Positions 1-64,000 of a DNA stretch of 64,000 bases are shown here, piece after piece. Below the pieces are notes generated by a model. That model made no database searches. It had not been told where the DNA came from and saw nothing but the letters and a program-made list of their open reading frames with translations. The number at the start of each line of letters is the position of its first letter. The first letter of the stretch is position 1. This DNA comes from Ruegeria sp. 6PALISEP08 (GTDB lineage Bacteria; Pseudomonadota; Alphaproteobacteria; Rhodobacterales; Rhodobacteraceae), in assembly GCF_001238295.1 (NCBI RefSeq), contig NZ_LGXZ01000006.1, forward strand, positions 186,001 through 250,000, given 5' to 3'. A program made the position numbers and the translations under genes.

Positions 1-632
1 GAATTGGCGCAGCGGTCCGCACCATCTTGGAAACGCAGGGCATTTCGGTGACGGGCCTGTCGCGGTCATTGGACGGGTTCGATCTAACTGATCCGGATCA
101 CGCTTTGCAGATACTTGATGGGCAGGCAGGCCCGTTTGACTTGATTCTGGTCGCGTCCGGGGCGTTGGAGATCGAAGGGGCTGCGCCGGAAAAGACAATT
201 CGTGCGGTTTCGGCCAAGGCGATGATGGATCAGTTTGCCCTTAACACGGTTGGTCCGGCTTTAGTCCTGAGCCGGTCGCATAAGCTGTTGCCCCGCAAGG
301 GACGATCGGTTTTCGCGGTCCTGTCGGCGCGGGTGGGGTCCATAGGGGACAATCGGATGGGGGGCTGGATCAGCTACCGGGCCGCCAAGGCCGCGGTTAA
401 TCAGGTTGTTCATACCGCGGCCATCGAGCTATCGCGCACGCATAAACAGGCGATTTGCGTCGCCCTGCACCCGGGAACCGTGAAAACTGCGTTCACACAG
501 AAATACCTGAACCGGCATCCCGCTGTAGAGCCTGAAGACGCCGCTCAGAATCTGTTGTCCGTGATCAGTGGGCTCACACCGACAGATACCGGCGGGTTTT
601 TCGATTGGGCCGGGCATCCCGTTCCTTGGTGA
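1..632 (+). CDS. SDR family oxidoreductase (5' end cut by window edge)
   Basis: This is a short-chain dehydrogenase/reductase, probably NAD(P)-dependent, with a substrate that cannot be read from sequence. The reading frame is open from base 3, where it starts in the middle of the Rossmann glycine motif (IGAAVR), so the true start lies left of the window; the TTG at 27 is internal. Further landmarks are a VASGALE segment matching the NNAG-type strand, a central serine (VLSARVGS), and the catalytic YxxxK as SYRAAKAAVNQ. The PGTV loop follows the cofactor site. Length and layout resemble the CsgA/C-factor-like SDRs. It runs toward the MORN gene on the other strand, with 4 bases between the two stop codons. 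Confidence 0.85.
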   Translation, partial: IGAAVRTILETQGISVTGLSRSLDGFDLTDPDHALQILDGQAGPFDLILVASGALEIEGAAPEKTIRAVSAKAMMDQFALNTVGPALVLSRSHKLLPRKGRSVFAVLSARVGSIGDNRMGGWISYRAAKAAVNQVVHTAAIELSRTHKQAICVALHPGTVKTAFTQKYLNRHPAVEPEDAAQNLLSVISGLTPTDTGGFFDWAGHPVPW

Positions 633-636
633 GGGC

Positions 637-2115
637 TTACCCGTCGGATGCCTCGGGCGCTTCGGCTGGATCATCAGGCGCAGGCTGTGGATCTTGATCA
701 TCTGATTCGCTTTGCTGTTCAGAAGCCTCGCCCGGCAACACTCCGTTTTCCCAGATGCCGGTTTCTTCCTGCCCATTGGCATAGCGCATCGTACCGCTGC
801 CCTGCCGTTTGTTGTCGACAAAGTTGCCTTCATACACATCGCCGTTTGAATAGGTGGCGACGCCCTCGCCTTCGATCTTGCCCTCGGACCAGTCGCCTAC
901 GAATTTGAACCCGGCAGGGGTCACAATTTCCCCTTTGCCATGCCGTTTTCCGTTCAGGAAATCACCAGTATAGACTGTCCCGTCGGAATAGGTCGCTTTG
1001 CCCTTGCCCTGCCGAACACCATCGATCCATTCACCGTCATAGACCGACCCGTCCGCACGTGTCACCACACCCTTGCCGTGGCTTTGCGCGTTCTTGAACT
1101 GGCCCTTGTAGATCATACCGTTGGCATAGGTGGCCGTGCCCTGACCCTCGATCACGCCCGCAATCCAATCGCCTTCATAGGTTGACCCATCGGGATACGT
1201 GATGCGGCCGGTCCCCTCGGCCAGATCAGCAACAAAATCGCCAACGTAGACCGAGCCATCGGGATAGGTCAGCTCTCCCAAGCCTTCGATCTGTCCTTGG
1301 TTCCAGTCGCCGGTATACACAAATCCATCCGTACCGGTGAACGTGCCCTTGCCCTGACGGCGATCATCGACAAAATCGCCTTCATATACGTCGCCTTGCG
1401 CGTGGGTCACTTTGCCTTTGCCCTGACGGCGCCCTTCCACCAGATCACCTTCGTATACATCGCCATTGGCATAGGTCAGACGACCGGTGCCTGTGATCTG
1501 ATCCTGAGCCCATTCACCGGAATAGATCATGCCGTCGGGCATGGTTTGCATGCCTGTGCCATTGCGCAAGCCAGCACTGACATCACCTTCATACACACTG
1601 CCATCTGCATAAGTGATTTTGGCCTTACCTTGCCGCTGACCATCAACCCAGTCGCCATCATAGATGTATCCGTCGGGATAGGTCAGAACGCCTTTGCCGT
1701 GCCGCTGGGCGTTTTTGAACTCACCTTCATAGCGTGTGCCGTTTGCAAATTCGGCAACACCAGTGCCGTTGATCGACCCGTTGGACCATTCACCGTCATA
1801 GCTGCTGCCATTGGCGTAGACGATCTTGCCGCGCCCTTCCGGCTGGCCCTTGGCAAAACTGCCTTCATAGATCGATCCGTCGGGATAGCGGGTGACGCCC
1901 TGGCCTTGAATCTCGCCCTCGACCCATTGGCCAGTATATTCAAACCCGTTGGGCAGCCGGTATGTTCCCGTCCCGTGGCGCAACCCGTTTTCATAGGTGC
2001 CTTCATAGACACCGCCAACCTCGTCATCCTTTACGATGACAGTTCCGTCCTGAGCAAACGCCGTCGCAGCCAGACTCATCCCCGCTGCCAGAATCGTGTA
2101 TCGGATTACGTTCAT
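637..2115 (-). CDS. Exported MORN-repeat protein (about 18-19 repeats)
   Basis: The protein has 492 residues: a signal peptide of about 20 residues ending ATAFAQ, then almost nothing but MORN repeats. I count 18 full repeats of exactly 23 residues (69 bp) with the pattern YxGxWxxGxxxGxGxxxYxDG, plus one partial repeat, and then an acidic Glu/Asp/Pro/Ser-rich tail of about 35 residues. MORN arrays form extended beta-sheet rods used as lipid- or protein-binding scaffolds; here the rod would be periplasmic or extracellular. The ATG at 2115 was chosen because it directly precedes the signal peptide; the open frame continues upstream into non-signal sequence. It is divergent from nadE. The exact function is unknown. 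Confidence 0.9.
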   Translation of the reverse strand: MNVIRYTILAAGMSLAATAFAQDGTVIVKDDEVGGVYEGTYENGLRHGTGTYRLPNGFEYTGQWVEGEIQGQGVTRYPDGSIYEGSFAKGQPEGRGKIVYANGSSYDGEWSNGSINGTGVAEFANGTRYEGEFKNAQRHGKGVLTYPDGYIYDGDWVDGQRQGKAKITYADGSVYEGDVSAGLRNGTGMQTMPDGMIYSGEWAQDQITGTGRLTYANGDVYEGDLVEGRRQGKGKVTHAQGDVYEGDFVDDRRQGKGTFTGTDGFVYTGDWNQGQIEGLGELTYPDGSVYVGDFVADLAEGTGRITYPDGSTYEGDWIAGVIEGQGTATYANGMIYKGQFKNAQSHGKGVVTRADGSVYDGEWIDGVRQGKGKATYSDGTVYTGDFLNGKRHGKGEIVTPAGFKFVGDWSEGKIEGEGVATYSNGDVYEGNFVDNKRQGSGTMRYANGQEETGIWENGVLPGEASEQQSESDDQDPQPAPDDPAEAPEASDG

Positions 2116-2268
2116 TTTTATCCTGCCTGCCGGGTCATCGCTGGTTGCATCTTTGCACGCAAAACTAGGATACCGTCGAGGGCAGGGCAACGGCTTTTGC
2201 CGCATTGGCCTTTTACTCGCGCGGTGATCTGCTAAATGGCAATAGGACTGACGAGGCAAGAGGGCAGC

Positions 2269-3927
2269 ATGGCCGACCGTTTCCGCATCACTTTGGCGCA
2301 ACTGAACCCGACTGTGGGCGACATCGAAGGCAACGCAGCCAAGGCCGTTTCCGCGTGGGAGAAAGGCAAGGCAGCCGGTGCTGATCTGGTGGCCTTTCCC
2401 GAGATGTTCATCACCGGGTACAACACGCAGGATTTGGTCCAGAAGCCGGTGTTTCACCGTGCAGCCATGGAGGCGGTCGAGGCGTTGGCCAAGACGTGTT
2501 CAGACGGCCCAGCGATTTCCATAGGCGCGCCCTGGTCCGAAGAGGGCAAACTGTTCAATGCCTACCTGATCCTCAAGAACGGGCGGATCACCAGCAAGGT
2601 TTTGAAACATCATCTGCCGAACGAAACCGTGTTTGACGAAGTGCGCCTGTATGATGCCGGTCCTCTAGGCGGGCCCTATTCAGTTGGAAACTTCCGAATT
2701 GGCAGCCCAATCTGCGAGGATGGCTGGCACCCGGACGTGGCGGAAACACTCGAAGAAACCGGGGCCGAGTTTTTGCTGATCCCCAACGGATCGCCCTATT
2801 TCCGCGACAAATACGACGTGCGCCTCAACCATATGGTGGCACGGGTGGTCGAAACAGGTTTGCCACTGATCTATCTCAACATGGTTGGCGGGCAGGACGA
2901 TCAGGTCTTTGACGGGGCCAGCTTTGGCCTGAATCCGGGCGGAGAGCTGGCCTTTCGGATGCCTGTATTTGACGAAACTGTCTCTCAGGTTGACGTTGAG
3001 CGTGGTGACGATGGTTGGCGGATCGTGACTGCCGAAATTGTTCCTCAGCCAAGTGTGTGGGAGCAGGATTATCGCGCGATGGTGCAATCGCTGCGCGACT
3101 ATATGGGCAAGACGGGTTTCAAAAAGGCGCTTCTGGGCCTGTCTGGGGGCGTCGATTCCGCGCTGGTGGCGGCAATCGCGGTCGATGCTATCGGGGCTGA
3201 CAACGTGCGTTGCGTGATGTTGCCGTCGGAGTACACCAGCCAGGCCTCGCTTGACGATGCAGAAGCCGTCGCCAAGGCATTGGGCGTGCACTACGATTTT
3301 GTGTCGATTTCCGAAGGCCGGGCAGCGGTAACAAATACTTTGGCCCCTTTGTTCGAAGGTTTGGACGACGGGCTGACCGAGGAAAACATTCAGTCCCGCC
3401 TGCGCGGGCTGCTGCTGATGGCGATCTCGAACAAGTTCGGTGAAATGCTGTTGACCACCGGCAACAAATCCGAGGTCGCAGTGGGGTATGCCACGATCTA
3501 TGGGGACATGAACGGCGGCTATAACCCGATCAAAGACCTGTACAAAACGCGCGTGTTTGAAACGTGCCGCTGGCGCAATGCCAATCATCGCGACTGGATG
3601 ATGGGCCCCGAGGGCGAGGTGATCCGCCCCTCGGTCATCGACAAACCGCCAAGCGCAGAGTTGCGGGAAGATCAGAAAGACAGCGACAGCCTGCCAGATT
3701 ATCCGGTGTTGGACGGTATCCTTGAGATCCTTGTCGATCAGGATGGATCCATCGCCGATTGCGTTGCGGCCGGGTATGACGAAGCAGAGGCGCAGCGGGT
3801 CGAGCACCTGATCTATATCAGTGAATACAAGCGGTTCCAGTCCGCACCAGGGACGCGCCTTAGCAAGCGGGCGTTCTGGCTGGATCGGCGCTATCCAATT
3901 GTGAATCGCTGGCGCGATCGGACCTGA
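2269..3927 (+). CDS. nadE: Glutamine-dependent NAD+ synthetase
   Basis: NadE makes NAD+ from deamido-NAD+ with ATP, using ammonia released from glutamine. The N-terminal nitrilase-type amidase domain shows its Glu (FPEM, about residue 45), a Lys (VLKHHLPN) and the nucleophile Cys (PICEDGW, about 149). The C-terminal synthetase domain carries the PP-loop SGGVDSAL near residue 290 and a TTGNKSE segment. The predicted 552 residues is the usual length for the two-domain form. I chose the ATG at 2269 because AGAGGG lies five bases upstream; an in-frame ATG at 2236 would add 11 residues without a good ribosome site. It is cytoplasmic. With nadD at 20.2 kb, two steps of NAD synthesis lie in this window. 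Confidence 0.96.
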   Translation: MADRFRITLAQLNPTVGDIEGNAAKAVSAWEKGKAAGADLVAFPEMFITGYNTQDLVQKPVFHRAAMEAVEALAKTCSDGPAISIGAPWSEEGKLFNAYLILKNGRITSKVLKHHLPNETVFDEVRLYDAGPLGGPYSVGNFRIGSPICEDGWHPDVAETLEETGAEFLLIPNGSPYFRDKYDVRLNHMVARVVETGLPLIYLNMVGGQDDQVFDGASFGLNPGGELAFRMPVFDETVSQVDVERGDDGWRIVTAEIVPQPSVWEQDYRAMVQSLRDYMGKTGFKKALLGLSGGVDSALVAAIAVDAIGADNVRCVMLPSEYTSQASLDDAEAVAKALGVHYDFVSISEGRAAVTNTLAPLFEGLDDGLTEENIQSRLRGLLLMAISNKFGEMLLTTGNKSEVAVGYATIYGDMNGGYNPIKDLYKTRVFETCRWRNANHRDWMMGPEGEVIRPSVIDKPPSAELREDQKDSDSLPDYPVLDGILEILVDQDGSIADCVAAGYDEAEAQRVEHLIYISEYKRFQSAPGTRLSKRAFWLDRRYPIVNRWRDRT

Positions 3928-4191
3928 GTTTCGGGTTTGAGTTGAAGCCTGCGGAAACAGTACCTAACCCTCAGGGTGATTGTGCCTATTTCGTGGGAAA
4001 TGAGGTTTGATTTGAGGCGGTTACAGCTGTCTCAGTCTTGTTTTTGTGACATTTTTCTGCCACATTTTTGCTTGGAAGTTGCCCGATGTGGGGCGGATGC
4101 GGCGCATTTCTAAGTGGTACACGTAGTTTCGGTTCTAGGTACGTGCGGCGCATCCCGGGTTGGATGTCTGAGTGAATGGTGTGGTGTTACA

Positions 4192-4467
4192 ATGTACAAG
4201 GAATATGATAACTCGCTTCATGGTCCGATGCGATTTCGGACCATGGAATCTCCACCGCAAGATGTGGATGAAGAAAAACTGGATGCGGCAATTGCCGGCC
4301 TTCTGGACGAACAGCGGGAATTGGATGAGCAAGCTGCGCTCCATTTCCGAACCGAGTTTCCGAGACTGCTGCCTCAGAAGGAAGTGACAGCACAAACACC
4401 TAGCAAACAAAGCGGGTTGTCCGCGATATTGCGCCAGAAATGGGCTGAGCTGTCGGGCGCAGCATAG
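4192..4467 (+). CDS. Small hypothetical protein
   Basis: This is a 91-residue ORF beginning MYKEYDN. It has a charged, Glu/Gln-rich middle predicted to be helical and a C-terminus ending in a KWAEL segment. There is no signal peptide, membrane segment or motif I recognise. The frame stays open upstream to 4114, but the upstream part reads like non-coding sequence, so the ATG at 4192 was preferred. The preceding 260 bases (3928-4191) contain no gene I can support. It could be a spurious ORF; composition and helix pattern favour a real small cytoplasmic protein. Confidence 0.45.
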   Translation: MYKEYDNSLHGPMRFRTMESPPQDVDEEKLDAAIAGLLDEQRELDEQAALHFRTEFPRLLPQKEVTAQTPSKQSGLSAILRQKWAELSGAA

Positions 4468-4569
4468 CACAGCTTTAGCGACGCAGGTGTTGGTGTCTGG
4501 GCCACAGGCGCCAAAATACTGTAGCGATGTCTTAGATTCATATTGCTTAAATGCCATTAGCGGGTCTCC

Positions 4570-5934
4570 ATGCCGGTCCGAGTGACCTTGTATGATCTGC
4601 TGATGACCGCGCCCAAGCCGACCCCTGTAGAATCCGAATTGGCCCTTCCCAAAGCAGTAGATGTTGTTGTCATTGGCGGCGGCATCATTGGGACGTCCAC
4701 CGCGTTGGAACTGGCAGAGCGTGGTGCGTCTGTCCTTTTATGTGAAAAAGGCCAGATCGCGGCCGAACAAAGCTCGCGCAACTGGGGTTGGGTGCGTCTG
4801 GGAATGCGCGACCCCAGGGAAATCCCTCTGATGCAAGAGGCTTTGCGCATCTGGCAATCGCTGGACGAACGTCTTGGGCGCAAAACGGGCTATACCCAAT
4901 CCGGCATCCTGTTTGGGGCGTCTGGCAAACGGGACATCGGCAATCTGAAGCGGTGGATGCAGCATGTGGAGGGCTTGCAGACGGGTGCCCGGATGGTGTC
5001 TGGGGATGAGCTTGCAGATTTGCTGCATGGGCATCAAACGGGTCTGGAAACAGCGCTTTTCATGCCGCAGGAGGGTCGGGCCGAGCCGCAATGGGTTGCT
5101 CCCGCAATTGCCGAAGCTGCACGAGCCCGGAGCGCCGTGGTCATGACGCAGTGTGCCGTCCGCAGTGTGGAAACCAAGGATGGGCGCATATCCGGTGTCT
5201 TTACAGAGCGTGGAAAAGTGAACTGTAAGCATGTCGTTCTGGCGGGGGGCGCGTGGTCGCGGTTGTTTGCCGGGAATGCGGGGATCGAGTTGCCGCAACT
5301 TAAGATTCTGAACACGGTTCTGCGCACGTCCCCCCTGCAAGAGGGGCCTGGGCCTGCCCTTTGGTCCGACGACTTTGCGATCCGCAAGCGGGCCGATGGC
5401 GGTTACTCAATCGCGTCCGGCCACGAAAACACCGTGGACATCGTACCTGACAGTTTTCGCTTGGCGCGGCAATTTCTGCCTGCCTTTGCGCTGGAGTGGA
5501 AATCTCTGCGTTTCCGTCTGTCCAAGCGCTGGGCCATCGAAGCGAGGCAAGATCGAAGTTGGTTGCCAACCGATGTGACGCCCTTCGAAAAGTGCCGGAT
5601 ACTGGACCCTGAGCCATCACAAAGGGATTTGCGCCAGGCTTGGGCCAGCGCCTGCAAAGGGTTTCCTGCACTGCTAAACGCTGAGGTTATTCAAAGCTGG
5701 GCGGGTATGATCGATGTGACCCCGGATGCGATTCCTGTAATTTCGGGCGTGGACGAATTGCCGGGAATGTACATTGCCACAGGGTTTTCCGGCCACGGTT
5801 TTGGAATCGGACCTGGCGCAGGGCGATTGATGGCTGATCTGGTTGCCGAAACAACGCCTTGTGTGGACCCGGCTGCCTTTCGCCTGTCGCGATTCACCGA
5901 CGGGTCAAAAGTGCGACCGGATCCGGGGTACTGA
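4570..5934 (+). CDS. FAD-dependent oxidoreductase, DAO/DadA type
   Basis: This is a flavoprotein of the D-amino-acid oxidase/DadA superfamily, likely oxidising a small amine or amino acid; the substrate is not evident. The dinucleotide-binding motif GGGIIGTSTALELAERG starts near residue 36, followed by the Glu/Lys of the ribose-binding strand (LLCEKG). The C-terminal FAD closure motif reads TGFSGHGFGIGPGAGRLMADL. The 454-residue length is normal for the family. ATG 4570 is used; ATG 4603 (MTAPKP) is an alternative that trims a short leader. The gene is alone on its strand and converges on the metallo-hydrolase, with 4 bases between the two genes. Confidence 0.88.
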   Translation: MPVRVTLYDLLMTAPKPTPVESELALPKAVDVVVIGGGIIGTSTALELAERGASVLLCEKGQIAAEQSSRNWGWVRLGMRDPREIPLMQEALRIWQSLDERLGRKTGYTQSGILFGASGKRDIGNLKRWMQHVEGLQTGARMVSGDELADLLHGHQTGLETALFMPQEGRAEPQWVAPAIAEAARARSAVVMTQCAVRSVETKDGRISGVFTERGKVNCKHVVLAGGAWSRLFAGNAGIELPQLKILNTVLRTSPLQEGPGPALWSDDFAIRKRADGGYSIASGHENTVDIVPDSFRLARQFLPAFALEWKSLRFRLSKRWAIEARQDRSWLPTDVTPFEKCRILDPEPSQRDLRQAWASACKGFPALLNAEVIQSWAGMIDVTPDAIPVISGVDELPGMYIATGFSGHGFGIGPGAGRLMADLVAETTPCVDPAAFRLSRFTDGSKVRPDPGY

Positions 5935-5938
5935 CAGC

Positions 5939-6871
5939 TTAACCCATCATCTGGTAGCTGACCGGGACAAAGCGGAAGCCTTCTCCGCGCGCCTCAACAT
6001 AGCCGGCACCGGGGAAGGGCATGTGATAGCCGACCATCGGCACCTTGTCGGCAGCCAGCATGCCAAGCACTTTGCGGCGCGCGGCGGTTGCGGCGGCCTT
6101 GTCCATATCGAACCGGACCTCCCATTCCGGATGAGCGAAAGACCAGACATAGTGGTTGGCCAGATCCGCGGTCAGCACAAGACGCTGTCCGTTGCTTTCC
6201 AGATGGTAGACCGTGTGACCCGGAGTGTGGCCGAAAGCGGCAACTGCGGTGATGCCCGATGCGACCTCGCCCCCATCCTCGACAAAGGTCATCTTCTCGG
6301 CCAGCGGCGTGACTTTTTCAGCGACCAGATCACCGACACGATTGCCTGCATCCTGAGCTGCCCAGAAATCATATTCCGAAGCGGCCGTCACATAGCGTGC
6401 ATTGGCGAAAGTGGGCGCACCATCGGTCGTCATGCCGCCGATATGGTCGGGGTGCATATGTGTGATCACAACCACATCGACCTGGTCCGGGGTCACGCCT
6501 GCATCGGCCAACGCGGCCTGAATGCCACCTTGCCCCAGACCGGTGTCAAACAGAACCAGTTCCGAGCCTGTGTTGACCAGTGATGGGGTAAAGAAGAACT
6601 GAGCGGCGTCTGCCGGAATGAAGTTTTCCGCCGAAACTTTGGCGAATTCTTCGTCCGTCGCTCCGCCGCCGAAAATCTCTTTGGCTCCGTCGCGTGGAAA
6701 GCTGCCATCCAGCAGGGTCGTGACTGTGAAGTCGCCAACATGAAGTGACTTGGCGATGGTCGAGTTTGCTTTGGTTTCCGGGCTTGCGGCCAGAACCGGT
6801 GCGGCTGCAGTTGCAAACGGCAAGGCAGCAGCAGTTCCCAAGGCGGCGCGGCGTGTGAGTTTAATCGTCAT
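5939..6871 (-). CDS. MBL-fold metallo-hydrolase with Tat signal
   Basis: This 310-residue exported metallo-beta-lactamase-fold hydrolase begins with a twin-arginine leader (LTRRAALGTAAA) and a hydrophobic stretch ending VLAAS. Export folded through Tat fits a metal-loaded enzyme. The metal motif HxHxDH appears as THMHPDHIGGM near residue 137, with later ligands GHTPGHTVYH and DLANHY. This arrangement is typical of the lactonase/glyoxalase-II-like branch, and many relatives hydrolyse lactones or similar esters; quorum-quenching lactonase activity is possible but not shown here. The end of the protein is MVGYHMPFPGAGYVE, common to this branch. Confidence 0.88.
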   Translation of the reverse strand: MTIKLTRRAALGTAAALPFATAAAPVLAASPETKANSTIAKSLHVGDFTVTTLLDGSFPRDGAKEIFGGGATDEEFAKVSAENFIPADAAQFFFTPSLVNTGSELVLFDTGLGQGGIQAALADAGVTPDQVDVVVITHMHPDHIGGMTTDGAPTFANARYVTAASEYDFWAAQDAGNRVGDLVAEKVTPLAEKMTFVEDGGEVASGITAVAAFGHTPGHTVYHLESNGQRLVLTADLANHYVWSFAHPEWEVRFDMDKAAATAARRKVLGMLAADKVPMVGYHMPFPGAGYVEARGEGFRFVPVSYQMMG

Positions 6872-6987
6872 CTTCGTTCTCCCTGTCAGGACATCATTGG
6901 TTTAATTAGGGCGTCGTGAGTCTCTTGCCAGCTTATACGCCATCCAGATGGGGTGCGTGGATGAACATTACGTGTTAATTTTTGTTC

Positions 6988-7422
6988 ATGGCGCGATCAG
7001 GCAACAAGACCCTTCCAACAGATCAAAGCGTTGCGGATTTCCTCGCGACGGTCCAACCGACGCGCCGCGCCGAAGAGGCACGTTCGCTGGACAAACTGTT
7101 TCGCGCCACCACCGGTTTTGCACCGGTCATGTGGGGCCCGTCGATCATCGGGTATGGCCGCTACCACTATCGCTACAAATCCGGTCGCGAGGGAGACTTT
7201 CTGGCAACCGGGTTTTCCCCCCGCAAATCAGCGCTGGTGATCTACATCATGCCGGGTTACGCAGATTTCGGGGAAATCATGACCAGATTGGGAAAGCACA
7301 AGCTGGGTAAATCCTGTCTCTATGTGAACAAGCTGGCGGATATCGACACGGGTGTTTTGTCTGAGTTAATCCGTGCCGGATTGGACGATCTGAACAGGTT
7401 GGGGCCAGTGGAACCTGTCTGA
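6988..7422 (+). CDS. DUF1801-domain protein
   Basis: This is a small cytoplasmic protein of 144 residues with the DUF1801/YdhG-like fold. The diagnostic patterns are VADFLATVQP at the N-terminus, the MWGPSIIGYGRYHYRY core, a YIMPGY strand, and the C-terminal LGKSCLYVNKLADID. The family is of unknown function and relates structurally to iron-chaperone-like proteins. ATG 6988 was chosen over the TTG at 6982. It lies about 75 bases upstream of gltX, in the same direction, and may be cotranscribed with it. Confidence 0.85.
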   Translation: MARSGNKTLPTDQSVADFLATVQPTRRAEEARSLDKLFRATTGFAPVMWGPSIIGYGRYHYRYKSGREGDFLATGFSPRKSALVIYIMPGYADFGEIMTRLGKHKLGKSCLYVNKLADIDTGVLSELIRAGLDDLNRLGPVEPV

Positions 7423-7497
7423 ATCACCTGATTGACCAAGCGGCGGCTGGACAAAATCGCCCCTATGTGACAAGAGCCGCGCCAACAGGAGACACCC

Positions 7498-8823
7498 ATG
7501 ACAACCACCCGTTTTGCCCCGTCGCCCACCGGATACATCCACGTGGGCAACCTGCGCACCGCCCTGATGAACTATCTGATCGCCCGCAAGTCGGGCGGTA
7601 CGTTCATTCTGCGTATTGACGACACCGACCCCGAACGCTCGAAAGAAGAATATGTCGATGCCATCAAGCAGGACCTGGAATGGCTGGGGCTGCATTGGGA
7701 TAAGGTCGAGCGTCAGTCGGACCGACTGGACCGCTATGCTGAAGCTGCGGACAACCTGCGTGAGATGGGCCGGTTTTATGAGGCGTTTGAGACGCCGACC
7801 GAGCTGGACCTGAAGCGCAAGAAGCAACTGAACATGGGCAAACCGCCAGTCTATGACCGCGCCGCGCTGAACCTGTCGGAAGCCGAGAAAGAGGCGTTGC
7901 GGGCCGAGCGTGGCAGTGGCGTCTGGCGCTTCAAGCTGGATCACGAGCGGATCGACTGGACTGATGGAGTTCTGGGCGACATTTCGATCGACGCGGCTTC
8001 GGTATCAGATCCGGTTCTGATCCGGGGTGATGGTCAGGTGCTTTATACGCTGGCCTCCGTGGTGGACGACACCGAAATGGGCGTGACCGATGTGGTGCGT
8101 GGCTCGGACCATGTGACCAATACCGCGACCCAGATTCAGATCATCGAGGCGTTGGGCGGCACCTGCCCCCGATTTGCGCACCATTCGCTGTTGACCGGTC
8201 CGCAGGGCGAGTCGCTATCGAAACGTTTGGGGACGTTGGCACTGCGCGACCTGCGCGAGCAAGGCGTACAGCCAATGGCGCTGCTGAGCCTGATGGCGCG
8301 GCTGGGCTCGTCTGATCCGGTCGAGCTGCGTTCGGACATGGCCGAGCTGATCGACGGGTTCGACATCACGCGCTTTGGTGCTGCGCCGACCAAGTTCGAC
8401 GAGCAGGACCTGTTCCCGCTGACAGCCAAGCATCTGCAATCACTGCCGCTGGCCGATGTGTCCGATGCCGTATCGGGTGCAGGTGTTCCGGCAGAACTGG
8501 CCGAGCCGTTCTGGGCCATGGCGCGCGAGAACATTACCACTCTGGCCGATCTTAAGGGCTGGTGGTCGCTGTGCCGCGACGGGGCCGAGCCGCTGATCGC
8601 CGATGAAGACCAAGAGTTCATCGCCGAGGCGATGGCTTTGCTGCCCGAAGGCCCGTTCGATGGTGAGAGCTGGGGCACCTGGACCAAGGCCGTTAAGGAG
8701 GCGACAGGCCGCAAAGGCAAAGGCCTGTTCATGCCGCTGCGCAAAGCGCTGACCGGTATGGAGCGCGGGCCGGAAATGGCCGCTCTGTTGCCGCTGTTGC
8801 AGGTGATCCGCGCGCGCGGCTAA
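7498..8823 (+). CDS. gltX: Glutamate--tRNA ligase, short form
   Basis: This class I aminoacyl-tRNA synthetase charges tRNA-Glu (or misacylates tRNA-Gln in organisms with GatCAB). The HIGH motif is in PSPTGYIHVGNLRTAL near residue 15, and the KMSKS equivalent is LSKRLGT near residue 240. At 441 residues it matches the shorter of the two GltX paralogues common in alphaproteobacteria; the second copy is not in the window. The GAGACACCC leader just before the ATG gives a modest ribosome site (ACAGGAGAC). A strong hairpin terminator follows. Confidence 0.95.
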   Translation: MTTTRFAPSPTGYIHVGNLRTALMNYLIARKSGGTFILRIDDTDPERSKEEYVDAIKQDLEWLGLHWDKVERQSDRLDRYAEAADNLREMGRFYEAFETPTELDLKRKKQLNMGKPPVYDRAALNLSEAEKEALRAERGSGVWRFKLDHERIDWTDGVLGDISIDAASVSDPVLIRGDGQVLYTLASVVDDTEMGVTDVVRGSDHVTNTATQIQIIEALGGTCPRFAHHSLLTGPQGESLSKRLGTLALRDLREQGVQPMALLSLMARLGSSDPVELRSDMAELIDGFDITRFGAAPTKFDEQDLFPLTAKHLQSLPLADVSDAVSGAGVPAELAEPFWAMARENITTLADLKGWWSLCRDGAEPLIADEDQEFIAEAMALLPEGPFDGESWGTWTKAVKEATGRKGKGLFMPLRKALTGMERGPEMAALLPLLQVIRARG

Positions 8824-8844
8824 CCTGATTGAGAGATGCAGAAT

Positions 8845-8875
8845 GGGGCCGTGCCAGTGGCGCGGCCCCTTTTGT
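8845..8875 (+). terminator. Rho-independent terminator of gltX
   Basis: A GGGGCCG/CGGCCCC stem around the loop TGCCAGTGGCG is followed by TTTTGTT. It begins 21 bases after the gltX stop and ends where the opposite-strand gene stops. Confidence 0.8.
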
Positions 8876-9444
8876 TATGAGGGCAGGTCTTTCCGGACAG
8901 ACAAGCCAGATAGTCGATCATCGACAAAATCCCGCTCAGCAGGTTGGAGTTGTTGGTGACGCGGATAACGCGGTTCGGCGCGATCATTCAGAATCGGGGC
9001 GTCCCAACCACTGGTTGTTGCGAAGAACCGGTCCGCGCCGTCCACTCCAAACGCTCGCAAATAACCCTGCACGACAACGTCGATGTAACTGAGTAGTAGC
9101 GGATGGTGGTTGCTGGGCGCGTTGTGCCGGTCATGGGGCACTGCGTAAACCGCGATTTCGACTTCATGCGTCAGCGGATGTGAAATGGCGTCAGTCGCGG
9201 GAATCCGGTCATAGGCCCATTCCCGCTGATCCAGAGCGATCCAGTCGTTTTTCGGTACATGGGCGATCATACCTTCGATCTCGGACCCTGCATCCGGCAC
9301 TGCGGTCAGAAAGGCCACGGGGCGCAGGTCGGTGTGCCGCCATGCCCGTTTCCAGCCTTTCAGTTTTGCTGGGCGCGGGTCGGGAAAATCATGGGTGGCG
9401 AGGTTCACAAGGCTGCCATAGCCAAAGAAATAGGGGTCGGGCAT
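8875..9444 (-). CDS. Gamma-glutamylcyclotransferase-family protein
   Basis: The protein has 189 residues and the GGCT-like fold. The signature is FFGYGSLVN at the N-terminus, where the YGSL loop binds the gamma-glutamyl substrate; the family acid residue lies in the region EREWAYDR-like (seen as QREWAYDRI). Members cyclise gamma-glutamyl compounds, including glutathione, to 5-oxoproline, or act as uncharacterised relatives. It is cytoplasmic. It is divergent from nsrR and shares a promoter region of about 90 bp that contains candidate FNR-type and NsrR-type boxes, so its expression may respond to nitric oxide or oxygen (inference). Confidence 0.82.
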   Translation of the reverse strand: MPDPYFFGYGSLVNLATHDFPDPRPAKLKGWKRAWRHTDLRPVAFLTAVPDAGSEIEGMIAHVPKNDWIALDQREWAYDRIPATDAISHPLTHEVEIAVYAVPHDRHNAPSNHHPLLLSYIDVVVQGYLRAFGVDGADRFFATTSGWDAPILNDRAEPRYPRHQQLQPAERDFVDDRLSGLSVRKDLPS

Positions 9445-9467
9445 GGATAAGGCGTCCTTTTGATCGA

Positions 9468-9481
9468 TTGATGTATGTCAA
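9468..9481. promoter_or_regulatory. Candidate FNR/NnrR-type box
   Basis: TTGATGTATGTCAA is a 14-bp near-palindrome that fits the CRP/FNR family consensus TTGAT-N4-ATCAA with one mismatch. It lies in the divergent promoter between the GGCT-family gene and nsrR, 57 bases before the nsrR start. Confidence 0.4.
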
Positions 9482-9499
9482 ACCGCTTTTTTCCCGGAC

Positions 9500-9516
9500 A
9501 TGCAATAAGGTTGCAT
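9500..9516. promoter_or_regulatory. Candidate NsrR operator
   Basis: ATGCAA-TAAGG-TTGCAT is a perfect 6-bp inverted repeat with a 5-base spacer. The right half extends to TTGCATCTT, resembling the known NsrR half-site (ATGCATCTT). It is 22 bases upstream of the nsrR ATG, which suggests autorepression. Confidence 0.4.
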
Positions 9517-9537
9517 CTTGAATTCAGGGAGGCCCTC

Positions 9538-9984
9538 ATGCGGATTACCAAACGGACGAATATCGCTGTGCGCCTGTTGATGTATTGCGCAGCGCACCCG
9601 GACAGGCTGGTCACCAAGTCGGAAATTGCCGAAGTGTGCAATATTTCGGAAAACCATCTGGCGCAGGTGATCAACCAGCTGAGCCAGTTGGATTATCTGA
9701 GCACGCAACGGGGACGCAATGGCGGCATGTCGCTGGCACGCCCGGCTGATGAAATTCGGATTGGCGCAGTGTTCCGGCACGTTGAGGGAGCCTTGCCCAT
9801 TGCCGAGTGTTTTGCGGATGCGGACAACACCTGTCCCTTGACGGATGCCTGCCGCTTGCGGCTGGCGCTACAGGACGCGGCCGAGGTGTTTTATGCCTCT
9901 CTCGATGATGTTTCGCTGGATGCGCTGGTCTGTGACAATGATCCGTTGCTGAAACTTCTGCAGCCCGTGGCTTGTGTGCGCTGA
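9538..9984 (+). CDS. nsrR: Rrf2-family nitric-oxide sensor NsrR
   Basis: This 148-residue Rrf2 transcription factor has an N-terminal winged helix (MRITKRTNIAVRLLMYCA; recognition region ISENHLAQVINQLSQ) and the Gly-Gly wing RGRNGGMSLA. The cluster-binding cysteines fall at positions 91, 99 and 105 (ECFADADNTCPLTDACRL), close to the three-cysteine pattern of NsrR, whose [4Fe-4S] or [2Fe-2S] cluster is destroyed by NO. The C-terminal LVCDNDPLLKLL also matches NsrR rather than IscR or RirA. ATG 9538 sits 6 bases after GGGAGG. Targets usually include flavohaemoglobin and nitrosative-stress genes, none of which is adjacent here. Confidence 0.85.
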   Translation: MRITKRTNIAVRLLMYCAAHPDRLVTKSEIAEVCNISENHLAQVINQLSQLDYLSTQRGRNGGMSLARPADEIRIGAVFRHVEGALPIAECFADADNTCPLTDACRLRLALQDAAEVFYASLDDVSLDALVCDNDPLLKLLQPVACVR

Positions 9985-9986
9985 GC

Positions 9987-12515
9987 TCAGTCGCTGGCAC
10001 GCAGGATACGGGCTGGTCGCGCAGAAAGCGGGCGCAGCGCAAAGGCGAGACCTGCGCAGAGCGTGACGCCGATCCCGGCCAGAACAATGCCGAGGGCCGA
10101 AGACCAGATGACCGCAAAACCCGTCTCGAATATGTAGGTGGCAACAGCCCAGCCGCCCAGAATGCCGACCAGCAATGCGACACAGCCTGCAGCGGCCCCT
10201 AGCAAAACAGAGCGCAGGCCAAAGCTGCGCAGGATGCGGCCCCGGTTGGCCCCCAGGGTTTTGAGGATCGCCGCCTCGTATCTGCGGGCAGGTTCGCCCG
10301 CTGCTGCGGCTCCGATCAAAACCAGAAACCCGGTCAGCAAAGACACACCCGCACCGTAAGATGTGGCGGCGGCGATACCGGCCAACAGGCCCGAAACGCG
10401 GTCGATGGCGTCGCGTACCCGAATGGCAGTTATGTTGGGGAACTGGCCAGCGAGGTCACTGAGGATGGCAGCTTCGGCCTGCTCTTCGGCATAGACAGTG
10501 GCGATGAAACTGTGTGGCGCGCCGGACAGGGCGGAGGGGTTCATTGACATGATGAACCCCATGCCTACGGTAGAGAAATCCACTTCGCGCATTGAGGTCA
10601 GTTCTGCCGTTATGTCGCGACCGAGGATATTGACGGTCAGTTGGTCACCAAGTTGCAGACCCATTTCGGCTGCTTCTTCAGCGGCAAAGCTGACCTGCGG
10701 CGCACCCGAATAATCCTTGGCCCACCACTCCCCTTCCGTCACGTTTGCGTTTGCAGGGGGCTGGGCAGAGTAGGTAACACCCCGGTCGCCTTCGAGCACC
10801 CAATGATCACCAGCCACGTCGCGGGCAGGACGGCCATTGATCTGTGTGATGATCCCACGCAGCATCGGCGCGCTTTCGATGCGGCTGACGGCGGGGTCCG
10901 AGTTCAGACGATCTGTAAAGCCTGGCATCTGATCCTTCTGGATGTCGACGAAGAAATACGAGGGCGCAACGTCTGGCAGGTTGCCTGAAATTGCATTGCG
11001 CAGCGTGCCGTCGATCTGTCCAACCGCGGCCAGAACGGACAAGCCCAGACCGAGCGACAGAACCACCGAGCCTGCGCCTTCACGCGGGTCTGAAATGGCG
11101 GACAAGGCCCATCGTAAGGCGGGGCGTCCACGTGCCAATGGAGCACCGGCCCGGGCCAGTTTGCGAATGGCATAGGCAGCGAGGGTCAGCAAAACCAGCG
11201 CACCCACAAGCCCGCCGCTTGTCCAAAGGGTCAATCGGGTGGATCCGCTGAACCACGCGGCGATGGCGATAAGCAACGTAAGCCCGATGCCGGTGGCGAC
11301 GACATAGATCGGGCGAGGAAATGCGCGGGCCGTGCTCAGCGCATCGCGAAACAGGGTTGCGGCCCGTACATCTTCGGTTCTTGCCAACGGCCAGAGTGTG
11401 AACAGAAACGCTGTGAGCAACCCATAGATCGCGGCCTCGATCAACGGTTGCGAATAGAGCGAGAATACCGCCGGGACCGGTAACTGGCTTTCCAACAGAG
11501 GAGCCAGAAGAAGTGGCGCCAGTCCACCCAGCACCAGACCGATCACAATCCCTATCAAAGAAAGCACGCCGATCTGAATCATGTAGGTTTGAAAAATCGT
11601 CGCGCGATCCGCCCCCAAGGTGCGCAGGGTCGCCACGGTTTCCGTTTTTTGGGACAGATATGCGCGCACGGCCGCAGATACACCTATGCCACCCACCGCA
11701 AGACCGGAGAGGCCAACAAGGACCAGAAAGGCGCTGAGGCGGCTGACAAATTCGGATATTCCGGGGGCACCGTTGCGTGCATCGCTCCATCGCATTCCCG
11801 TGCCGTCAAAGGCGTTGCTGGCATCGGCAGCGACCTCGGCAAGGGCGACTGTGTCAGGCAGGTTCAATCTATACTTAGTCGTGAACAGAGTGCCGGGTTC
11901 CAGCAACCCGGAGGCCTGTAGTGCCTCGGTCCGCACCAATGTTCTCGGCCCCAGACCAAACCCGTCCGCCGCACTGTCCGGTTCGTTCAGCAGCGCGGCC
12001 GTCAGGATGAATTCCTGTGTACCAAGCTTGAAACGATCACCAACAGACAGCCCAAGCCGGTCGATCAGCACGTGCTCCATAATCGCTCCGGGCAAACCGG
12101 ATGCCCCGCTCAGGGCGTCTTCCAACGCTATGTCAGGCTCAAGCTTAACCGAACCAATCAAGGGATACGCAGTGTCGACGGACTTAACCTGGGTCAGTGC
12201 ACGTTCCGATCCGGCGGCGCGGGGCACAACAGCCATCGAACGGAAATCGACGATCTCGGACACCTGCTCGGACGCTTGCTGCATCCAGGCGCGTTCGGCC
12301 TCATCGGCAAAGCGATAGGTGAACTCAAGCTGGGCATCGCCGCCCAAAAGCGACGCACCTTCTTGCGCCAATCCGGTCTGGATGGCCTGCCGCACCGACC
12401 CGACGGCAGCAATGGCTGCGACGCCGAGGGCCAGACAGGCCAGAAAGATGCGAAATCCGCGCAAGCCGCCGCGCAGCTCGCGACGGGCGAGGCGTCCCGC
12501 CAGTCGCAGGCTCAT
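9987..12515 (-). CDS. FtsX-family ABC transporter permease (YbbP-like)
   Basis: The 842-residue integral membrane protein has an N-terminal membrane anchor (FLACLALGVAAIAAVGS), a large periplasmic MacB_PCD-like domain, and two FtsX permease blocks, near residues 255-480 and at the C-terminus. Size and topology match YbbP, the permease of the YbbA-YbbP exporter-type complex. Its start overlaps the stop of the ATPase gene by four bases (ATGA), so the two are translationally coupled. It converges on nsrR with only 2 bases between the genes. The transported substrate is unknown; members of this class are thought to move or extract lipophilic or toxic molecules. Confidence 0.9.
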   Translation of the reverse strand: MSLRLAGRLARRELRGGLRGFRIFLACLALGVAAIAAVGSVRQAIQTGLAQEGASLLGGDAQLEFTYRFADEAERAWMQQASEQVSEIVDFRSMAVVPRAAGSERALTQVKSVDTAYPLIGSVKLEPDIALEDALSGASGLPGAIMEHVLIDRLGLSVGDRFKLGTQEFILTAALLNEPDSAADGFGLGPRTLVRTEALQASGLLEPGTLFTTKYRLNLPDTVALAEVAADASNAFDGTGMRWSDARNGAPGISEFVSRLSAFLVLVGLSGLAVGGIGVSAAVRAYLSQKTETVATLRTLGADRATIFQTYMIQIGVLSLIGIVIGLVLGGLAPLLLAPLLESQLPVPAVFSLYSQPLIEAAIYGLLTAFLFTLWPLARTEDVRAATLFRDALSTARAFPRPIYVVATGIGLTLLIAIAAWFSGSTRLTLWTSGGLVGALVLLTLAAYAIRKLARAGAPLARGRPALRWALSAISDPREGAGSVVLSLGLGLSVLAAVGQIDGTLRNAISGNLPDVAPSYFFVDIQKDQMPGFTDRLNSDPAVSRIESAPMLRGIITQINGRPARDVAGDHWVLEGDRGVTYSAQPPANANVTEGEWWAKDYSGAPQVSFAAEEAAEMGLQLGDQLTVNILGRDITAELTSMREVDFSTVGMGFIMSMNPSALSGAPHSFIATVYAEEQAEAAILSDLAGQFPNITAIRVRDAIDRVSGLLAGIAAATSYGAGVSLLTGFLVLIGAAAAGEPARRYEAAILKTLGANRGRILRSFGLRSVLLGAAAGCVALLVGILGGWAVATYIFETGFAVIWSSALGIVLAGIGVTLCAGLAFALRPLSARPARILRASD

Positions 12516-13207
12516 TCGGCAGCCTCCTGCTGGGTCTCTTCTGCGATTCGCCCGTCACGCAGCCGAACGACCCGGTCACAGCGCTCTGCCAGGGAATGGC
12601 TGTGAGTGACAAGAACAAGAGTTGCCTCATATTTCCGACGCAGTCCAAACAGCAGATCAACAATCGCGGCACCGTTTGCTTCATCCAGATTCCCGGTCGG
12701 TTCATCCGCCAAAAGGATTTTGGGACGCGGCGCAGTGGCACGGGCCAGGGCCACCCGTTGCTGTTCACCGCCTGACAGTTGCGCCGGATAGTGATCGCGC
12801 CGATGGGAAAGCCCAACAGCGTCCAGTTCAGCCTCGGCACGGTCGAACGCATCCTTGTGACCCGACAGCTCCAGCGGGGTTGCCACGTTCTCCAGCGCTG
12901 TCATGGTCGGGATCAGGTGGAAGTTCTGAAACACCACCCCCATGGTGTTGCGGCGAAACCGGGCCAGTGCGTCTTCGTCCATGCTGGTCAGGTCCTGATC
13001 CAGAGCGGTGATTTGGCCACTGGTCGCCTGTTCCAACCCGCCCATCAACATCAGCAGCGAAGATTTGCCCGAACCGGACGGCCCGATCAGGCCCAGTGTC
13101 TCACCCTTGGTCACTTTCAACGTAATGTCATGCAGAATATCGACCCGTCCGGCATTGCCATCCAGAGATAAAGCAGCATTTTGGAGGGTGAGAACAGCAG
13201 ATGTCAT
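12512..13207 (-). CDS. ABC transporter ATP-binding protein (YbbA-like)
   Basis: The 231-residue ATPase shows Walker [10 protein letters not shown], a Q-loop ([13 protein letters not shown]), signature [14 protein letters not shown], Walker [17 protein letters not shown] and the H-loop VTHSHSLA. It belongs to the LolD/MacB-type subfamily and pairs with the FtsX-family permease downstream. ATG 13207 gives the standard N-terminus; the frame is open further upstream but would overlap tesA. The arrangement ybbP-ybbA divergent from tesA is the same as in Escherichia coli, which supports both calls. Confidence 0.93.
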
Positions 13208-13258
13208 GGGTCTACCCGTTTGAGGAGCGGTCTTTTGGGATATGGAGCGATCAGCACA

Positions 13259-13897
13259 TTGCGCAAGACTTTGATGACAGGTCTGTTTGTCTGCTGCGGT
13301 TTCACGGCCACAGCCGAGCAAGTGGTGATTGCCGCCTTGGGGGATTCGCTGACACAGGGCTATGGGCTGGTGGAAGAGGATGGGTTCGTCCCACAGCTTG
13401 ACCGTTGGATTCAGGCGCAGGGTGCAGATGTACGGGTGATAAATGCCGGAGTTTCGGGTGACACAACGGCAGGCGGGGCTGCGCGGGTGGAATGGACCCT
13501 GACGCCGGATGTTGATGGAATGATCGTCGCCTTGGGCGGAAATGACTTGTTGCGCGGGATCGATCCTGCGGTCTCACGCACCAACCTGCGCAACATCCTT
13601 GAGGTTGCGCGGGATAGCGATGTCGCCGTTCTGCTGATCGGAATGCAAGCGCCGGGCAATTACGGTGCCGAATACAAGCAGGCGTTTGACGCTATGTATC
13701 CTGAACTGGCGCAGGACTATGGGGTCTTGTTTGCCAGTAGTTTCTTTGAAGGGCTGGCAGCAGACGGTGATCCCGGTGCAGTGTCGCAATTCATGCAGGC
13801 TGACGGCATTCACCCCAACGCCGCCGGGGTAGCTAGGATCGTCGACGCGTTGGGCCCATCCGTTCTAGAGCTTGTTGAACTGGCAACGGCCCCCTGA
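13259..13897 (+). CDS. tesA: Periplasmic thioesterase/arylesterase TesA (SGNH/GDSL)
   Basis: This is an SGNH hydrolase acting on acyl-CoA, aryl or lysophospholipid esters in the periplasm. After a signal peptide (LRKTLMTGLFVCCGFTATAEQ) the four family blocks appear: GDSLTQGYG with the nucleophile serine, a glycine block (NAGVSGDTTAGG), GGNDLLRG, and the DGIHPN Asp-His pair near the end. I chose the TTG at 13259, preceded by GGAG, because it starts directly at the basic end of the signal peptide; ATG 13274 is a possible shorter start. It diverges from ybbA across about 50 bases, which must hold both promoters. Confidence 0.88.
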   Translation: MRKTLMTGLFVCCGFTATAEQVVIAALGDSLTQGYGLVEEDGFVPQLDRWIQAQGADVRVINAGVSGDTTAGGAARVEWTLTPDVDGMIVALGGNDLLRGIDPAVSRTNLRNILEVARDSDVAVLLIGMQAPGNYGAEYKQAFDAMYPELAQDYGVLFASSFFEGLAADGDPGAVSQFMQADGIHPNAAGVARIVDALGPSVLELVELATAP

Positions 13898-13903
13898 TTT
13901 CGA

Positions 13904-14470
13904 TCAGACGACCGTGACAACGGTTCCGATTGGGACCCGGTTGTACAAATCAACGACATGTTCATTCAGCATTCGAATGCACCCGTTTGATACTGCCCGA
14001 CCAATTGTTTGCGGCTGAGTCGTGCCGTGGATGCGGAAATAGGTATCGACCCCGTTCTGAAACAGATACAGCGCCCGTGCGCCCAAGGGGTTATCTCCGC
14101 CACCGGGTTGGACATAGTCATTGTCCTTGAATTTAGCGTAGGCCACCGGGTCGCGCTCGATCATTTCATTGGTCGGACGCCAGGTGGGCCATTCCTTTTT
14201 CACGTCGATGGTGGCTGTGCCGGTGAACTCCAGCCCTGCTTTGCCAACACCACAACCATAGCGGATCGCTTTGCGCGGTTCAGTGACGTAATAAAGATAG
14301 AACGAGCGAGGGGCCACCAGAAGCTGCCCGGGCAAGAATTGCTTTTTGATGCGTACGAATTGCGGTGTCGGATCGTACTCGACCGCTTTCTTGGCGCTGG
14401 CGATACCTGGCAACAAACTGACTGCAGAACCTGCCAGAAAAACACGGCGTGTGAACATCGAAACCCTCAT
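13904..14470 (-). CDS. L,D-transpeptidase (YkuD domain), Tat-exported
   Basis: This periplasmic enzyme of 188 residues cross-links peptidoglycan through 3-3 bonds or attaches proteins to it. It begins with a twin-arginine leader (FTRRVFLAGSAVSLL), ending near SAKKA. The YkuD catalytic block is complete: a His in YFRIHGTTQPQ and the nucleophile in RAVSNGCIRM (Cys near residue 162). The start may be ATG 14470 or ATG 14458 (MFTRR). It converges with tesA. Confidence 0.92.
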   Translation of the reverse strand: MRVSMFTRRVFLAGSAVSLLPGIASAKKAVEYDPTPQFVRIKKQFLPGQLLVAPRSFYLYYVTEPRKAIRYGCGVGKAGLEFTGTATIDVKKEWPTWRPTNEMIERDPVAYAKFKDNDYVQPGGGDNPLGARALYLFQNGVDTYFRIHGTTQPQTIGRAVSNGCIRMLNEHVVDLYNRVPIGTVVTVV

Positions 14471-14586
14471 CGAATGACCAATGAAACCTAAGAACCAGTT
14501 TCATCATGATATGATATTTGGTCAATTCTAGGGCAAGCATCACACAGTCGTGATGTGTCCCGCCTGCCACCAGAGGTGGCGGTGGA

Positions 14587-14611
14587 AAAGGGCGAGGGGG
14601 ACCCCTCACCC
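14587..14611 (-). terminator. Terminator of the cold-shock gene
   Basis: Read on the minus strand, a GGGTGAGGGG/CCCCTCGCCC stem with a two-base loop is followed by TTTT. It begins about 10 bases after the cold-shock stop codon. Confidence 0.7.
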
Positions 14612-14621
14612 AATCTCAAGC

Positions 14622-14828
14622 TTATGCAAGCTGGATATTGTCGGCGCTTTCGCGACCGTCACGACCAGCGCGCAGCTCGTATGTGACTTTCTGGTTGTCG
14701 GCCAGACCGGTAAGGCCCGAACGCTCGACGGACGAGATGTGAACGAAGATGTCTTTGCCGCCATCTTCGGGTGCGATAAAGCCGTAGCCTTTGGTTGTGT
14801 TGAACCATTTTACGGTGCCTGCGGGCAT
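14622..14828 (-). CDS. Cold-shock domain protein (CspA family)
   Basis: The 68-residue single cold-shock domain binds RNA or single-stranded DNA. Both nucleic-acid motifs are intact: KGYGFI (RNP1 type) and DIFVHIS (RNP2 type). The N-terminus MPAGTVKWFN is typical. The nearest upstream gene is far away, leaving room for a long 5' leader such as many csp mRNAs carry; I cannot show a defined thermosensor. It is a single-gene unit with its own terminator. Confidence 0.96.
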   Translation of the reverse strand: MPAGTVKWFNTTKGYGFIAPEDGGKDIFVHISSVERSGLTGLADNQKVTYELRAGRDGRESADNIQLA

Positions 14829-15291
14829 ATCCGTTGTCTCCTGTTTAGTGCTGCCCACGGTGTTGCGGCAGCCCGGCGTCGTTGTCTGTATCGATAGACT
14901 GAGCGCCGGAATCGGAGACAGTGGGTCGAATAGAAAAACGTTAGCCCTTTTCATATGGCATTGAGGTGGCCATGTGGCAAGGGACGATCGCCTGGATTAA
15001 ACAATGGCACCAGAGCATATTGAGGCGATTCAAGGGAATTTTTTTCAAAGGGCCGGACCAGCCATACCTTGCTCACTCGACCAGCGGTCGCCCGCGTTTT
15101 CGAACAAACGCATAATGTGACTAATCAGAATCACACCTCTGCATTTTGGCGGTTTGAGGCTCAGGACCAGAGGTATCATGTTCGGGCACGTCTTCGTAGA
15201 TCTCACAAGTTCTCATTTTTATTCAATTATTGTGATGTTTGAAAAAAGACTCCGGAATGCTATACTCAACTGCATAAACGTGGGGGCGGGT
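14829..15291. other. Intergenic region between csp and the VPxPA protein
   Basis: About 460 bases, noticeably AT-richer than the flanks, presumably hold the divergent promoters and the csp 5' leader. ORFs crossing it have no convincing coding character. I see no RNA gene or repeat. Confidence 0.5.
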
Positions 15292-15681
15292 ATGAGACTT
15301 GTATGCACATTAGCGGTTCTGTTCTGGGCCGGAGCTTCAGATGCTTTGACCATCTCGGATGGGTCGGAAAGTGCGACTGCGGGTAATGATCAAATTATAC
15401 CCGAGCTTCAATCAGTCTTTGACAGTGAAAGACATCGTGAAGAGATGGAATGGGAAAACCTGCGTTTGACCAAAGTCCCCGAAACCTCAGACCATGACCG
15501 GCATCTCGAAGAGCTGGAGTTGTTGCAGGAACAGACCACTCAGGAGCAGGGCGTGACGGAAGGCAATGTGACAGAGGCAAACCTCTCGGCCGTCCCTATT
15601 CCAGCCAGTTGGTTGCTGCTGGTTGGCGCATTGGCGGGGCTGTTTGGTCTCGGGAAGCTTCACGGAAACCGGTCAGCTTAA
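15292..15681 (+). CDS. Exported protein with VPxPA-type C-terminal sorting tail
   Basis: The 129-residue protein has a signal peptide (MRLVCTLAVLFWAGASDA) and a highly acidic, Glu-rich helical middle. The C-terminus is AVPIPASWLLLVGALAGLFGLG followed by a short basic end. This resembles the VPLPA-CTERM tail used by exosortase-type systems of Rhodobacteraceae: the VPxPA motif, one membrane helix and a few basic residues. The final Arg cluster is weaker than usual. It would be secreted, held by the tail, then cleaved to the surface or matrix (inference). I chose ATG 15292 after GGGGGCGGG; longer starts exist. No exosortase gene lies in this window. Confidence 0.65.
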   Translation: MRLVCTLAVLFWAGASDALTISDGSESATAGNDQIIPELQSVFDSERHREEMEWENLRLTKVPETSDHDRHLEELELLQEQTTQEQGVTEGNVTEANLSAVPIPASWLLLVGALAGLFGLGKLHGNRSA

Positions 15682-16223
15682 GGGCCATAGCTGCAATCAT
15701 CCATAAGAGTTTTGACTAGGACGCCGGAGTTTGGTTGCTTTGAGCAGCCTTGAGGCGATCGAGCGCGGCTAGTGGCATTCAGCCCCGTAACCGCATTCGT
15801 CCATCCATCGTGATATCCGCACGTGTCGGGTTGATCCGGAATGGAGTGGTGGTGTCACCAAGGGCATGCTCGCAGAGCCGTAGGATGGGGTTTTACCCCA
15901 TCATTTGAGATAGTTGGATTTGGAGGAGTGAGGAGCAATGGGTGCGAGCACCCATCCTACTTTGGCTAGTCACTTCAAACCGTCATGCAGAATGGTCAGA
16001 CTCGAAAATGGTCCGCTAGCTGATGGCTATACCTCTCTACGAGGTCTTTTCTCCAATGGATTGCGCTTTTTTAAATCGTTCAGACGGTCTGAAAAGATCT
16101 TTCGAAGGTAAGTGTAGTCTTGGTGCTATTCTGGCAAACCTCATATGCGGCCAAACCTTCTGTCAACGATTTGGCAGCTAAACACGCACGGATCTAGGTG
16201 TTAACTCATCTGCAGTCACATGA
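15682..16223. other. Gene-poor intergenic region
   Basis: About 540 bases without a supportable gene. The region contains the palindromic repeat described separately (15880-15960). It also holds a perfect palindrome TTCAGAC-G-GTCTGAA at 16079-16093, immediately followed by AAAGATCTTT. The latter two could be a protein-binding site or chance. Confidence 0.5.
15880..15960. repeat. Intergenic palindromic repeat, copy 1
   Basis: This 81-bp element has perfect 10-bp terminal inverted repeats, GTAGGATGGG at the left and CCCATCCTAC at the right. Each end also folds on itself: ATGGGG-TTTTA-CCCCAT and ATGGGTGC-GA-GCACCCAT. A second copy lies at 31971-32038. The design resembles REP/MITE-like short repeats mobilised in trans. 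Confidence 0.7.
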
Positions 16224-17000
16224 TCAATCGGTCGCGGTCAGCGTGCCGCTTAATGCACGTTGCAGCAGGCTTTCGGCAGGTAGTTGGTCATAGGCTCCCG
16301 TGCTCGAATTCCGATAAAGTTCACCTGCCCTTCTTACCATCGAACCGAAGAAATGTATTGTCTCGCTCTGATCCGGGTATTCCAGGGGAAACTGTTGCGG
16401 GTCATGAATGTTTTTGCGGAGTTTGGGCGCTCCGAATGGGTAGTGCACGTGGGGTGGCGTTAGTTCGATGTTGCCGTGTTCGCGGGCCAGCAGTGTCAAA
16501 AGGATCGGACCAAAAAAGTTTCGGGGCAGGTTGTCGGAATAGAAATCCACCTCGCCCAGTCTTTCAAACATGTCCTTTGCGGATTTGTTTTCGACCCCGG
16601 TTTCCACATTGGTATCCCACGTGTCACGAAACTGGATTTTGTCGCCCTGTGTCAGGAACAGATAGTCCGAGAATAAATCCGAATCCGGATCCAGATACAT
16701 TACACCGTTCCACAGATAGCGGGTGCCATCCCGGAATGCGCGACCAATCGTGATCAGATTGGTGTCGAAAGTCACCGGCTTGAGTAGATAGACATCGCAA
16801 TCAACCCAAATAAGGTTCTCGGCCTGCATCACCTTCAGGCGGAAAAGGTCCGAAAAGCGGGCCGAGTGCTGTTGAAGAATGCGTTCCGACGCTTCCGTCA
16901 GTTCGAGCACGGTTGACGCGTCGCGCAGAATGACGCCTTCGGGAACACCGCTCATGTTTGGTTGGTAGCTGAATAACGTGATTGGTTGGCCAGCGCGCAC
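16224..17000 (-). CDS. Glycosyltransferase (DxD, GT32/Lgt5-like), start disrupted
   Basis: This is a predicted sugar transferase with a nucleotide-sugar DxD motif (LIWVDCDVYLLKP, about residue 68) and a VILRDAS segment typical of capsule or polysaccharide-type transferases. The listed start, GTG 17000, is only the first available in-frame codon. The same frame remains protein-like upstream (EWFGTFWSGSALGPLEQACL) but has no start codon before a stop. A well-placed ribosome site (AAGGA) and ATG at 17074 lie in the neighbouring frame, so a one-base frameshift just after the start is likely. It may be an inactive gene, a sequencing error, or use an unusual start. Confidence 0.65.
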   Translation of the reverse strand: MRAGQPITLFSYQPNMSGVPEGVILRDASTVLELTEASERILQQHSARFSDLFRLKVMQAENLIWVDCDVYLLKPVTFDTNLITIGRAFRDGTRYLWNGVMYLDPDSDLFSDYLFLTQGDKIQFRDTWDTNVETGVENKSAKDMFERLGEVDFYSDNLPRNFFGPILLTLLAREHGNIELTPPHVHYPFGAPKLRKNIHDPQQFPLEYPDQSETIHFFGSMVRRAGELYRNSSTGAYDQLPAESLLQRALSGTLTATD

Positions 17001-17194
17001 AAAAGAAGACAGACAGGCCTGTTCCAGTGGACCAAGTGCCGACCCGGACCAAAATGTACCAAACCATTCTGCATAGTATGTCCTTGTTCAGAAATACTCC
17101 GTCGTTGCAGCGAAGGCGAGAGCAGCCCTTCGAACCGCTGGGTGAGGGCGGAGTGCACCCTCACCGTTCAAGGTTGCAGTGGTTCTGCCCGTTC

Positions 17195-18850
17195 TCACCG
17201 CGCAAACTTCTTATGCTTCAACCGCTTGGGCTCCAACGCGTCCGGTCCAAGACGGCGTTTCTTGTCCTCTTCGTAATCCTCGAAGTTGCCCTCGAACCAT
17301 TCCACATGGGCATCACCCTCAAACGCCAGAATATGCGTGCAGATCCGGTCGAGGAAAAAGCGGTCGTGCGAGATGACCACGGCGCAGCCGGCGAAATCGA
17401 CCAGAGCGTCTTCCAGCGCGCGCAGGGTTTCGACGTCCAGATCGTTGGTCGGTTCGTCGAGCAGCAGGACGTTGCCGCCCTCTTTCAGAAGACGGGCCAT
17501 GTGGACGCGGTTGCGCTCACCACCTGACAGAAGCGAGACCTTTTTCTGCTGGTCGCCGCCCTTGAAGTTGAAGGACGAGCAATAGGCGCGGGAATTGACC
17601 TGCGCATCGCCCAATTGGATGATCTCGGCACCGCCGGTGATCGCCTCCCACACAGTGTCGTTGTCTTTCAAGTCGTCGCGGGACTGGTCGACATAGGACA
17701 GTTCGACCGTGTCGCCCAGCGAGATGGTGCCGCTGTCGGGCTGTTCCTGACCGGTGAGCATCTTGAAGAGCGTTGATTTACCGGCGCCGTTGGGGCCGAT
17801 GACGCCGACGATACCGCCGGGGGGCAGGGCGAAGTCCAGCCCTTCGATCAGTTGCTTGTCGCCCATATGTTTCGACAGGCCTTCGACCTCGATCACTTTG
17901 CCGCCAAGGCGCTGGCCGTTGGGGATAACGATCTGGGCGCGGGTCAGCTTTTCGCGCTCGGACTGGTCTGCCAGCTCGTTATAGGCGTTGATCCGGGCCT
18001 TGGATTTGGCCTGACGGGCCTTCTGGCCCTGACGCATCCAGTCCAGTTCACGCTGCAGGGTTTTCTGCTTGGACTTGTCCTCGCGGGCTTCCTGCTCCAG
18101 CCGTTTGGCCTTTTGTTCCAGCCATGCGGAATAGTTGCCCTCGTAAGGCAGGCCGCGGCCCCGGTCCAGTTCGAGGATCCAGCCGGTGATGCTGTCGAGG
18201 AAATAGCGGTCGTGGGTGACGATCAGGATGGTGCCTTTGTAATCGATCAGATGCTGTTGCAGCCAGGCGATGGTTTCGGCGTCCAGGTGGTTGGTCGGTT
18301 CGTCGAGCAGCAGCATGTCGGGCGCTTCGAGCAGCAGCTTGCAGAGCGCCACGCGGCGTTTCTCACCGCCCGAAAGGTTGGCGATGTTGGCATCGTCTGG
18401 CGGGCAGCGCAGCGCTTCCATCGAGACGTCGATCTGGCTGTCGAGATCCCAGAGGTTCTGGCTGTCGATCTCGTCCTGCAGTTTGGCCATCTCGTCAGCG
18501 GTTTCGTCCGAGTAGTTCATCGCCAGCTCGTTATAGCGGTCAAGGATCGCCTTCTTCCCGGCCACGCCCAGCATGACGTTTTCACGCACGCTGAGGGTTT
18601 CGTCCAGCTTCGGCTCCTGCGGGAGGTAGCCGACCTTGGCGCCCTCGGCCGCCCAGGCTTCGCCGGTGAAATCCTTGTCCAGACCGGCCATGATCTTCAT
18701 CAGCGTCGATTTACCCGCACCGTTAACACCGACAACACCGATTTTCACGCCGGGCAGAAAGCTCAGGTGGATGTTTTCAAAGCACTTCTTGCCACCAGGA
18801 TAGGTCTTGGAGACACCCTGCATGTGGTAGACATATTGATAGGCGGCCAT
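17195..18850 (-). CDS. ettA: Energy-dependent translational throttle protein EttA (ABC-F)
   Basis: The 551-residue ABC-F ATPase binds the ribosomal E site and gates entry into elongation according to ATP/ADP. It has two ATPase cassettes without membrane segments. Walker A sequences are GVNGAGKST and GPNGAGKST, signatures NLSGGEKRR and LLSGGERNR, and Walker B segments LLLDEPTNHLD and LLLDEPTNDLD. The charged linker (KRLEQEAREDKSKQK) and the N-terminus MAAYQYVYHM match EttA specifically. ATG 18850 was chosen because the preceding open frame lacks family sequence. Confidence 0.95.
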   Translation of the reverse strand: MAAYQYVYHMQGVSKTYPGGKKCFENIHLSFLPGVKIGVVGVNGAGKSTLMKIMAGLDKDFTGEAWAAEGAKVGYLPQEPKLDETLSVRENVMLGVAGKKAILDRYNELAMNYSDETADEMAKLQDEIDSQNLWDLDSQIDVSMEALRCPPDDANIANLSGGEKRRVALCKLLLEAPDMLLLDEPTNHLDAETIAWLQQHLIDYKGTILIVTHDRYFLDSITGWILELDRGRGLPYEGNYSAWLEQKAKRLEQEAREDKSKQKTLQRELDWMRQGQKARQAKSKARINAYNELADQSEREKLTRAQIVIPNGQRLGGKVIEVEGLSKHMGDKQLIEGLDFALPPGGIVGVIGPNGAGKSTLFKMLTGQEQPDSGTISLGDTVELSYVDQSRDDLKDNDTVWEAITGGAEIIQLGDAQVNSRAYCSSFNFKGGDQQKKVSLLSGGERNRVHMARLLKEGGNVLLLDEPTNDLDVETLRALEDALVDFAGCAVVISHDRFFLDRICTHILAFEGDAHVEWFEGNFEDYEEDKKRRLGPDALEPKRLKHKKFAR

Positions 18851-18958
18851 GTCGCGTCCTCTGGGTCGGGGAAATTGAGTTGGGCGGTGTGATAGCGGAT
18901 GCGTTTGGTGGGGGCAATGAGGCACTATCTGTTTGAGCAACTGAGAGAGGACATTTTT

Positions 18959-19747
18959 ATGCAGGGCGAACAACGCAGGTCGGTGGAATTTAGCGTACTG
19001 GAGTTTCGCGAAGCTGATCTCTCCGAAATGGAGGAATGGGAAGCTGCCGCACTAGCTTTAACTTCATATATTGCAAGTGAAGTTCGTACTATGATGCGTC
19101 TCTATCTCGCTTCGGCTCATGATTTAGACGACGAGTTCTTGGTAAACCTAGCTTCGATCTCTCAGCGCGCTGTGGTCTTACGCATTTGGTCCGCCAAGCT
19201 TTACGAGTTCATAGATTTCGTCGAGAAAAACAACCGGCAGGAGTCCAAGCTGCCGAAGCCGTTATTAGACTTGATAGATAAGACTGCGCAAAGACTGAAA
19301 GAAGTCAAAAGTGGCCAAGGTTGGGCTATTGCGAGAGCAATCAGAAACGAAACTGCATTTCACTACAATTTGAAAGCTGTGAAGAAGAACTTGAGGCACT
19401 TAACTTCTGGTGTGGATTTGAATTTTTATTTTAATTCCCAAGCTGCCAACAGCATGTTCCCAATAGGAGAAGAAGTTGTTTTCAATGGGCGATTACATCG
19501 AAGTGGTCACCCAGGAGCAACTGTTGAGCAGAGAGGAGCTATTCTAAAGGAATGGCATACTTGGAATGTTTCAGTGACACGCGAAGTTTTTAGGCTGCAC
19601 CAAAAGATGGTCAAAGCCTACGTTCATCCTAAGCAGCAGTTTGCCATACCGCGAAAGCGTAGTGTCTCGATGGCGAATTGCAAAGTGAAAGACTTTGACT
19701 CTTTCAGGCTCCCTCTATTTGACGTCCCGGGTGAACGCAGTGAGTGA
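18959..19747 (+). CDS. Hypothetical protein with HEPN-like RNxxxxH motif
   Basis: The 262-residue, mainly helical, charged protein has no signal or membrane segment. I do not recognise the family. The segment AIRNETAFHY contains an R-N-x4-H arrangement compatible with the HEPN ribonuclease motif (Rx4-6H with a polar residue after Arg), but this is a short pattern. The gene is clearly more AT-rich than its neighbours, suggesting acquisition. ATG 18959 follows GAGAGAGGA at good spacing. Its stop overlaps the start of the MOSC gene by 8 bases, so the two may be cotranscribed. Confidence 0.7.
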   Translation: MQGEQRRSVEFSVLEFREADLSEMEEWEAAALALTSYIASEVRTMMRLYLASAHDLDDEFLVNLASISQRAVVLRIWSAKLYEFIDFVEKNNRQESKLPKPLLDLIDKTAQRLKEVKSGQGWAIARAIRNETAFHYNLKAVKKNLRHLTSGVDLNFYFNSQAANSMFPIGEEVVFNGRLHRSGHPGATVEQRGAILKEWHTWNVSVTREVFRLHQKMVKAYVHPKQQFAIPRKRSVSMANCKVKDFDSFRLPLFDVPGERSE

Positions 19748-20210
19748 TCTAAAATCCTTGATTGCCGGCTGGGCGCAGCCCGGACGGATTGAATGGATTG
19801 GTCTGCGGCCAAAACGGCGGGCGGAGATGGTTACGGTTGATGCTGGGATGATCTCCAACGACGGCCTCGAAGGCGACCGCAGCCGCGCAGGCAAGCGGGC
19901 GGTGACGCTGATTCAGCAAGAGCATCTGGCTGCGATTGGGTCTTATCTCGGGCAGGGGCCGGTTGCACCTGACATTCTGCGGCGCAATCTGGTGGCGTCG
20001 GGGATCAATCTGGCGGCGCTCAAAGGGCGCGAGGTTCAGGTGGGCGAAGCCGTTCTGCGCTTTACCGTGATCTGCGCGCCGTGCAGTCGGATGGAGGAGG
20101 CCCTTGGTCAGGGCGGCTACTCTGCCGTGCGCGGGCATGGCGGATGGTGCGCTGAGGTCCTCCGCCCTGGGCAGGTCAGGCTGGGTGATGCGGTGCAACC
20201 TGTTGATTGA
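19740..20210 (+). CDS. MOSC-domain protein
   Basis: The 156-residue single MOSC domain is the sulfur-carrier domain found in molybdenum-cofactor sulfurases and YiiM-like reductases. Visible features are DGLEGDRSR, the QQEHLAAI segment, the invariant [11 protein letters not shown], and the conserved cysteine in [12 protein letters not shown]. It starts at a GTG (19740) overlapping the preceding stop. Its stop overlaps the nadD start (TTGA). The family handles metal-sulfur transfer or reduction of N-hydroxylated compounds; the partner is unknown. Confidence 0.85.
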
Positions 20211-20863
20211 CAACGCCGCCGAGTTCTGAACATCAGCAAAGGATGTTGCGAAGCGCCATTCCATATGCGCGGCCCGGACAGGTCGTTGGTCTGTTCGGCG
20301 GGTCCTTTGACCCGCCGCATCAGGGGCATGTGCATGTCACGCGCGAGGCGATAAAGGCGTTTGGGCTGGATCGGGTGTGGTGGCTGGTGTCTCCGGGCAA
20401 TCCGTTGAAAGAACATGGGCCAGCCCCAATGGCGCGGCGACTGCAAGCCGCGAAAGCCGTGATGCAACACCCGAAGGTCGAAGTGACGGATATCGAGGCG
20501 CTGACCGGCACGCGGGCGACAGCTGATACTCTGGCAGCGCTGAGGCTGCTGTACCCGCAGGTTCGGTTTGTCTGGCTGATGGGGGCGGATAATCTGGCGC
20601 AGTTTCATCGTTGGAAAGACTGGCGGCTGATTATGGACAGTGTTCCTGTTGGCGTCGTCGCACGGCCGGGGGATCGGATTTCGGCGCGGATGTCGCCTGC
20701 GGCTCGGGTCTATGCAAAGTACCGCATCGACGGGCAGGCGCGGCATCTTTTGGGTCAGGCGCAGGCTCCGGCATGGTGTTTCGTGAACGTTCCGATGGTT
20801 AATGTCAGCTCGACAGAGATCCGGACGCGCGGGGAATGGGGCGCGAAAGTGTTGCCGGAATAG
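20207..20863 (+). CDS. nadD: Nicotinate-nucleotide adenylyltransferase
   Basis: NadD joins ATP and nicotinate mononucleotide to give deamido-NAD+, the substrate of NadE. The nucleotidyltransferase motif [11 protein letters not shown] near residue 30, the [10 protein letters not shown] segment, the [16 protein letters not shown] block and the C-terminal VSSTEIR (ISSTxIR motif) are all present. TTG at 20207 overlaps the MOSC stop by four bases; an ATG at 20243 would shorten the N-terminus by 12 residues. 218 residues is normal. Confidence 0.95.
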
Positions 20864-20929
20864 CCCCCATGGGCGCATAATCTCGGCAAGTGGTTGTGTG
20901 CGTTTGCTCAGTGGGATTTTAATTCGGCT

Positions 20930-22408
20930 ATGGCTGGTCGTTTTTCACGTCGTGTATTTCTGGGGGGATTGGGGGCATCTCTGATCCCGGCAGCGGGACT
21001 TGCGCAGGCGCCGCTGGTCTCTCTCAGGCCGCAGATCCGCGGGGTGCCTCTGAGCGGGGCCGAACGTCTGGTGGCTGCGGCTGGACTAAAGGGCGAGGTT
21101 GTGTTTGCGGTTGCGGAAGTGGAGACCGGGGCGCAACTGGAGGTGTTCGGAGATGGGGCCGCCTTGCCCCCGGCCAGTGTCGGCAAGGCGCTAACCGCGC
21201 TTTATGCGCTGGACGTTCTGGGCGCGGATCACCGGTTTGTAACCCGTTTGGTGGCGGATGGACCGATCGAGAATGGCATTCTGCATGGTGATCTAATCCT
21301 GGTGGGCGGCGGAGACCCCCTGCTGGATACGGATGCGCTGGCTACGATGGCGGCCAACCTGCGCGAGGCTGGAGTTACCGAGGTACGCGGTGCGTTCAAG
21401 GTCTATGACGGAGCGCTGCCTTTTGTGTTCAGCATCGATCCCGGGCAGCCGGATCATGTGGGTTACAGCCCAGCCGTCAGCGGGATTTCGTTGAATTTCA
21501 ACCGTGTTCACTTTGAATGGAAGCGTGCTGGAAAGGGCTATGACGTAAGTATGGACGCGCGCAGTGCGCGCTATGTGCCTGCTGTGGATGTGGCCGCTAT
21601 GCGAGTCGAGAGCCGAAGCCTGCCCATATACACCTATCAGCCAAGCGCGCGTCAGGATCGCTGGACCGTGGCCAAGGGTGCGCTGGGCAATGGGGGTGCG
21701 CGCTGGTTACCGGTACGCAAACCCGCGCTTTATGCAGGCGATGTGTTTCGAACCTTGGCGCGGTCAAACGGGGTTGTGCTCGGGCGGGTTCAAGTGACAC
21801 GGCAAAGCCCGCAGGGCGTGGACCTTGTGGTGCATCGCAGTGACCCATTGGAGAGTATTCTGCGCGGGATGCTGAAATATTCGACCAATCTGACGGCTGA
21901 AATGGTCGGGCTGGCTGCAACCAAAGCACGGGGTGTCTATCCCGGAGACCTGGCTGAGTCGGCGGCCGAGATGAACCGTTGGGCGTCAGAGAGCTTTGGC
22001 GTCAGCGGTATCGCCATGGTCGATCATTCTGGTTTGGGTGACGCCTCTCGCATTGTGCCCGCAGATCTGGTTTCGGCCTTGGTGGTGGCGCAGAAGGCTG
22101 GAATATTGCGCCCCCTGATGAAGCCGTTTGCGTTGACTGATCGGAATGGTCGGATTGTCAAAAACCACCCTGTAAAGGTTGATGCAAAGACTGGGACATT
22201 GAACTTTGTCTCGGGGCTGGGTGGATTCCTGACAACGGCAGATGGGGTCGATCTGGCCTTTGCGATATTCACCGCGGACGTGGCGCATCGCGCAAACATA
22301 CCACGCGCACAACGTGAACGTCCGGATGGCGCGCGCAGCTGGAACCGACGGTCGCGGAAACTGCAACGCGCGCTGCTCGAACGCTGGGGCGCGTTGTACG
22401 GCAGTTAA
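20930..22408 (+). CDS. dacB: D-alanyl-D-alanine carboxypeptidase/endopeptidase (PBP4, DacB)
   Basis: This is a class C penicillin-binding protein, peptidase family S13, that trims or opens peptidoglycan cross-links in the periplasm. It carries a Tat-like leader (FSRRVFLGGLGASL). The active-site motifs are SVGK (SxxK, in PPASVGKALT), STN (in YSTNLTAEMVG) and KTG (in DAKTGTLNFVSGLGG), in the usual order. 492 residues is typical. ATG 20930 places the Arg-Arg pair at the right distance; the frame stays open upstream. Confidence 0.92.
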   Translation: MAGRFSRRVFLGGLGASLIPAAGLAQAPLVSLRPQIRGVPLSGAERLVAAAGLKGEVVFAVAEVETGAQLEVFGDGAALPPASVGKALTALYALDVLGADHRFVTRLVADGPIENGILHGDLILVGGGDPLLDTDALATMAANLREAGVTEVRGAFKVYDGALPFVFSIDPGQPDHVGYSPAVSGISLNFNRVHFEWKRAGKGYDVSMDARSARYVPAVDVAAMRVESRSLPIYTYQPSARQDRWTVAKGALGNGGARWLPVRKPALYAGDVFRTLARSNGVVLGRVQVTRQSPQGVDLVVHRSDPLESILRGMLKYSTNLTAEMVGLAATKARGVYPGDLAESAAEMNRWASESFGVSGIAMVDHSGLGDASRIVPADLVSALVVAQKAGILRPLMKPFALTDRNGRIVKNHPVKVDAKTGTLNFVSGLGGFLTTADGVDLAFAIFTADVAHRANIPRAQRERPDGARSWNRRSRKLQRALLERWGALYGS

Positions 22409-22432
22409 AATCTGAAACCCGACGGGCCCTTG

Positions 22433-22864
22433 TCAGACGGCGTGGCGCGCGCGGGCTCCGCGCTCAATTGCGGCAGCGTGCAGGCGGTCGATGTTCAATT
22501 CATAACGTATTTCTTCCAGCAATCGCAGCTCGGTTTCGGCCAGTGATCCGTCTGCGGCGGCAACATCACAGGCCAACGCATAAGCGGTTTCGTTTAACCG
22601 TTCTGGAAGGTTGTCGCGGATCAGGCCAAACAGAGCATCCAGCCCGTCTTCCTGTTCAAACAGATCAAACACGATCTGTGACACGTGGCGTATCCGGTCG
22701 ATATCATACCCGGCGAAGACCGGAAGCATGTTCACCGCAACTTCTATCTTGACCAGTTCAGCGGTTCGGATCGTTTCATCAGATGCCGAAATCGCAACCA
22801 TGATCGCCACAAGGCAATCCTGTGGGGACATCGGGTGGGGAACTTGCTCGGTCATTCGGTGCAT
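22433..22864 (-). CDS. TerB-family protein
   Basis: The 143-residue helical protein has the TerB/DjlA-like alpha fold. Two repeated acidic helix-loop segments (ASDETIRTAELVKIE and ADGSLAETELRLLEEI) carry the metal-binding-type Asp/Glu pattern of the family. Members are linked to tellurite resistance and membrane stress, but stand-alone copies like this are mostly uncharacterised. It is cytoplasmic. It is transcribed on its own, away from the EamA gene by about 90 bases. Confidence 0.82.
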   Translation of the reverse strand: MHRMTEQVPHPMSPQDCLVAIMVAISASDETIRTAELVKIEVAVNMLPVFAGYDIDRIRHVSQIVFDLFEQEDGLDALFGLIRDNLPERLNETAYALACDVAAADGSLAETELRLLEEIRYELNIDRLHAAAIERGARARHAV

Positions 22865-22957
22865 CCTGCTTGGGGTTCTTCAAAGGCGCAGGATAGAAGG
22901 GGGGCAGGGCAGGTTCAACATCTTGTTTTGCCGGGTCTGTGCGGCAGGTTGAACCGA

Positions 22958-23332
22958 TCAGGTGTTCATCACCACCATCCCGCCGAGCAAAAGACCGGCC
23001 CCAACCCAATAGCGCAGCCCAAGCGTTTCGCCAAAGAACAGCCATGAGGCAAGTGGAACCAGCACAAAGCTGAGCGCCATGAACGGATAGGCTTGCGACA
23101 AGGGCACATGTCTGAGGACATAAATCCACAAGATCGTTGCTGATCCATAGATCGCAAGTGCGACAAGTAAAAAGGGGTCAAGCAGGGTATGCAGAACGCC
23201 CATCACGCCTGTGGCGTCGCGTTCGTCGATCCGCCCGCCAGCGAGTTTAAAAAGCACCTGCCCGAGGGAAATCATGACAGGCGTCAACAGCAGGCCCGTC
23301 CAGATCAGAACCGTCGGTGTGGCGGCGCTCAT
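22958..23332 (-). CDS. Small EamA/SMR-like membrane transporter
   Basis: The 124-residue protein has four predicted membrane helices, the length and topology of a half-size DMT transporter (EmrE/ArnE/EamA half). Pattern features are the N-terminal QVLFKLAGGRID, a VPLSQAYPFMALSFVLVPLASW helix pair and a C-terminal GLRYWVGAGLLLGGMVVM. It probably works as a dimer, exporting or flipping a small lipophilic or lipid-linked molecule. The preceding methyltransferase start and this stop are arranged so that its start overlaps the end of that gene by four bases. Confidence 0.85.
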   Translation of the reverse strand: MSAATPTVLIWTGLLLTPVMISLGQVLFKLAGGRIDERDATGVMGVLHTLLDPFLLVALAIYGSATILWIYVLRHVPLSQAYPFMALSFVLVPLASWLFFGETLGLRYWVGAGLLLGGMVVMNT

Positions 23333-24066
23333 GCCGCCTGATCCTTTACGGGCTTTTCGTTGGTTTGCTTCGCCGGGCGATCTTCGCAGTAGTAGATGTC
23401 GCGCCCGATATCTTCGCAGACATGCGCGCTGGGACTGGGATGCACAGCACGCAGAAAGCTGTGAGTGTAGGGGAAGAAGTTGAAATGCGGATTGAAGCTG
23501 TAGCGGTACTCCCTCTCGCGCGGGACTACAATTATGACGCGCTTTCGCGCGACCCGGCGCAGTTCAGCAATCGCGCGGCGATAGTCCAATAGGTGTTCGA
23601 TCACATGGGTGCAGATAACGGTGTCGAAGCGGTTGTCTTCAAAGGGCAGATCCTCGATCCGTGCGGCAACATAAGTGATGTTGTCCAGGGCTTCTGCATC
23701 GTCGACCACAAAATCGACGCCGGTCAAATAGGTAATATCCGGGCGAAGGGCGCGGATACGTTGCAAAAGAACGCCGGTGCCGCAACCGACATCACAGATA
23801 CTGCCGCCCACTAAGTCTTTGGCGACCCGATCAATGCAGGCTTCGGAATTGTCGGTTCCGTCGTGAACGCGTGGGTGGTCGCGATACAGGGTTTCGTATT
23901 CTTCATCCGTCAGAAAGGGCGCACGTTCGCGGAATGCGGCAAGCCGCGTAATATGTTCGCCCCAGACCCGGCGAGCCAGCCAGTGGAAAGCGGCGCTGTC
24001 ACGCAGAATTGGCGGCACGATATCTTCGAGAACAAAGCGGATCAGGTTGGTAGTTTCGCGTCGCAT
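23329..24066 (-). CDS. Class I SAM-dependent methyltransferase
   Basis: The 245-residue protein has the SAM-binding motif I CDVGCGTGVLLQRI, an acidic residue ending the second strand (GVDFVVDD), a motif with FDTVICTHVIEHLLD typical of UbiG/methyltransferase-11 proteins, and the basic REREYRYSFNPHFNFFPYT stretch. The substrate is unknown. It overlaps the following small transporter gene by four bases, so the product may be modified and then moved across the membrane by that transporter (inference). Confidence 0.85.
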   Translation of the reverse strand: MRRETTNLIRFVLEDIVPPILRDSAAFHWLARRVWGEHITRLAAFRERAPFLTDEEYETLYRDHPRVHDGTDNSEACIDRVAKDLVGGSICDVGCGTGVLLQRIRALRPDITYLTGVDFVVDDAEALDNITYVAARIEDLPFEDNRFDTVICTHVIEHLLDYRRAIAELRRVARKRVIIVVPREREYRYSFNPHFNFFPYTHSFLRAVHPSPSAHVCEDIGRDIYYCEDRPAKQTNEKPVKDQAA

Positions 24067-24445
24067 CTTGTGTCCTCTGGTCCGGGAAGGTCCTGTTTTT
24101 CGCCCTAGTCATACATGGCCCGGGAAACACACGAAATACACAAGCCAAGCCAGAGTGTGTCGCACGTGTCATTTTTGTTTCGGGGTCACACTCATCTTGC
24201 CGATTTAGTTTCAAGAACGCTGGTTCGTGAAATGGAAGACATAGAAATGGCTGGTAGAGTGTTTGTGGGTCAAACAACCTGGGCGGTTCGAGCTTCTTTC
24301 AGCCCGACCGCAGACCTGTTTTCGACCGGGGTATGGCGCGAAATGCGCCACTGCTTTATTGACTCATGCTGCACTGGCACAATAGGAGGGGCCGGTCCGG
24401 TTGCATGGGGCGACCAGAACACCTTCCCCGATGGAGCATTTTGAA
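24067..24445. other. Intergenic region upstream of lysK
   Basis: About 380 bases between the divergent methyltransferase and lysK genes. A plausible lysK promoter element is TTGACT near 24359-24364 with a weak AT-rich segment about 16 bases on. A 109-residue ORF crossing the region has no convincing coding signal. Confidence 0.4.
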
Positions 24446-26020
24446 ATGTCTGAACTGCGTGAAACCGCGATGTCGTCCAAGGCCTGGCCTTTTGAAGAGG
24501 CGCGCCGGTTGCTCAAACGCTACAGACAAGGTGCTCCGGAAAAGGGGTATGTCCTGTTTGAAACCGGTTACGGCCCGTCGGGCTTGCCACATATCGGTAC
24601 GTTCGGTGAGGTGGCGCGAACCACGATGATCAAACGTGCGTTCGAGGCGTTGTCAGATATTCCGACCAAGCTGATCTGTTTCTCGGACGATCTGGACGGG
24701 ATGCGCAAAGTGCCCAGCAACGTTCCGAACCCGGAGATACTGGAACAGCATTTGCAGCGCCCGTTGACATCGGTGCCGGATCCATTCGGCGAGTATGACA
24801 GCTTTGGCGAATACAATAACGCCATGCTACGACGGTTCCTCGACACTTTTGGGTTTGAGTATGAGTTCTACTCGGCCAAGGAGTTCTATGAGTCCGGACA
24901 GTTTGACGAGGTCCTCAAGCGCGCGGTTGAGCGCTATGACGAGATCATGGCGATCATGCTCAAAAGTCTGCGAGAGGAGCGCCAGCAGACCTATTCGATC
25001 TTCCTGCCGCTGCACCCCGAAAGCGGTCGGGTGATGTATGTTCCGATGAAAAAGGTCTGTGCCGAGACATACACAGTGACCTTTGACGACGAGACGGGCA
25101 GAGAATGGACCGTTCCCGTCACCGGTGGCCATGTAAAGCTGCAGTGGAAGCCGGACTTCGGCGCGCGCTGGGCGGCGTTGGGTGTCGATTTCGAGATGTA
25201 TGGCAAAGAACACGCGACCAACGAAAAGATTTATGACGCGATCTGCCGGGCTCTGGGCGGTCGTGCGCCCGAACATTTCTCGTATGAGCTGTTCCTGGAT
25301 GAAAATGGTCAGAAAATTTCGAAATCGTCCGGCAATGGCGTGGCTATTGACGAATGGCTGACCTATGCGCCGACCGAGAGCTTGGCGTATTTCATGTATC
25401 AAAAGCCCAAGACGGCCAAGCGGATGCATTTCGATGTAATCCCGAAGGCTTATGACGAATATCATCAACAGTTGCGTGCCTATCCGGGGCAGGATCTGAA
25501 GGCGCAGTTGAACAACCCGGTTTGGCATATCCATGGGGGTGATGTTCCTGAATCGACCTTGATCGTGCCCTTCGCGATGTTGTTGAATCTGGCATCGGTG
25601 TCTGGTGCGGAAGACAAAGAGGCGCTGTGGGGCTTTATCCGCCGTTATGCGCCGGAGGCGACGGCCGAGAGCCATCCCGATCTGGATCAGGCGGCAGGCT
25701 TTGCGGTTCGCTACTTCAACGACTTCGTCAAACCGACGCGCAAGCATCGCGCACCTACGGATCAGGAACGCGAGGCGTTGGAAGCGTTGAAAGCTGCGCT
25801 TGAAGCTTACGATGGGCCGACCGAGGACGAGGCGCTGCAATCTGTGGTCTATTCCATCGGACGCGAGCGGTTCGATCCCATGCGTGGCTGGTTCACGGCC
25901 CTGTACGAGGTGCTGCTGGGCGCATCACAAGGCCCGCGTTTTGGTGGGTTCATCGCTTTGTACGGTGTGCCTGAGACAATTGCGCTGATCGACAAGGCGC
26001 TGGCCGGAGAGCTGGTCTGA
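24446..26020 (+). CDS. lysK: Lysine--tRNA ligase, class I
   Basis: This class I lysyl-tRNA synthetase is the archaeal-type enzyme found in most alphaproteobacteria instead of the class II LysS. It shows the HIGH motif as [12 protein letters not shown] (about residue 47) and KMSKS as KISKSSGNG (about 290), separated by the Rossmann core. 524 residues fits. ATG 24446 lies nine bases after GGAG; ATG 24431 (MEHFEM) is possible. It charges tRNA-Lys; the window also holds an odd tRNA with the lysine anticodon TTT at 38.7 kb. Confidence 0.95.
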
Positions 26021-26069
26021 TTTGACCTGAACAGGTGTGGGGCTACTCTTTTCACAAGGAGGTGACCCC

Positions 26070-26471
26070 ATGCGTCGACTGTTGCTTGCTATATCCTTGA
26101 GTGCCGGATTGGCGTCAGGAGCGTTTGCACAAAGCGCCGAGATTGAGGCGAATATCGCGGCGCAAATACAAGCCTTCAAGGCGGATGATTTTGCGACGGC
26201 CTTTACCTTTGCCAGTCCCAACATTCAGCGCCTGTTCCAAAACCCCGACAATTTCGGAGCCATGGTGCGCAATGGGTATCCCATGGTTTGGCGTCCGGCG
26301 GACGTGCGCTTTCTGGAGCTGCGTGAGATCGCCGGAGCTTTGTGGCAGAAGGTAATGATCACCGACGGCAACGGCAGTATTCATATTCTGGATTATCAGA
26401 TGATCCCGCTGGAAAGCGGTTGGAAGATCAACGGCGTGCAGCTTCTGGGAAAATCGGATCCTGCAGCCTGA
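26070..26471 (+). CDS. Exported DUF4864 protein
   Basis: The 133-residue periplasmic protein has a clear signal peptide (MRRLLLAISLSAGLASGAFA) and a compact NTF2-like domain: IQAFKADDFATAFTFASP, then NPDNFGAMVRNGYPMVWRP and a terminal GWKINGVQLL. This pattern is DUF4864, of unknown function and frequent in Rhodobacteraceae. A near-perfect ribosome site, AAGGAGGTGA, precedes ATG 26070. It lies 49 bases after lysK in the same direction. Confidence 0.88.
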   Translation: MRRLLLAISLSAGLASGAFAQSAEIEANIAAQIQAFKADDFATAFTFASPNIQRLFQNPDNFGAMVRNGYPMVWRPADVRFLELREIAGALWQKVMITDGNGSIHILDYQMIPLESGWKINGVQLLGKSDPAA

Positions 26472-26609
26472 CGCAACACCACCGTCACGGTGAGATGAGC
26501 CGTGGTTAATTCCCTTTCGGTATCCAGACTTCCGCGTTCGGGACGGACCTGAACACGAGGTTTGGACGCGTTGCCAGATATGTGCGGCGCGATTGAGAAA
26601 GGGTTTTCA

Positions 26610-28898
26610 ATGAACAAGGCAATCACCGACGGCATCGTGTTCATGCCACCGCAATTTGCGAATGGCTTGACGGTCTGGTCTGCTGGAGACGGGACACCCG
26701 GCTCGCCCACCTATGGCGGGTCCGGCACCGGGGTTTTTGCACCGTCGGACGCGGATTTTGGCGGCTGTCTTGAGATTCTGAAGGTGAACACCACGCAGCA
26801 ACTGCGCTATATGGGGCAGACGCCGATCCTGCCGGGTTGCTATTTGCAGATCAAAGCCCGTGTCAAAGCGATTAGCGGCCCGCTGCCATCAGTGCGCATC
26901 GCCGCCTGGGCAGGCGGGGCGGGAGACGCACATGTGGCAGGTGTTGTAGAGCAAGGGCCAGCGACTCAGCTATCGGGTTATGGTTCTGTGCATGAGATCA
27001 CCGCGATTGTGGGCACCGGACAGCGCCCAGGCGTGGATATGCCTTGGGGGCTCGCTGCGCTGTACGGGCATTTCGGCGTGAACATCGAAGGGGCCAATGG
27101 TGCCTTGGTGCGTGTTGACGATCTTGAGATTACTGACGTCACCAATGTTTTTCTTCGTGAAATGATCAGTCTGGTGGACGTTCGGGATTATGGCGCCTTG
27201 GGTGACGGTGTTACGGACGATTCCGCTGCGTTTGAAGCGGCAGATCAGGCAGCTGGCGGTCGCCGTGTCTATGTTCCGCAGGGCACCTATCACCTTGCAG
27301 AAAACACCAGTATTGCTTCCGAGATGGAGTTCGAAGGCACCGTTACGATGCCGGATGACAAGATGCTGTTGCTGACCAAAGACTTCCATCTGCCCAGCTA
27401 TATCGCGGCCTTTGGAGATGAAGAGTCGGCGTTCAAAAAGGCGTTTCAGGCGCTGTTGAATAACTCGGATCATGAATCGCTGGATTTGGGTGGCCGCAAG
27501 ATTTCAGTAACGGCCCCGATCGATATGGCCGCAGCGGTTCCGAACAAACAAGGCGGTTTCTCGACCCGCCGGGTGATCCGAAACGGTCAATTCGATGTCA
27601 AAAGCAGCACGGCTTGGGATACCGAGACCTTCACATCGGTAGCGACCTATGATCCTTCGGACAACACCCGGCTGACCAACGTCGCCAATGTCGCGAACAT
27701 TCCCGTGGGATCTTTGGTACAGGGAAGCGGTGTCGGGCGCGAAATCTATGTGCGGTCAAAAAACATTGGGGCGGGCGAGATTATCCTGAACGCGCCTATC
27801 TATGATGCCTCGGGCACCCAGACTTTCACGTTTCACGCGTTCAAATACCTTCTGGACTTCAGCGGCTTTAACACGCTGCGCAAATTCGGCATGGAGCAGA
27901 TCGAATTCCAGTGCAACAGCCGGTGCAGCGGCATCCGTCTGGCGGCATCGGGCAGCACATTCCAACTGAAAGACTGTTTCGTCAGCCGCCCGAAGGATCG
28001 GGGTATCACCTCGATCGCGACAGGGTGCAAAGGGATGTTGATCGACAATTGTCAGTTCCTGTCGGCGGAAGAGTCTTTCCCCGTGACGGATCGGTCTTCG
28101 ATTGCGCTGAACACCAACTCAAATGACGTTAAGTTGCGGCACAATCAGGCGGTACGGTTCAAGCATTTTGCCGTATTGGGCGGCGACAACAACATGGTTC
28201 TTGGCAATCACTTTTTTCAGGGTGATGGCATTCCGCAGGGTGTTCGCACTGCTGGGCTGATCATGATCGGCACCTATAACAGTTCCACCATCGCCGAGAA
28301 CTATATCGACAACTGTTTTATCGAATGGACCAATGAACGGGACGCGTCACCCACCTATACCAGTGGGTTCTCGTTCAGTGCCATGAGCATCACGGACAAT
28401 ATCTTCTACTCAAGCCAGGCGCCGTCCTGGTTCAGCTTTCTCATTGTGCGCCCTTATGGGGCCGGGCATTTCTTGAACGGTTTGGCTGTGACCGGAAACA
28501 AATTTCGCGCCACAAGCGGTTGGATAGATCGGGCGGAAAGGGTGGGCACGTCATTTGCGGATCTGAACAACAACAGGCACACGAATGTGACGTTCCAGAA
28601 CAACACCTATCACGGTGTCACAAAAAAATCTGCGCATCCGTTGAGGATTCGTCACCAGCAGAACTCCGCGTCGAATTTTTGGATTATTCCTGCAAATGGA
28701 GAGCTGCAGTTTAACGGAAAAGCACGTAGCTGTGATGGAGTCACGATTGTTGACGGGATCTACGGTGTTTTCAATAATTTCGTTTTCGGCGTTCCTCATG
28801 TTGTGACCGAGCATGGATCTGCAGGTGAAAACTTGCTTTTGCGCTGGTCAGAACACGTCAGGGGTGAAGTGTCGGTTCTGATGCGAATGGAGAAGTAG
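26610..28898 (+). CDS. Right-handed beta-helix protein (pectate-lyase/GH28-related)
   Basis: The 762-residue protein has an N-terminal carbohydrate-binding-like region (about 1-185). The segment VDVRDYGALGDGVTDDSAAF follows, a hallmark of the pectate-lyase-3/GH28-related beta-helix. About 500 residues of Asn- and Gly-rich coils come after it. No signal peptide is visible. Such proteins are polysaccharide lyases or hydrolases, or phage tailspike-like depolymerases; no phage structural genes are nearby, so a cell-surface or secreted polysaccharide-modifying role is more likely. ATG 26610 follows GAGAAAGGG. A strong hairpin follows the stop. Confidence 0.8.
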   Translation: MNKAITDGIVFMPPQFANGLTVWSAGDGTPGSPTYGGSGTGVFAPSDADFGGCLEILKVNTTQQLRYMGQTPILPGCYLQIKARVKAISGPLPSVRIAAWAGGAGDAHVAGVVEQGPATQLSGYGSVHEITAIVGTGQRPGVDMPWGLAALYGHFGVNIEGANGALVRVDDLEITDVTNVFLREMISLVDVRDYGALGDGVTDDSAAFEAADQAAGGRRVYVPQGTYHLAENTSIASEMEFEGTVTMPDDKMLLLTKDFHLPSYIAAFGDEESAFKKAFQALLNNSDHESLDLGGRKISVTAPIDMAAAVPNKQGGFSTRRVIRNGQFDVKSSTAWDTETFTSVATYDPSDNTRLTNVANVANIPVGSLVQGSGVGREIYVRSKNIGAGEIILNAPIYDASGTQTFTFHAFKYLLDFSGFNTLRKFGMEQIEFQCNSRCSGIRLAASGSTFQLKDCFVSRPKDRGITSIATGCKGMLIDNCQFLSAEESFPVTDRSSIALNTNSNDVKLRHNQAVRFKHFAVLGGDNNMVLGNHFFQGDGIPQGVRTAGLIMIGTYNSSTIAENYIDNCFIEWTNERDASPTYTSGFSFSAMSITDNIFYSSQAPSWFSFLIVRPYGAGHFLNGLAVTGNKFRATSGWIDRAERVGTSFADLNNNRHTNVTFQNNTYHGVTKKSAHPLRIRHQQNSASNFWIIPANGELQFNGKARSCDGVTIVDGIYGVFNNFVFGVPHVVTEHGSAGENLLLRWSEHVRGEVSVLMRMEK

Positions 28899-28906
28899 CA
28901 CCAGGG

Positions 28907-28932
28907 CTGGCCACCCCACTAAGGGTGGCCAG
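28907..28932 (+). terminator. Hairpin terminator after the beta-helix gene
   Basis: CTGGCCACCC/GGGTGGCCAG forms a ten-pair stem with a six-base loop, 8 bases after the stop. The U tract is weak, with a TTCTTT run ten bases later. Confidence 0.6.
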
Positions 28933-29041
28933 TTCACCATTCTTTGCCAGAGGAAATTGATCATGATGCGTCATGCCGGCAGTAAATAGGCGACGTTTGT
29001 TTTCGGTGTGCTAAGCTGAGGAAAGCAAATGGAGAGTCCCG

Positions 29042-29368
29042 ATGCCGAAAATCGCTAAAAACGCCAGTGTTCAAACAGTTATCACAACCTTTGAAATGAC
29101 CCCGGGAACGTGTCAGGACCTGTTGGAGGCCCTGACAGATGCTTATGCCGAGTTCATCTCAAAGCAGCCGGGATTTGTGTCTGCAGGGCTGCATGTGAAC
29201 GACGCCCAAACGCGCATTGCCAACTATTCGCAGTGGGAGCGCCGCGAAGATTTTCTCGCCATGTTGCGGACGCCCGAAATGCGCGACCGCAACCGCAAGA
29301 TCAACGAATTGTGCAAAAGCTTTGAGCCGGTCATGTATGACGTGGCCGAGACATTCGGAAGTTCCTGA
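29042..29368 (+). CDS. Antibiotic biosynthesis monooxygenase-fold protein
   Basis: The 108-residue ferredoxin-like alpha/beta dimer belongs to the ABM superfamily. The typical order is seen: VITTFEMTPG, a helix with LLEALTDAYAEFISKQPGFVSAGLH, then NYSQWERREDFLAML. Such proteins are cofactor-free monooxygenases or haem-degrading or quinone-related enzymes; nothing indicates which. It is cytoplasmic and probably cotranscribed with the UspA gene 64 bases downstream. Confidence 0.82.
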   Translation: MPKIAKNASVQTVITTFEMTPGTCQDLLEALTDAYAEFISKQPGFVSAGLHVNDAQTRIANYSQWERREDFLAMLRTPEMRDRNRKINELCKSFEPVMYDVAETFGSS

Positions 29369-29432
29369 CCTGAATCAAAGCCTGTAGCATTTGTCTGTTT
29401 CACAGTTATCCTGCAAAACGGAGGCTCACGCT

Positions 29433-29840
29433 ATGTATCACAACATTCTTGTCCCTATCTCTTTTGATGCTGAAAGAGACACGTCCGGGCCTTTGAAGCT
29501 GGCCCAGCTTTTGGCCACGCCAGACGCACAGGTGACATTGCTGCATGTGGTCGAGCATATTCCGAATTATGCGATTTCGTATATGCCGCCCGAGTATCTC
29601 ACCGAAGCGCGCAAGGCGATTCAAGCGGAACTGGATGAGCTGGCATCTCAGTTGCCGAATGCACGTGGATTGGTGGTCGAAGGGCATTCCGGACGAACAA
29701 TTCTGGACTGGACCGAAGCCAACAATCCCGACTTGATCATTATGGCATCGCATCGGCCGGGGATGCAGGATCTGTTGCTGGGCTCGACTGCATCTCATGT
29801 CGTGCGGCATGCGGGGTGCGCGGTGCATGTGGTTCGCTGA
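29433..29840 (+). CDS. Universal stress protein (UspA family)
   Basis: The 135-residue single Usp domain begins MYHNILVPISFD. The nucleotide-binding signature is seen at the C-terminal end, with DLIIMASHRPGMQDLLLGSTASHVVRHAGCAVHVVR matching the G-2x-G-9x-G(S/T) ATP-binding pattern (GMQDLLLGST). It is a cytoplasmic stress-survival factor. The GGAGG site lies before ATG 29433. It converges on the HugZ-like gene with 3 bases between. Confidence 0.92.
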   Translation: MYHNILVPISFDAERDTSGPLKLAQLLATPDAQVTLLHVVEHIPNYAISYMPPEYLTEARKAIQAELDELASQLPNARGLVVEGHSGRTILDWTEANNPDLIIMASHRPGMQDLLLGSTASHVVRHAGCAVHVVR

Positions 29841-29843
29841 CCG

Positions 29844-30320
29844 TCAGAAATCCCCCGCTGTCAGACGATAGGCTTTGCCAAAACCGCCATTCAGTAACCC
29901 ATCCTTTATGGCGAACCTGACAAAGCTGAAATCTGCGAAATCGACGTATAGCTTTGCTTTGGGCCGCAGGCTCAGATACCGCTCGCGCAGCGGGGCATAG
30001 TCGGACATGTCCCGGTGTACCGGCCGTGCCACGGCATGAAGCGTCAGACGAGGATGCGTCAGCGGGTCGCCCTTCTCTTTGGGCTCTCCGACCAGAAGGG
30101 CGCAATTGGGATTGGCGTTCAGCGCGCGGGTGTGTTCAGCCAGAGAAGAGATCAGCGTGACGGGGCAGCCATCTGTATCCGTGGCCAGCGCGATGCGGGA
30201 CAGCGTCGGCAGAGTCGTTTCGGGCTGCAGAACGGCCAGCGCAGCGAACTGGGCCTGCTCAAGAAGCTCTCTGGCCTGCGCACGAGCGTCGCCGTCCGGG
30301 GTTTGATATGGATTGGTCAC
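29844..30320 (-). CDS. HugZ/PNPOx-like split-barrel protein
   Basis: The 158-residue FMN-binding split barrel is related to pyridoxamine-phosphate oxidases and HugZ haem-utilisation oxygenases. Visible are ARELLEQAQFAALAVL, the strand pair PTLSRIALATD and PVTLISSLAEHTRALNANP, the CALLVGEP strand, and a C-terminal FSFVRFAIKDGLLNGGFGKAYRL. A haem-degradation role is known for some relatives, while others have no ligand. GTG 30320 was selected because the longer frame (to 30452) adds non-conserved sequence and would overlap the divergent excalibur gene. Confidence 0.8.
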   Translation of the reverse strand: MTNPYQTPDGDARAQARELLEQAQFAALAVLQPETTLPTLSRIALATDTDGCPVTLISSLAEHTRALNANPNCALLVGEPKEKGDPLTHPRLTLHAVARPVHRDMSDYAPLRERYLSLRPKAKLYVDFADFSFVRFAIKDGLLNGGFGKAYRLTAGDF

Positions 30321-30441
30321 TGTGTCGGCAAGACCTCGGAATCTGGGTTTGGCAATCACACTAGAGGGCAAAACAGGGTCCCGCCAACCTTTCAGATCGA
30401 TTGCCTCGGCTTTGCCACATATCCATCGTAAAAGTCCGGAC

Positions 30442-30864
30442 ATGCTGTTCAAGAAGCCTACGCAGGATACGCCTGACCTGAACCCAAGATCGTCCAGACG
30501 CCATCAGCGGGCCGAGGCCACGCGCCGGCAGGCGTTGTCTCCGATACGTATCCTGACCATGGTTCTGTTGCTGCCTCTGACCACTGTACTGATCGCGGTG
30601 AGTGTTTTTATTCGACTGTCCGAGTACAATCGGGACGAGGCAGTGATCCATCTGATCGCCCTGGTAGGGTGCGATGCGACGCAGGCCATGGGGATCGGAC
30701 CTTTCCGGGAAGGGCAGCCAGGGTATCACACACGCAACGACCCGGATGGGGACGGGGTGGCCTGCGGCTTTGCCGAAGCGCCCGTCTCTCAGAGTACGCA
30801 ACCAGAGAACCGCCCAGAGCCGCAACAACGTTCTGTCGGCAACGCCAAATTCGTGCGCCCATAG
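30442..30864 (+). CDS. Membrane-anchored excalibur calcium-binding protein
   Basis: The 140-residue protein has a basic cytoplasmic N-terminus (about 40 residues), one membrane helix (ILTMVLLLPLTTVLIAVSVFI), and a periplasmic C-terminal excalibur domain. The calcium-binding loop DPDGDGVACG is preceded by the family cysteine (VGCDATQAMG). The domain is common in extracellular nucleases and surface proteins of bacteria; here there is no nuclease domain. ATG 30442 was chosen; the frame is open farther up without family sequence. Confidence 0.8.
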   Translation: MLFKKPTQDTPDLNPRSSRRHQRAEATRRQALSPIRILTMVLLLPLTTVLIAVSVFIRLSEYNRDEAVIHLIALVGCDATQAMGIGPFREGQPGYHTRNDPDGDGVACGFAEAPVSQSTQPENRPEPQQRSVGNAKFVRP

Positions 30865-30882
30865 CGGATAACGCAAACGTAT

Positions 30883-31311
30883 TCAGGATAGCTGCGCGCC
30901 TGCACACGTGCGAAAAATACGCACCTGCGGCGCTGCGTCGTTCAGAGGAAACTCTGCGATCCCGTCTTGCGTGAACGCATAGGCGACCCGGTTGTGCTCC
31001 AACCCATCCAGCACATTGCCAAAGCCGGTATCCGTCACCGTCAACGCGGATCCTCCGTCGGACAAGACATGGCGTGGGGTGGCGATTTCGATGGGGTTTG
31101 GTCCTTCGAAACGCATCGCAAACCACGGGGATTGGGCCCACATCTGATCCTTTCGAGTGACCGTCACCGTATAGAGCGGTGCGGACGGGTCATAGGTCAG
31201 GAAAATCGTTGCCGCACCTGTGTCGTGCGACAGCGTGCAGATATCGCCCACCGTCGCCTCCCACGCGGAGGCCGGGGTGGCAAGGATCAAAGAGGTCAGA
31301 ATTGCGCGCAT
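30883..31311 (-). CDS. Exported hypothetical protein
   Basis: The 142-residue protein has a signal peptide (MRAILTSLILATPASAWEA) and a beta-rich mature part containing two cysteines (DICTLSH and FRTCAG) that could pair in the periplasm. It resembles the small exported unknown proteins frequent in Rhodobacteraceae; I recognise no domain. ATG 31311 starts the signal peptide; the longer frame to 31452 is unlikely. Confidence 0.65.
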   Translation of the reverse strand: MRAILTSLILATPASAWEATVGDICTLSHDTGAATIFLTYDPSAPLYTVTVTRKDQMWAQSPWFAMRFEGPNPIEIATPRHVLSDGGSALTVTDTGFGNVLDGLEHNRVAYAFTQDGIAEFPLNDAAPQVRIFRTCAGAQLS

Positions 31312-31531
31312 GGGTGGGGATGTAGCCGCCGAACAGGGCAAGACAAGGTCCGGGGCTCCCACGGCGCAACCCTGAAGTGTCAGCTGCTTGGGCGCAGTGA
31401 GGCGCGTGGTTGAAAATACCTGCAAATCCCACGTATCAATGCGAGATATCAAGTCGCTGTGCTAGGGTGCGCGCGGCGCGGTCGTTCCGGTCGCGTCCCA
31501 TGGCAATTTCGCCAGACGAGGGAGGAAAGTA

Positions 31532-31822
31532 ATGTTTGCACGTATTACCCAATTCAAGATGAAGCCCGGCACGCGCGAGGCGGCGACCGCGAAAATGAAC
31601 GCTTTGAAATCCGAGATCATGGGCATGCCCGGTATACACAGCTTTACCAACGTGATGAACGAGGACGGGTCGGGCTATGTGATTTCGGTGGTCGAAAGCG
31701 AAGCGACCTCGAACGCAAACGCGCCCAAAGTGGCCGAGCTGTGGGGTCATTTCGCCGAATTCATGGAAGGTCCGCCGACACCGGTTGGGTACGACGTGGT
31801 TGCGCATTGGGATAAGGGTTGA
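31532..31822 (+). CDS. ABM-superfamily small protein
   Basis: The 96-residue protein has an ABM/dimeric alpha-beta barrel-like fold: MFARITQFKMKPG, then a helix (AATAKMNALKSEIMGMPG), HSFTNVMNEDGSGYVISVVES, and a final helix. This matches stress-responsive A/B-barrel or monooxygenase-like proteins of unknown function. The ribosome site GAGGGAGGAAAG is excellent. A strong terminator follows. The protein is probably homodimeric and cytoplasmic. Confidence 0.78.
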   Translation: MFARITQFKMKPGTREAATAKMNALKSEIMGMPGIHSFTNVMNEDGSGYVISVVESEATSNANAPKVAELWGHFAEFMEGPPTPVGYDVVAHWDKG

Positions 31823-31828
31823 ACGGCT

Positions 31829-31847
31829 GGGCGGGATATTCCCGCCC
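31829..31847 (+). terminator. Rho-independent terminator
   Basis: A GGGCGGGA/TCCCGCCC stem with a three-base loop, 6 bases after the stop, is followed by CTCTTT. Confidence 0.7.
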
Positions 31848-31970
31848 ACCTCTTTACAAAAGAAACCACGACAGGTCCTCGGTCAGCACCAAGCGGGTGC
31901 CACGCACCAATTGGGTGGCGCTTTGAATTCATGCGAGCTGGGCTGCACGTTTGAAGTGTGAATGCAGCGT

Positions 31971-32038
31971 GTAGGATGGGTGATTTCACCCATCGTTGGG
32001 TGGGCGTCAGAAAAGATGGGTGCGAGCGCCCATACTAC
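31971..32038. repeat. Intergenic palindromic repeat, copy 2
   Basis: This 68-bp element is bounded by GTAGGATGGG and CCCATACTAC (one mismatch in the 10-bp terminal inverted repeat). The inner hairpins are ATGGGTGATTTCACCCAT and ATGGGCGC-like GATGGGTGCGAGCGCCCAT. It shares ends and architecture with the copy at 15880-15960. The nearest gene upstream of the AT-rich module begins at 32130. The 307-base gap 31823-32129 holds nothing else I can support. Confidence 0.7.
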
Positions 32039-32129
32039 GCTTGCCAAATTGTTGAATGTTCTACAACTCCTTGAGGTCAATTGGGTTTTATGCATAAGTT
32101 GCGACAGTTTTTTAGAGCCGCGCGTTTTG

Positions 32130-32606
32130 ATGTCCCAGAAAGAACTAGCGTTTGAGATTGCATACACTCAGTTGCGTTCGCAAAAGGAAGATTTAAGGAA
32201 CGCTCGAAACCAAGCGGGCATGGCTGCCGCAATGACTGGTTTGGTTGGAACTGTTTTCGCCGGGCTAGTTGACCTCGAGAATGTTATTGGAAGTGATGGC
32301 TTCGTCATTTTGTCAATAAGTTTCAAATTTTGGTTAGTTATCATTACGTTCTCACTATCGTTGTATTTTGCTGCAATGGTCAGTGTTGCTCAGAGAACAT
32401 GCCACTTTGAGCTCAATCCGACTTGGGTGTTGGACCGTGAAGTGGCAATGGAAGCTGTTGAGGAAACCAAGGCACAACTAGCCAGAGACTGTGATGCATT
32501 TTTTGATGAGAATGAGAAAGTCATCTTGGAGGCACGTATGAACCTGTGGCGTGCCGTTGTACTAGGATGCGCACAGATTCCAGCGTGGCTGTTGAATTTA
32601 GTATAA
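32130..32606 (+). CDS. AT-rich hypothetical 2-3 TM protein
   Basis: The 158-residue protein has an N-terminal amphipathic helix (MSQKELAFEIAYTQLRSQK) and two close membrane segments (about residues 30-48 and 57-78). An acidic cytoplasmic helix follows (VAMEAVEETKAQLARDCDAF), with a hydrophobic tail. The N-terminal helix plus two-TM design resembles 2TM effector-like membrane proteins, but no family can be assigned. It is much more AT-rich than the neighbours. It ends 11 bases before the next small ORF, forming a probable two-gene unit. Confidence 0.65.
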   Translation: MSQKELAFEIAYTQLRSQKEDLRNARNQAGMAAAMTGLVGTVFAGLVDLENVIGSDGFVILSISFKFWLVIITFSLSLYFAAMVSVAQRTCHFELNPTWVLDREVAMEAVEETKAQLARDCDAFFDENEKVILEARMNLWRAVVLGCAQIPAWLLNLV

Positions 32607-32617
32607 AGGGCAAAGTA

Positions 32618-32785
32618 ATGGCGAAAAAACCATCTTCGGGAAAACCTAGTGTATCGTCCGGCAAAGGATCAAAGCGAGATTCTTCGTCACCTCAGTCAAT
32701 TAATGAGAGTGGGCAAAGTCAAGGCAGCAACTCAAGCCAAAACACTGGCTCCGGAAAACCCACTACTCGAGGTAAGGACAAGTGA
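32618..32785 (+). CDS. Small Ser/Lys/Gly-rich protein
   Basis: The 55-residue ORF begins MAKKPSSGKP and consists almost only of Ser, Lys, Gly, Gln, Asn and Thr; it is basic and predicted disordered. AAAGGG lies 7 bases before the ATG. It directly follows the AT-rich membrane-protein gene, which suggests a functional pair. A short basic disordered peptide could bind nucleic acid or the partner, but there is no direct evidence. Confidence 0.45.
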   Translation: MAKKPSSGKPSVSSGKGSKRDSSSPQSINESGQSQGSNSSQNTGSGKPTTRGKDK

Positions 32786-32833
32786 ACTAACTGAGTAAGC
32801 AAAAGCTATTCGTCAGGCATTCGGAGGATGAAA

Positions 32834-35020
32834 TCACCTTTTCCTCCGCTTCACATTCCCACCCCGCTGCCCCGGTCGCCCAGCCGTTGACCGACCGCGT
32901 GACTTCACCGCATCCTCCGAGGCTTTCTCGACCGCCCATTGGCGCGCCATGGGGTCGTCGGCGATGGCCAGATCAACTGCTTCCAGACGTTTGATCTCAT
33001 CCCGGATATTGGCGGCCTCTTCGAACTCCAGGTTCTCGGCGGCTTTGCGCATCTTGTCGCGCAGGCCGTCCAGATGCGCCTCGAGATTGGCGCCGTGCAT
33101 CGGTTTGTCGATGGTGGCGGTAACGCGGTTCATGTCGACGTCGCCCTGATAGAGACCGGCCAGAACGTCCTCGACGTTCTTCTTCACCGTGGCGGGCGTA
33201 ATGCCGTGTTCCTCGTTATAGGCGACCTGCTTGGCGCGACGGCGGTTGGTTTCATTCAGTGCGCGCTCCATGCTGCCGGTGATCTTGTCGGCATACATGA
33301 TCACCCGCCCATCGGCGTTCCGCGCGGCGCGGCCGATGGTTTGCACCAGAGAGGTTTCCGATCGCAGGAAGCCCTCTTTGTCGGCGTCCAGAATGGCGAC
33401 CAGCCCGCATTCGGGAATGTCGAGGCCTTCGCGCAGCAGGTTGATGCCGATCAGCACGTCGAAAGCCCCCAATCGCAGGTCGCGCAGAATCTCGATGCGT
33501 TCCAGCGTGTCGATGTCCGAGTGCATATAGCGGACCTTGATGCCCTGTTCGTGCAGGTATTCGGTAAGGTCCTCGGCCATGCGTTTGGTCAACGTGGTGA
33601 CCAGCGTGCGGTATCCGTCAGCGGCGACTTTGCGCACCTCGTCCAGCAGGTCGTCCACCTGCATGCTGACAGGGCGGATTTCAACCTCGGGGTCCAGCAG
33701 GCCGGTAGGGCGGATCACCTGTTCGGTGAAAACGCCTCCGGTCTGCTCGATCTCCCATTTCGCCGGGGTGGCCGAGACGAAGACGGATTGGGGGCGCATG
33801 GCGTCCCATTCCTCGAACTTCAAAGGTCGGTTGTCCATGCAGGACGGCAGGCGGAACCCGTGTTCGGCCAGCGTGAACTTGCGCCGATAGTCGCCGCGAT
33901 ACATGCCACCGATCTGCGGCACGCTGACGTGGGATTCGTCGGCAAAGACAATGGCGTTGTCAGGGATGAATTCGAACAGGGTGGGCGGCGGTTCACCGGG
34001 TGCACGACCGGTCAGATAGCGCGAATAGTTCTCGATCCCGTTGCAGACGCCGGTGGCCTCGAGCATTTCCAGATCGAAATTGGTGCGCTGTTCCAGGCGC
34101 TGGGCCTCCAGCAACTTGCCTTCGCCCACCAATTGGTCGAGGCGCATCCGCAGTTCCTTTTTGATGCCGATAATCGCCTGCTGCATCGTGGGCTTTGGCG
34201 TCACATAGTGCGAGTTGGCGTAGACGCGCACCTGCTCCATCGTGGCCGCGCGTTCACCAGTCAGAGGATCGAATTCGGTGATGGCCTCCAGTTCCTCGCC
34301 AAAGAACGACAGCTTCCAGGCGCGGTCCTCAAGGTGGGCGGGCCAGATCTCCAGTGAATCGCCGCGCACCCGGAACGATCCGCGCTGAAACGCCTGATCG
34401 TTTCGGCGGTATTGCTGGGCGACCAGATCAGCCATCACCTGCCGCTGGTCGTATTCTTTGCCGACCTTCAGGTCCTGCGTCATCGCCCCATAGGTTTCGA
34501 CCGAGCCAATACCGTAAATGCACGACACTGACGCCACGATGATCACATCGTCCCGTTCCAGCAGTGACCGCGTGGCCGAGTGGCGCATGCGGTCGATCTG
34601 TTCGTTGATCTGCGATTCTTTTTCTATGTACGTGTCGGACCGCGCGACATAGGCCTCGGGCTGGTAGTAGTCGTAGTAAGAGACGAAATACTCGACAGAG
34701 TTCTCGGGGAAGAAACCTTTGAATTCGCCGTATAGCTGCGCCGCCAGCGTCTTGTTGGGCGCAAGGATGATCGCCGGGCGCTGGGTTTCCTCGATCACCT
34801 TGGCCATTGTAAAGGTCTTGCCCGTTCCGGTCGCACCCAACAAAACCTGTTCACGTTCGCCGTCCAGCACGCCGCTGGTCAATTCTTTGATCGCTGTCGG
34901 TTGGTCACCAGCGGGGGCAAACTCTGTATGCATGACAAACTGCTTGCCGCCTTCCAGTTTCAGGCGTGCGCGCACATCTTCGGTTGTCATTTGGGTCTTG
35001 TCGGAATGGGCGTATGGCAT
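32834..35020 (-). CDS. uvrB: UvrABC excinuclease subunit B
   Basis: UvrB is the damage-verification helicase of nucleotide excision repair. In 728 residues it shows Walker A GATGTGKT, the beta-hairpin [15 protein letters not shown] that clamps DNA, the DEAD-box-like FADESHVS, helicase motif VI ([13 protein letters not shown]), and the C-terminal UVR motif ([17 protein letters not shown]) that recruits UvrC. The tail is basic and Gly/Arg-rich ([19 protein letters not shown]), longer than in E. coli. A LexA box was not seen upstream. Confidence 0.97.
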
Positions 35021-35101
35021 GGGCAGGCTCCGGGTCAGACCCCTACATTTGTTCTTATTTTGTCCAACTGCAAGGGCTGATCCGGTACGAAATCCTCAGA
35101 T

Positions 35102-35581
35102 TCAATAATAGGCGGGCTGCGCTTCCGGAATGATATCAGAACTCACCTTGTCGGCTAGCGCCTTCAGGTTGCCGTCGAGAACTCTGGACATCATCATTTT
35201 CATCAGGCTTTGCCCCATAAGCCAGCCGAGAGGGCCATATTTCACGGTATAATCCATGCTCCAGGTCACTCGGGTTCGGGTCTGTGCCAGTGGTTCGATG
35301 GCAATAGCGGCGTGCGCTTCGATCAAGGGCATCGCCGACATCTCGGACAAGCGCACAGTGTAACCTCGGTTGGGGTCCCATTTGGTCACTTCTTCAACCA
35401 AAGAAGTTCCGTTCTCAAAATAACAGCGCCGCCTTGATCCAATGCCAGTGGCACCATAGGTCAGGGCCTCCACTTGCGCGATCTGCGGCGCAATCTCGTC
35501 AATCTGTATGAACCGGCTGAGTATCGCCCAGATTCTCTCAGGGTTCGCGTCGATTTCGAGGCTGCGTTCATGGTGGATCAT
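35102..35581 (-). CDS. SRPBCC-fold protein (polyketide cyclase/dehydrase-like)
   Basis: The 159-residue helix-grip (START/Bet v1-like) protein has a hydrophobic pocket. Signs are MIHHERSLEIDANPERIWAIL at the N-terminus, a central GIGSRRRCYFENGT strand pair, TWSMDYTVKYGPLGWLMGQ and a long C-terminal helix. The family binds lipids or small hydrophobic molecules. Function here is unknown. ATG 35581 precedes the conserved N-terminus; the frame continues to 35740. Confidence 0.75.
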   Translation of the reverse strand: MIHHERSLEIDANPERIWAILSRFIQIDEIAPQIAQVEALTYGATGIGSRRRCYFENGTSLVEEVTKWDPNRGYTVRLSEMSAMPLIEAHAAIAIEPLAQTRTRVTWSMDYTVKYGPLGWLMGQSLMKMMMSRVLDGNLKALADKVSSDIIPEAQPAYY

Positions 35582-35738
35582 CTGTCTATTCCTTCGGCTG
35601 ATCTTTGAGCGATCATAGGTGGACCTAATGTCAGTTTCTGACATCAGCTCGCTGGAACCTGCCGCGACAATTGCAATCTTGCCCCCGGGCGCGCTCTGAC
35701 GCATAAACAGCTCAGCCAAGTGAGTACGGAGAGGCGAC

Positions 35739-36050
35739 ATGCGCGCACGGATTTACCAGCCTTCGCGAAACGCGATGACCTCGGGGATGGCCAAAACCCG
35801 CAAATGGGTTCTGGAATATGCCCCGTCCTCGGCGCGTGAGGTTGACCCGCTGATGGGCTGGACCTCTTCCAATGACACGCAAACTCAGATTCGCCTGAAA
35901 TTCGACACCAAGAAAGAGGCGCTGGATTACGCCAAGGACAATGGTATCGACGCTCAGGTCAGTGAGCCGCACAAGCGCAAACCCAACTTGCGCACGCGAG
36001 GCTACGGCGAGAATTTCGCCACGGACCGGCGCGGCCCCTGGACTCACTGA
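35739..36050 (+). CDS. Complex I accessory subunit, NDUFS4-like (ETC_C1_NDUFA4)
   Basis: The 103-residue protein matches the 18-kDa accessory subunit of NADH:ubiquinone oxidoreductase (NDUFS4/AQDQ) kept in alphaproteobacteria. It has [27 protein letters not shown] at the N-terminus, [14 protein letters not shown] (the segment contacting the NADH-binding module) and [17 protein letters not shown]. Its genes are usually outside the nuo operon, as here. The GNAT gene follows directly: the stop and the next ATG are adjacent. Confidence 0.92.
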
Positions 36051-36527
36051 ATGATCGAAATCCGCGAGGCTGATCCGACCTCGGATGCTTTGCTCCCGCT
36101 TGTCGAGGCGCATTTTGCCCATAGCGAATCGGCGGGGCCTGTGGAAAGCAACCACACCATGAACGCCAAGGCTTTGGCCGGATCGGGGATTCGATTCTGG
36201 GCGATCTACGAAGAGGCGCAGCCATTGGGGTGTGGAGCCTTGAAAGCTCTGCCCGATGGCACGGCCGAGGTGAAATCGGTACATATCCTCGAACAAGCGC
36301 GGGGGCGCGGTCTGGCGCGTGTAATGATGAAACACCTTGCTGAATTAGCGCGCGCCGAAGGTCTTGACGCATTGGTTCTTGAAACCGGAGCAGAGCATCT
36401 TGCGGAATACGATGCGGCCCGCAAGCTCTACGAGGCGTTGGGTTATTCCTATTGCGGACCGATCCATGGGTATAGTGATGATCCGAACAGCGCATTCATG
36501 CGCTTGGCTCTTGAACCCGGCCCGTAA
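36051..36527 (+). CDS. GNAT-family N-acetyltransferase
   Basis: The 158-residue acetyl-CoA-dependent acyltransferase has the acetyl-CoA loop HILEQARGRGLARVMMKHL (RxxGxG/A pattern) and the C-terminal YEALGYSYCGPI motif. The substrate is unclear. It follows the NDUFS4-like gene without a gap, and the tRNA-Arg begins 21 bases after its stop. Confidence 0.9.
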   Translation: MIEIREADPTSDALLPLVEAHFAHSESAGPVESNHTMNAKALAGSGIRFWAIYEEAQPLGCGALKALPDGTAEVKSVHILEQARGRGLARVMMKHLAELARAEGLDALVLETGAEHLAEYDAARKLYEALGYSYCGPIHGYSDDPNSAFMRLALEPGP

Positions 36528-36548
36528 AAACCGCAAGAAGGGCTCAGC

Positions 36549-36625
36549 GGTCCCTTAGCTCAACTGGATAGAGCAGCTGACTTCTAATCAGCAGGTTGAG
36601 GGTTCGAGTCCTTCAGGGATCGCCA
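36549..36625 (+). tRNA. tRNA-Arg (anticodon TCT)
   Basis: The 77-nt tRNA has a fully paired acceptor (GGTCCCT/AGGGATC with one G-U), D arm TAGCTCAACTGGATAGAGC and anticodon arm GCTGA-CTTCTAA-TCAGC with anticodon TCT. The T arm is GAGGG-TTCGAGT-CCTTC. Discriminator G and a CCA are encoded. It decodes AGA. It marks the left border of the AT-rich transporter segment. Confidence 0.95.
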
Positions 36626-36830
36626 TAAAAATGACTCTGTACTTCCGAGAATTTCCAAGTGCTCATACGGAATCGGGTTTTGTCAGGAAGACAGTCACGC
36701 AGTTGGTGAAATTTGGTCACTAACGTACTGAAAATAATCCAGTAACTTTGGTGGCGGTATTGCCATATTTTAAGTTTCTGGATCAAAGTCGCCCCCAACT
36801 CACAAATTAGAATGCACTGGGGTTTTTCGA

Positions 36831-38489
36831 ATGAGGTCTAGCTGGTTTTTTACCGGTCTGCTGGCGATTGCTCTCTTATCCAGCAATGCTACTGCTGTCG
36901 CCGTACTTAGTCGAAGTTTTGACCCCGTACTAATCTCGATATGCTGTTCGATCCTGACCTGTGCGGGCTTGGCCACAGTGGTCAATGGGTTGAAATTGAA
37001 CTTTCGGCGCTATGTGTCCGATCCTCACTTCTTGCTTACCATTGGCTTGAAAGCTGCCAATGATCTGGCATTTTTTTTGGCAGTTGGGGGCAGTCAACAG
37101 ATTGAAGCGACAATTTTGGTCTACCTTTATCCGATCAGCAATATGCTCATTGCGGGCTTTGTCTTAGGAGACAGCTACGAGCGTCTCACACCTGCGCACT
37201 GGATTCTGGTTGCCATCGCCGGATGCTCCATATTTGCGATCACCCCTCTTACCGGCACGAACGCTATGGAATGGTCCATTGTTTTTCTGGCGTTGCTGTC
37301 GGCTCTTTCCAGTGCTTATGTCGTTACCTTACAGAGCGCCGCAGATCGCTTGTCTGCAGACAACAATGATGAACGCGCGCTGATTTTGCTTTTGTTCCTC
37401 GGCAGCACGCTTCTGCAGATTATTTATGTTTTGATCAGCGGACATGACCTGAAGATTGATGAAGCGCTATCAAGCGAGCAGCTGTGGATGTTCGTTCTCG
37501 GGGTTGGTTGGATTTCGATTTTCGTCAACATTGCAAGTGAAAAGCTTTGGTTGCGGGCGTCGCGCGAATATCAGGGAATCTCACTAAAAAGCTTATTCTT
37601 CCTCTCTCCAGTACTGGGGGCGATTTATTTTGTGCTGCTTGGATTGGACACAGTGAACTCAGCGATGGTCTTTTCGCTGACTATCGTCGTTACGGTTAAC
37701 TTGTTGTTGCATAACAAAGACATTGAGGAGTTGTCCTTTTTGATCCTGATATTCTCTTTCGTTGGTCTAACAGTGGTTCGAGAGATGCTGCCAGAAACCA
37801 CAAATTTCTCGTCCTTTGTTGCATCACCTTTCGTGCTGGACAGCCAAATCGCGATCATCTCGATACTGATTGGCTTTATTTTGCTACGCGCTTTTGAGGT
37901 CTACACAAAGTCCATTGATGCATTGGTCAAGCTTCTCGAGGTCATGGTTGAGTTCGCGCGAAAGAAAAACCCGGGAATGCTGCCAGAACTTGAGACGCAA
38001 TTCATGCATCTTCTACAGGCACCGGATGTCGCGTACTGGGAAAACAAAAAATATAGGAGTTTTAAGGACGCTGTAGCGAGCCCGGAAGTTGCTGCGACTT
38101 ACATGCATTTCTTCAAACTGCGGTTCGCATCGACATCATACGCGGAGTATTTCCTTTGCTTCCTGATATGTTACTCGATGCTGCCTTTTATTTTGGGGTA
38201 TTCGCTTCGGTCTGACGGTAGTGGATTTCTGGGTGTTCTGATTTCTTCAATATGTATCTTCCTGCCGTTCTTTATTCTTGAGCTGACGACACTGCGTATG
38301 GCGCAACCATATCTTGGGCTTTTGTTGCGCCGTGTCGCGTGGCTTCAGTTCAGTGCTGCGGGTGAAGATGTGCCAATGTACTTCGTGCCCCGCCAGAGGT
38401 TTAAGCGCGCGCGGTTCAAAAGAGCGCTGTCAATGGCGGGGATCGTGATGCTTGTTGCGATTGTAAGTTGGAACTTCTTGGCAAACTGA
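36831..38489 (+). CDS. AT-rich DMT-like multi-pass membrane protein with extension
   Basis: The 552-residue protein has an N-terminal half of about ten membrane helices arranged like a drug/metabolite transporter (EamA type; e.g. YLYPISNMLIAGFVLGDSY in the fourth-fifth helix region). A cytoplasmic stretch follows (about 370-430) with a heptad-like KSIDALVKLLEVMVEFARKK, then further hydrophobic helices and a basic end. This is roughly twice a normal 300-residue EamA, and the C-terminal part has no family I know. GC content is visibly lower than in the neighbours. It is the only gene between tRNA-Arg(TCT) and its near-copy at 38668, and no integrase is seen. The 205 bases before it hold no gene. 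Confidence 0.75.
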   Translation: MRSSWFFTGLLAIALLSSNATAVAVLSRSFDPVLISICCSILTCAGLATVVNGLKLNFRRYVSDPHFLLTIGLKAANDLAFFLAVGGSQQIEATILVYLYPISNMLIAGFVLGDSYERLTPAHWILVAIAGCSIFAITPLTGTNAMEWSIVFLALLSALSSAYVVTLQSAADRLSADNNDERALILLLFLGSTLLQIIYVLISGHDLKIDEALSSEQLWMFVLGVGWISIFVNIASEKLWLRASREYQGISLKSLFFLSPVLGAIYFVLLGLDTVNSAMVFSLTIVVTVNLLLHNKDIEELSFLILIFSFVGLTVVREMLPETTNFSSFVASPFVLDSQIAIISILIGFILLRAFEVYTKSIDALVKLLEVMVEFARKKNPGMLPELETQFMHLLQAPDVAYWENKKYRSFKDAVASPEVAATYMHFFKLRFASTSYAEYFLCFLICYSMLPFILGYSLRSDGSGFLGVLISSICIFLPFFILELTTLRMAQPYLGLLLRRVAWLQFSAAGEDVPMYFVPRQRFKRARFKRALSMAGIVMLVAIVSWNFLAN

Positions 38490-38667
38490 TAGCAACGCCG
38501 CCGTTCCAAGAGACACCGAACAGCTGGCGCGTCAGGCGAGGAAACGTGTGATAGATGTGGCTCGTTACGAAACCGGGTAGCTATTGTTTTGGCAAAGGTT
38601 TCCGCCCATCTGCTGAGTTAATCGCTCGGCATTGGAAAGCCAGAGGTGAATCTTAAGAAGGCGCAGC

Positions 38668-38744
38668 GGCCCCGTAGCTCAACTGGATAGAGCGGCTGAC
38701 TTTTAATCAGCAGTTTGAGGGTTCGAATCCTTAAGCGACCGCCA
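38668..38744 (+). tRNA. tRNA-like gene, anticodon TTT (Lys), mispaired; copy of tRNA-Arg
   Basis: The 77-nt sequence is nearly identical to the tRNA-Arg(TCT) at 36549 in the D, anticodon and T arms, but its anticodon is TTT (loop CTTTTAA). The acceptor halves GGCCCCG and AGCGACC pair at only 4 of 7 positions (mismatches at pairs 3, 5 and 7), and the T stem has one extra mismatch. Discriminator G and CCA are retained. Either it is a decaying tRNA pseudogene from duplication, or a divergent tRNA. Charging by LysRS cannot be decided here. Confidence 0.6.
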
Positions 38745-38820
38745 TTTTTTAACAGATATCAGACACAGATGATCAGGGCCTTGATCCGGGGCGCTGTTGT
38801 GGCTGCTTGGTGGTGTGTAA

Positions 38821-38850
38821 GGGGCTGGACGAGGGGGTCATGCCAGCCCC
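38821..38850 (+). terminator. Terminator-like hairpin after the tRNA-like gene
   Basis: GGGGCTGG/CCAGCCCC stem with a 14-base loop, followed by TTT; 76 bases downstream of the tRNA-like sequence. Confidence 0.5.
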
Positions 38851-39061
38851 TTTAAGGGGTCACAGAGTGGTAGTGTGTGTTCCTTAACCAATCATTAACC
38901 TGATTCATCGTTCTCCGATATTGGGGGATTCCCGTAGGGTCGAATTTGCGCGGATTTCAGCGCGTGAAGTTTGGCAGGACTTTCCGATTTGAAGATCGCT
39001 TCGCAGTTTTTGGGGTTTTCGAGTTCGGCGCGCAAAAGTGCCAGCGCTACGAAAAAAGATA

Positions 39062-39077
39062 TTGCAACCGGTTGCAA
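39062..39077. promoter_or_regulatory. Operator of the inositol LacI repressor (site 1)
   Basis: TTGCAACCGGTTGCAA is a perfect 16-bp palindrome of the LacI-family type (central CG). It lies 45 bases upstream of the iolG start. Identical or near-identical copies lie at 40115, 52451 and 55848. Confidence 0.75.
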
Positions 39078-39121
39078 AGAGAATCATTGTTGCGCGCAAC
39101 ACCAAGATTCGGGAGAGCCGC

Positions 39122-40135
39122 ATGTTGAAGGTCGGACTGTTGGGCGCGGGGCGCATCGGGCGCGTTCATGCGCAGGCGATTACATCCCATCCGGGTTGCA
39201 TACTTTCTGCTGTTTCCGACGCTCTGCCCGATGCCGCAGCAAGTCTAGCCAGCGAACATGGCGCCAAAGCCCGTAGTTCGGACGAGATCATCGCCGACCC
39301 GGGAATTGATGCGATTCTGATTGCAACTCCGACAGACACGCATTCTGATTTGATCGAGGCTGCGACAGGCGCAGGCAAGGCAGTTCTGTGCGAAAAGCCC
39401 GTTGATCTAAACCTACAGCGGGCAATGGACTGTCTAAATACAGTATCTGCACGCGGCAAGCCTGTGATGATTGGGTTTAACCGGCGTTTTGATCCGAATT
39501 TTGCGGCGTTGAAGGCCGGGTTGAGCGCAGGTGAAATTGGCAAGGCCGAGCTTTTGTCGATCACCTCATTTGATCCGGCGCCACCTCCTGTCAGTTACGT
39601 AAAAGTGTCGGGCGGACTGTTTCGGGATATGATGATTCATGATTTCGATATGGCAAATTATCTGATGGGTGATGTGCCGCAGACTATATCGGCGGTTGGA
39701 TCATCGCTTGTGGATGCGGAAATCGGTGCGGTTGGTGATGTGGATACAGCGGCAGTCACAATGACTTACGCGGATGGCCGGATTGCAGTCATCAAGAATT
39801 CGCGGCGCGCGGCCTATGGCTATGACCAGCGGGTTGAAGTGCTAGGCTCTGACGGGTTGTTGCAGGCGCAGAACATGCTGGAAAACACCGTCGTGAAATC
39901 AACGGTGGACGGCGTTGTGGGGGCAAAGCCGACCCATTTCTTCCTGGAACGTTACATGACGGCCTACCGGGTTGAGTGGGCAGCTTTTGTTGATGCCGTT
40001 GAAGGCGGGTCCGAGGTTCCGGTCACGTTGCAGGACGGCGTTGCAGCTTTGGCAATGGCCGAAGCTGCAACGCTGTCGGCGCAGACCGGTAGGTCAATCC
40101 AGATGGAAGAAATTTTGAAACCGGTTGCAAAATGA
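39122..40135 (+). CDS. iolG: Inositol 2-dehydrogenase
   Basis: This NAD-dependent oxidoreductase of the Gfo/Idh/MocA family oxidises myo-inositol to scyllo-inosose, the first pathway step. It has the Rossmann motif GLLGAGRIGRVHA, the family EKP (LCEKPVDLN), and the catalytic Asp and His in GGLFRDMMIHDFDMANYL. ATG 39122 follows GGGAG; the longer open frame from 39038 would overlap the operator. 337 residues is normal. It is preceded by the palindromic operator and ends in a second copy, so the importer behind it can be controlled separately. Confidence 0.93.
   Translation: MLKVGLLGAGRIGRVHAQAITSHPGCILSAVSDALPDAAASLASEHGAKARSSDEIIADPGIDAILIATPTDTHSDLIEAATGAGKAVLCEKPVDLNLQRAMDCLNTVSARGKPVMIGFNRRFDPNFAALKAGLSAGEIGKAELLSITSFDPAPPPVSYVKVSGGLFRDMMIHDFDMANYLMGDVPQTISAVGSSLVDAEIGAVGDVDTAAVTMTYADGRIAVIKNSRRAAYGYDQRVEVLGSDGLLQAQNMLENTVVKSTVDGVVGAKPTHFFLERYMTAYRVEWAAFVDAVEGGSEVPVTLQDGVAALAMAEAATLSAQTGRSIQMEEILKPVAK
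40115..40130. promoter_or_regulatory. Operator of the inositol LacI repressor (site 2, inside iolG end)
   Basis: TTGAAACCGGTTGCAA differs from the perfect site by one base. It lies within the last codons of iolG, 130 bases before the importer start, and would allow repression of a separate importer promoter. Confidence 0.6.
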
Positions 40136-40259
40136 TCGAATTTCTTCAAACTTACGTTAGCTCGGCCCAGCGCCGCAGCCACTGAGATTCGGCACAGCCG
40201 GATGATTGGGGCCGGTACCCCAACAGAAGATCAGACTGAACCATTGGGAGGAAACTGAA

Positions 40260-41180
40260 ATGAAGAAATTCGTTAAAGGCGCGCTTGCTGCTGGGGCACT
40301 GGCTCTGGCGACACCTGCATTTGCGCAGGAAATCGTGGTCGTGTCGCATGGTCAGGCCAACGACGCATTCTGGAACGTCGTGAAAAACGGTGTTGAGCAG
40401 GCCGGTAAAGATGTCGGCGTGAACGTGGAATACCGTGCGCCGGAAACCTTCGACATGGTGGCCATGTCGCAGTTGATCGATGCTGCCGTGAACCAGGAAC
40501 CGGACGGCCTGATCGTTTCGATCCCGGATGCGGACGCGCTTGGCCCGTCAATCGAACGTGCTGTTGCCGCCGGTATTCCGGTGATCTCGATCAACTCGGG
40601 TTCTGACGTCTCGAAAGACCTGGGCGCATTGCTGCACGTGGGTCAGGACGAGTTTGATGCCGGCAAAGCCGCCGGTGAAGAACTCGCTTCGATGGGCGGT
40701 AAAACAGCGATCTGTGTGAACCACGAAGTCGGAAACGTTGCGCTGGACCTGCGCTGCGCCGGTTTTGCAGAAGGCTTTGGCGGTAACGTTGAAGTACTGC
40801 CGACCTCGAACGACCCAACGGAAATCGAGTCGAAAGTTTCCGCTGCTTTGGCTGCAAACGAAGCCGTCGACACAGTCATGGCGCTGGGTGCAAGCTCGGC
40901 TGGTGAACCGACTGTTGCAGCCGTCAAAGGCTCGGGCCGTGATGTGAATGTTGCGTCCTTCGACCTGTCGGCCAACTTCCTGCAATCGATTGCGGACGGT
41001 GACGCGGCATTTGCCATTGATCAGCAGCAGTACCTGCAAGGGTACCTGTCGGTGAATTTCATGGGTCTGCACGCCAAATACGGCCTGATGCCTGGTGGTA
41101 ACGTGCCCTCGGGTCCGAACCTGATCACTCAGGACAAGGCTGCTCAGGTGATTGAGCTGTCTTCGCAGGGCATCCGCTGA
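40260..41180 (+). CDS. Sugar/inositol ABC transporter substrate-binding protein
   Basis: The periplasmic binding protein (306 residues) of the RbsB/IbpA family has a signal peptide (MKKFVKGALAAGALALATPAFA). The periplasmic-binding fold shows EIVVVSHGQANDAFWNVVKNG, a DGLIVSIPD segment, and a GIPVISINSGSD turn. Its position between iolG and iolD, and the operator 130 bases upstream, point to inositol. It resembles IbpA of Caulobacter-type importers. GGGAGGAA precedes ATG 40260. An inverted-repeat hairpin follows the stop. Confidence 0.88.
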   Translation: MKKFVKGALAAGALALATPAFAQEIVVVSHGQANDAFWNVVKNGVEQAGKDVGVNVEYRAPETFDMVAMSQLIDAAVNQEPDGLIVSIPDADALGPSIERAVAAGIPVISINSGSDVSKDLGALLHVGQDEFDAGKAAGEELASMGGKTAICVNHEVGNVALDLRCAGFAEGFGGNVEVLPTSNDPTEIESKVSAALAANEAVDTVMALGASSAGEPTVAAVKGSGRDVNVASFDLSANFLQSIADGDAAFAIDQQQYLQGYLSVNFMGLHAKYGLMPGGNVPSGPNLITQDKAAQVIELSSQGIR

Positions 41181-41205
41181 TCCGCGTCGAAATCTGAACC
41201 AAACG

Positions 41206-41230
41206 GGGCGGCGCAGCAGCGCCGTCCCCA
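41206..41230 (+). terminator. Intercistronic hairpin after the binding-protein gene
   Basis: GGGGCGGCGC-AGCA-GCGCCGTCCCC forms a strong stem with a single bulge and no U run. Such hairpins stabilise the binding-protein mRNA and lower downstream expression. Confidence 0.5.
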
Positions 41231-41248
41231 CCCAAATGGGAGGAAACG

Positions 41249-42355
41249 ATGAGTGACTCAGCTCAAATTGCCGGGGACGAAAGGGTCAAAAAAGAACCTT
41301 TCATGACCAAGCTCATGAAGCGGCCCGAACTCGGTGCGATGGCCGGTGTTGTCCTGGTGGTCATCTTCTTTGCCATCACAGCAGACGACTCGATGTTTAC
41401 TCTGGCCGGGATCATGAACTTCATGACACCTGCGGCACAGCTGGGCATTCTGGCAATAGGTGCGGCCCTTCTGATGATCGGAGGGGAGTTTGACTTGTCC
41501 ATTGGTTCGATGGTGGCATTTGCTGGCTTGTTCTTCGGTGTCTGTGTGGTCACCTGGCAGTTGCCCCTGATCGTCGCCATCCCCATGACATTTGTATTTG
41601 CGGGCCTCGTTGGCGCGGTAAACGGCAACATCGTGATCCGATCCGGGTTGCCGTCCTTTATCGTCACGCTGGCCTTCCTGTTCATCCTGCGCGGCCTGTC
41701 ACTGGTTGGCCTCAAGGCCGCCACCGGAGGATCGACTCAATTGCGTGGCGTGCGTGATGTTGTTGAAAACGACTGGCTGGCACCGTTCTTCTCGGGTGAA
41801 GCGTTCAGTAGCTTGTTCTCCTGGTTGGCAGCCAATGGCATGATTGATACCTTCAAAAGCGGCGCGCCCAAAGTGCCCGGTATTCCGGTCGAAATCCTGT
41901 GGTTCGTCGTGCTCGCACTGGTTGCAACCTATGTGCTGCTTCGCACTCCTGCAGGGAACTGGATTTTCGCGGCTGGCGGTGACAGTACTGCGGCCTCCAA
42001 CTCGGGTGTGCCAGTGAACCGGATCAAGGTTTCGCTGTTCATGCTGACCGCTTGCTGCGCGGCACTGGTGGCCATCATCACGGTGATCGATGCTGGTTCG
42101 ACTGATGCACGTCGCGGATTCCAGAAAGAGTTTGAGGCGATCATCGCGGCCGTAATCGGTGGTTGTCTGCTGACGGGCGGTTATGGCTCGGCCATTGGGG
42201 CATTCTTCGGCTCGATCATCTTCGGCATGGTTGTCATCGGCCTGACCTATACAGATTTCGATCAGGATTGGTTCCAGGTCTTCCTGGGCGGAATGCTTCT
42301 GATCGCCGTTCTGTTCAACAATGCGATCCGTAAACGCGTAACCGGGGAGCGCTGA
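41249..42355 (+). CDS. Inositol ABC transporter permease (RbsC-type)
   Basis: The 368-residue inner-membrane permease of the RbsC/BPD-type 2 family has about ten hydrophobic segments. The family signature [27 protein letters not shown] and the EAA-like loop [15 protein letters not shown] are present, and an [25 protein letters not shown] block is seen in the second third. It pairs with the ATPase whose start follows its stop by two bases. It starts at ATG 41249 after GGGAGG. Confidence 0.92.
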
Positions 42356-42356
42356 T

Positions 42357-43178
42357 ATGACTGAAGATACCAAGTTCCACCACGGCGATACGGTGACCGA
42401 TCTGGCGCCCATCGTGGAAATGAAGAACATCGAAAAGCACTTTGGCAATATCATCGCGTTGGCCGGCGTCAGCTTTGACGTCAAACCGGGTGAATGCCAT
42501 TGTCTGCTGGGCGACAACGGTGCCGGTAAATCGACCTTCATCAAGACCATGTCCGGCGTGCATAAACCCACCAAGGGCGAGATCTTTTTCGAAGGCAAAC
42601 CTTTGCATTTCGACACCCCTCGGGATGCGATGGAGGCAGGCATTGCGACGGTGTTCCAGGATCTGGCGATGATCCCGCTGATGAGCGTCACGCGCAACTT
42701 CTTCATGGGGCGCGAACCCACCAAGGGTAAAGGCCTGCTGAAGCGGTTCGATGTGGATCACGCAAACGATGTCTGCATGGAGGAGATGCGCAAGATGGGC
42801 ATCAATCTGCGTGGACCGGATCAGGCTGTCGGTACCTTGTCTGGTGGCGAACGTCAGACTGTTGCCATTGCCCGTGCTGTGTATTTCGGGGCCAAGATCC
42901 TGATTTTGGACGAACCGACCTCGGCCCTTGGTGTGCGCCAGACGTCGAACGTTCTGGCGACCATCGACAAGGTGCGCAACCATGGTATTGGCGTGGTCTT
43001 CATCAGCCATAACGTGCGCCATGCATTGGCGGTGGGTGACCGGTTCACCGTGCTCAATCGGGGCAAAACGCTGGGCACGGCAACCCGTGGTGAAATCACG
43101 CCCGAGCAATTGCAGGACCTGATGGCAGGTGGTCAGGAAATGGCCGAGCTTGAGGGATCGCTGGGCGGTACGGTTTAA
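42357..43178 (+). CDS. Inositol ABC transporter ATP-binding protein (single domain)
   Basis: The 273-residue ATPase has Walker [12 protein letters not shown], signature [15 protein letters not shown], Walker [13 protein letters not shown] and an H-loop [10 protein letters not shown]. RbsA/MglA-type ATPases normally have two such domains (about 500 residues); this one has a single domain, so the complex needs two copies or a dimer. Its ATG begins one base after the permease stop. A GC-rich hairpin follows the stop (43191-43205). Confidence 0.92.
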
Positions 43179-43190
43179 AAGTACTCGGGT

Positions 43191-43206
43191 GCCCCCAAAG
43201 GGGGCA
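43191..43206 (+). terminator. Hairpin after importer ATPase
   Basis: GCCCCC-AAA-GGGGGC stem, 12 bases after the stop, followed by ATTCTT. It may end part of the importer transcript before iolD. Confidence 0.5.
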
Positions 43207-43238
43207 TTCTTCGGGTTGTGGCACCTGACGCCACTCTG

Positions 43239-43255
43239 TTTTCAGGCCCTGAAAA
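43239..43255. promoter_or_regulatory. 17-bp palindrome upstream of iolD
   Basis: TTTTCAGG-C-CCTGAAAA is a perfect palindrome about 85 bases before the iolD start, between the importer hairpin and iolD. It is unlike the LacI site and could bind another regulator. Confidence 0.35.
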
Positions 43256-43325
43256 GGTCTGACACCTTCGCAAATGAGAAAACCCGCGGACCGCTGACGG
43301 CGGCTCCGAGTTGAGAGGGATCATG

Positions 43326-45158
43326 ATGAGCAAGACAGTCCGACTGACCGCGGCGCAAGCTCTGGTACGCTATCTTGGGGCACAGATGAACGAGGCCGGA
43401 GAGCCCTTTATCGCCGGTGTCTGGGCGATTTTCGGCCACGGCAATGTGGCCGGATTGGGTGAGGCGCTGCATGGCGTAAAAGACAGTTTGCCAACCTACC
43501 GCGGCCATAACGAACAAACCATGGCGCATTGTGCGATTGCGTATGCCAAGCAACTGGGCCGGAGGCGCGCGATGGCTGTGACCTCTTCGATCGGACCGGG
43601 GGCCACTAATATGGTTACCGCTGCTGCTCTGGCCCATGTGAACCGCCTGCCTGTTTTGCTGCTGCCCGGAGACGTGTTTGCAACGCGTGGACCCGATCCG
43701 GTGCTTCAGCAACCCGAAGTATTCTCGGACGGAACCATCAGTGCGAATGACTGTTTCCGACCGGTCAGCCGCTATTTCGACCGCATCACACGCCCCGAGC
43801 ATCTGCTGACGGCTCTGCCGCGTGCCTTTCGCACGATGACGGACCCGGCCGACTGCGGGCCGGTGACGCTGGCTTTTTGTCAGGATGTTCAGGCCGAGGC
43901 CTACGACTATCCCGAAAGCTTCTTTGAGCCGCGCGTCTGGTATCAGCGTCGCATTCGCCCGGATGAAGGTGAACTGGCGCGGGCTGTGGCGGCAATCAAG
44001 GCGGCTAGACGCCCTGTGATCGTTGCGGGTGGCGGCGTGCATTATTCAGACGCAACTGCCGCGCTGCAAAGCTTTGCCGAAGCGCATAACATCCCGGTGG
44101 CCGAGACGCAGGCGGGTAAATCCGTGCTGGCTTGGGATCATCCGCTGAACATTGGCCCAATTGGTGTGACAGGTGGCGAACCTGCCAACGATATCTGTGC
44201 CGAGGCCGACCTTGTGCTGGGTGTTGGCACCCGGTTTCAGGATTTCACCACCGGGTCTTGGGGTTTGTTTGCCAACCCTGAGCGTGAGTTGATCAGCCTG
44301 AACACCGCTGCCTATGACGCCGAAAAGCACGGTGCGATGCCACTGCAATCCGACGCGCGCGTTGGACTGAATGAACTGGCCGAGGCGCTGGGTAATCATC
44401 GCGCGCCAGACCTGCCTGCGACGTTGAAATCCGATTGGTTCGGAAAGGTCGACGCGCTGACCGATGCGCCGACAGACAGCAACGCGCTGCCCACGGATAT
44501 GCAGGTGATCGGTGCCGTGCAAAGGGCGGCTAATGAAAACACCGTTGCGATGTGCGCAGCCGGCACAATGCCGGGTGAGCTGCACAAGCTGTGGAAAGCT
44601 CCGCGCCCGGGTGCCTATCACATGGAATACGGCTTCAGCTGCATGGGGTATGAGATCGCGGGTGCCATGGGCATCAAGATGGCGCAGCCGGATCGGGACG
44701 TGATCTGTTTTACCGGTGACGGTACTTATATGATGGCTAACTCGGAAATGGCGACGGCGGCGATGATGGGGATTTCGTTCACTGTTGTCGTCACCGACAA
44801 CCGGGGCTTTGGCTGCATCAACCGTCTGCAGATGGGCACGGGCGGGGCCGAGTTTAACAACCTTCTCGACCACACGGTCCACGAAACCGCATCAGCCATC
44901 GACTTTGCAGCTCATGCGGCGGCGATGGGAGCGACCTCGGTCAAAGTCAGTTCAATTGCAGAGCTTGAGGACGCGCTGGCCAAGCGTGTAGATGTCAAAG
45001 GCCCTTACGTTGTGGTGATCGACACCGATCCCTACCCATCGACCGAATATGGCGGAACGTGGTGGGAAGTGGCGGTGCCCGAGGTCAGCATCCGCCCGGA
45101 AGTGAATGAAAAGCGCGCGGCCTATGAGGTCGCCATCAAGGAAAGAAACACGAAATGA
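43326..45158 (+). CDS. iolD: 3D-(3,5/4)-trihydroxycyclohexane-1,2-dione hydrolase
   Basis: This thiamine-diphosphate-dependent enzyme opens the inositol-derived ring to give 5-deoxy-glucuronate. It is a large ThDP enzyme of 610 residues. The cofactor motif GDGTYMMANSEMATAAM (GDG ... N) lies near residue 464, and the glutamate-bearing N-terminal block reads YRGHNEQTMAH. The AGNVAG-type N-terminus (FGHGNVAGLGEAL) identifies IolD. ATG 43326 (or 43323) follows GAGAGGG. The stop overlaps iolE by four bases. Confidence 0.95.
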   Translation: MSKTVRLTAAQALVRYLGAQMNEAGEPFIAGVWAIFGHGNVAGLGEALHGVKDSLPTYRGHNEQTMAHCAIAYAKQLGRRRAMAVTSSIGPGATNMVTAAALAHVNRLPVLLLPGDVFATRGPDPVLQQPEVFSDGTISANDCFRPVSRYFDRITRPEHLLTALPRAFRTMTDPADCGPVTLAFCQDVQAEAYDYPESFFEPRVWYQRRIRPDEGELARAVAAIKAARRPVIVAGGGVHYSDATAALQSFAEAHNIPVAETQAGKSVLAWDHPLNIGPIGVTGGEPANDICAEADLVLGVGTRFQDFTTGSWGLFANPERELISLNTAAYDAEKHGAMPLQSDARVGLNELAEALGNHRAPDLPATLKSDWFGKVDALTDAPTDSNALPTDMQVIGAVQRAANENTVAMCAAGTMPGELHKLWKAPRPGAYHMEYGFSCMGYEIAGAMGIKMAQPDRDVICFTGDGTYMMANSEMATAAMMGISFTVVVTDNRGFGCINRLQMGTGGAEFNNLLDHTVHETASAIDFAAHAAAMGATSVKVSSIAELEDALAKRVDVKGPYVVVIDTDPYPSTEYGGTWWEVAVPEVSIRPEVNEKRAAYEVAIKERNTK

Positions 45159-46054
45159 GCGTGAAGATCGGTATCTCTCCGATTGCCTGGCAGAATGACG
45201 ACCTACCGGATTTGACTGCTGCCTATACGATGGAGCAGGCGCTGAAAGAAGCCCGTGAGATTGGCTATACCGGCGTTGAGCGTGGGCAACGGATGCCTGC
45301 CGACACCGAAGGGCTGCGCGCCTATCTGGATACCAGCGATATTGCACTGTGCGGCGGTTGGTGCTCGGGCAGCACGCTGGTCAATGACCTTGACGCCGAG
45401 ATCGCCGTCGTGCGCGAACAGGTCGAACAATTCGTTGCGCTGAACAGTCCGTGCATCGTTTATGCCGAGTGTTCCAATACGGTTCAGGGTCTGATTGGAA
45501 CGCCGGTCAATGACCGCCCCAAGTTGTCCAAAGACGAAGTTTTGGCCTATGCGGCCAAGCTGAGCGAGTTGGCGAAATGGAAGGCAGATCAGGGTATGCC
45601 GATGGCGTATCACCATCACATGGGCACGATCATCGAAAGCGAAGATGAGGTGAACTGGCTGATGGAAGGGTCCGGTCCTGAGCTGAAGCTATGTTTCGAT
45701 ACAGGCCATTTGCTGTTCGGCGGCGGCGACGTGATGGCCACTCTGAACCGCTGGGGTGACCGGGTGCACCATGTCCACTTCAAGGACATCCGCCCTGGCG
45801 TCGTGCAGGACACGCGTGAAAACAATCGCAGCTTTCTTGACGCAGTGATCGCCGGTGCATTCACAGTGCCGGGTGATGGCTGCATCGATTTTCAGGCCGT
45901 AGCCAATGCGTTGAAAGCGATGGACTATAACGGCTGGATCGTGGTCGAGGCAGAGCAGGACCCCGCCAAGGCGCCGCCCTATGAGTACTCCAAAATGGGT
46001 TACGACCATATCGTCGAAGTTTGCGGCAAGGCAGGGTTGGAGATCACCACCTGA
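45155..46054 (+). CDS. iolE: Inosose dehydratase
   Basis: IolE dehydrates scyllo-inosose to the diketone consumed by IolD. The 299-residue TIM-barrel of the xylose-isomerase-like family has metal ligands visible as Glu in EQVEQFVALNSPCIVYAE, His in AYHHHMGTIIE, Asp in KLCFDTGHL, and the HVHFKDIRPG His. The N-terminus IGISPIAWQNDDLPDL is the IolE hallmark. ATGA overlap with iolD. Confidence 0.95.
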   Translation: MSVKIGISPIAWQNDDLPDLTAAYTMEQALKEAREIGYTGVERGQRMPADTEGLRAYLDTSDIALCGGWCSGSTLVNDLDAEIAVVREQVEQFVALNSPCIVYAECSNTVQGLIGTPVNDRPKLSKDEVLAYAAKLSELAKWKADQGMPMAYHHHMGTIIESEDEVNWLMEGSGPELKLCFDTGHLLFGGGDVMATLNRWGDRVHHVHFKDIRPGVVQDTRENNRSFLDAVIAGAFTVPGDGCIDFQAVANALKAMDYNGWIVVEAEQDPAKAPPYEYSKMGYDHIVEVCGKAGLEITT

Positions 46055-46102
46055 ATCATCGCCCCAAGGGGCAACACCGAAGCCATGAAAGAGGAGTATG
46101 TC

Positions 46103-47284
46103 ATGGTACATCAGGAACTTGGATATGTCGGTTATTTCGACCGGGAGTCCTGTGATCTGGATGAATTCAAGGTGTTGACCTCGCAAAACCTGACGCTCGA
46201 TGTGGTCCCTCATGCCGCTTCGGTGGAAAAGAACGTTCCGATCTACGACATGCACGCGCTGCGCCCCGCCTTGGAGAATGCAGATCAAAGAAAAGCGCTG
46301 CTGGCAGAATGGGCGCGCGTGCTTGATAAATCGGCGGGCGTGATCGTTCTTAGCGGCGCTTTTGCGGATACGTCCGTGATCGACCGGGCGACCGGAGTGT
46401 TCCAACAGATCATCAAGGAGGAGCGCGAGGGCGCAGGTGGTGAAGGCGACCACTTTGCGGCCTCGGGCGCCAATGACCGGATATGGAACGCATTGCAAAA
46501 GCAGTGCATGCGTGACCCAGAGGGCTTTGCGCTGTATTTCGGGAATGTGGCTATTGCAGCGGCGTGCGAGGCCTGGCTGGGGCCGAATTACCAGATGACC
46601 GCGCAGGTCAATCAGGTGCGACCCGGTGGCAAAGCACAACAGGCGCATCGGGATTACCATCTGGGCTTCCAAACGGCGGACAGTGCCGCGCGGTATCCGG
46701 CGCATGCCCATCTGGTGACGGCTTCGCTGACCTTGCAGGGGGCCGTCGCGCATTGCGACATGCCAGTGGAAAGCGGGCCAACCAAACTGTTGCCGTTCTC
46801 GCAGCTCTACGCGCCGGGGTATCTGGCATTTCATGATCCGGCGCATCGGGATCATTTCGAGCAAGCCTACATCCAGTTGCCGCTGAACAAAGGGGACGCG
46901 GTGTTCTTCAATCCCGCGCTGTTCCACGCAGCGGGTGAGAATAGCAGCAACAACATTCACAGGATGGCCAACCTGCTTCAGGTGTCGTCAGCTTTCGGAC
47001 GCGCGATGGAAGCCGTCAATCGTGCTGCGATGTCACAGGCCGTGTTTCCTGCGCTGTCGGCCTTGAGGCAACGCGGCGATCTGAGCGCCGCGGAAATCGA
47101 CGCTGCCGTCGGGGCAACAGCCGAGGGCTATCCCTTCCCGACCAACCTTGATACGGACCCACCGGTTGGTGGCAACGCGCCAGACAGTCAGGCGGACATC
47201 CTGCATCGCGCCCTATCCGATGGGTGGAGCGATACAGAACTTTCTGACGCTCTTTCAGCATTGCAGTCACGACAAGCCGCTTAA
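46103..47284 (+). CDS. Phytanoyl-CoA dioxygenase-like Fe(II)/2-oxoglutarate oxygenase
   Basis: The 393-residue protein resembles PhyH-type Fe(II)/2-oxoglutarate dioxygenases: an HxD pair in QAHRDYHLGFQT (about 182/184), a distal His in PALFHAAGEN and an Arg in NIHRMANLL that could bind 2-oxoglutarate. No such step belongs to the standard iol pathway. Its genomic place between iolE and iolB argues for a role in converting a modified cyclitol, such as hydroxylation or O-demethylation. ATG 46103 follows GAGGAG at good spacing; 46085 is an upstream alternative. Confidence 0.8.
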   Translation: MVHQELGYVGYFDRESCDLDEFKVLTSQNLTLDVVPHAASVEKNVPIYDMHALRPALENADQRKALLAEWARVLDKSAGVIVLSGAFADTSVIDRATGVFQQIIKEEREGAGGEGDHFAASGANDRIWNALQKQCMRDPEGFALYFGNVAIAAACEAWLGPNYQMTAQVNQVRPGGKAQQAHRDYHLGFQTADSAARYPAHAHLVTASLTLQGAVAHCDMPVESGPTKLLPFSQLYAPGYLAFHDPAHRDHFEQAYIQLPLNKGDAVFFNPALFHAAGENSSNNIHRMANLLQVSSAFGRAMEAVNRAAMSQAVFPALSALRQRGDLSAAEIDAAVGATAEGYPFPTNLDTDPPVGGNAPDSQADILHRALSDGWSDTELSDALSALQSRQAA

Positions 47285-47331
47285 GGCCCAAACGGGCGGA
47301 CCAACGAGCCCGCTCCAATCGGAGAAGAACT

Positions 47332-48138
47332 ATGGCAGATCTGCTCAAGAAACCCTTCGGCACCCGTGGCAAGGTGCATGACATCACGCCAGCCAGCGCC
47401 GGGTGGCGGTATGTGGGTTTCGGGCTTTATCACCTGAAGGCAGGGGACAGGGCGGCCGAGGCCACTGGGGACCGAGAGGTCATTCTCGTGATGGTCGAAG
47501 GCAAGGCAAAGATCACCGGAGCCGGGCAGGATTGGGGCGTGTTGGGCGACCGAATGAACGTGTTCGAAAAGACGCCACCGCACTGCTTGTACCTGCCGAA
47601 CGGGACGGACTGGGAGGCGGTGGCGGAAACCGATTGCGTTGTGGCCGTGTGCTCGGCTCCGGGCAAAGGCGGTCACCAAGCGCGTCGCATTGGGCCGGAT
47701 GGCATCACACTCACCGAACGCGGTAAGGGCGTGAACACGCGATACATCAATAACATAGCGATGGAGAACGAGGACTACGCCGACAGTTTGTTGGTCACTG
47801 AGGTGTTTACGCCAAATGGGCACTGGTCTTCGTATCCCAGCCACCGTCATGACGAGGATGACTTCCCCCGGATCACCTATCTGGAAGAGACATATTATCA
47901 TCGTCTCAACCCTGCAAACGGGTTCGGGATACAGCGGGTTTATACGGATGACGGACAGTTGGATGAGACGATGGCGGTCTCTGATGGCGATGTTGTGACC
48001 GTCCCGCGCGGTCATCACCCTTGCGGCGCGCCCTATGGGTTTGAGATGTACTATCTGAACGTCATGGCGGGTCCCCTGCGGAAGTGGCGATTTGTACCGG
48101 CCCCCGAGGTCGAATGGATCATGGAGCGTGACGGATGA
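47332..48138 (+). CDS. iolB: 5-deoxy-glucuronate isomerase
   Basis: IolB isomerises 5-deoxy-glucuronate to 5-dehydro-2-deoxy-D-gluconate. This 268-residue bicupin has the metal site SHRHDEDDFPR plus Glu in LEETYYHRLNP and the later His in GHHPCGAPYG. It is one of two IolB proteins in the locus; this copy fits the canonical family better in the SYPSHRHD block. The stop overlaps the SDR start (ATGA). Confidence 0.93.
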   Translation: MADLLKKPFGTRGKVHDITPASAGWRYVGFGLYHLKAGDRAAEATGDREVILVMVEGKAKITGAGQDWGVLGDRMNVFEKTPPHCLYLPNGTDWEAVAETDCVVAVCSAPGKGGHQARRIGPDGITLTERGKGVNTRYINNIAMENEDYADSLLVTEVFTPNGHWSSYPSHRHDEDDFPRITYLEETYYHRLNPANGFGIQRVYTDDGQLDETMAVSDGDVVTVPRGHHPCGAPYGFEMYYLNVMAGPLRKWRFVPAPEVEWIMERDG

Positions 48139-48893
48139 GCAAAGATTTCGCCAATTACCCAAGCCTTGCAGGCAAAACGGTTTTCATAACCGGCGGGGCT
48201 GGGGGAATTGGCGCGGAAACCGTTCGCGCTTTTGCCGATCAGGGGGCAAAGGTCGGGTTTCTGGATCTCAACGCTAATGCCGGGCTTGCTTTGATGTCGG
48301 AGCTGAACGGCGCGCATGCATTCGCCCAATGCGATCTGCGCGATATCGATGCCATGCAGGATGCGTTGGGGCAATTGGTAGAGGAGTTGGGCGAAGCGGA
48401 TGTACTGGTCAACAACGCCGCCCACGATGACCGCCACGACTGGCGCGATGTGACGCCCGAGTATTGGGATGAGCGCATGGCGACCAATATCCGCCATATG
48501 TTCTTTGCTATTCAGACCGTGGCCCCGGGTATGATCGCAAAGGGCAAAGGCTCGATCGTCAACATTGGCTCGAATTCCTGGTGGGAGGCCGGGGCGGGAT
48601 TTCCGGCCTACGCCACCGCCAAATCCGCAGTACACGGCCTGACCCGCACCATGGCGCGCGAGTTGGGTGATCACCGCATCCGTGTGAATACGGTCGTGCC
48701 GGGTTGGATCATGACCGATCGCCAGAAAGACCTGTGGGTCACGCCCGAGGCGCTGGCCAAGCAGGTGGACCGTCAGTGCCTGCCGGACCCGATTGAACCG
48801 GTCTATGTGGCGCGGATGGTGCTGTTTCTGGCCTCTGACGATGCTGCCATGTGCAGCGCTGGGAACTTCATGGTCGAGGGTGGCTCGATCTGA
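48135..48893 (+). CDS. SDR-family dehydrogenase in iol cluster
   Basis: The 252-residue classical SDR has Rossmann TGGAGGIGAETVRAF, the NNAA segment (VLVNNAAHDDRH), the catalytic Ser (NIGSNSWW) and the YxxxK (AYATAKSAVHGL). Cofactor choice is likely NAD+, from the Asp after strand 2 (GFLDLN). The substrate is probably a sugar or cyclitol-related alcohol. It overlaps iolB by four bases and precedes the TIM-barrel gene by 27 bases; these genes form one operon. Confidence 0.92.
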   Translation: MSKDFANYPSLAGKTVFITGGAGGIGAETVRAFADQGAKVGFLDLNANAGLALMSELNGAHAFAQCDLRDIDAMQDALGQLVEELGEADVLVNNAAHDDRHDWRDVTPEYWDERMATNIRHMFFAIQTVAPGMIAKGKGSIVNIGSNSWWEAGAGFPAYATAKSAVHGLTRTMARELGDHRIRVNTVVPGWIMTDRQKDLWVTPEALAKQVDRQCLPDPIEPVYVARMVLFLASDDAAMCSAGNFMVEGGSI

Positions 48894-48920
48894 ACCAATC
48901 AGAACAATTGGAGAGCTGAC

Positions 48921-49700
48921 ATGTCTCAACCCTTTCAACTGGCGGCATGTGCCGAGATGCTGTGGCTGGACAAACCCATGGATTGGCGCGCTGCGCGGCT
49001 GACCGAGATGGGGTTTGGTGTCGGCCTGTGGAACTGGTCAGCGTGGGATCTGGATAAGTTGGAACGCGTTGGCGCGAATTACACGATCATGGACGGGTAT
49101 CTTCAGGGTCGTCTTGCGGATGATGAAGGGGCTGACATGTTGTTGGACTCTGCGCGTGAGACAGCGCAGATTGGCAAGCGTCTGGGCGTGGATCGTCTGA
49201 ACCTGCACGGCACCGGTCTGGGTGATGGTGGAATTCCGATCTGGCAGCATGATGTCGTGACCGGTGACATGTGGCTGAAGGCACGGGACACTTTGCACCG
49301 CATTTGTGATCTGGCCGAAGAAGAAGATGTTGTTTTCACGCTTGAGAACCTGAACCTGCTGGATCATCCCGGTTGTCCCTTTGGATCGACAAAAGATGTT
49401 TTGACGCTGGTATCCTCAGTCAATCATCCACTTCTTCGGATCAATCTGGACCTCTATCACACACAGATCGGGGAAGGCGACCTCGTCCGTTGGTGCGAGA
49501 AATGCCTGCCATGGGTCGGAGAGATTCAGGTTGCCGACAACCCCGGCCGGTGTGAACCGGGAACCGGAGAGATCAACTATGCCGCTGTTGCGCGGGCGCT
49601 CAAGGATATGGGTTATCGTGGCCCCGTCGGCCTCGAGGCGACTGCCGCGGGCGACCCGGAAACAGCGCTCGAGGCCTTCCGGGCTGCCTTTACGATCTAA
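48921..49700 (+). CDS. Hyi-like TIM-barrel isomerase/epimerase
   Basis: The 259-residue xylose-isomerase-like TIM barrel is related to hydroxypyruvate isomerase/2-oxo-tetronate isomerase and IolI-type proteins. Metal and acid residues are seen in the LENLNLLDHPG, NLDLYHTQIGEGDL and GEIQVADNPGR blocks, and a final GLEATAAGD acid. It may move a carbonyl on a cyclitol-derived keto-sugar. It is the last + strand gene of the main iol operon and converges on iolJ with 15 bases between. Confidence 0.85.
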   Translation: MSQPFQLAACAEMLWLDKPMDWRAARLTEMGFGVGLWNWSAWDLDKLERVGANYTIMDGYLQGRLADDEGADMLLDSARETAQIGKRLGVDRLNLHGTGLGDGGIPIWQHDVVTGDMWLKARDTLHRICDLAEEEDVVFTLENLNLLDHPGCPFGSTKDVLTLVSSVNHPLLRINLDLYHTQIGEGDLVRWCEKCLPWVGEIQVADNPGRCEPGTGEINYAAVARALKDMGYRGPVGLEATAAGDPETALEAFRAAFTI

Positions 49701-49715
49701 GGGAGTTTGGGCGCT

Positions 49716-50555
49716 TTACCTTTGCGGTGGGGCACCAAAGGCACGGATCACGGTGCGGGCAGCGGCCTCGACCGGGTCGTGTGTTTCTTTCAGGATAGAG
49801 ACGCGATCAAACCGATCCGGATCGCGGTTGACAGCCTCGCGCATGGCATGGCCGAACGCCATACGCAGCTCGGTCCCGATGTTGAACTTGCAGATCGACG
49901 TCTTTTGCGCAAGCTTCATGCGCTGCTCCACTGGCACACCCGACCCGCCGTGAATGACCAGGGGTACTTCGGTCATGGCATCGATCTCGGCGATACGTGC
50001 CTCGTCCAAACCACCTTCCTTGTTCTGCTGAAGGTGAACATTGCCGACCGAAATCGCCATCGCGTCCACCCCGCTTTCACGTGCGAATTTCGCAGCTTCC
50101 TCGGGGTCGGTGCCATTGGATCCTTCACCGCCCGAGTAACCGACAAAGCCGATCTCGCCCTCGCATGAAATCCCGGCCGCATGAGCCATCTCGGCAATCG
50201 CGGCGGTCTCGTCGAAGTTTTGTTGCAAAGATTTGCGCGACCCGTCGAACATCAACGAGGTAAAACCGCTGTCCAGCGCAATCTTGCAGTCTTCGAACGT
50301 ATAGCCGTGATCCAGATGTGCAACGACCGGAACCGACGCGTTTTCGGCGAGATACCGGAACATTTTACCCAGTACGGGCAGCGGCGTGTGTTCGCGACAG
50401 CTGGGGCCAGCTTGCAGGATCACCGGTGCATTTTCCGCCTCGGCCGCTGCCACGTAGGCGCGCATGTCTTCCCAGCCGAGGGTGACAAGCCCGCCCACGG
50501 CGTAACCTTGTTCATAGGCGGGTTGCAGGACGTCTTTCAATGTGACGAGAGTCAT
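49716..50555 (-). CDS. iolJ: Class II aldolase, likely 6-phospho-5-dehydro-2-deoxy-gluconate aldolase
   Basis: The 279-residue Zn-dependent class II aldolase splits the phosphorylated intermediate into dihydroxyacetone phosphate and malonate semialdehyde. Motifs are the metal-binding VAHLDHGYTFEDC (His-x-Asp-His), FDGSRKSLQQN, a VIHGGSGVPVEQ loop and a NIGTELRMAF end. It is transcribed with iolB2 and iolC, and its start overlaps the iolB2 stop by four bases. Confidence 0.88.
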   Translation of the reverse strand: MTLVTLKDVLQPAYEQGYAVGGLVTLGWEDMRAYVAAAEAENAPVILQAGPSCREHTPLPVLGKMFRYLAENASVPVVAHLDHGYTFEDCKIALDSGFTSLMFDGSRKSLQQNFDETAAIAEMAHAAGISCEGEIGFVGYSGGEGSNGTDPEEAAKFARESGVDAMAISVGNVHLQQNKEGGLDEARIAEIDAMTEVPLVIHGGSGVPVEQRMKLAQKTSICKFNIGTELRMAFGHAMREAVNRDPDRFDRVSILKETHDPVEAAARTVIRAFGAPPQR

Positions 50556-51388
50556 TTGAACTTCGCGATCATGTCTTTGATGCCTGGGATCGTTTCGATC
50601 TGATAGGCATGGGTGGGCTGGAAATACTGCACCAACGAACGCTGGGTCAGACCACCGAGGATGGTGAAATAATACATCTCATAGCCCGGCAGAACGCAGC
50701 AGGGATGATAACCGTTGTCGATACAGATCGTTGAGCCATCCACGATATGATAGGCATCGCCCGGTTCGTTGTCCTCGCGTTGCAACATCTGCAGGCCCGA
50801 GCCCCAGTTGGGCTTGAAGCGGAAATTATAGGTCTCGTCGTGGCGGGTCTCGTCCGGCAGGCGGTTGGTGTCGTGCTTGTGGCTGGGAAAGCCTGACCAG
50901 CCGCCCTGACCAACGGTGAACAGCTCACTCACCAGCAGGCGGCCAACTTTGTCGTGCTGTTTCTGGCCGAGGATGTGTTTGATCTTGCGGTGAGTTTTGG
51001 TGTCGTCGCTGCCGTATTGCACAAGGTCGTGTTCGCGCACATCGAACGGGTCCAGAACCTTGTCGTATTTGGCACCGGCAATGAAGACTTCGGCTTCATT
51101 TGAAACGCAAACCAATTGCACTTTTGCACCGACGGGCACGTAAACGCCTTCGGGATCGCCATCCCAGACATCTTCGCCCCGGTTGCCCAGCTTCGCGAAG
51201 GCAACGCCTTCGACGTCCACGTCGACACTGCCGGTGGCGGGCACGATGCAGGTCTCGTAGCCGGGAACCTGATATTCGAACGCTTCGCCCTTTTTCAGTT
51301 TGACGATGTTGAAATAGTTCAACGGGACAGTTGGATCATCGGCGTCGACGATTGGCTTATTCTGGTTGTCATAGGGCGCGATGTGCAT
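50552..51388 (-). CDS. Second IolB-family isomerase
   Basis: The 278-residue bicupin shares the IolB blocks SGFPSHKHDTNRLPDE and ETYNFRFKPNWGSG, the GDAYHIVDGSTICIDNGYHPCC strand and a terminal loop like the 47-kb IolB, but the N-terminal half differs. It lies between iolC and iolJ, so both IolB enzymes are tied to the pathway. It may act on a different stereoisomer, such as a product from scyllo- or chiro-inositol, or be redundant. Confidence 0.88.
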   Translation of the reverse strand: MHIAPYDNQNKPIVDADDPTVPLNYFNIVKLKKGEAFEYQVPGYETCIVPATGSVDVDVEGVAFAKLGNRGEDVWDGDPEGVYVPVGAKVQLVCVSNEAEVFIAGAKYDKVLDPFDVREHDLVQYGSDDTKTHRKIKHILGQKQHDKVGRLLVSELFTVGQGGWSGFPSHKHDTNRLPDETRHDETYNFRFKPNWGSGLQMLQREDNEPGDAYHIVDGSTICIDNGYHPCCVLPGYEMYYFTILGGLTQRSLVQYFQPTHAYQIETIPGIKDMIAKFK

Positions 51389-51397
51389 GGGAGTCTC

Positions 51398-52378
51398 CTA
51401 TGTGGTTGGACCGGGGTGTGAGGCGAGGAACGCATCCAGTTCAGCGGTCGTGGGCATGGCTGGCGCGCACCCTGACTTTGACACCACGATCGATGCGCAG
51501 GCCGAACCGCGCATGACAGCGTCTTTCAGGTCGTGCCCGGTAGCAATTGAAGCCAATAGGCCCGCCATGAAACTGTCGCCAGCCCCATTGGGTTTGACGG
51601 CGGTGACCGGGTAGATGCCGGTTTCAATCTCTTGCCCGTCCATCAATGTGACGGCGCCTTTCTCGCCCATCTTGTAGATGACCAGCCGACCAGGTTTTTC
51701 TGCCAGTTCCTTGGCCTTGGCAAAGCCCTTTTCGATACCTCCAGCCATGAACCCGAACTCTTCGTCATTGCCGACGATCAGGTCGCTGGCGTCTCCGGCC
51801 CGCGACAGGATCTCGGCGGCTACCTCGGGCGAGGGCCAGCTGTAGGGGCGGTAGTCGATATCGAAGATGATTGGCAGACCAACAGCTCGTGCATATTCGA
51901 ACGCACGGAACGTAGCGCCGCGCGATGGTTCGGAGGCAAAGACCGTGCCTGCCGAGATGACTGCCGAGAAGGATGAAAAGTCGACCTTGTCCATGTCCTC
52001 TTCAGTGACCTGAAAATCGACGGCCCCGTTGCGGTAGATGACATTCTGAAAGTTCTCGATCCGGCTTTCGTAGACAGCCAGAGACATGCGATATTCACCA
52101 CCCAATACCCGGATATAGGATGTATCGACGCCATAGTGCCGCAATCGGTTCAGGCAGAACCGGCCAACTGCATCATCCGAGACAGACGTGATCAGCGAGG
52201 CCTGACTGCCCAGCTTCACCAACCCGGTGCATATGTTTGCGGATGAACCACCCAGATCGGCATGGAACGTGTCGGCATCCTCGCTTTTGACACCGATGGG
52301 GTCTGCATACAAGTCCATGCCTGCTCGCCCGAAAACGGCAAAGCGGTTTCCTTTGATACCGTCTATCAAAGCGCTCAA
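51398..52378 (-). CDS. iolC: 5-dehydro-2-deoxygluconokinase (PfkB family)
   Basis: The 326-residue PfkB sugar kinase phosphorylates 5-dehydro-2-deoxygluconate. It has the GGSSANICTGL substrate-binding loop near the N-terminus and the ATP-site GAGDSFMAGLLA with the catalytic Asp near residue 266. Many alphaproteobacterial IolC proteins have an extra C-terminal domain; this one is the short type, as in Bacillus subtilis. I use TTG 52378 because GGAGG lies eight bases upstream; no good ATG start is in frame. Confidence 0.87.
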   Translation of the reverse strand: MSALIDGIKGNRFAVFGRAGMDLYADPIGVKSEDADTFHADLGGSSANICTGLVKLGSQASLITSVSDDAVGRFCLNRLRHYGVDTSYIRVLGGEYRMSLAVYESRIENFQNVIYRNGAVDFQVTEEDMDKVDFSSFSAVISAGTVFASEPSRGATFRAFEYARAVGLPIIFDIDYRPYSWPSPEVAAEILSRAGDASDLIVGNDEEFGFMAGGIEKGFAKAKELAEKPGRLVIYKMGEKGAVTLMDGQEIETGIYPVTAVKPNGAGDSFMAGLLASIATGHDLKDAVMRGSACASIVVSKSGCAPAMPTTAELDAFLASHPGPTT

Positions 52379-52450
52379 GTCATGTCCTCCGGCACAGTGG
52401 GGTCGGCAAAGTTTGGACCTTGCGTTGAATCGATTCACACGATACTGATT

Positions 52451-52466
52451 TTGCAACCGGTTGCAA
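52451..52466. promoter_or_regulatory. Operator of the inositol LacI repressor (site 3)
   Basis: A perfect TTGCAACCGGTTGCAA in the 112-base divergent region between iolC (-) and the dehydrogenase gene (+). It can control both directions. Confidence 0.75.
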
Positions 52467-52490
52467 ATGATATGTTCGGAGCCGTTGCAG

Positions 52491-53594
52491 ATGCCTGAAA
52501 TTGGAATTGGAATTGTGGGTGGCGGCTATATGGGCAAGGCCCATTCAGTTGCCATGTCGGCAGTTGGTGCGGTGTTCAACACCGCGTTGAGGCCCCGGCT
52601 TGAGGTCATTTGTGCATCCAGCCCCGAAAGCGCTGAACGTTACCGGACAGCCTATGGCTTTACGCGCGCGACTGACGATTGGCGCGCGCTGGTTGAAGAC
52701 CCCAAGGTCGAAGCCGTTGTAATTGCTTCGCCTCAATCCACGCATCGTCAGATCGCCGAAACGGCTTTTGATCTGGGCAAGCCCGTGTTGTGTGAAAAAC
52801 CACTAGGAGCATCGCTTGAAGACAGCAGGGCGATGGTTGCGGCAGCCGAAGCCGCGGGTGCCGTGAACATGGTGGGGTTCAACTATATTCGCACACCCGC
52901 CAGCCAGTACGCCCGCCAGTTGATCACCGATGGTGAGATCGGTGACATCACGTGGTTCAGGGGTGAGCATACCGAGGATTTTTATGCCGATCCGCATGCC
53001 CCAGCCACGTGGCGCACGACAGGAATGGCCAATGGCACAATTGGAGATTTGGCGCCGCATATGGTCAACGGAGCGTTGGCACTTGTTGGCCCGATTGCGC
53101 AGGTGATGGCCGATGTGGAGACGGTGCACAAAACCCGCCCGGGTGGCGAGGTTACAAATGACGACCATGCCCAGATGATGTGCCGGTTCAAAAACGGGGT
53201 TATGGGTAACCTGTATTTCAGCCGGGTCGCGACGGGTCGGAAAATGGGTTACGCTTATGAAATATCAGGCACAAAAGGCGCGATCCGGTTTGACCAGGAA
53301 GACCAGAACGCGCTGTGGCTGTATAAGCGGGAAGGGCCCGAAGCTTCGCGCGGGTTTACAAAGATCCTGTCAGGTCCCGCGCACCCGGATTATGAACCCT
53401 TCTGTCAGGGCCCGGGTCACGGAACTGGATATCAGGATCAGATTATCATCGAGGCCAAGGATTTCCTGCAGGCCATTCACACCGGAGAAGCGGCCTGGCC
53501 CACCTTTCGCGATGGGCATGAGGTGAACCGCGTGCTGGCCGCTGGCCTGGCATCGTCAGATCAGCGACGATGGAAAGACATCAGCGATTTCTGA
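52491..53594 (+). CDS. Gfo/Idh/MocA-family dehydrogenase (second)
   Basis: The 367-residue NAD(P)-dependent oxidoreductase has IGIVGGGYMGKAH at the N-terminus, LCEKPLGASL, and the catalytic NGTIGDLAPHMVNGAL (Asp and His). It may act on a different cyclitol from IolG, for instance scyllo-inositol or an epimer. It directly follows site 3 of the operator and precedes a third family member by 32 bases. Confidence 0.88.
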   Translation: MPEIGIGIVGGGYMGKAHSVAMSAVGAVFNTALRPRLEVICASSPESAERYRTAYGFTRATDDWRALVEDPKVEAVVIASPQSTHRQIAETAFDLGKPVLCEKPLGASLEDSRAMVAAAEAAGAVNMVGFNYIRTPASQYARQLITDGEIGDITWFRGEHTEDFYADPHAPATWRTTGMANGTIGDLAPHMVNGALALVGPIAQVMADVETVHKTRPGGEVTNDDHAQMMCRFKNGVMGNLYFSRVATGRKMGYAYEISGTKGAIRFDQEDQNALWLYKREGPEASRGFTKILSGPAHPDYEPFCQGPGHGTGYQDQIIIEAKDFLQAIHTGEAAWPTFRDGHEVNRVLAAGLASSDQRRWKDISDF

Positions 53595-53626
53595 TCGCTT
53601 AACCTATGAAATTCTAAAGAGAGACG

Positions 53627-54766
53627 ATGACCATGGCTAAGTTGAGATGGGGCATGATCGGGGGTGGTGAAGGCAGCCAGATTGGGCCTGCCCACCGTTT
53701 GGGCGCTCAGGCTGACGGGCTGTTTGAATTTGCCGCTGGCGCGCTGGATCACCGGCCCGAAGCAGGCCGGGAATACGCGCAGCGGCTGGGGGTTGCTGCT
53801 GACCGCGCCTATGGTGACTGGCAACAGATGCTGGCGGGCGAGAAAGACCGGGATGACCGGGTTGATCTGGTGACCATCGCAACACCAAACTCGACCCATT
53901 TCGAGATTGCCAAGGCCTATTTGGAAGCTGGCTTCAACGTTTTGTGCGAAAAGCCGATGACCATGACGGTGGAAGAAGGCGAAGAGATCGTCCGCGTGGC
54001 CGAAGCTTCGGGCAAGATCTGCGCGGTGAACTACTGCTATTCTGCCTACCCGATGGTGCGTCAGGCCCGTGCGATGGTGCGTGCAGGCGATATCGGCAAG
54101 GTGCGGTTGGTTGTGACGAACTTCAGCCATGGTCATCATGGCGACGCCACCGACGCAGACAACCCGCGTGTCCGCTGGCGCTATGACCCAGCTATGGCAG
54201 GGATCTCTGGGCAGTTTGCCGATTGCGGTATCCACGCGCTGCATATGGCCAGCTTTATCTGCGATGACGAGGTGAAGACCCTTGCCGCCGATATGGCCTC
54301 GACTATCTCCAGCCGTGAGTTGGAAGACGATGCAATGATCAACTTCCGTATGGAAGGCGGCACGGTTGGACGCCTTTGGACGTCATCGGTGGCGATCGGA
54401 CGGCAGCATGGCTTTGATATTCAGGTCTTTGGCGAAACCGGCGGACTGCGCTGGGCATCCGAGCAACCCAACCAGTTGATTTACACGCCCGTCGGTGGGC
54501 GCACCCAAATCATCGAAAAGGGCGAGGGCGATCTGCATGACGAAGTTCAGCGTCTGTCTCGGGTCGCCATCGCGCACCCCGAGGGATTCCCTCTGGCGGT
54601 GGCCAATATCTATTGCGATCTGGCAGATGCAATTCGCGGTGAAGTCCGGGACGGGCTGCCCGGAGCAGCGGATGGAGTGAGATCCATCGCTGCGGTCTAT
54701 GCAGCCGTTGCTTCGGGCAAAGCAGGTGGGGCTTGGAAGGACGCCCGTCCGCCGATGTTTCGCTAA
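53627..54766 (+). CDS. Gfo/Idh/MocA-family dehydrogenase (third)
   Basis: The 379-residue oxidoreductase begins MIGGGEGSQIGPAHRLGAQ after the start; the LCEKPMTM motif and the FADCGIHALHM catalytic block are present. The extra segment GGLRWASEQPNQLIYTPVG resembles dehydrogenases of the IolW or gluconate/inosamine type. ATG 53627 or 53633 is possible. It is likely cotranscribed with the gene before it. It converges on lacI with a touching boundary. Confidence 0.88.
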   Translation: MTMAKLRWGMIGGGEGSQIGPAHRLGAQADGLFEFAAGALDHRPEAGREYAQRLGVAADRAYGDWQQMLAGEKDRDDRVDLVTIATPNSTHFEIAKAYLEAGFNVLCEKPMTMTVEEGEEIVRVAEASGKICAVNYCYSAYPMVRQARAMVRAGDIGKVRLVVTNFSHGHHGDATDADNPRVRWRYDPAMAGISGQFADCGIHALHMASFICDDEVKTLAADMASTISSRELEDDAMINFRMEGGTVGRLWTSSVAIGRQHGFDIQVFGETGGLRWASEQPNQLIYTPVGGRTQIIEKGEGDLHDEVQRLSRVAIAHPEGFPLAVANIYCDLADAIRGEVRDGLPGAADGVRSIAAVYAAVASGKAGGAWKDARPPMFR

Positions 54767-55786
54767 TCAGGGGCGGGGCCGCAATGTGCCCCGCTCAATT
54801 ACGCGGCAGGGGAATATACGGGCCTCGGGATAGCGCTGAGGCTCTTTCAACATCTCGACAATCAGATCGACGGATGAGGTGATGATCTGCTTGATCGGCT
54901 GGTGAATCGTCGTCAGGTCGATGTTTTCCCATCGCGACATTTCCATGTCGTTCAGACCAATGATTCCAATGTCTTGACCTGGCTTCAACCCATGATCTTT
55001 CAGCGCTGATAGCGCGCCGATAGACAGGATGTCGTCACCGCAGAAGTAAGCTTCGGCCGGAGTTTCGGAGAGAAGGCGCAGCATTTCTGCCCGCCCAGCC
55101 TCGAAAGAGTAGGCCCCGGCAAAACAATGGCTCACGTCGATCTCAGGGTGGTCGGACAATTCCTCCATGAAGCCGCGATGCCGGTCCAGGGCCGAGGTCG
55201 CATCCTGAGGTCCGCCCAGATAGCCGATGCGCGTATATTTGCGTGCCAAAAGTTCGCGGGCGGCCATACGTCCACATTCCACGTTGTCGATGCCAACGAC
55301 ATGCACTTCGGGCGAAGTGGCCGACCGTCCAAACGTATGCACCACGGGCACGCCAGCATCATGAAACGCCTTGGCAAAGCTGGGTGGCAGCGTCGACGAC
55401 GCCACGATAGCCGCATCTACCGAGTACTGCCGCAGCATTCGGACCGAATTGGCGGGTTCGGTCTCATCCGTCAGGTTCACGATCAACGGGCGCAGTCCAC
55501 GTTCCTGCAAGGCACGGGTGAACTGATCGAAAACCTCAAGGAAAATAGGGTTGTGAAAATTGTTCGAAATCAATCCGATCAGTTTGGTGCGCCCGGTGGT
55601 CAGCGACGAAGCAAGGGCATTCGGGCTGTAGCCCAGTTCGCGTGCCGCTTTTTCGACCTTGCTGCGTGTTTTTGCCGAGACCGAGGCGCCTTCGGTGAAG
55701 GTGCGCGAAACAGCAGATCGCGATACACCTGCAAGGGCAGCGACGTCTTTTAAGGTCACGCTCACGGGCGGTGACTCCAAGGGCAA
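54767..55786 (-). CDS. LacI-family repressor of the inositol locus
   Basis: The 339-residue regulator has an N-terminal HTH (VTLKDVAALAGVSRSAVSRTF), the hinge helix (SPNALASSLTTGRT) and a periplasmic-binding-like effector domain. The ligand is probably an inositol or an inosose. The operator TTGCAACCGGTTGCAA appears four times in the locus, one 60 bases upstream of this gene, which indicates autoregulation. Confidence 0.92.
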   Translation of the reverse strand: MPLESPPVSVTLKDVAALAGVSRSAVSRTFTEGASVSAKTRSKVEKAARELGYSPNALASSLTTGRTKLIGLISNNFHNPIFLEVFDQFTRALQERGLRPLIVNLTDETEPANSVRMLRQYSVDAAIVASSTLPPSFAKAFHDAGVPVVHTFGRSATSPEVHVVGIDNVECGRMAARELLARKYTRIGYLGGPQDATSALDRHRGFMEELSDHPEIDVSHCFAGAYSFEAGRAEMLRLLSETPAEAYFCGDDILSIGALSALKDHGLKPGQDIGIIGLNDMEMSRWENIDLTTIHQPIKQIITSSVDLIVEMLKEPQRYPEARIFPCRVIERGTLRPRP

Positions 55787-55847
55787 AAGGAAAGGGATGT
55801 CGAGGTGATTTTCATTGTCTGTGCATTATGCATCATCGTCCAAATCC

Positions 55848-55863
55848 CGCAACCGGTTGCAGA
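55848..55863. promoter_or_regulatory. Operator of the inositol LacI repressor (site 4)
   Basis: CCGCAACCGGTTGCAG keeps the 12-bp GCAACCGGTTGC core and lies 62 bases before lacI. It is the least perfect of the four sites. Confidence 0.6.
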
Positions 55864-56128
55864 ACAGTGCAGAGTTGATCTTGAACCGGAAGACATTTCT
55901 TTGAAAACGTCAGTTATGTGCCCCGAACCCGCGTAGAGGATCAAGTTTTTCCTGTCAGCTCAGTGTCGCTGGTCCGGCACACATTCACACCCAATGCTTT
56001 TGAAACAATGCAGTTGCGCTCAGCAAGCTGTGCTGGCCGACGTCTGTATTTGGAAAGGAACCAGCGCGTTCATTTGAAATAAACCTATCCAATTTGGTCT
56101 CTAACTCCGATGCTAATTCAGCATCTTA

Positions 56129-56160
56129 GTTCATATGAACACAGAGAAATTTCATATGAA
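56129..56160. promoter_or_regulatory. Tandem palindromic operator for ugp operon
   Basis: GTTCATATGAAC (56129-56140) and TTCATATGAA (56151-56160) have centres exactly 21 bp apart, two helical turns. They lie about 90-120 bases before ugpB and suit a dimer-of-dimers regulator such as the DeoR/GlpR protein at the operon end. Confidence 0.5.
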
Positions 56161-56248
56161 CGTTACAGAATCGCAGTAGGCGGCGGACAGGCGTCGAACC
56201 TGACACGACTTGCCCAATATCGCTTTGTGACCCAGCCTGGAGGATCCA

Positions 56249-57565
56249 ATGAAAACATCGACGAAATACGCTGCCGCGACCGCTGCGGTTTTCGCTGCCC
56301 CCGCCGCCTTTGCAGCCGACAAGGCCGAAGTTCAATTCTGGCACGCCATGGGTGGCCAGTTGGGCGAAATCACCGACAAGTTTGCTGCTGACTTCAATGC
56401 TCAGTCGGACAGCTGCGTGATCAACTCGACCTACAAAGGCAACTACACCGAGAACATGACCGCCGCGATTGCCGCCTTCCGCGCGGGCGAACAGCCTCAT
56501 ATCGTCCAGGTGTTCGAAGTCGGCACCGCCACGATGATGGCTGCAGGCGACAAAGGCGCAATCTATCCTGTCCACAAACTGATGAAAGACGCGGGTATCG
56601 ACTTCGATCAGTCGAAATACCTGCCCGCCGTGATTTCGTATTACACTGATACCGACGGCAACCTTCTGTCACTGCCCTTCAACTCATCGACCCCGGTTTT
56701 GTGGTACAACAAGACCGCTTTGGATGCGGCAGGTGTTGCCGTTCCGACCACCTGGGACGAAGTTGAAGAAGTTGCGCGCGCACTGAAGGCCAATGGTGTC
56801 GAAAAGCCGTTTTCCTTCGGCTGGCAGTCGTGGTCGAACATCGAGAATTTCTCGGCCTGGCACAATGTTGACATGGGCACCGAGCAAAACGGTTTCGCCA
56901 GCCTGTCGACCGAATTCACCTTCAACAACGATGCTGTTGTAAATCACATCCAGCGCATTGCAGACATGGGCGAAGAAGGTCTGTTCGTCTATGGCGGTCG
57001 CCGCGGAGACAGCCGTGGGCAATTCGTGAACGGTGAGACTGCGCTGTGGATCAATTCTTCGGCCTATTACGGTGGTTTCAAGAACGACATCAAGGACTTC
57101 GAATTCGGTCAGGCCATGTTACCGCTGGATTCCTCTCTGGCCGAAGCACCGCAGAACTCGATCATCGGCGGTGCGACCCTGTGGGTTCTGAACGGTCACG
57201 AGAAACCCGAATACACCTGCGCGGCTGAATTCTTCCAGTTCGTTTCAGCGCCCGAACAGCAGGCCTACTGGCACCAGACCACCGGGTACGTTCCAATCAC
57301 CACAGCAGCGTATGAGCTGTCGAAGGAACAGGGTTTCTATGAAACCGATCCGGGCACCGACACCGCCATCAAACAGCTGAGCCTGAACGCGCCGACACCG
57401 GCTTCGAAAGGTCTGCGCTTTGGCAACTTCGTTCAGATCCGCGATGTGATCAACGAAGAGCTTGAAGCTGTCTGGTCGGGTGAAAAAGATGCCAAGACCG
57501 CAATGGATGACGCTGTGAAGCGCGGTAACACGCTGCTGCGTAAGTTCCAGGGCGCGAACAGCTAA
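56249..57565 (+). CDS. ugpB: sn-glycerol-3-phosphate ABC transporter binding protein
   Basis: UgpB captures glycerol-3-phosphate or glycerophosphodiesters in the periplasm. The 438-residue family-1 binding protein has a signal peptide (MKTSTKYAAATAAVFAAPAAFA). The matches VQFWHAMGGQLGEITDKFA, STYKGNYTENMTAAIAAFR, EVGTATMMA, LPFNSSTPVLWYNKTA and IIGGATLWVLNGH are those of UgpB. A Rho-independent terminator-like hairpin separates it from ugpA. Confidence 0.95.
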   Translation: MKTSTKYAAATAAVFAAPAAFAADKAEVQFWHAMGGQLGEITDKFAADFNAQSDSCVINSTYKGNYTENMTAAIAAFRAGEQPHIVQVFEVGTATMMAAGDKGAIYPVHKLMKDAGIDFDQSKYLPAVISYYTDTDGNLLSLPFNSSTPVLWYNKTALDAAGVAVPTTWDEVEEVARALKANGVEKPFSFGWQSWSNIENFSAWHNVDMGTEQNGFASLSTEFTFNNDAVVNHIQRIADMGEEGLFVYGGRRGDSRGQFVNGETALWINSSAYYGGFKNDIKDFEFGQAMLPLDSSLAEAPQNSIIGGATLWVLNGHEKPEYTCAAEFFQFVSAPEQQAYWHQTTGYVPITTAAYELSKEQGFYETDPGTDTAIKQLSLNAPTPASKGLRFGNFVQIRDVINEELEAVWSGEKDAKTAMDDAVKRGNTLLRKFQGANS

Positions 57566-57579
57566 GATACCCCCTCATG

Positions 57580-57615
57580 GCGCGGTTCCCTCTGATTGTA
57601 GGGGGCCGCGTTTTT
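57580..57615 (+). terminator. Attenuating terminator between ugpB and ugpA
   Basis: CGCGG-(TT)-CCCT stem paired with AGGG-(GG)-CCGCG, followed by TTTTT. It probably stops part of transcription so the binding protein is made in excess. Confidence 0.6.
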
Positions 57616-57641
57616 GATCCCACTGACTGCCGAGATCTGAC

Positions 57642-58523
57642 ATGCAGAAACGCGTCGTCTACCGATCCAAGCTGCTGCCGTATTTGTTAGTTGCACCGCA
57701 GATCGCCATCACGCTGATTTTCTTTTTCTGGCCTTCCTATCAGGCGCTGGAAAGCTCGTTTTATGTTGAAGACGCGTTTGGGTTTTCCCGTAACTGGGTT
57801 GGAATGCAGAATTATGCAGAGCTGTTCGCCGATCCGGGTTATCTCAGATCTTTCCGAACCACGCTGATTTTCAGCGTCTCGGTCGCTGCGCTGACCATGA
57901 GCATCTCGTTGGGTCTGGCGGTAGCCGCCAACCGAGTGATCCGGGCCGCGACCGCGTATCGTACCCTGCTGATCTGGCCCTATGCAGTTGCACCGGCTTT
58001 GGCTGGCGTAATCTGGTATTTCCTGATGAACCCAAGCCTTGGCATTGTCGCTTATTGGCTCAAGGCGCTGGGAGTGAACTGGAATCATTACGTAAATGGC
58101 GACCAGGCGTTGTTGCTGGTGATTGTCGCGGCGGCGTGGAAGCAGATCAGCTATAACTTCCTGTTCTTTCTGGCCGGTCTGCAAAGCATCCCGAAATCGT
58201 TGATCGAAGCGGCTGCCATTGATCGCGCCAGCCCGGCGCGGCGATTCTGGACCATCGTGTTCCCGCTGCTGACGCCCACCACATTCTTTCTGCTGGTGAT
58301 CAATCTGGTCTATGCCTTCTTTGACACCTTTGCACTGATCCACGCCACAACCGAAGGCGGCCCGGTCGATGCGACTTCGATTCTGGTTTATCGTGTCTAT
58401 TCCACCGGCTTCGTTGGTCAGGACTATGGCAGCTCAGCCGCGCAGTCAGTTGTTCTGATGGCGCTGGTGGTCGGCATGACCTTCATCCAATTCCGCTATA
58501 TCGAGCGCAAGGTGAACTACTGA
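57642..58523 (+). CDS. ugpA: Glycerol-3-phosphate ABC transporter permease
   Basis: The 293-residue permease of the MalF/UgpA type has six membrane helices and the EAA loop ([22 protein letters not shown]) for docking the ATPase. It starts at ATG 57642 and its stop overlaps the ugpE start by one base. Confidence 0.94.
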
Positions 58524-59371
58524 TGGTCGAAAATCGCCCCTTCCTGACCGTTCTGACCCATGCTGCGCTGATAATCGGAGTGCTGTTTCTATGCTTTCCG
58601 GTCTGGATGGCGCTGGTGGCATCAACACATAGCGCCGACGCGCTTTCCTCATCCCCGATCCCGATGTGGTTTGGCGATCAGGGCTGGCAAAACTATTCAC
58701 TCTTGATCAGCCGGGGCCTGCCCGAAGCGGGTGGTGTGCCGCTGGGCCGTATGATGCTGAACAGTGCGATCATGGCGCTGGGGATCACGTTTGGCAAAAT
58801 CGCCATTTCGATCATCTCGGCCTATGCGGTGGTCTATTTCAAGTTCCCGTTCCGCATGGTGTTCTTCTGGATGATCTTCATCACCCTCATGCTGCCGGTC
58901 GAGGTGCGCATTCTACCGACGTTTGACGTCGTCACCAAAATGGGGCTGCTCAACAGCTATGCGGGGTTGATCGTGCCGCTGATTGCATCTGCGACAGCGA
59001 CGCTTCTGTTCCGTCAGTTCTTTCTGACCATCCCCGATGAGTTGGTCGAGGCCGCGCGGATCGACCGCGCCGGACCACTGCGCTTCTTCTGGGACATTTT
59101 GCTGCCGCTGAGCCGTACGAACATAGCGGCGCTGTTCATCATCCTTTTCATCTTCGGCTGGAACCAATACCTGTGGCCGCTTTTGGTAACCACGGACGAG
59201 GGGCTATACACCATCGTTATGGGTATTCAACGCATGGTGAATTCGGGTGAAAGTCTTCCTGTCTGGCATTTGATCATGGGTACGGCCGTTCTGGCGATGA
59301 TCCCGCCGGTTCTGGTTGTGATTGCAATGCAAAAGCTCTTTGTCAAAGGGCTTGTGGAAAGCGAGAAATAA
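58523..59371 (+). CDS. ugpE: Glycerol-3-phosphate ABC transporter permease
   Basis: The 282-residue MalG/UgpE-type permease has six membrane helices and the EAA loop [21 protein letters not shown]. It is the UgpA partner. Overlap of one base with ugpA and a 1-base gap to ugpC show a tight operon. Confidence 0.94.
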
Positions 59372-59372
59372 T

Positions 59373-60458
59373 ATGGCCAATCTGAGCATCAGGTCACTGG
59401 GCAAAACCTATCCCGGCGGCGTGTCGGCTGTACGCGACGTCGATATTAAGATTCAGGATGGTGAGTTCATCGTGTTGGTGGGCCCATCGGGCTGTGGAAA
59501 ATCTACGATTCTGCGGATGATTGCGGGTCTGGAAACCATCACGACAGGTGATCTGGATATTGACGGGCGTCGGGTGAACGATCTGGAACCCGGAGACCGG
59601 GATATTGCCATGGTATTCCAGAACTATGCCCTTTACCCGCATATGACTGTGCGTGCGAATATGGAATATGGTCTGAAAAACGAAGGACTGCCCAAGGACG
59701 AGATCGCCGAGCGTATTGCCGAGGCGTCGCGCACGTTGCGCCTTTCGGATTACCTGGACCGCAAACCGCGTCAGCTTTCGGGTGGTCAACGCCAGCGCGT
59801 CGCCATGGGTCGCGCCATCGTGCGCAAACCGAAAGTGTTCCTGTTTGACGAGCCGCTTTCAAACCTCGACGCCAAGCTGCGCACCCAATTGCGGGCCGAG
59901 CTGAAGGCGCTTCATGCGCGCCTGAACGGTACCTTCATCTATGTGACCCACGATCAGGTCGAAGCGATGTCGCTGGCTGATCGTATCGTGATCATGAGCG
60001 AGGGAAAGATCGAACAGATCGGCACGCCGATGGATCTATATCTGCGCCCCGCAACACGCTTTGTTGCGGAATTCATCGGCACCCCGGCGATGAACTTTAT
60101 CGACGCGACTGTCGGATCTGATGGGCATTCGTTGCAGATCGGAGAGCAGATGATTGCCGCAGACGCGCCGATACATGCACCGGCAGGTACCTTGGTGAGC
60201 GTGGGTGTCCGTCCCGAGCATCTTCATCGCGGACAGGATCATGCGATGCATGTGAAGCTGAAAACAGGCTTTGTCGAGCAATTGGGCGCCGACACGATCG
60301 TGCATGGCGAGGCCTCTACCAACGGCACAGCCTCACCGCTCGGTGTACGTCTTCAGGGGGTGCACATGCCCGAACCCGGAAGCGAGTTGCAACTGGGGGC
60401 GGCTTTGTCGGACCTGCATTTTTTCGACACAGCCAGCGGCCAGCGTTTGAATACATGA
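59373..60458 (+). CDS. ugpC: Glycerol-3-phosphate ABC transporter ATPase
   Basis: The 361-residue ATPase of the MalK/UgpC type has Walker [10 protein letters not shown], signature [15 protein letters not shown], Walker [16 protein letters not shown] and H-loop [15 protein letters not shown], plus a C-terminal TOBE domain (VGVRPEHLH). ATG 59373 starts two bases after the ugpE stop. The stop overlaps the HAD gene by four bases. Confidence 0.95.
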
Positions 60459-61432
60459 GCTCAGATTCGATCTCTCAGGCGATCACCCCGCGACTTGAAC
60501 CGACAGGTCCTATTTGGGACGATATCTCGCGCGCGATCACGCCGGGTATGGCTTTCCAATGGTATGAAGACATTCGGGACCGGCTGCCAGATGCGCCAAG
60601 CCGATCAGGAGGGTTGCACCACATCCCCGATCTGGGGGCGATCACGGATCAGGCTGACGTTTTTGTCTTTGACGCTTATGGCGTGCTCAATACCGGAAAG
60701 CTTCCGATCCCGGGGGCGGCGGAACGGATCAAAAATCTGCGTGCGGCCAGTAAAACGATATTTGTTCTGACCAACGCAGCCAGCTATGCCGCCGCCCAAG
60801 CGCAGGGTGTGTTCCGGGGTCTGGGTTTCGACTTTTCGCTGAGTGAGATCGTGTCCAGCAGGATGGTGTGCGAGAATCACATGCCGCAACTGGCCAGCGG
60901 GCTACGATGGGGTGCAGCAGCCCCTGCCAACTGGACCCAGGACGAGGTAGAAGTTCCCACGTTGCACCTGCTGGACGATATCGAGGTTTACGATCAGGCG
61001 GGCGGCTTCCTTTTCCTAAGCACATTGGATTGGAACAGTGGGCGGCAGGCGCTTTTGCTGGACAGTCTGGCCCGAAATCCCCGACCGGTTGTCGTGGCAA
61101 ACCCTGATCTGGTTGCGCCCCGCGAAACCGGTCTAACGCGAGAGCCCGGATTCTATGCGCATGATGTGCAGTCCCGTCTCGGGATAAAGCCAACGTTTCA
61201 CGGCAAGCCTTTTGCTTCGGTCTACGAAGAGATCGAACGTCGCACAGGTGCGGTTGATCCTCGTCGCATTGTCATGGTGGGTGATACGTTGCATACAGAT
61301 ATTCTGGGGGGCCAATCGCGCGGCTGGGGTTCGGTTTTGATCATCAACCATGGTTTGTTTGCTGGGCAATCCGTGCAGAAATACATCGATGTGAGCGGGG
61401 TGTTTCCGGACTGGATTGCGCCGAGCATTTGA
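60455..61432 (+). CDS. HAD-IIA-like protein with DAY motif
   Basis: The 325-residue HAD-superfamily protein is related to NagD/phosphoglycolate-type phosphatases. Motif I is VFDAYGVLN, in which the second Asp of DxD (acid/base) is Tyr74. Motif II (FVLTNAAS), a Lys/Arg cap region and motif IV ([15 protein letters not shown]) are intact. DxY in motif I is typical of haloacid dehalogenases rather than phosphatases. Placed in the ugp operon, its natural role may be hydrolysis of glycerol-phosphate-related compounds, but catalysis must be unusual. Confidence 0.85.
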
Positions 61433-61446
61433 GAGGGATCTGGATT

Positions 61447-62202
61447 TTGGACTTGAACGACAGGCAACGGACGATCCTGGATCTCATCCGCCAGTCGGGT
61501 CTGCAATCAATTACGGACCTGTCCCAACATTTTGACGTGGCCACACAGACCATCCGACGGGACATCAACGCGCTGTGCGACGAGGGCCTTGCGCGCCGTG
61601 TTCATGGCGGCGTTGTGGCGCCGAGCAATCCTGTCAATCTGAACTTCAGGTCGCGTCGTGTGATGAACGAGGGGGCAAAGCGCGCCATTGGTCAGGCCGC
61701 CGCCCAAATGATCCCACAGGGCGCAACAGTCATGCTGGGCATCGGAACCACTGTGCAATACGTGGCCGAGGCCTTGCTGGAGCATTCCGACCTGACTGTT
61801 GTCACCAACAATCTTGAGGTTGCGACCATTTTTTGCGGTTCGGTCTCAGCCGAGGTTCACTTTACCGCCGGGGTCTTGCGGCCCGAAGACCGTGACGTCG
61901 TTGGCGGGCAAACTCTGTTGGATTATCAAAGGTTCCGTGCCGACTTTGGTGTTATCGGTGCAGGCGGCTTGTCTGCCGAATTCGGGTTGCTGGATTTCAA
62001 ACCCATTGACGCGGATGTCAGCCGTATGATCCTGCAGCAATCCCGACAGTCGCTGCTGGTGGCCGATGCGGAGAAATGGAAAACATCGCCGAAGTTCCAG
62101 GTTGCCGGTTTCGACAGGATCGACACCATGGTGACAAACGCTGTGCCGCCTCGCGCGATTGATGGCTTGGCCCTGCATCAAGTCGCAGATCACGCGACCT
62201 GA
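61447..62202 (+). CDS. DeoR/GlpR-family transcriptional regulator
   Basis: The 251-residue regulator has a DeoR-type HTH (SITDLSQHFDVATQTIRRDINAL) and a sugar-phosphate-sensing C-terminal domain with the family pattern MLGIGTTVQYVAEAL and VIGAGGLSAEFGLLDF. It is the last gene of the ugp operon, hence a local regulator; the tandem palindromes before ugpB are the likely binding site. TTG 61447 was chosen (GAGAGGG upstream); TTG 61429 overlaps the HAD stop and TTG 61453 is also possible. Confidence 0.87.
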   Translation: MDLNDRQRTILDLIRQSGLQSITDLSQHFDVATQTIRRDINALCDEGLARRVHGGVVAPSNPVNLNFRSRRVMNEGAKRAIGQAAAQMIPQGATVMLGIGTTVQYVAEALLEHSDLTVVTNNLEVATIFCGSVSAEVHFTAGVLRPEDRDVVGGQTLLDYQRFRADFGVIGAGGLSAEFGLLDFKPIDADVSRMILQQSRQSLLVADAEKWKTSPKFQVAGFDRIDTMVTNAVPPRAIDGLALHQVADHAT

Positions 62203-62239
62203 TCCTCAATGCGCGAGCTTCTGCAGGCGACAAAATGAA

Positions 62240-62270
62240 AAAGGCCCGCGCATCCACTGTGCGGGCCCTT
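62240..62270. terminator. Bidirectional terminator between deoR and BMP gene
   Basis: A GGCCCGC/GCGGGCC stem (about 7 pairs) with T runs on both sides: CCCTTT on the plus strand, TTTTT on the minus strand. It serves both converging operons. Confidence 0.8.
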
Positions 62271-62291
62271 TCGATCACTTAAGCGCGCAGA

Positions 62292-63365
62292 TTACTGCGG
62301 AATTTCGCCTTCCAAACCTTCGACATAGAAGTTCATGCCTGCCAGCGTGCCGTCGTCAGCAGTTTCTCCTTCAGCCAACCAGTCGCTACCGTCCTGCTTT
62401 TTCAGCGGGCCGGTGAAGGGGTGGTACTCACCCGCAGCCATGGCGGCTTTCAGTGCCAAGGCCTCTTCCTTGACATCGGCAGGAACGGCTTCCGTGATCT
62501 CGCCGATTGCAACCATGCCTTCCCGAATGCCATCCCATGTGTTGGCGCTTTCCCATGTGCCATCCATGACAGCTTGGGTCCGTGCAATGTAGTAGGGGGC
62601 CCAATCATCGATGATCGACGAGACGCGCGGGAACGGAGCATATTCGCTCATGTCCGAGGCCTGACCAAAGGTGACAACGTTACCCGCCTCTTGCGCAGCT
62701 GCCTGCGGGGCAGTCGAGTCGGTGTGTTGCAGGATAACGTCCGCGCCCTGTTCAATCAGAACAGTGGCGGCGTCAGCCTCTTTTGCTGGATCAAACCACG
62801 TGTATGCCCAGACGATCTTGAACTCGACATCCGGGTTCACCTTCTTGGCGTGGATATAGGCCGAGTTGATGCCACGGATCACTTCGGGGATCGGGTACGA
62901 ACCGATATATCCGATGATGTTGGATTTGGTCATGTTACCCGCGATGTGGCCCTGAACAGCGCGACCTTCATAGAAACGGGCCGAATAGACCGAGACGTTG
63001 TCGGCGGTCTTATAGCCGGTCGCGTGCTCGAACTTCACGTTCGGGAACTTCTGGGCCACGTTGATGGTCGGATCCATGTAGCCGAACGAAGTGGTAAAGA
63101 TCAGATCGGCACCTTCCAGCGCCATCTGGGTCATAACACGCTCGGCATCGGGACCTTCGGGAACCGATTCAACAAAGACGGTTTCAACCTTGTCGCCAAA
63201 GTGATCCTCGACGGCCAGACGGCCCTTGTTGTGTTCATAGGTCCAGCCACCGTCACCCACGGGGCCGACATAGACGAAACCGACCTTGGTTTTGTCTTGC
63301 GCAACGGCACCAGTCGCCAGACCCAGCGCGATTGCAGCCGTTGTCAGAAGTGATTTGAATTTCAT
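62292..63365 (-). CDS. BMP-family ABC transporter substrate-binding protein
   Basis: The 357-residue periplasmic binding protein of the BMP/PnrA family has a signal peptide (MKFKSLLTTAAIALGLATGAVA). It shows KVGFVYVGPVGDGGWTYEHN and GADLIFTTSFGYMDP with the family Asp/Trp contacts. BMP proteins bind nucleosides or similar compounds for import. ATG 63365 follows GGGAG; the longer frame begins at 63380. The permease gene precedes it in the same direction. Confidence 0.92.
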   Translation of the reverse strand: MKFKSLLTTAAIALGLATGAVAQDKTKVGFVYVGPVGDGGWTYEHNKGRLAVEDHFGDKVETVFVESVPEGPDAERVMTQMALEGADLIFTTSFGYMDPTINVAQKFPNVKFEHATGYKTADNVSVYSARFYEGRAVQGHIAGNMTKSNIIGYIGSYPIPEVIRGINSAYIHAKKVNPDVEFKIVWAYTWFDPAKEADAATVLIEQGADVILQHTDSTAPQAAAQEAGNVVTFGQASDMSEYAPFPRVSSIIDDWAPYYIARTQAVMDGTWESANTWDGIREGMVAIGEITEAVPADVKEEALALKAAMAAGEYHPFTGPLKKQDGSDWLAEGETADDGTLAGMNFYVEGLEGEIPQ

Positions 63366-63397
63366 GTAGTTACTCCCCAAGTTGGTTCAGTTGGCCC

Positions 63398-64000
63398 CTA
63401 GTGTGAGGCATGGAAGATCCGGCCCAATGCGGCAGGTGCGCTGCTCTTGTCGGCCGAAAGGATCACAAGCACAAGGATCGTGATGATATAAGGCGACATT
63501 GCCAGATACTCGACGGGGATGGCAACGCCTGCTGCCTGCAAATTAAGCTGCAACACGGTGATACCGCCAAACAAGTAGGCACCCAACAAGGCACGCCATG
63601 GTTTCCAGCTGGCAAATACCACCAGCGCCAGAGCAATCCAGCCCACACCCGCGGTCATACCCTCGGTCCACTGTGGCACGCGGATCAGGCTGATATAGGC
63701 CCCGCCCAGACCCGCGCAGGCCCCGCCAAACAGGATCGCCATGACGCGGATCTTGATGACCTTATAACCAAGCGCGTGCGCGGCATCGTGGTTTTCACCA
63801 ACCGCGCGCAGGATCAGACCGACACGGGTATATTTGAGCGTGGCCCAAACCGCTGCGGTCAAAGCGATGCCAACATAGAGGATCGGGTCATGCTGGAACA
63901 GGATCGGCCCGATGACGGGAATGTCGCTGAGTACCGGAATGTGGATATCACCCATACTCGGGGGTTTGACGCCCACATAGCTTTGCCCCATCAAAGCGCT
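63398..64000 (-). CDS. BMP-type ABC transporter permease (5' end outside window)
   Basis: The C-terminal part of a nucleoside-type ABC permease (YufQ-like, BPD-transport-2) is visible, with about 200 residues. The EAA-type loop is seen as RAVGENHDAAHALGYKVIKIRV, plus a GGACAGLGGAYISL helix and a final LNLQAAGVAIPVEYLAMSPYIIT end. The frame stays open to the right edge, so the start lies outside. It is 32 bases upstream of the binding protein in the same operon. Confidence 0.88.
   Translation of the reverse strand, partial: SALMGQSYVGVKPPSMGDIHIPVLSDIPVIGPILFQHDPILYVGIALTAAVWATLKYTRVGLILRAVGENHDAAHALGYKVIKIRVMAILFGGACAGLGGAYISLIRVPQWTEGMTAGVGWIALALVVFASWKPWRALLGAYLFGGITVLQLNLQAAGVAIPVEYLAMSPYIITILVLVILSADKSSAPAALGRIFHASH

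Follow-up and report, generated by a model that had tools for sequence, protein, structure and literature searches.

At this locus, the tRNA-Arg(TCT) gene is duplicated on either side of a lineage-specific insertion, its second copy is decayed, and the gene itself is an insertion hotspot. We consider that the arrangement is probably a small tRNA-anchored insertion, the shrunken or integrase-less remains of an element that had integrated site-specifically at this hotspot, and we infer as its cause a site-specific recombinase whose gene was lost or which acted in trans. The event is of an ordinary kind, a mobile element having most likely left its remains at a frequently used site of insertion.

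Two tRNA copies and the DNA between them

The window (the whole stretch of DNA analysed, 64,000 nucleotides) contains two 77-nt tRNA sequences, 2119 bp apart start-to-start (Table 1) and identical at 68 of 77 positions (88%), the nine mismatches lying at positions 3, 7, 27, 36, 47, 60, 66, 69 and 72. ARAGORN called copy 1 as tRNA-Arg(TCT) and left copy 2 uncalled. In a search of the window with Rfam RF00005, copy 1 scored 65.8 bits and copy 2 scored 44.7; with an E-value of 2.9e-6, the resemblance of copy 2 to a tRNA is thus not due to chance. This score lies above the Rfam gathering cut-off and is the lowest among 43 tRNA matches genome-wide (next lowest, 51.7). The ungapped repeat measures 86 nt at 88% identity and, with one gap allowed, also includes the leader AAGAAGG(G)C(T/G)CAGC, which takes up ~13 bases in front of the tRNA. 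On the 3' side, it ends within one base of the tRNA, and the sequences behind the two copies are unalike.

Table 1. Features of the duplicated tRNA-Arg(TCT) locus, in window coordinates
Feature	Coordinates	Strand	Evidence
NDUFS4-like (NDUS4) gene, conserved upstream neighbour	35739..36050	+	Pfam NDUS4 1.6e-34; same gene before the tRNA in G382 (L175 ORF 418-729, judged by sequence similarity)
GNAT acetyltransferase gene, conserved upstream neighbour	36051..36527	+	Pfam Acetyltransf_1 1.4e-13; left arm with 83-86% identity in relatives that have the empty site
tRNA leader AAGAAGGGCTCAGC, left repeat copy	36535..36548	+	Sequence; kept in genus relatives
tRNA-Arg(TCT) copy 1, intact	36549..36625	+	ARAGORN; Rfam 65.8 bits; 100% identical in G045, G029, G042, G015
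Insert, present in none of the other 53 genus genomes	36626..38667	+	Genus comparison; empty sites in relatives
552-aa EamA/DMT-like membrane protein with C-terminal extension	36831..38489	+	36% identity over 492 aa to the G602 protein, which matches EamA (4.1e-6)
Leader relic AAGAAGGCGCAGC, right repeat copy	38655..38667	+	Sequence; resembles genus leader AAGAAGGGCGCAGC
Copy 2, decayed tRNA-Arg with anticodon TTT, probable attachment-site relic	38668..38744	+	Rfam 44.7 bits; 4/21 stem pairs broken
Native downstream flank, Gfo/Idh/MocA and sugar-binding protein genes	38797..40744	+	83-84% identical over ~1.95 kb in G045, G029, G042; Pfam; in relatives, follows the single tRNA immediately

Copy 2 retains the D, anticodon and T arms, the encoded CCA and the leader. 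Its acceptor stem pairs at 4 of 7 positions and its T stem at 4 of 5, i.e. 4 of 21 stem pairs are broken, none of them compensated, and the predicted RNA fold is not a cloverleaf. We compared it with 31 distinct tRNA-Arg(TCT) sequences from 123 partly overlapping loci: 30 are fully paired (7/7 in the acceptor stem, 5/5 in the T stem), the sole exception being the distal copy in G382 (see below). Nine substitutions placed at random in copy 1 break ~3.7 of the 21 stem pairs on average, against four observed, and copy 2 therefore looks like unconstrained sequence, its mutations disrupting stem pairing at the frequency expected of random changes. The bases at position 36, the anticodon change, and at position 47 occur in none of the 31 related tRNAs. 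C3, G7, G27 and A60, on the other hand, are natural variants among them, so that part of the mispairing could stem from the joining of two variants and not from later mutation. The 5' half of copy 2 resembles tRNA-Arg(CCT), but it resembles ordinary TCT variants as well.

The insert holds a single long, intact gene, and its G+C content is ~48%, against ~55-60% around. The remaining 205 and 178 bp at its ends contain no long frame and have no similarity to any element compared; no integrase or integrase remnant was found in the insert. The second copy and the intervening DNA are present in one of 54 genus genomes, this one only. In G045, G029 and G042 the site is empty: the upstream arm (83-86%) and the downstream arm (83-84%) adjoin a lone tRNA that has the sequence of copy 1, similarity on the downstream side starting again 53-57 bases past the end of the tRNA, and further relatives display the same succession of upstream genes, one tRNA and downstream genes. 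These empty sites, together with the absence elsewhere in the genus, indicate that the insert is lineage-specific. By this comparison, the ~2.1 kb behind copy 1, up to and including copy 2, is a gain in this genome, loss in all the others being less simple.

What the first-pass annotation had read from the DNA holds: two 77-nt copies ~2.1 kb apart with anticodons TCT and TTT, an acceptor stem paired at only 4 of 7 positions in the second (to which the T stem adds one break), and one gene between them with no integrase. The insert is indeed lower in G+C than its surroundings, and moderately AT-rich. The search for an empty site in relatives that it had proposed found the uninterrupted site with a single tRNA, and a second copy, whose occurrence in relatives in canonical or fully paired form it had named as a refutation, occurs in no genus relative (n=53).

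tRNA-Arg(TCT) as an insertion hotspot

Comparison across the genus and family indicates that the same tRNA-Arg(TCT) is hit repeatedly and in different ways, i.e. it is a hotspot. In G382, from another genus of the same family, tRNA-Arg(TCT) lies behind NDUS4. Next come a 9-kb stretch that encodes a tyrosine integrase (Pfam 3.9e-13) and, beyond it, another copy of the tRNA, identical at 76 of 77 positions. This element (L175) shares with the insert studied here the target tRNA, the NDUS4 neighbourhood and an essentially full-length copy at the far end; it differs in having the integrase and a primase-like gene, a hardly decayed copy, no leader repeat and an unrelated cargo. A tyrosine-integrase element in G053 comes with a displaced 3' half of tRNA-Arg(TCT), and islands in G018, G013, G039 and G047 cut the gene in its D arm and bring a replacement tRNA-Arg(TCT).

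These D-arm islands (L079/L080 in G018, L081/L082 in G013, L088/L089 in G039, L078 in G047) measure ~16-31 kb, the one in G039 being spread over two contigs. All of them interrupt the native tRNA at the same GAGC, and their ends bear C-rich and G-rich arms. Their replacement tRNA-Arg(TCT), complete and divergent, sits ~130 bp inside the left end and belongs to one of two lineages. At the right end in G018 and G013, we observed a phage-integrase-like protein beside a protein of the PF13009 Integrase_2 type. The native tRNA-Arg(TCT) was not found in G022, G035, G003, G032, G028, G004 and G007 (L074-L077, L084, L086, L087); these seven have a GGGCCG-type replacement tRNA only, which in at least five adjoins the same upstream genes. 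A 35-nt stretch of tRNA-Arg(TCT) also occurs in 36 IMG/VR contigs (L095-L130), with anticodon TCT in all; the tRNA is nearly always complete and fully paired, often with a different acceptor stem, and to judge from these sequences it is a phage tRNA gene or a prophage end.

Origin of the insert

The left copy is intact, the right copy is joined to the native downstream flank, and the ancestral site had one tRNA. A circular element with tRNA-Arg sequence at its attachment site would have been joined to the chromosomal tRNA gene, either by its own recombinase or by one acting in trans. The left end would thereby have kept a working tRNA and the right end gained a redundant copy, which would then have drifted as a pseudogene, with the TTT anticodon among its mutations; the recombinase gene would have been lost or never carried. 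On this reading, the unusual second tRNA records how a gene was acquired. The membrane-protein gene may have stayed intact through selection, or may be younger than the decay of copy 2. The first-pass annotation had proposed such a mini-island, with a tRNA that was duplicated on integration, or a duplicated tRNA in decay, a reading to which the empty sites, the absence of the cargo from the rest of the genus and the integrase-bearing analogue in G382 lend support; it had set island duplication and pseudogene drift side by side as options, and the two are compatible rather than alternatives.

Several features speak against a remnant. The insert has neither an integrase nor a recognisable remnant of one, and no homologue on any mobile element searched. 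The repeat spans the whole tRNA and its leader, whereas classical displaced fragments span one end only; copy 1 is 100% native-like, so that an element-borne half is unrecognisable; and G382 offers an analogue whose kinship to this insert is not proven. Islands as defined by Islander likewise have a tRNA gene at one end, a displaced tRNA sequence of matching orientation at the opposite end, foreign DNA enclosed by the two and an empty site in relatives (PMC4383910). The present insert differs from them in lacking an integrase, in its size of only ~2.1 kb and in that the displaced sequence is a whole tRNA plus leader and not an end fragment. Since the Islander definition of tDNA-targeted genomic islands includes an integrase criterion (PMC4383910), we do not file it as a complete island. 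Tycheposons, as summarised in PMC10872708 from the Prochlorococcus work, are also tRNA-bounded cargo units in marine bacteria, but by that summary they carry a tyrosine recombinase and span 4-200 kb, and a kinship with this insert is unsupported.

The extent of the repeat bears on two other origins. A tandem duplication of the tRNA gene may have come first, one copy then decaying and the cargo gene being inserted later in the spacer by an unrelated event. The leader inside the repeat is what a duplicated gene would be expected to show, the same genome has tandem pairs of tRNA-Asn, -Asp and -Gly, and G151 has a tandem Arg pair ~120 bp apart. We nevertheless hold this to be unlikely: a tandem unit would share the sequence that follows the tRNA, whereas this repeat stops within a base after it, and no genus genome has two close copies without cargo. 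Alternatively, the tRNA-Arg(TCT) gene of a relative, with leader and cargo, could have been integrated by homologous recombination with no site-specific recombinase. Copy 2 does have the leader and the full gene, its leader reads CGCAGC, the common state in the genus, against CTCAGC in copy 1, and its acceptor bases C3 and G7 are known from intact tRNAs of other genera. However, the shared block of only ~90 bp is short, and the integrase-bearing elements at this locus provide a simpler source, which makes this route rather unlikely too. It is mainly because the leader lies within the repeat that these two origins retain some probability beside the remnant of a site-specifically integrated element.

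Also improbable is a minimal mobile cassette of tRNA gene, cargo and tRNA gene, in which the whole tRNA and its leader would serve as attachment site for a recombinase acting in trans. If this held, single genes could be traded at tRNA-Arg(TCT).

Finally, copy 2 is highly unlikely to be functional as a tRNA or tRNA-like RNA, whether by decoding lysine codons, by being mischarged or by regulating the adjacent gene, since its retained arms, CCA and leader and its score above the Rfam cut-off are to be set against four uncompensated broken stem pairs, an alternative predicted fold, its presence in this genome only and in none of the relatives, no other TTT version among the genome contigs, genus, family and viral contigs examined, and an intact tRNA-Lys(TTT) that is the best-scoring tRNA of the genome. 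No source of a TTT-anticodon copy was found in the genome contig collection or in the 36 viral contigs, all of them TCT. The lysine decoding that the first-pass annotation had predicted from the one-base change of TCT to TTT, and its option of a mischarging or regulatory tRNA, thus find no support. The TTT anticodon is best explained as one of the drift mutations of copy 2, with no new lysine tRNA made, and the passing of the Rfam cut-off is a warning against counting copy 2 as one.

The cargo gene

The gene carried by the insert has a G+C content of 48%, with 56% at third positions against 60-77% in its neighbours. We found no internal stops, where ~6.5 would be expected had it drifted as far as copy 2; the gene has thus been under selection or postdates the decay, or copy 2 was already diverged on arrival. 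Its source could not be traced, as no match was found in the genome contig collection, viral contigs, plasmids or phages.

Searches of the protein against Pfam, PHROGs and PADLOC gave no match, and NCBIfam gave only a far sub-threshold one to the amino-acid exporter YddG. A profile including one distant homologue detected a clear relative in G602 (E 1.3e-59), 36% identical to the cargo protein over 492 aa, and weaker ones in G640 and G172. The G602 homologue matches EamA marginally (4.1e-6, 27.5 bits for a cut-off of 28.2). A single-sequence structure model reached a mean pLDDT of 41.5, too poor to judge a ten-helix DMT fold. As in EamA/DMT transporters, the cargo sequence is helix-rich and hydrophobic; it differs from them by its length of ~550 aa with a C-terminal extension, by having no Pfam match of its own and by a homologue fused to OpuAC (see below). 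The protein therefore appears to be a member of an EamA/DMT-like family that is sparsely distributed and has a C-terminal extension; it probably exports or senses a small metabolite.

Behind the cargo gene, a short frame (at ~38497-38580) ending in AAVPRDTEQLARQARKRVIDVARYETG and a stop may represent the 3' end of a gene otherwise lost; its only match is sub-threshold, to PCP_red (E 0.019), and plasmids and phages gave none. No tRNA lies near the cargo homologues in G602, G640 and G172, within 17-18 kb around each. In G398 (L066/L204), the homologue is fused to a glycine-betaine-type OpuAC substrate-binding domain, and a tRNA-Pro(TGG) is located close upstream of the fused gene.
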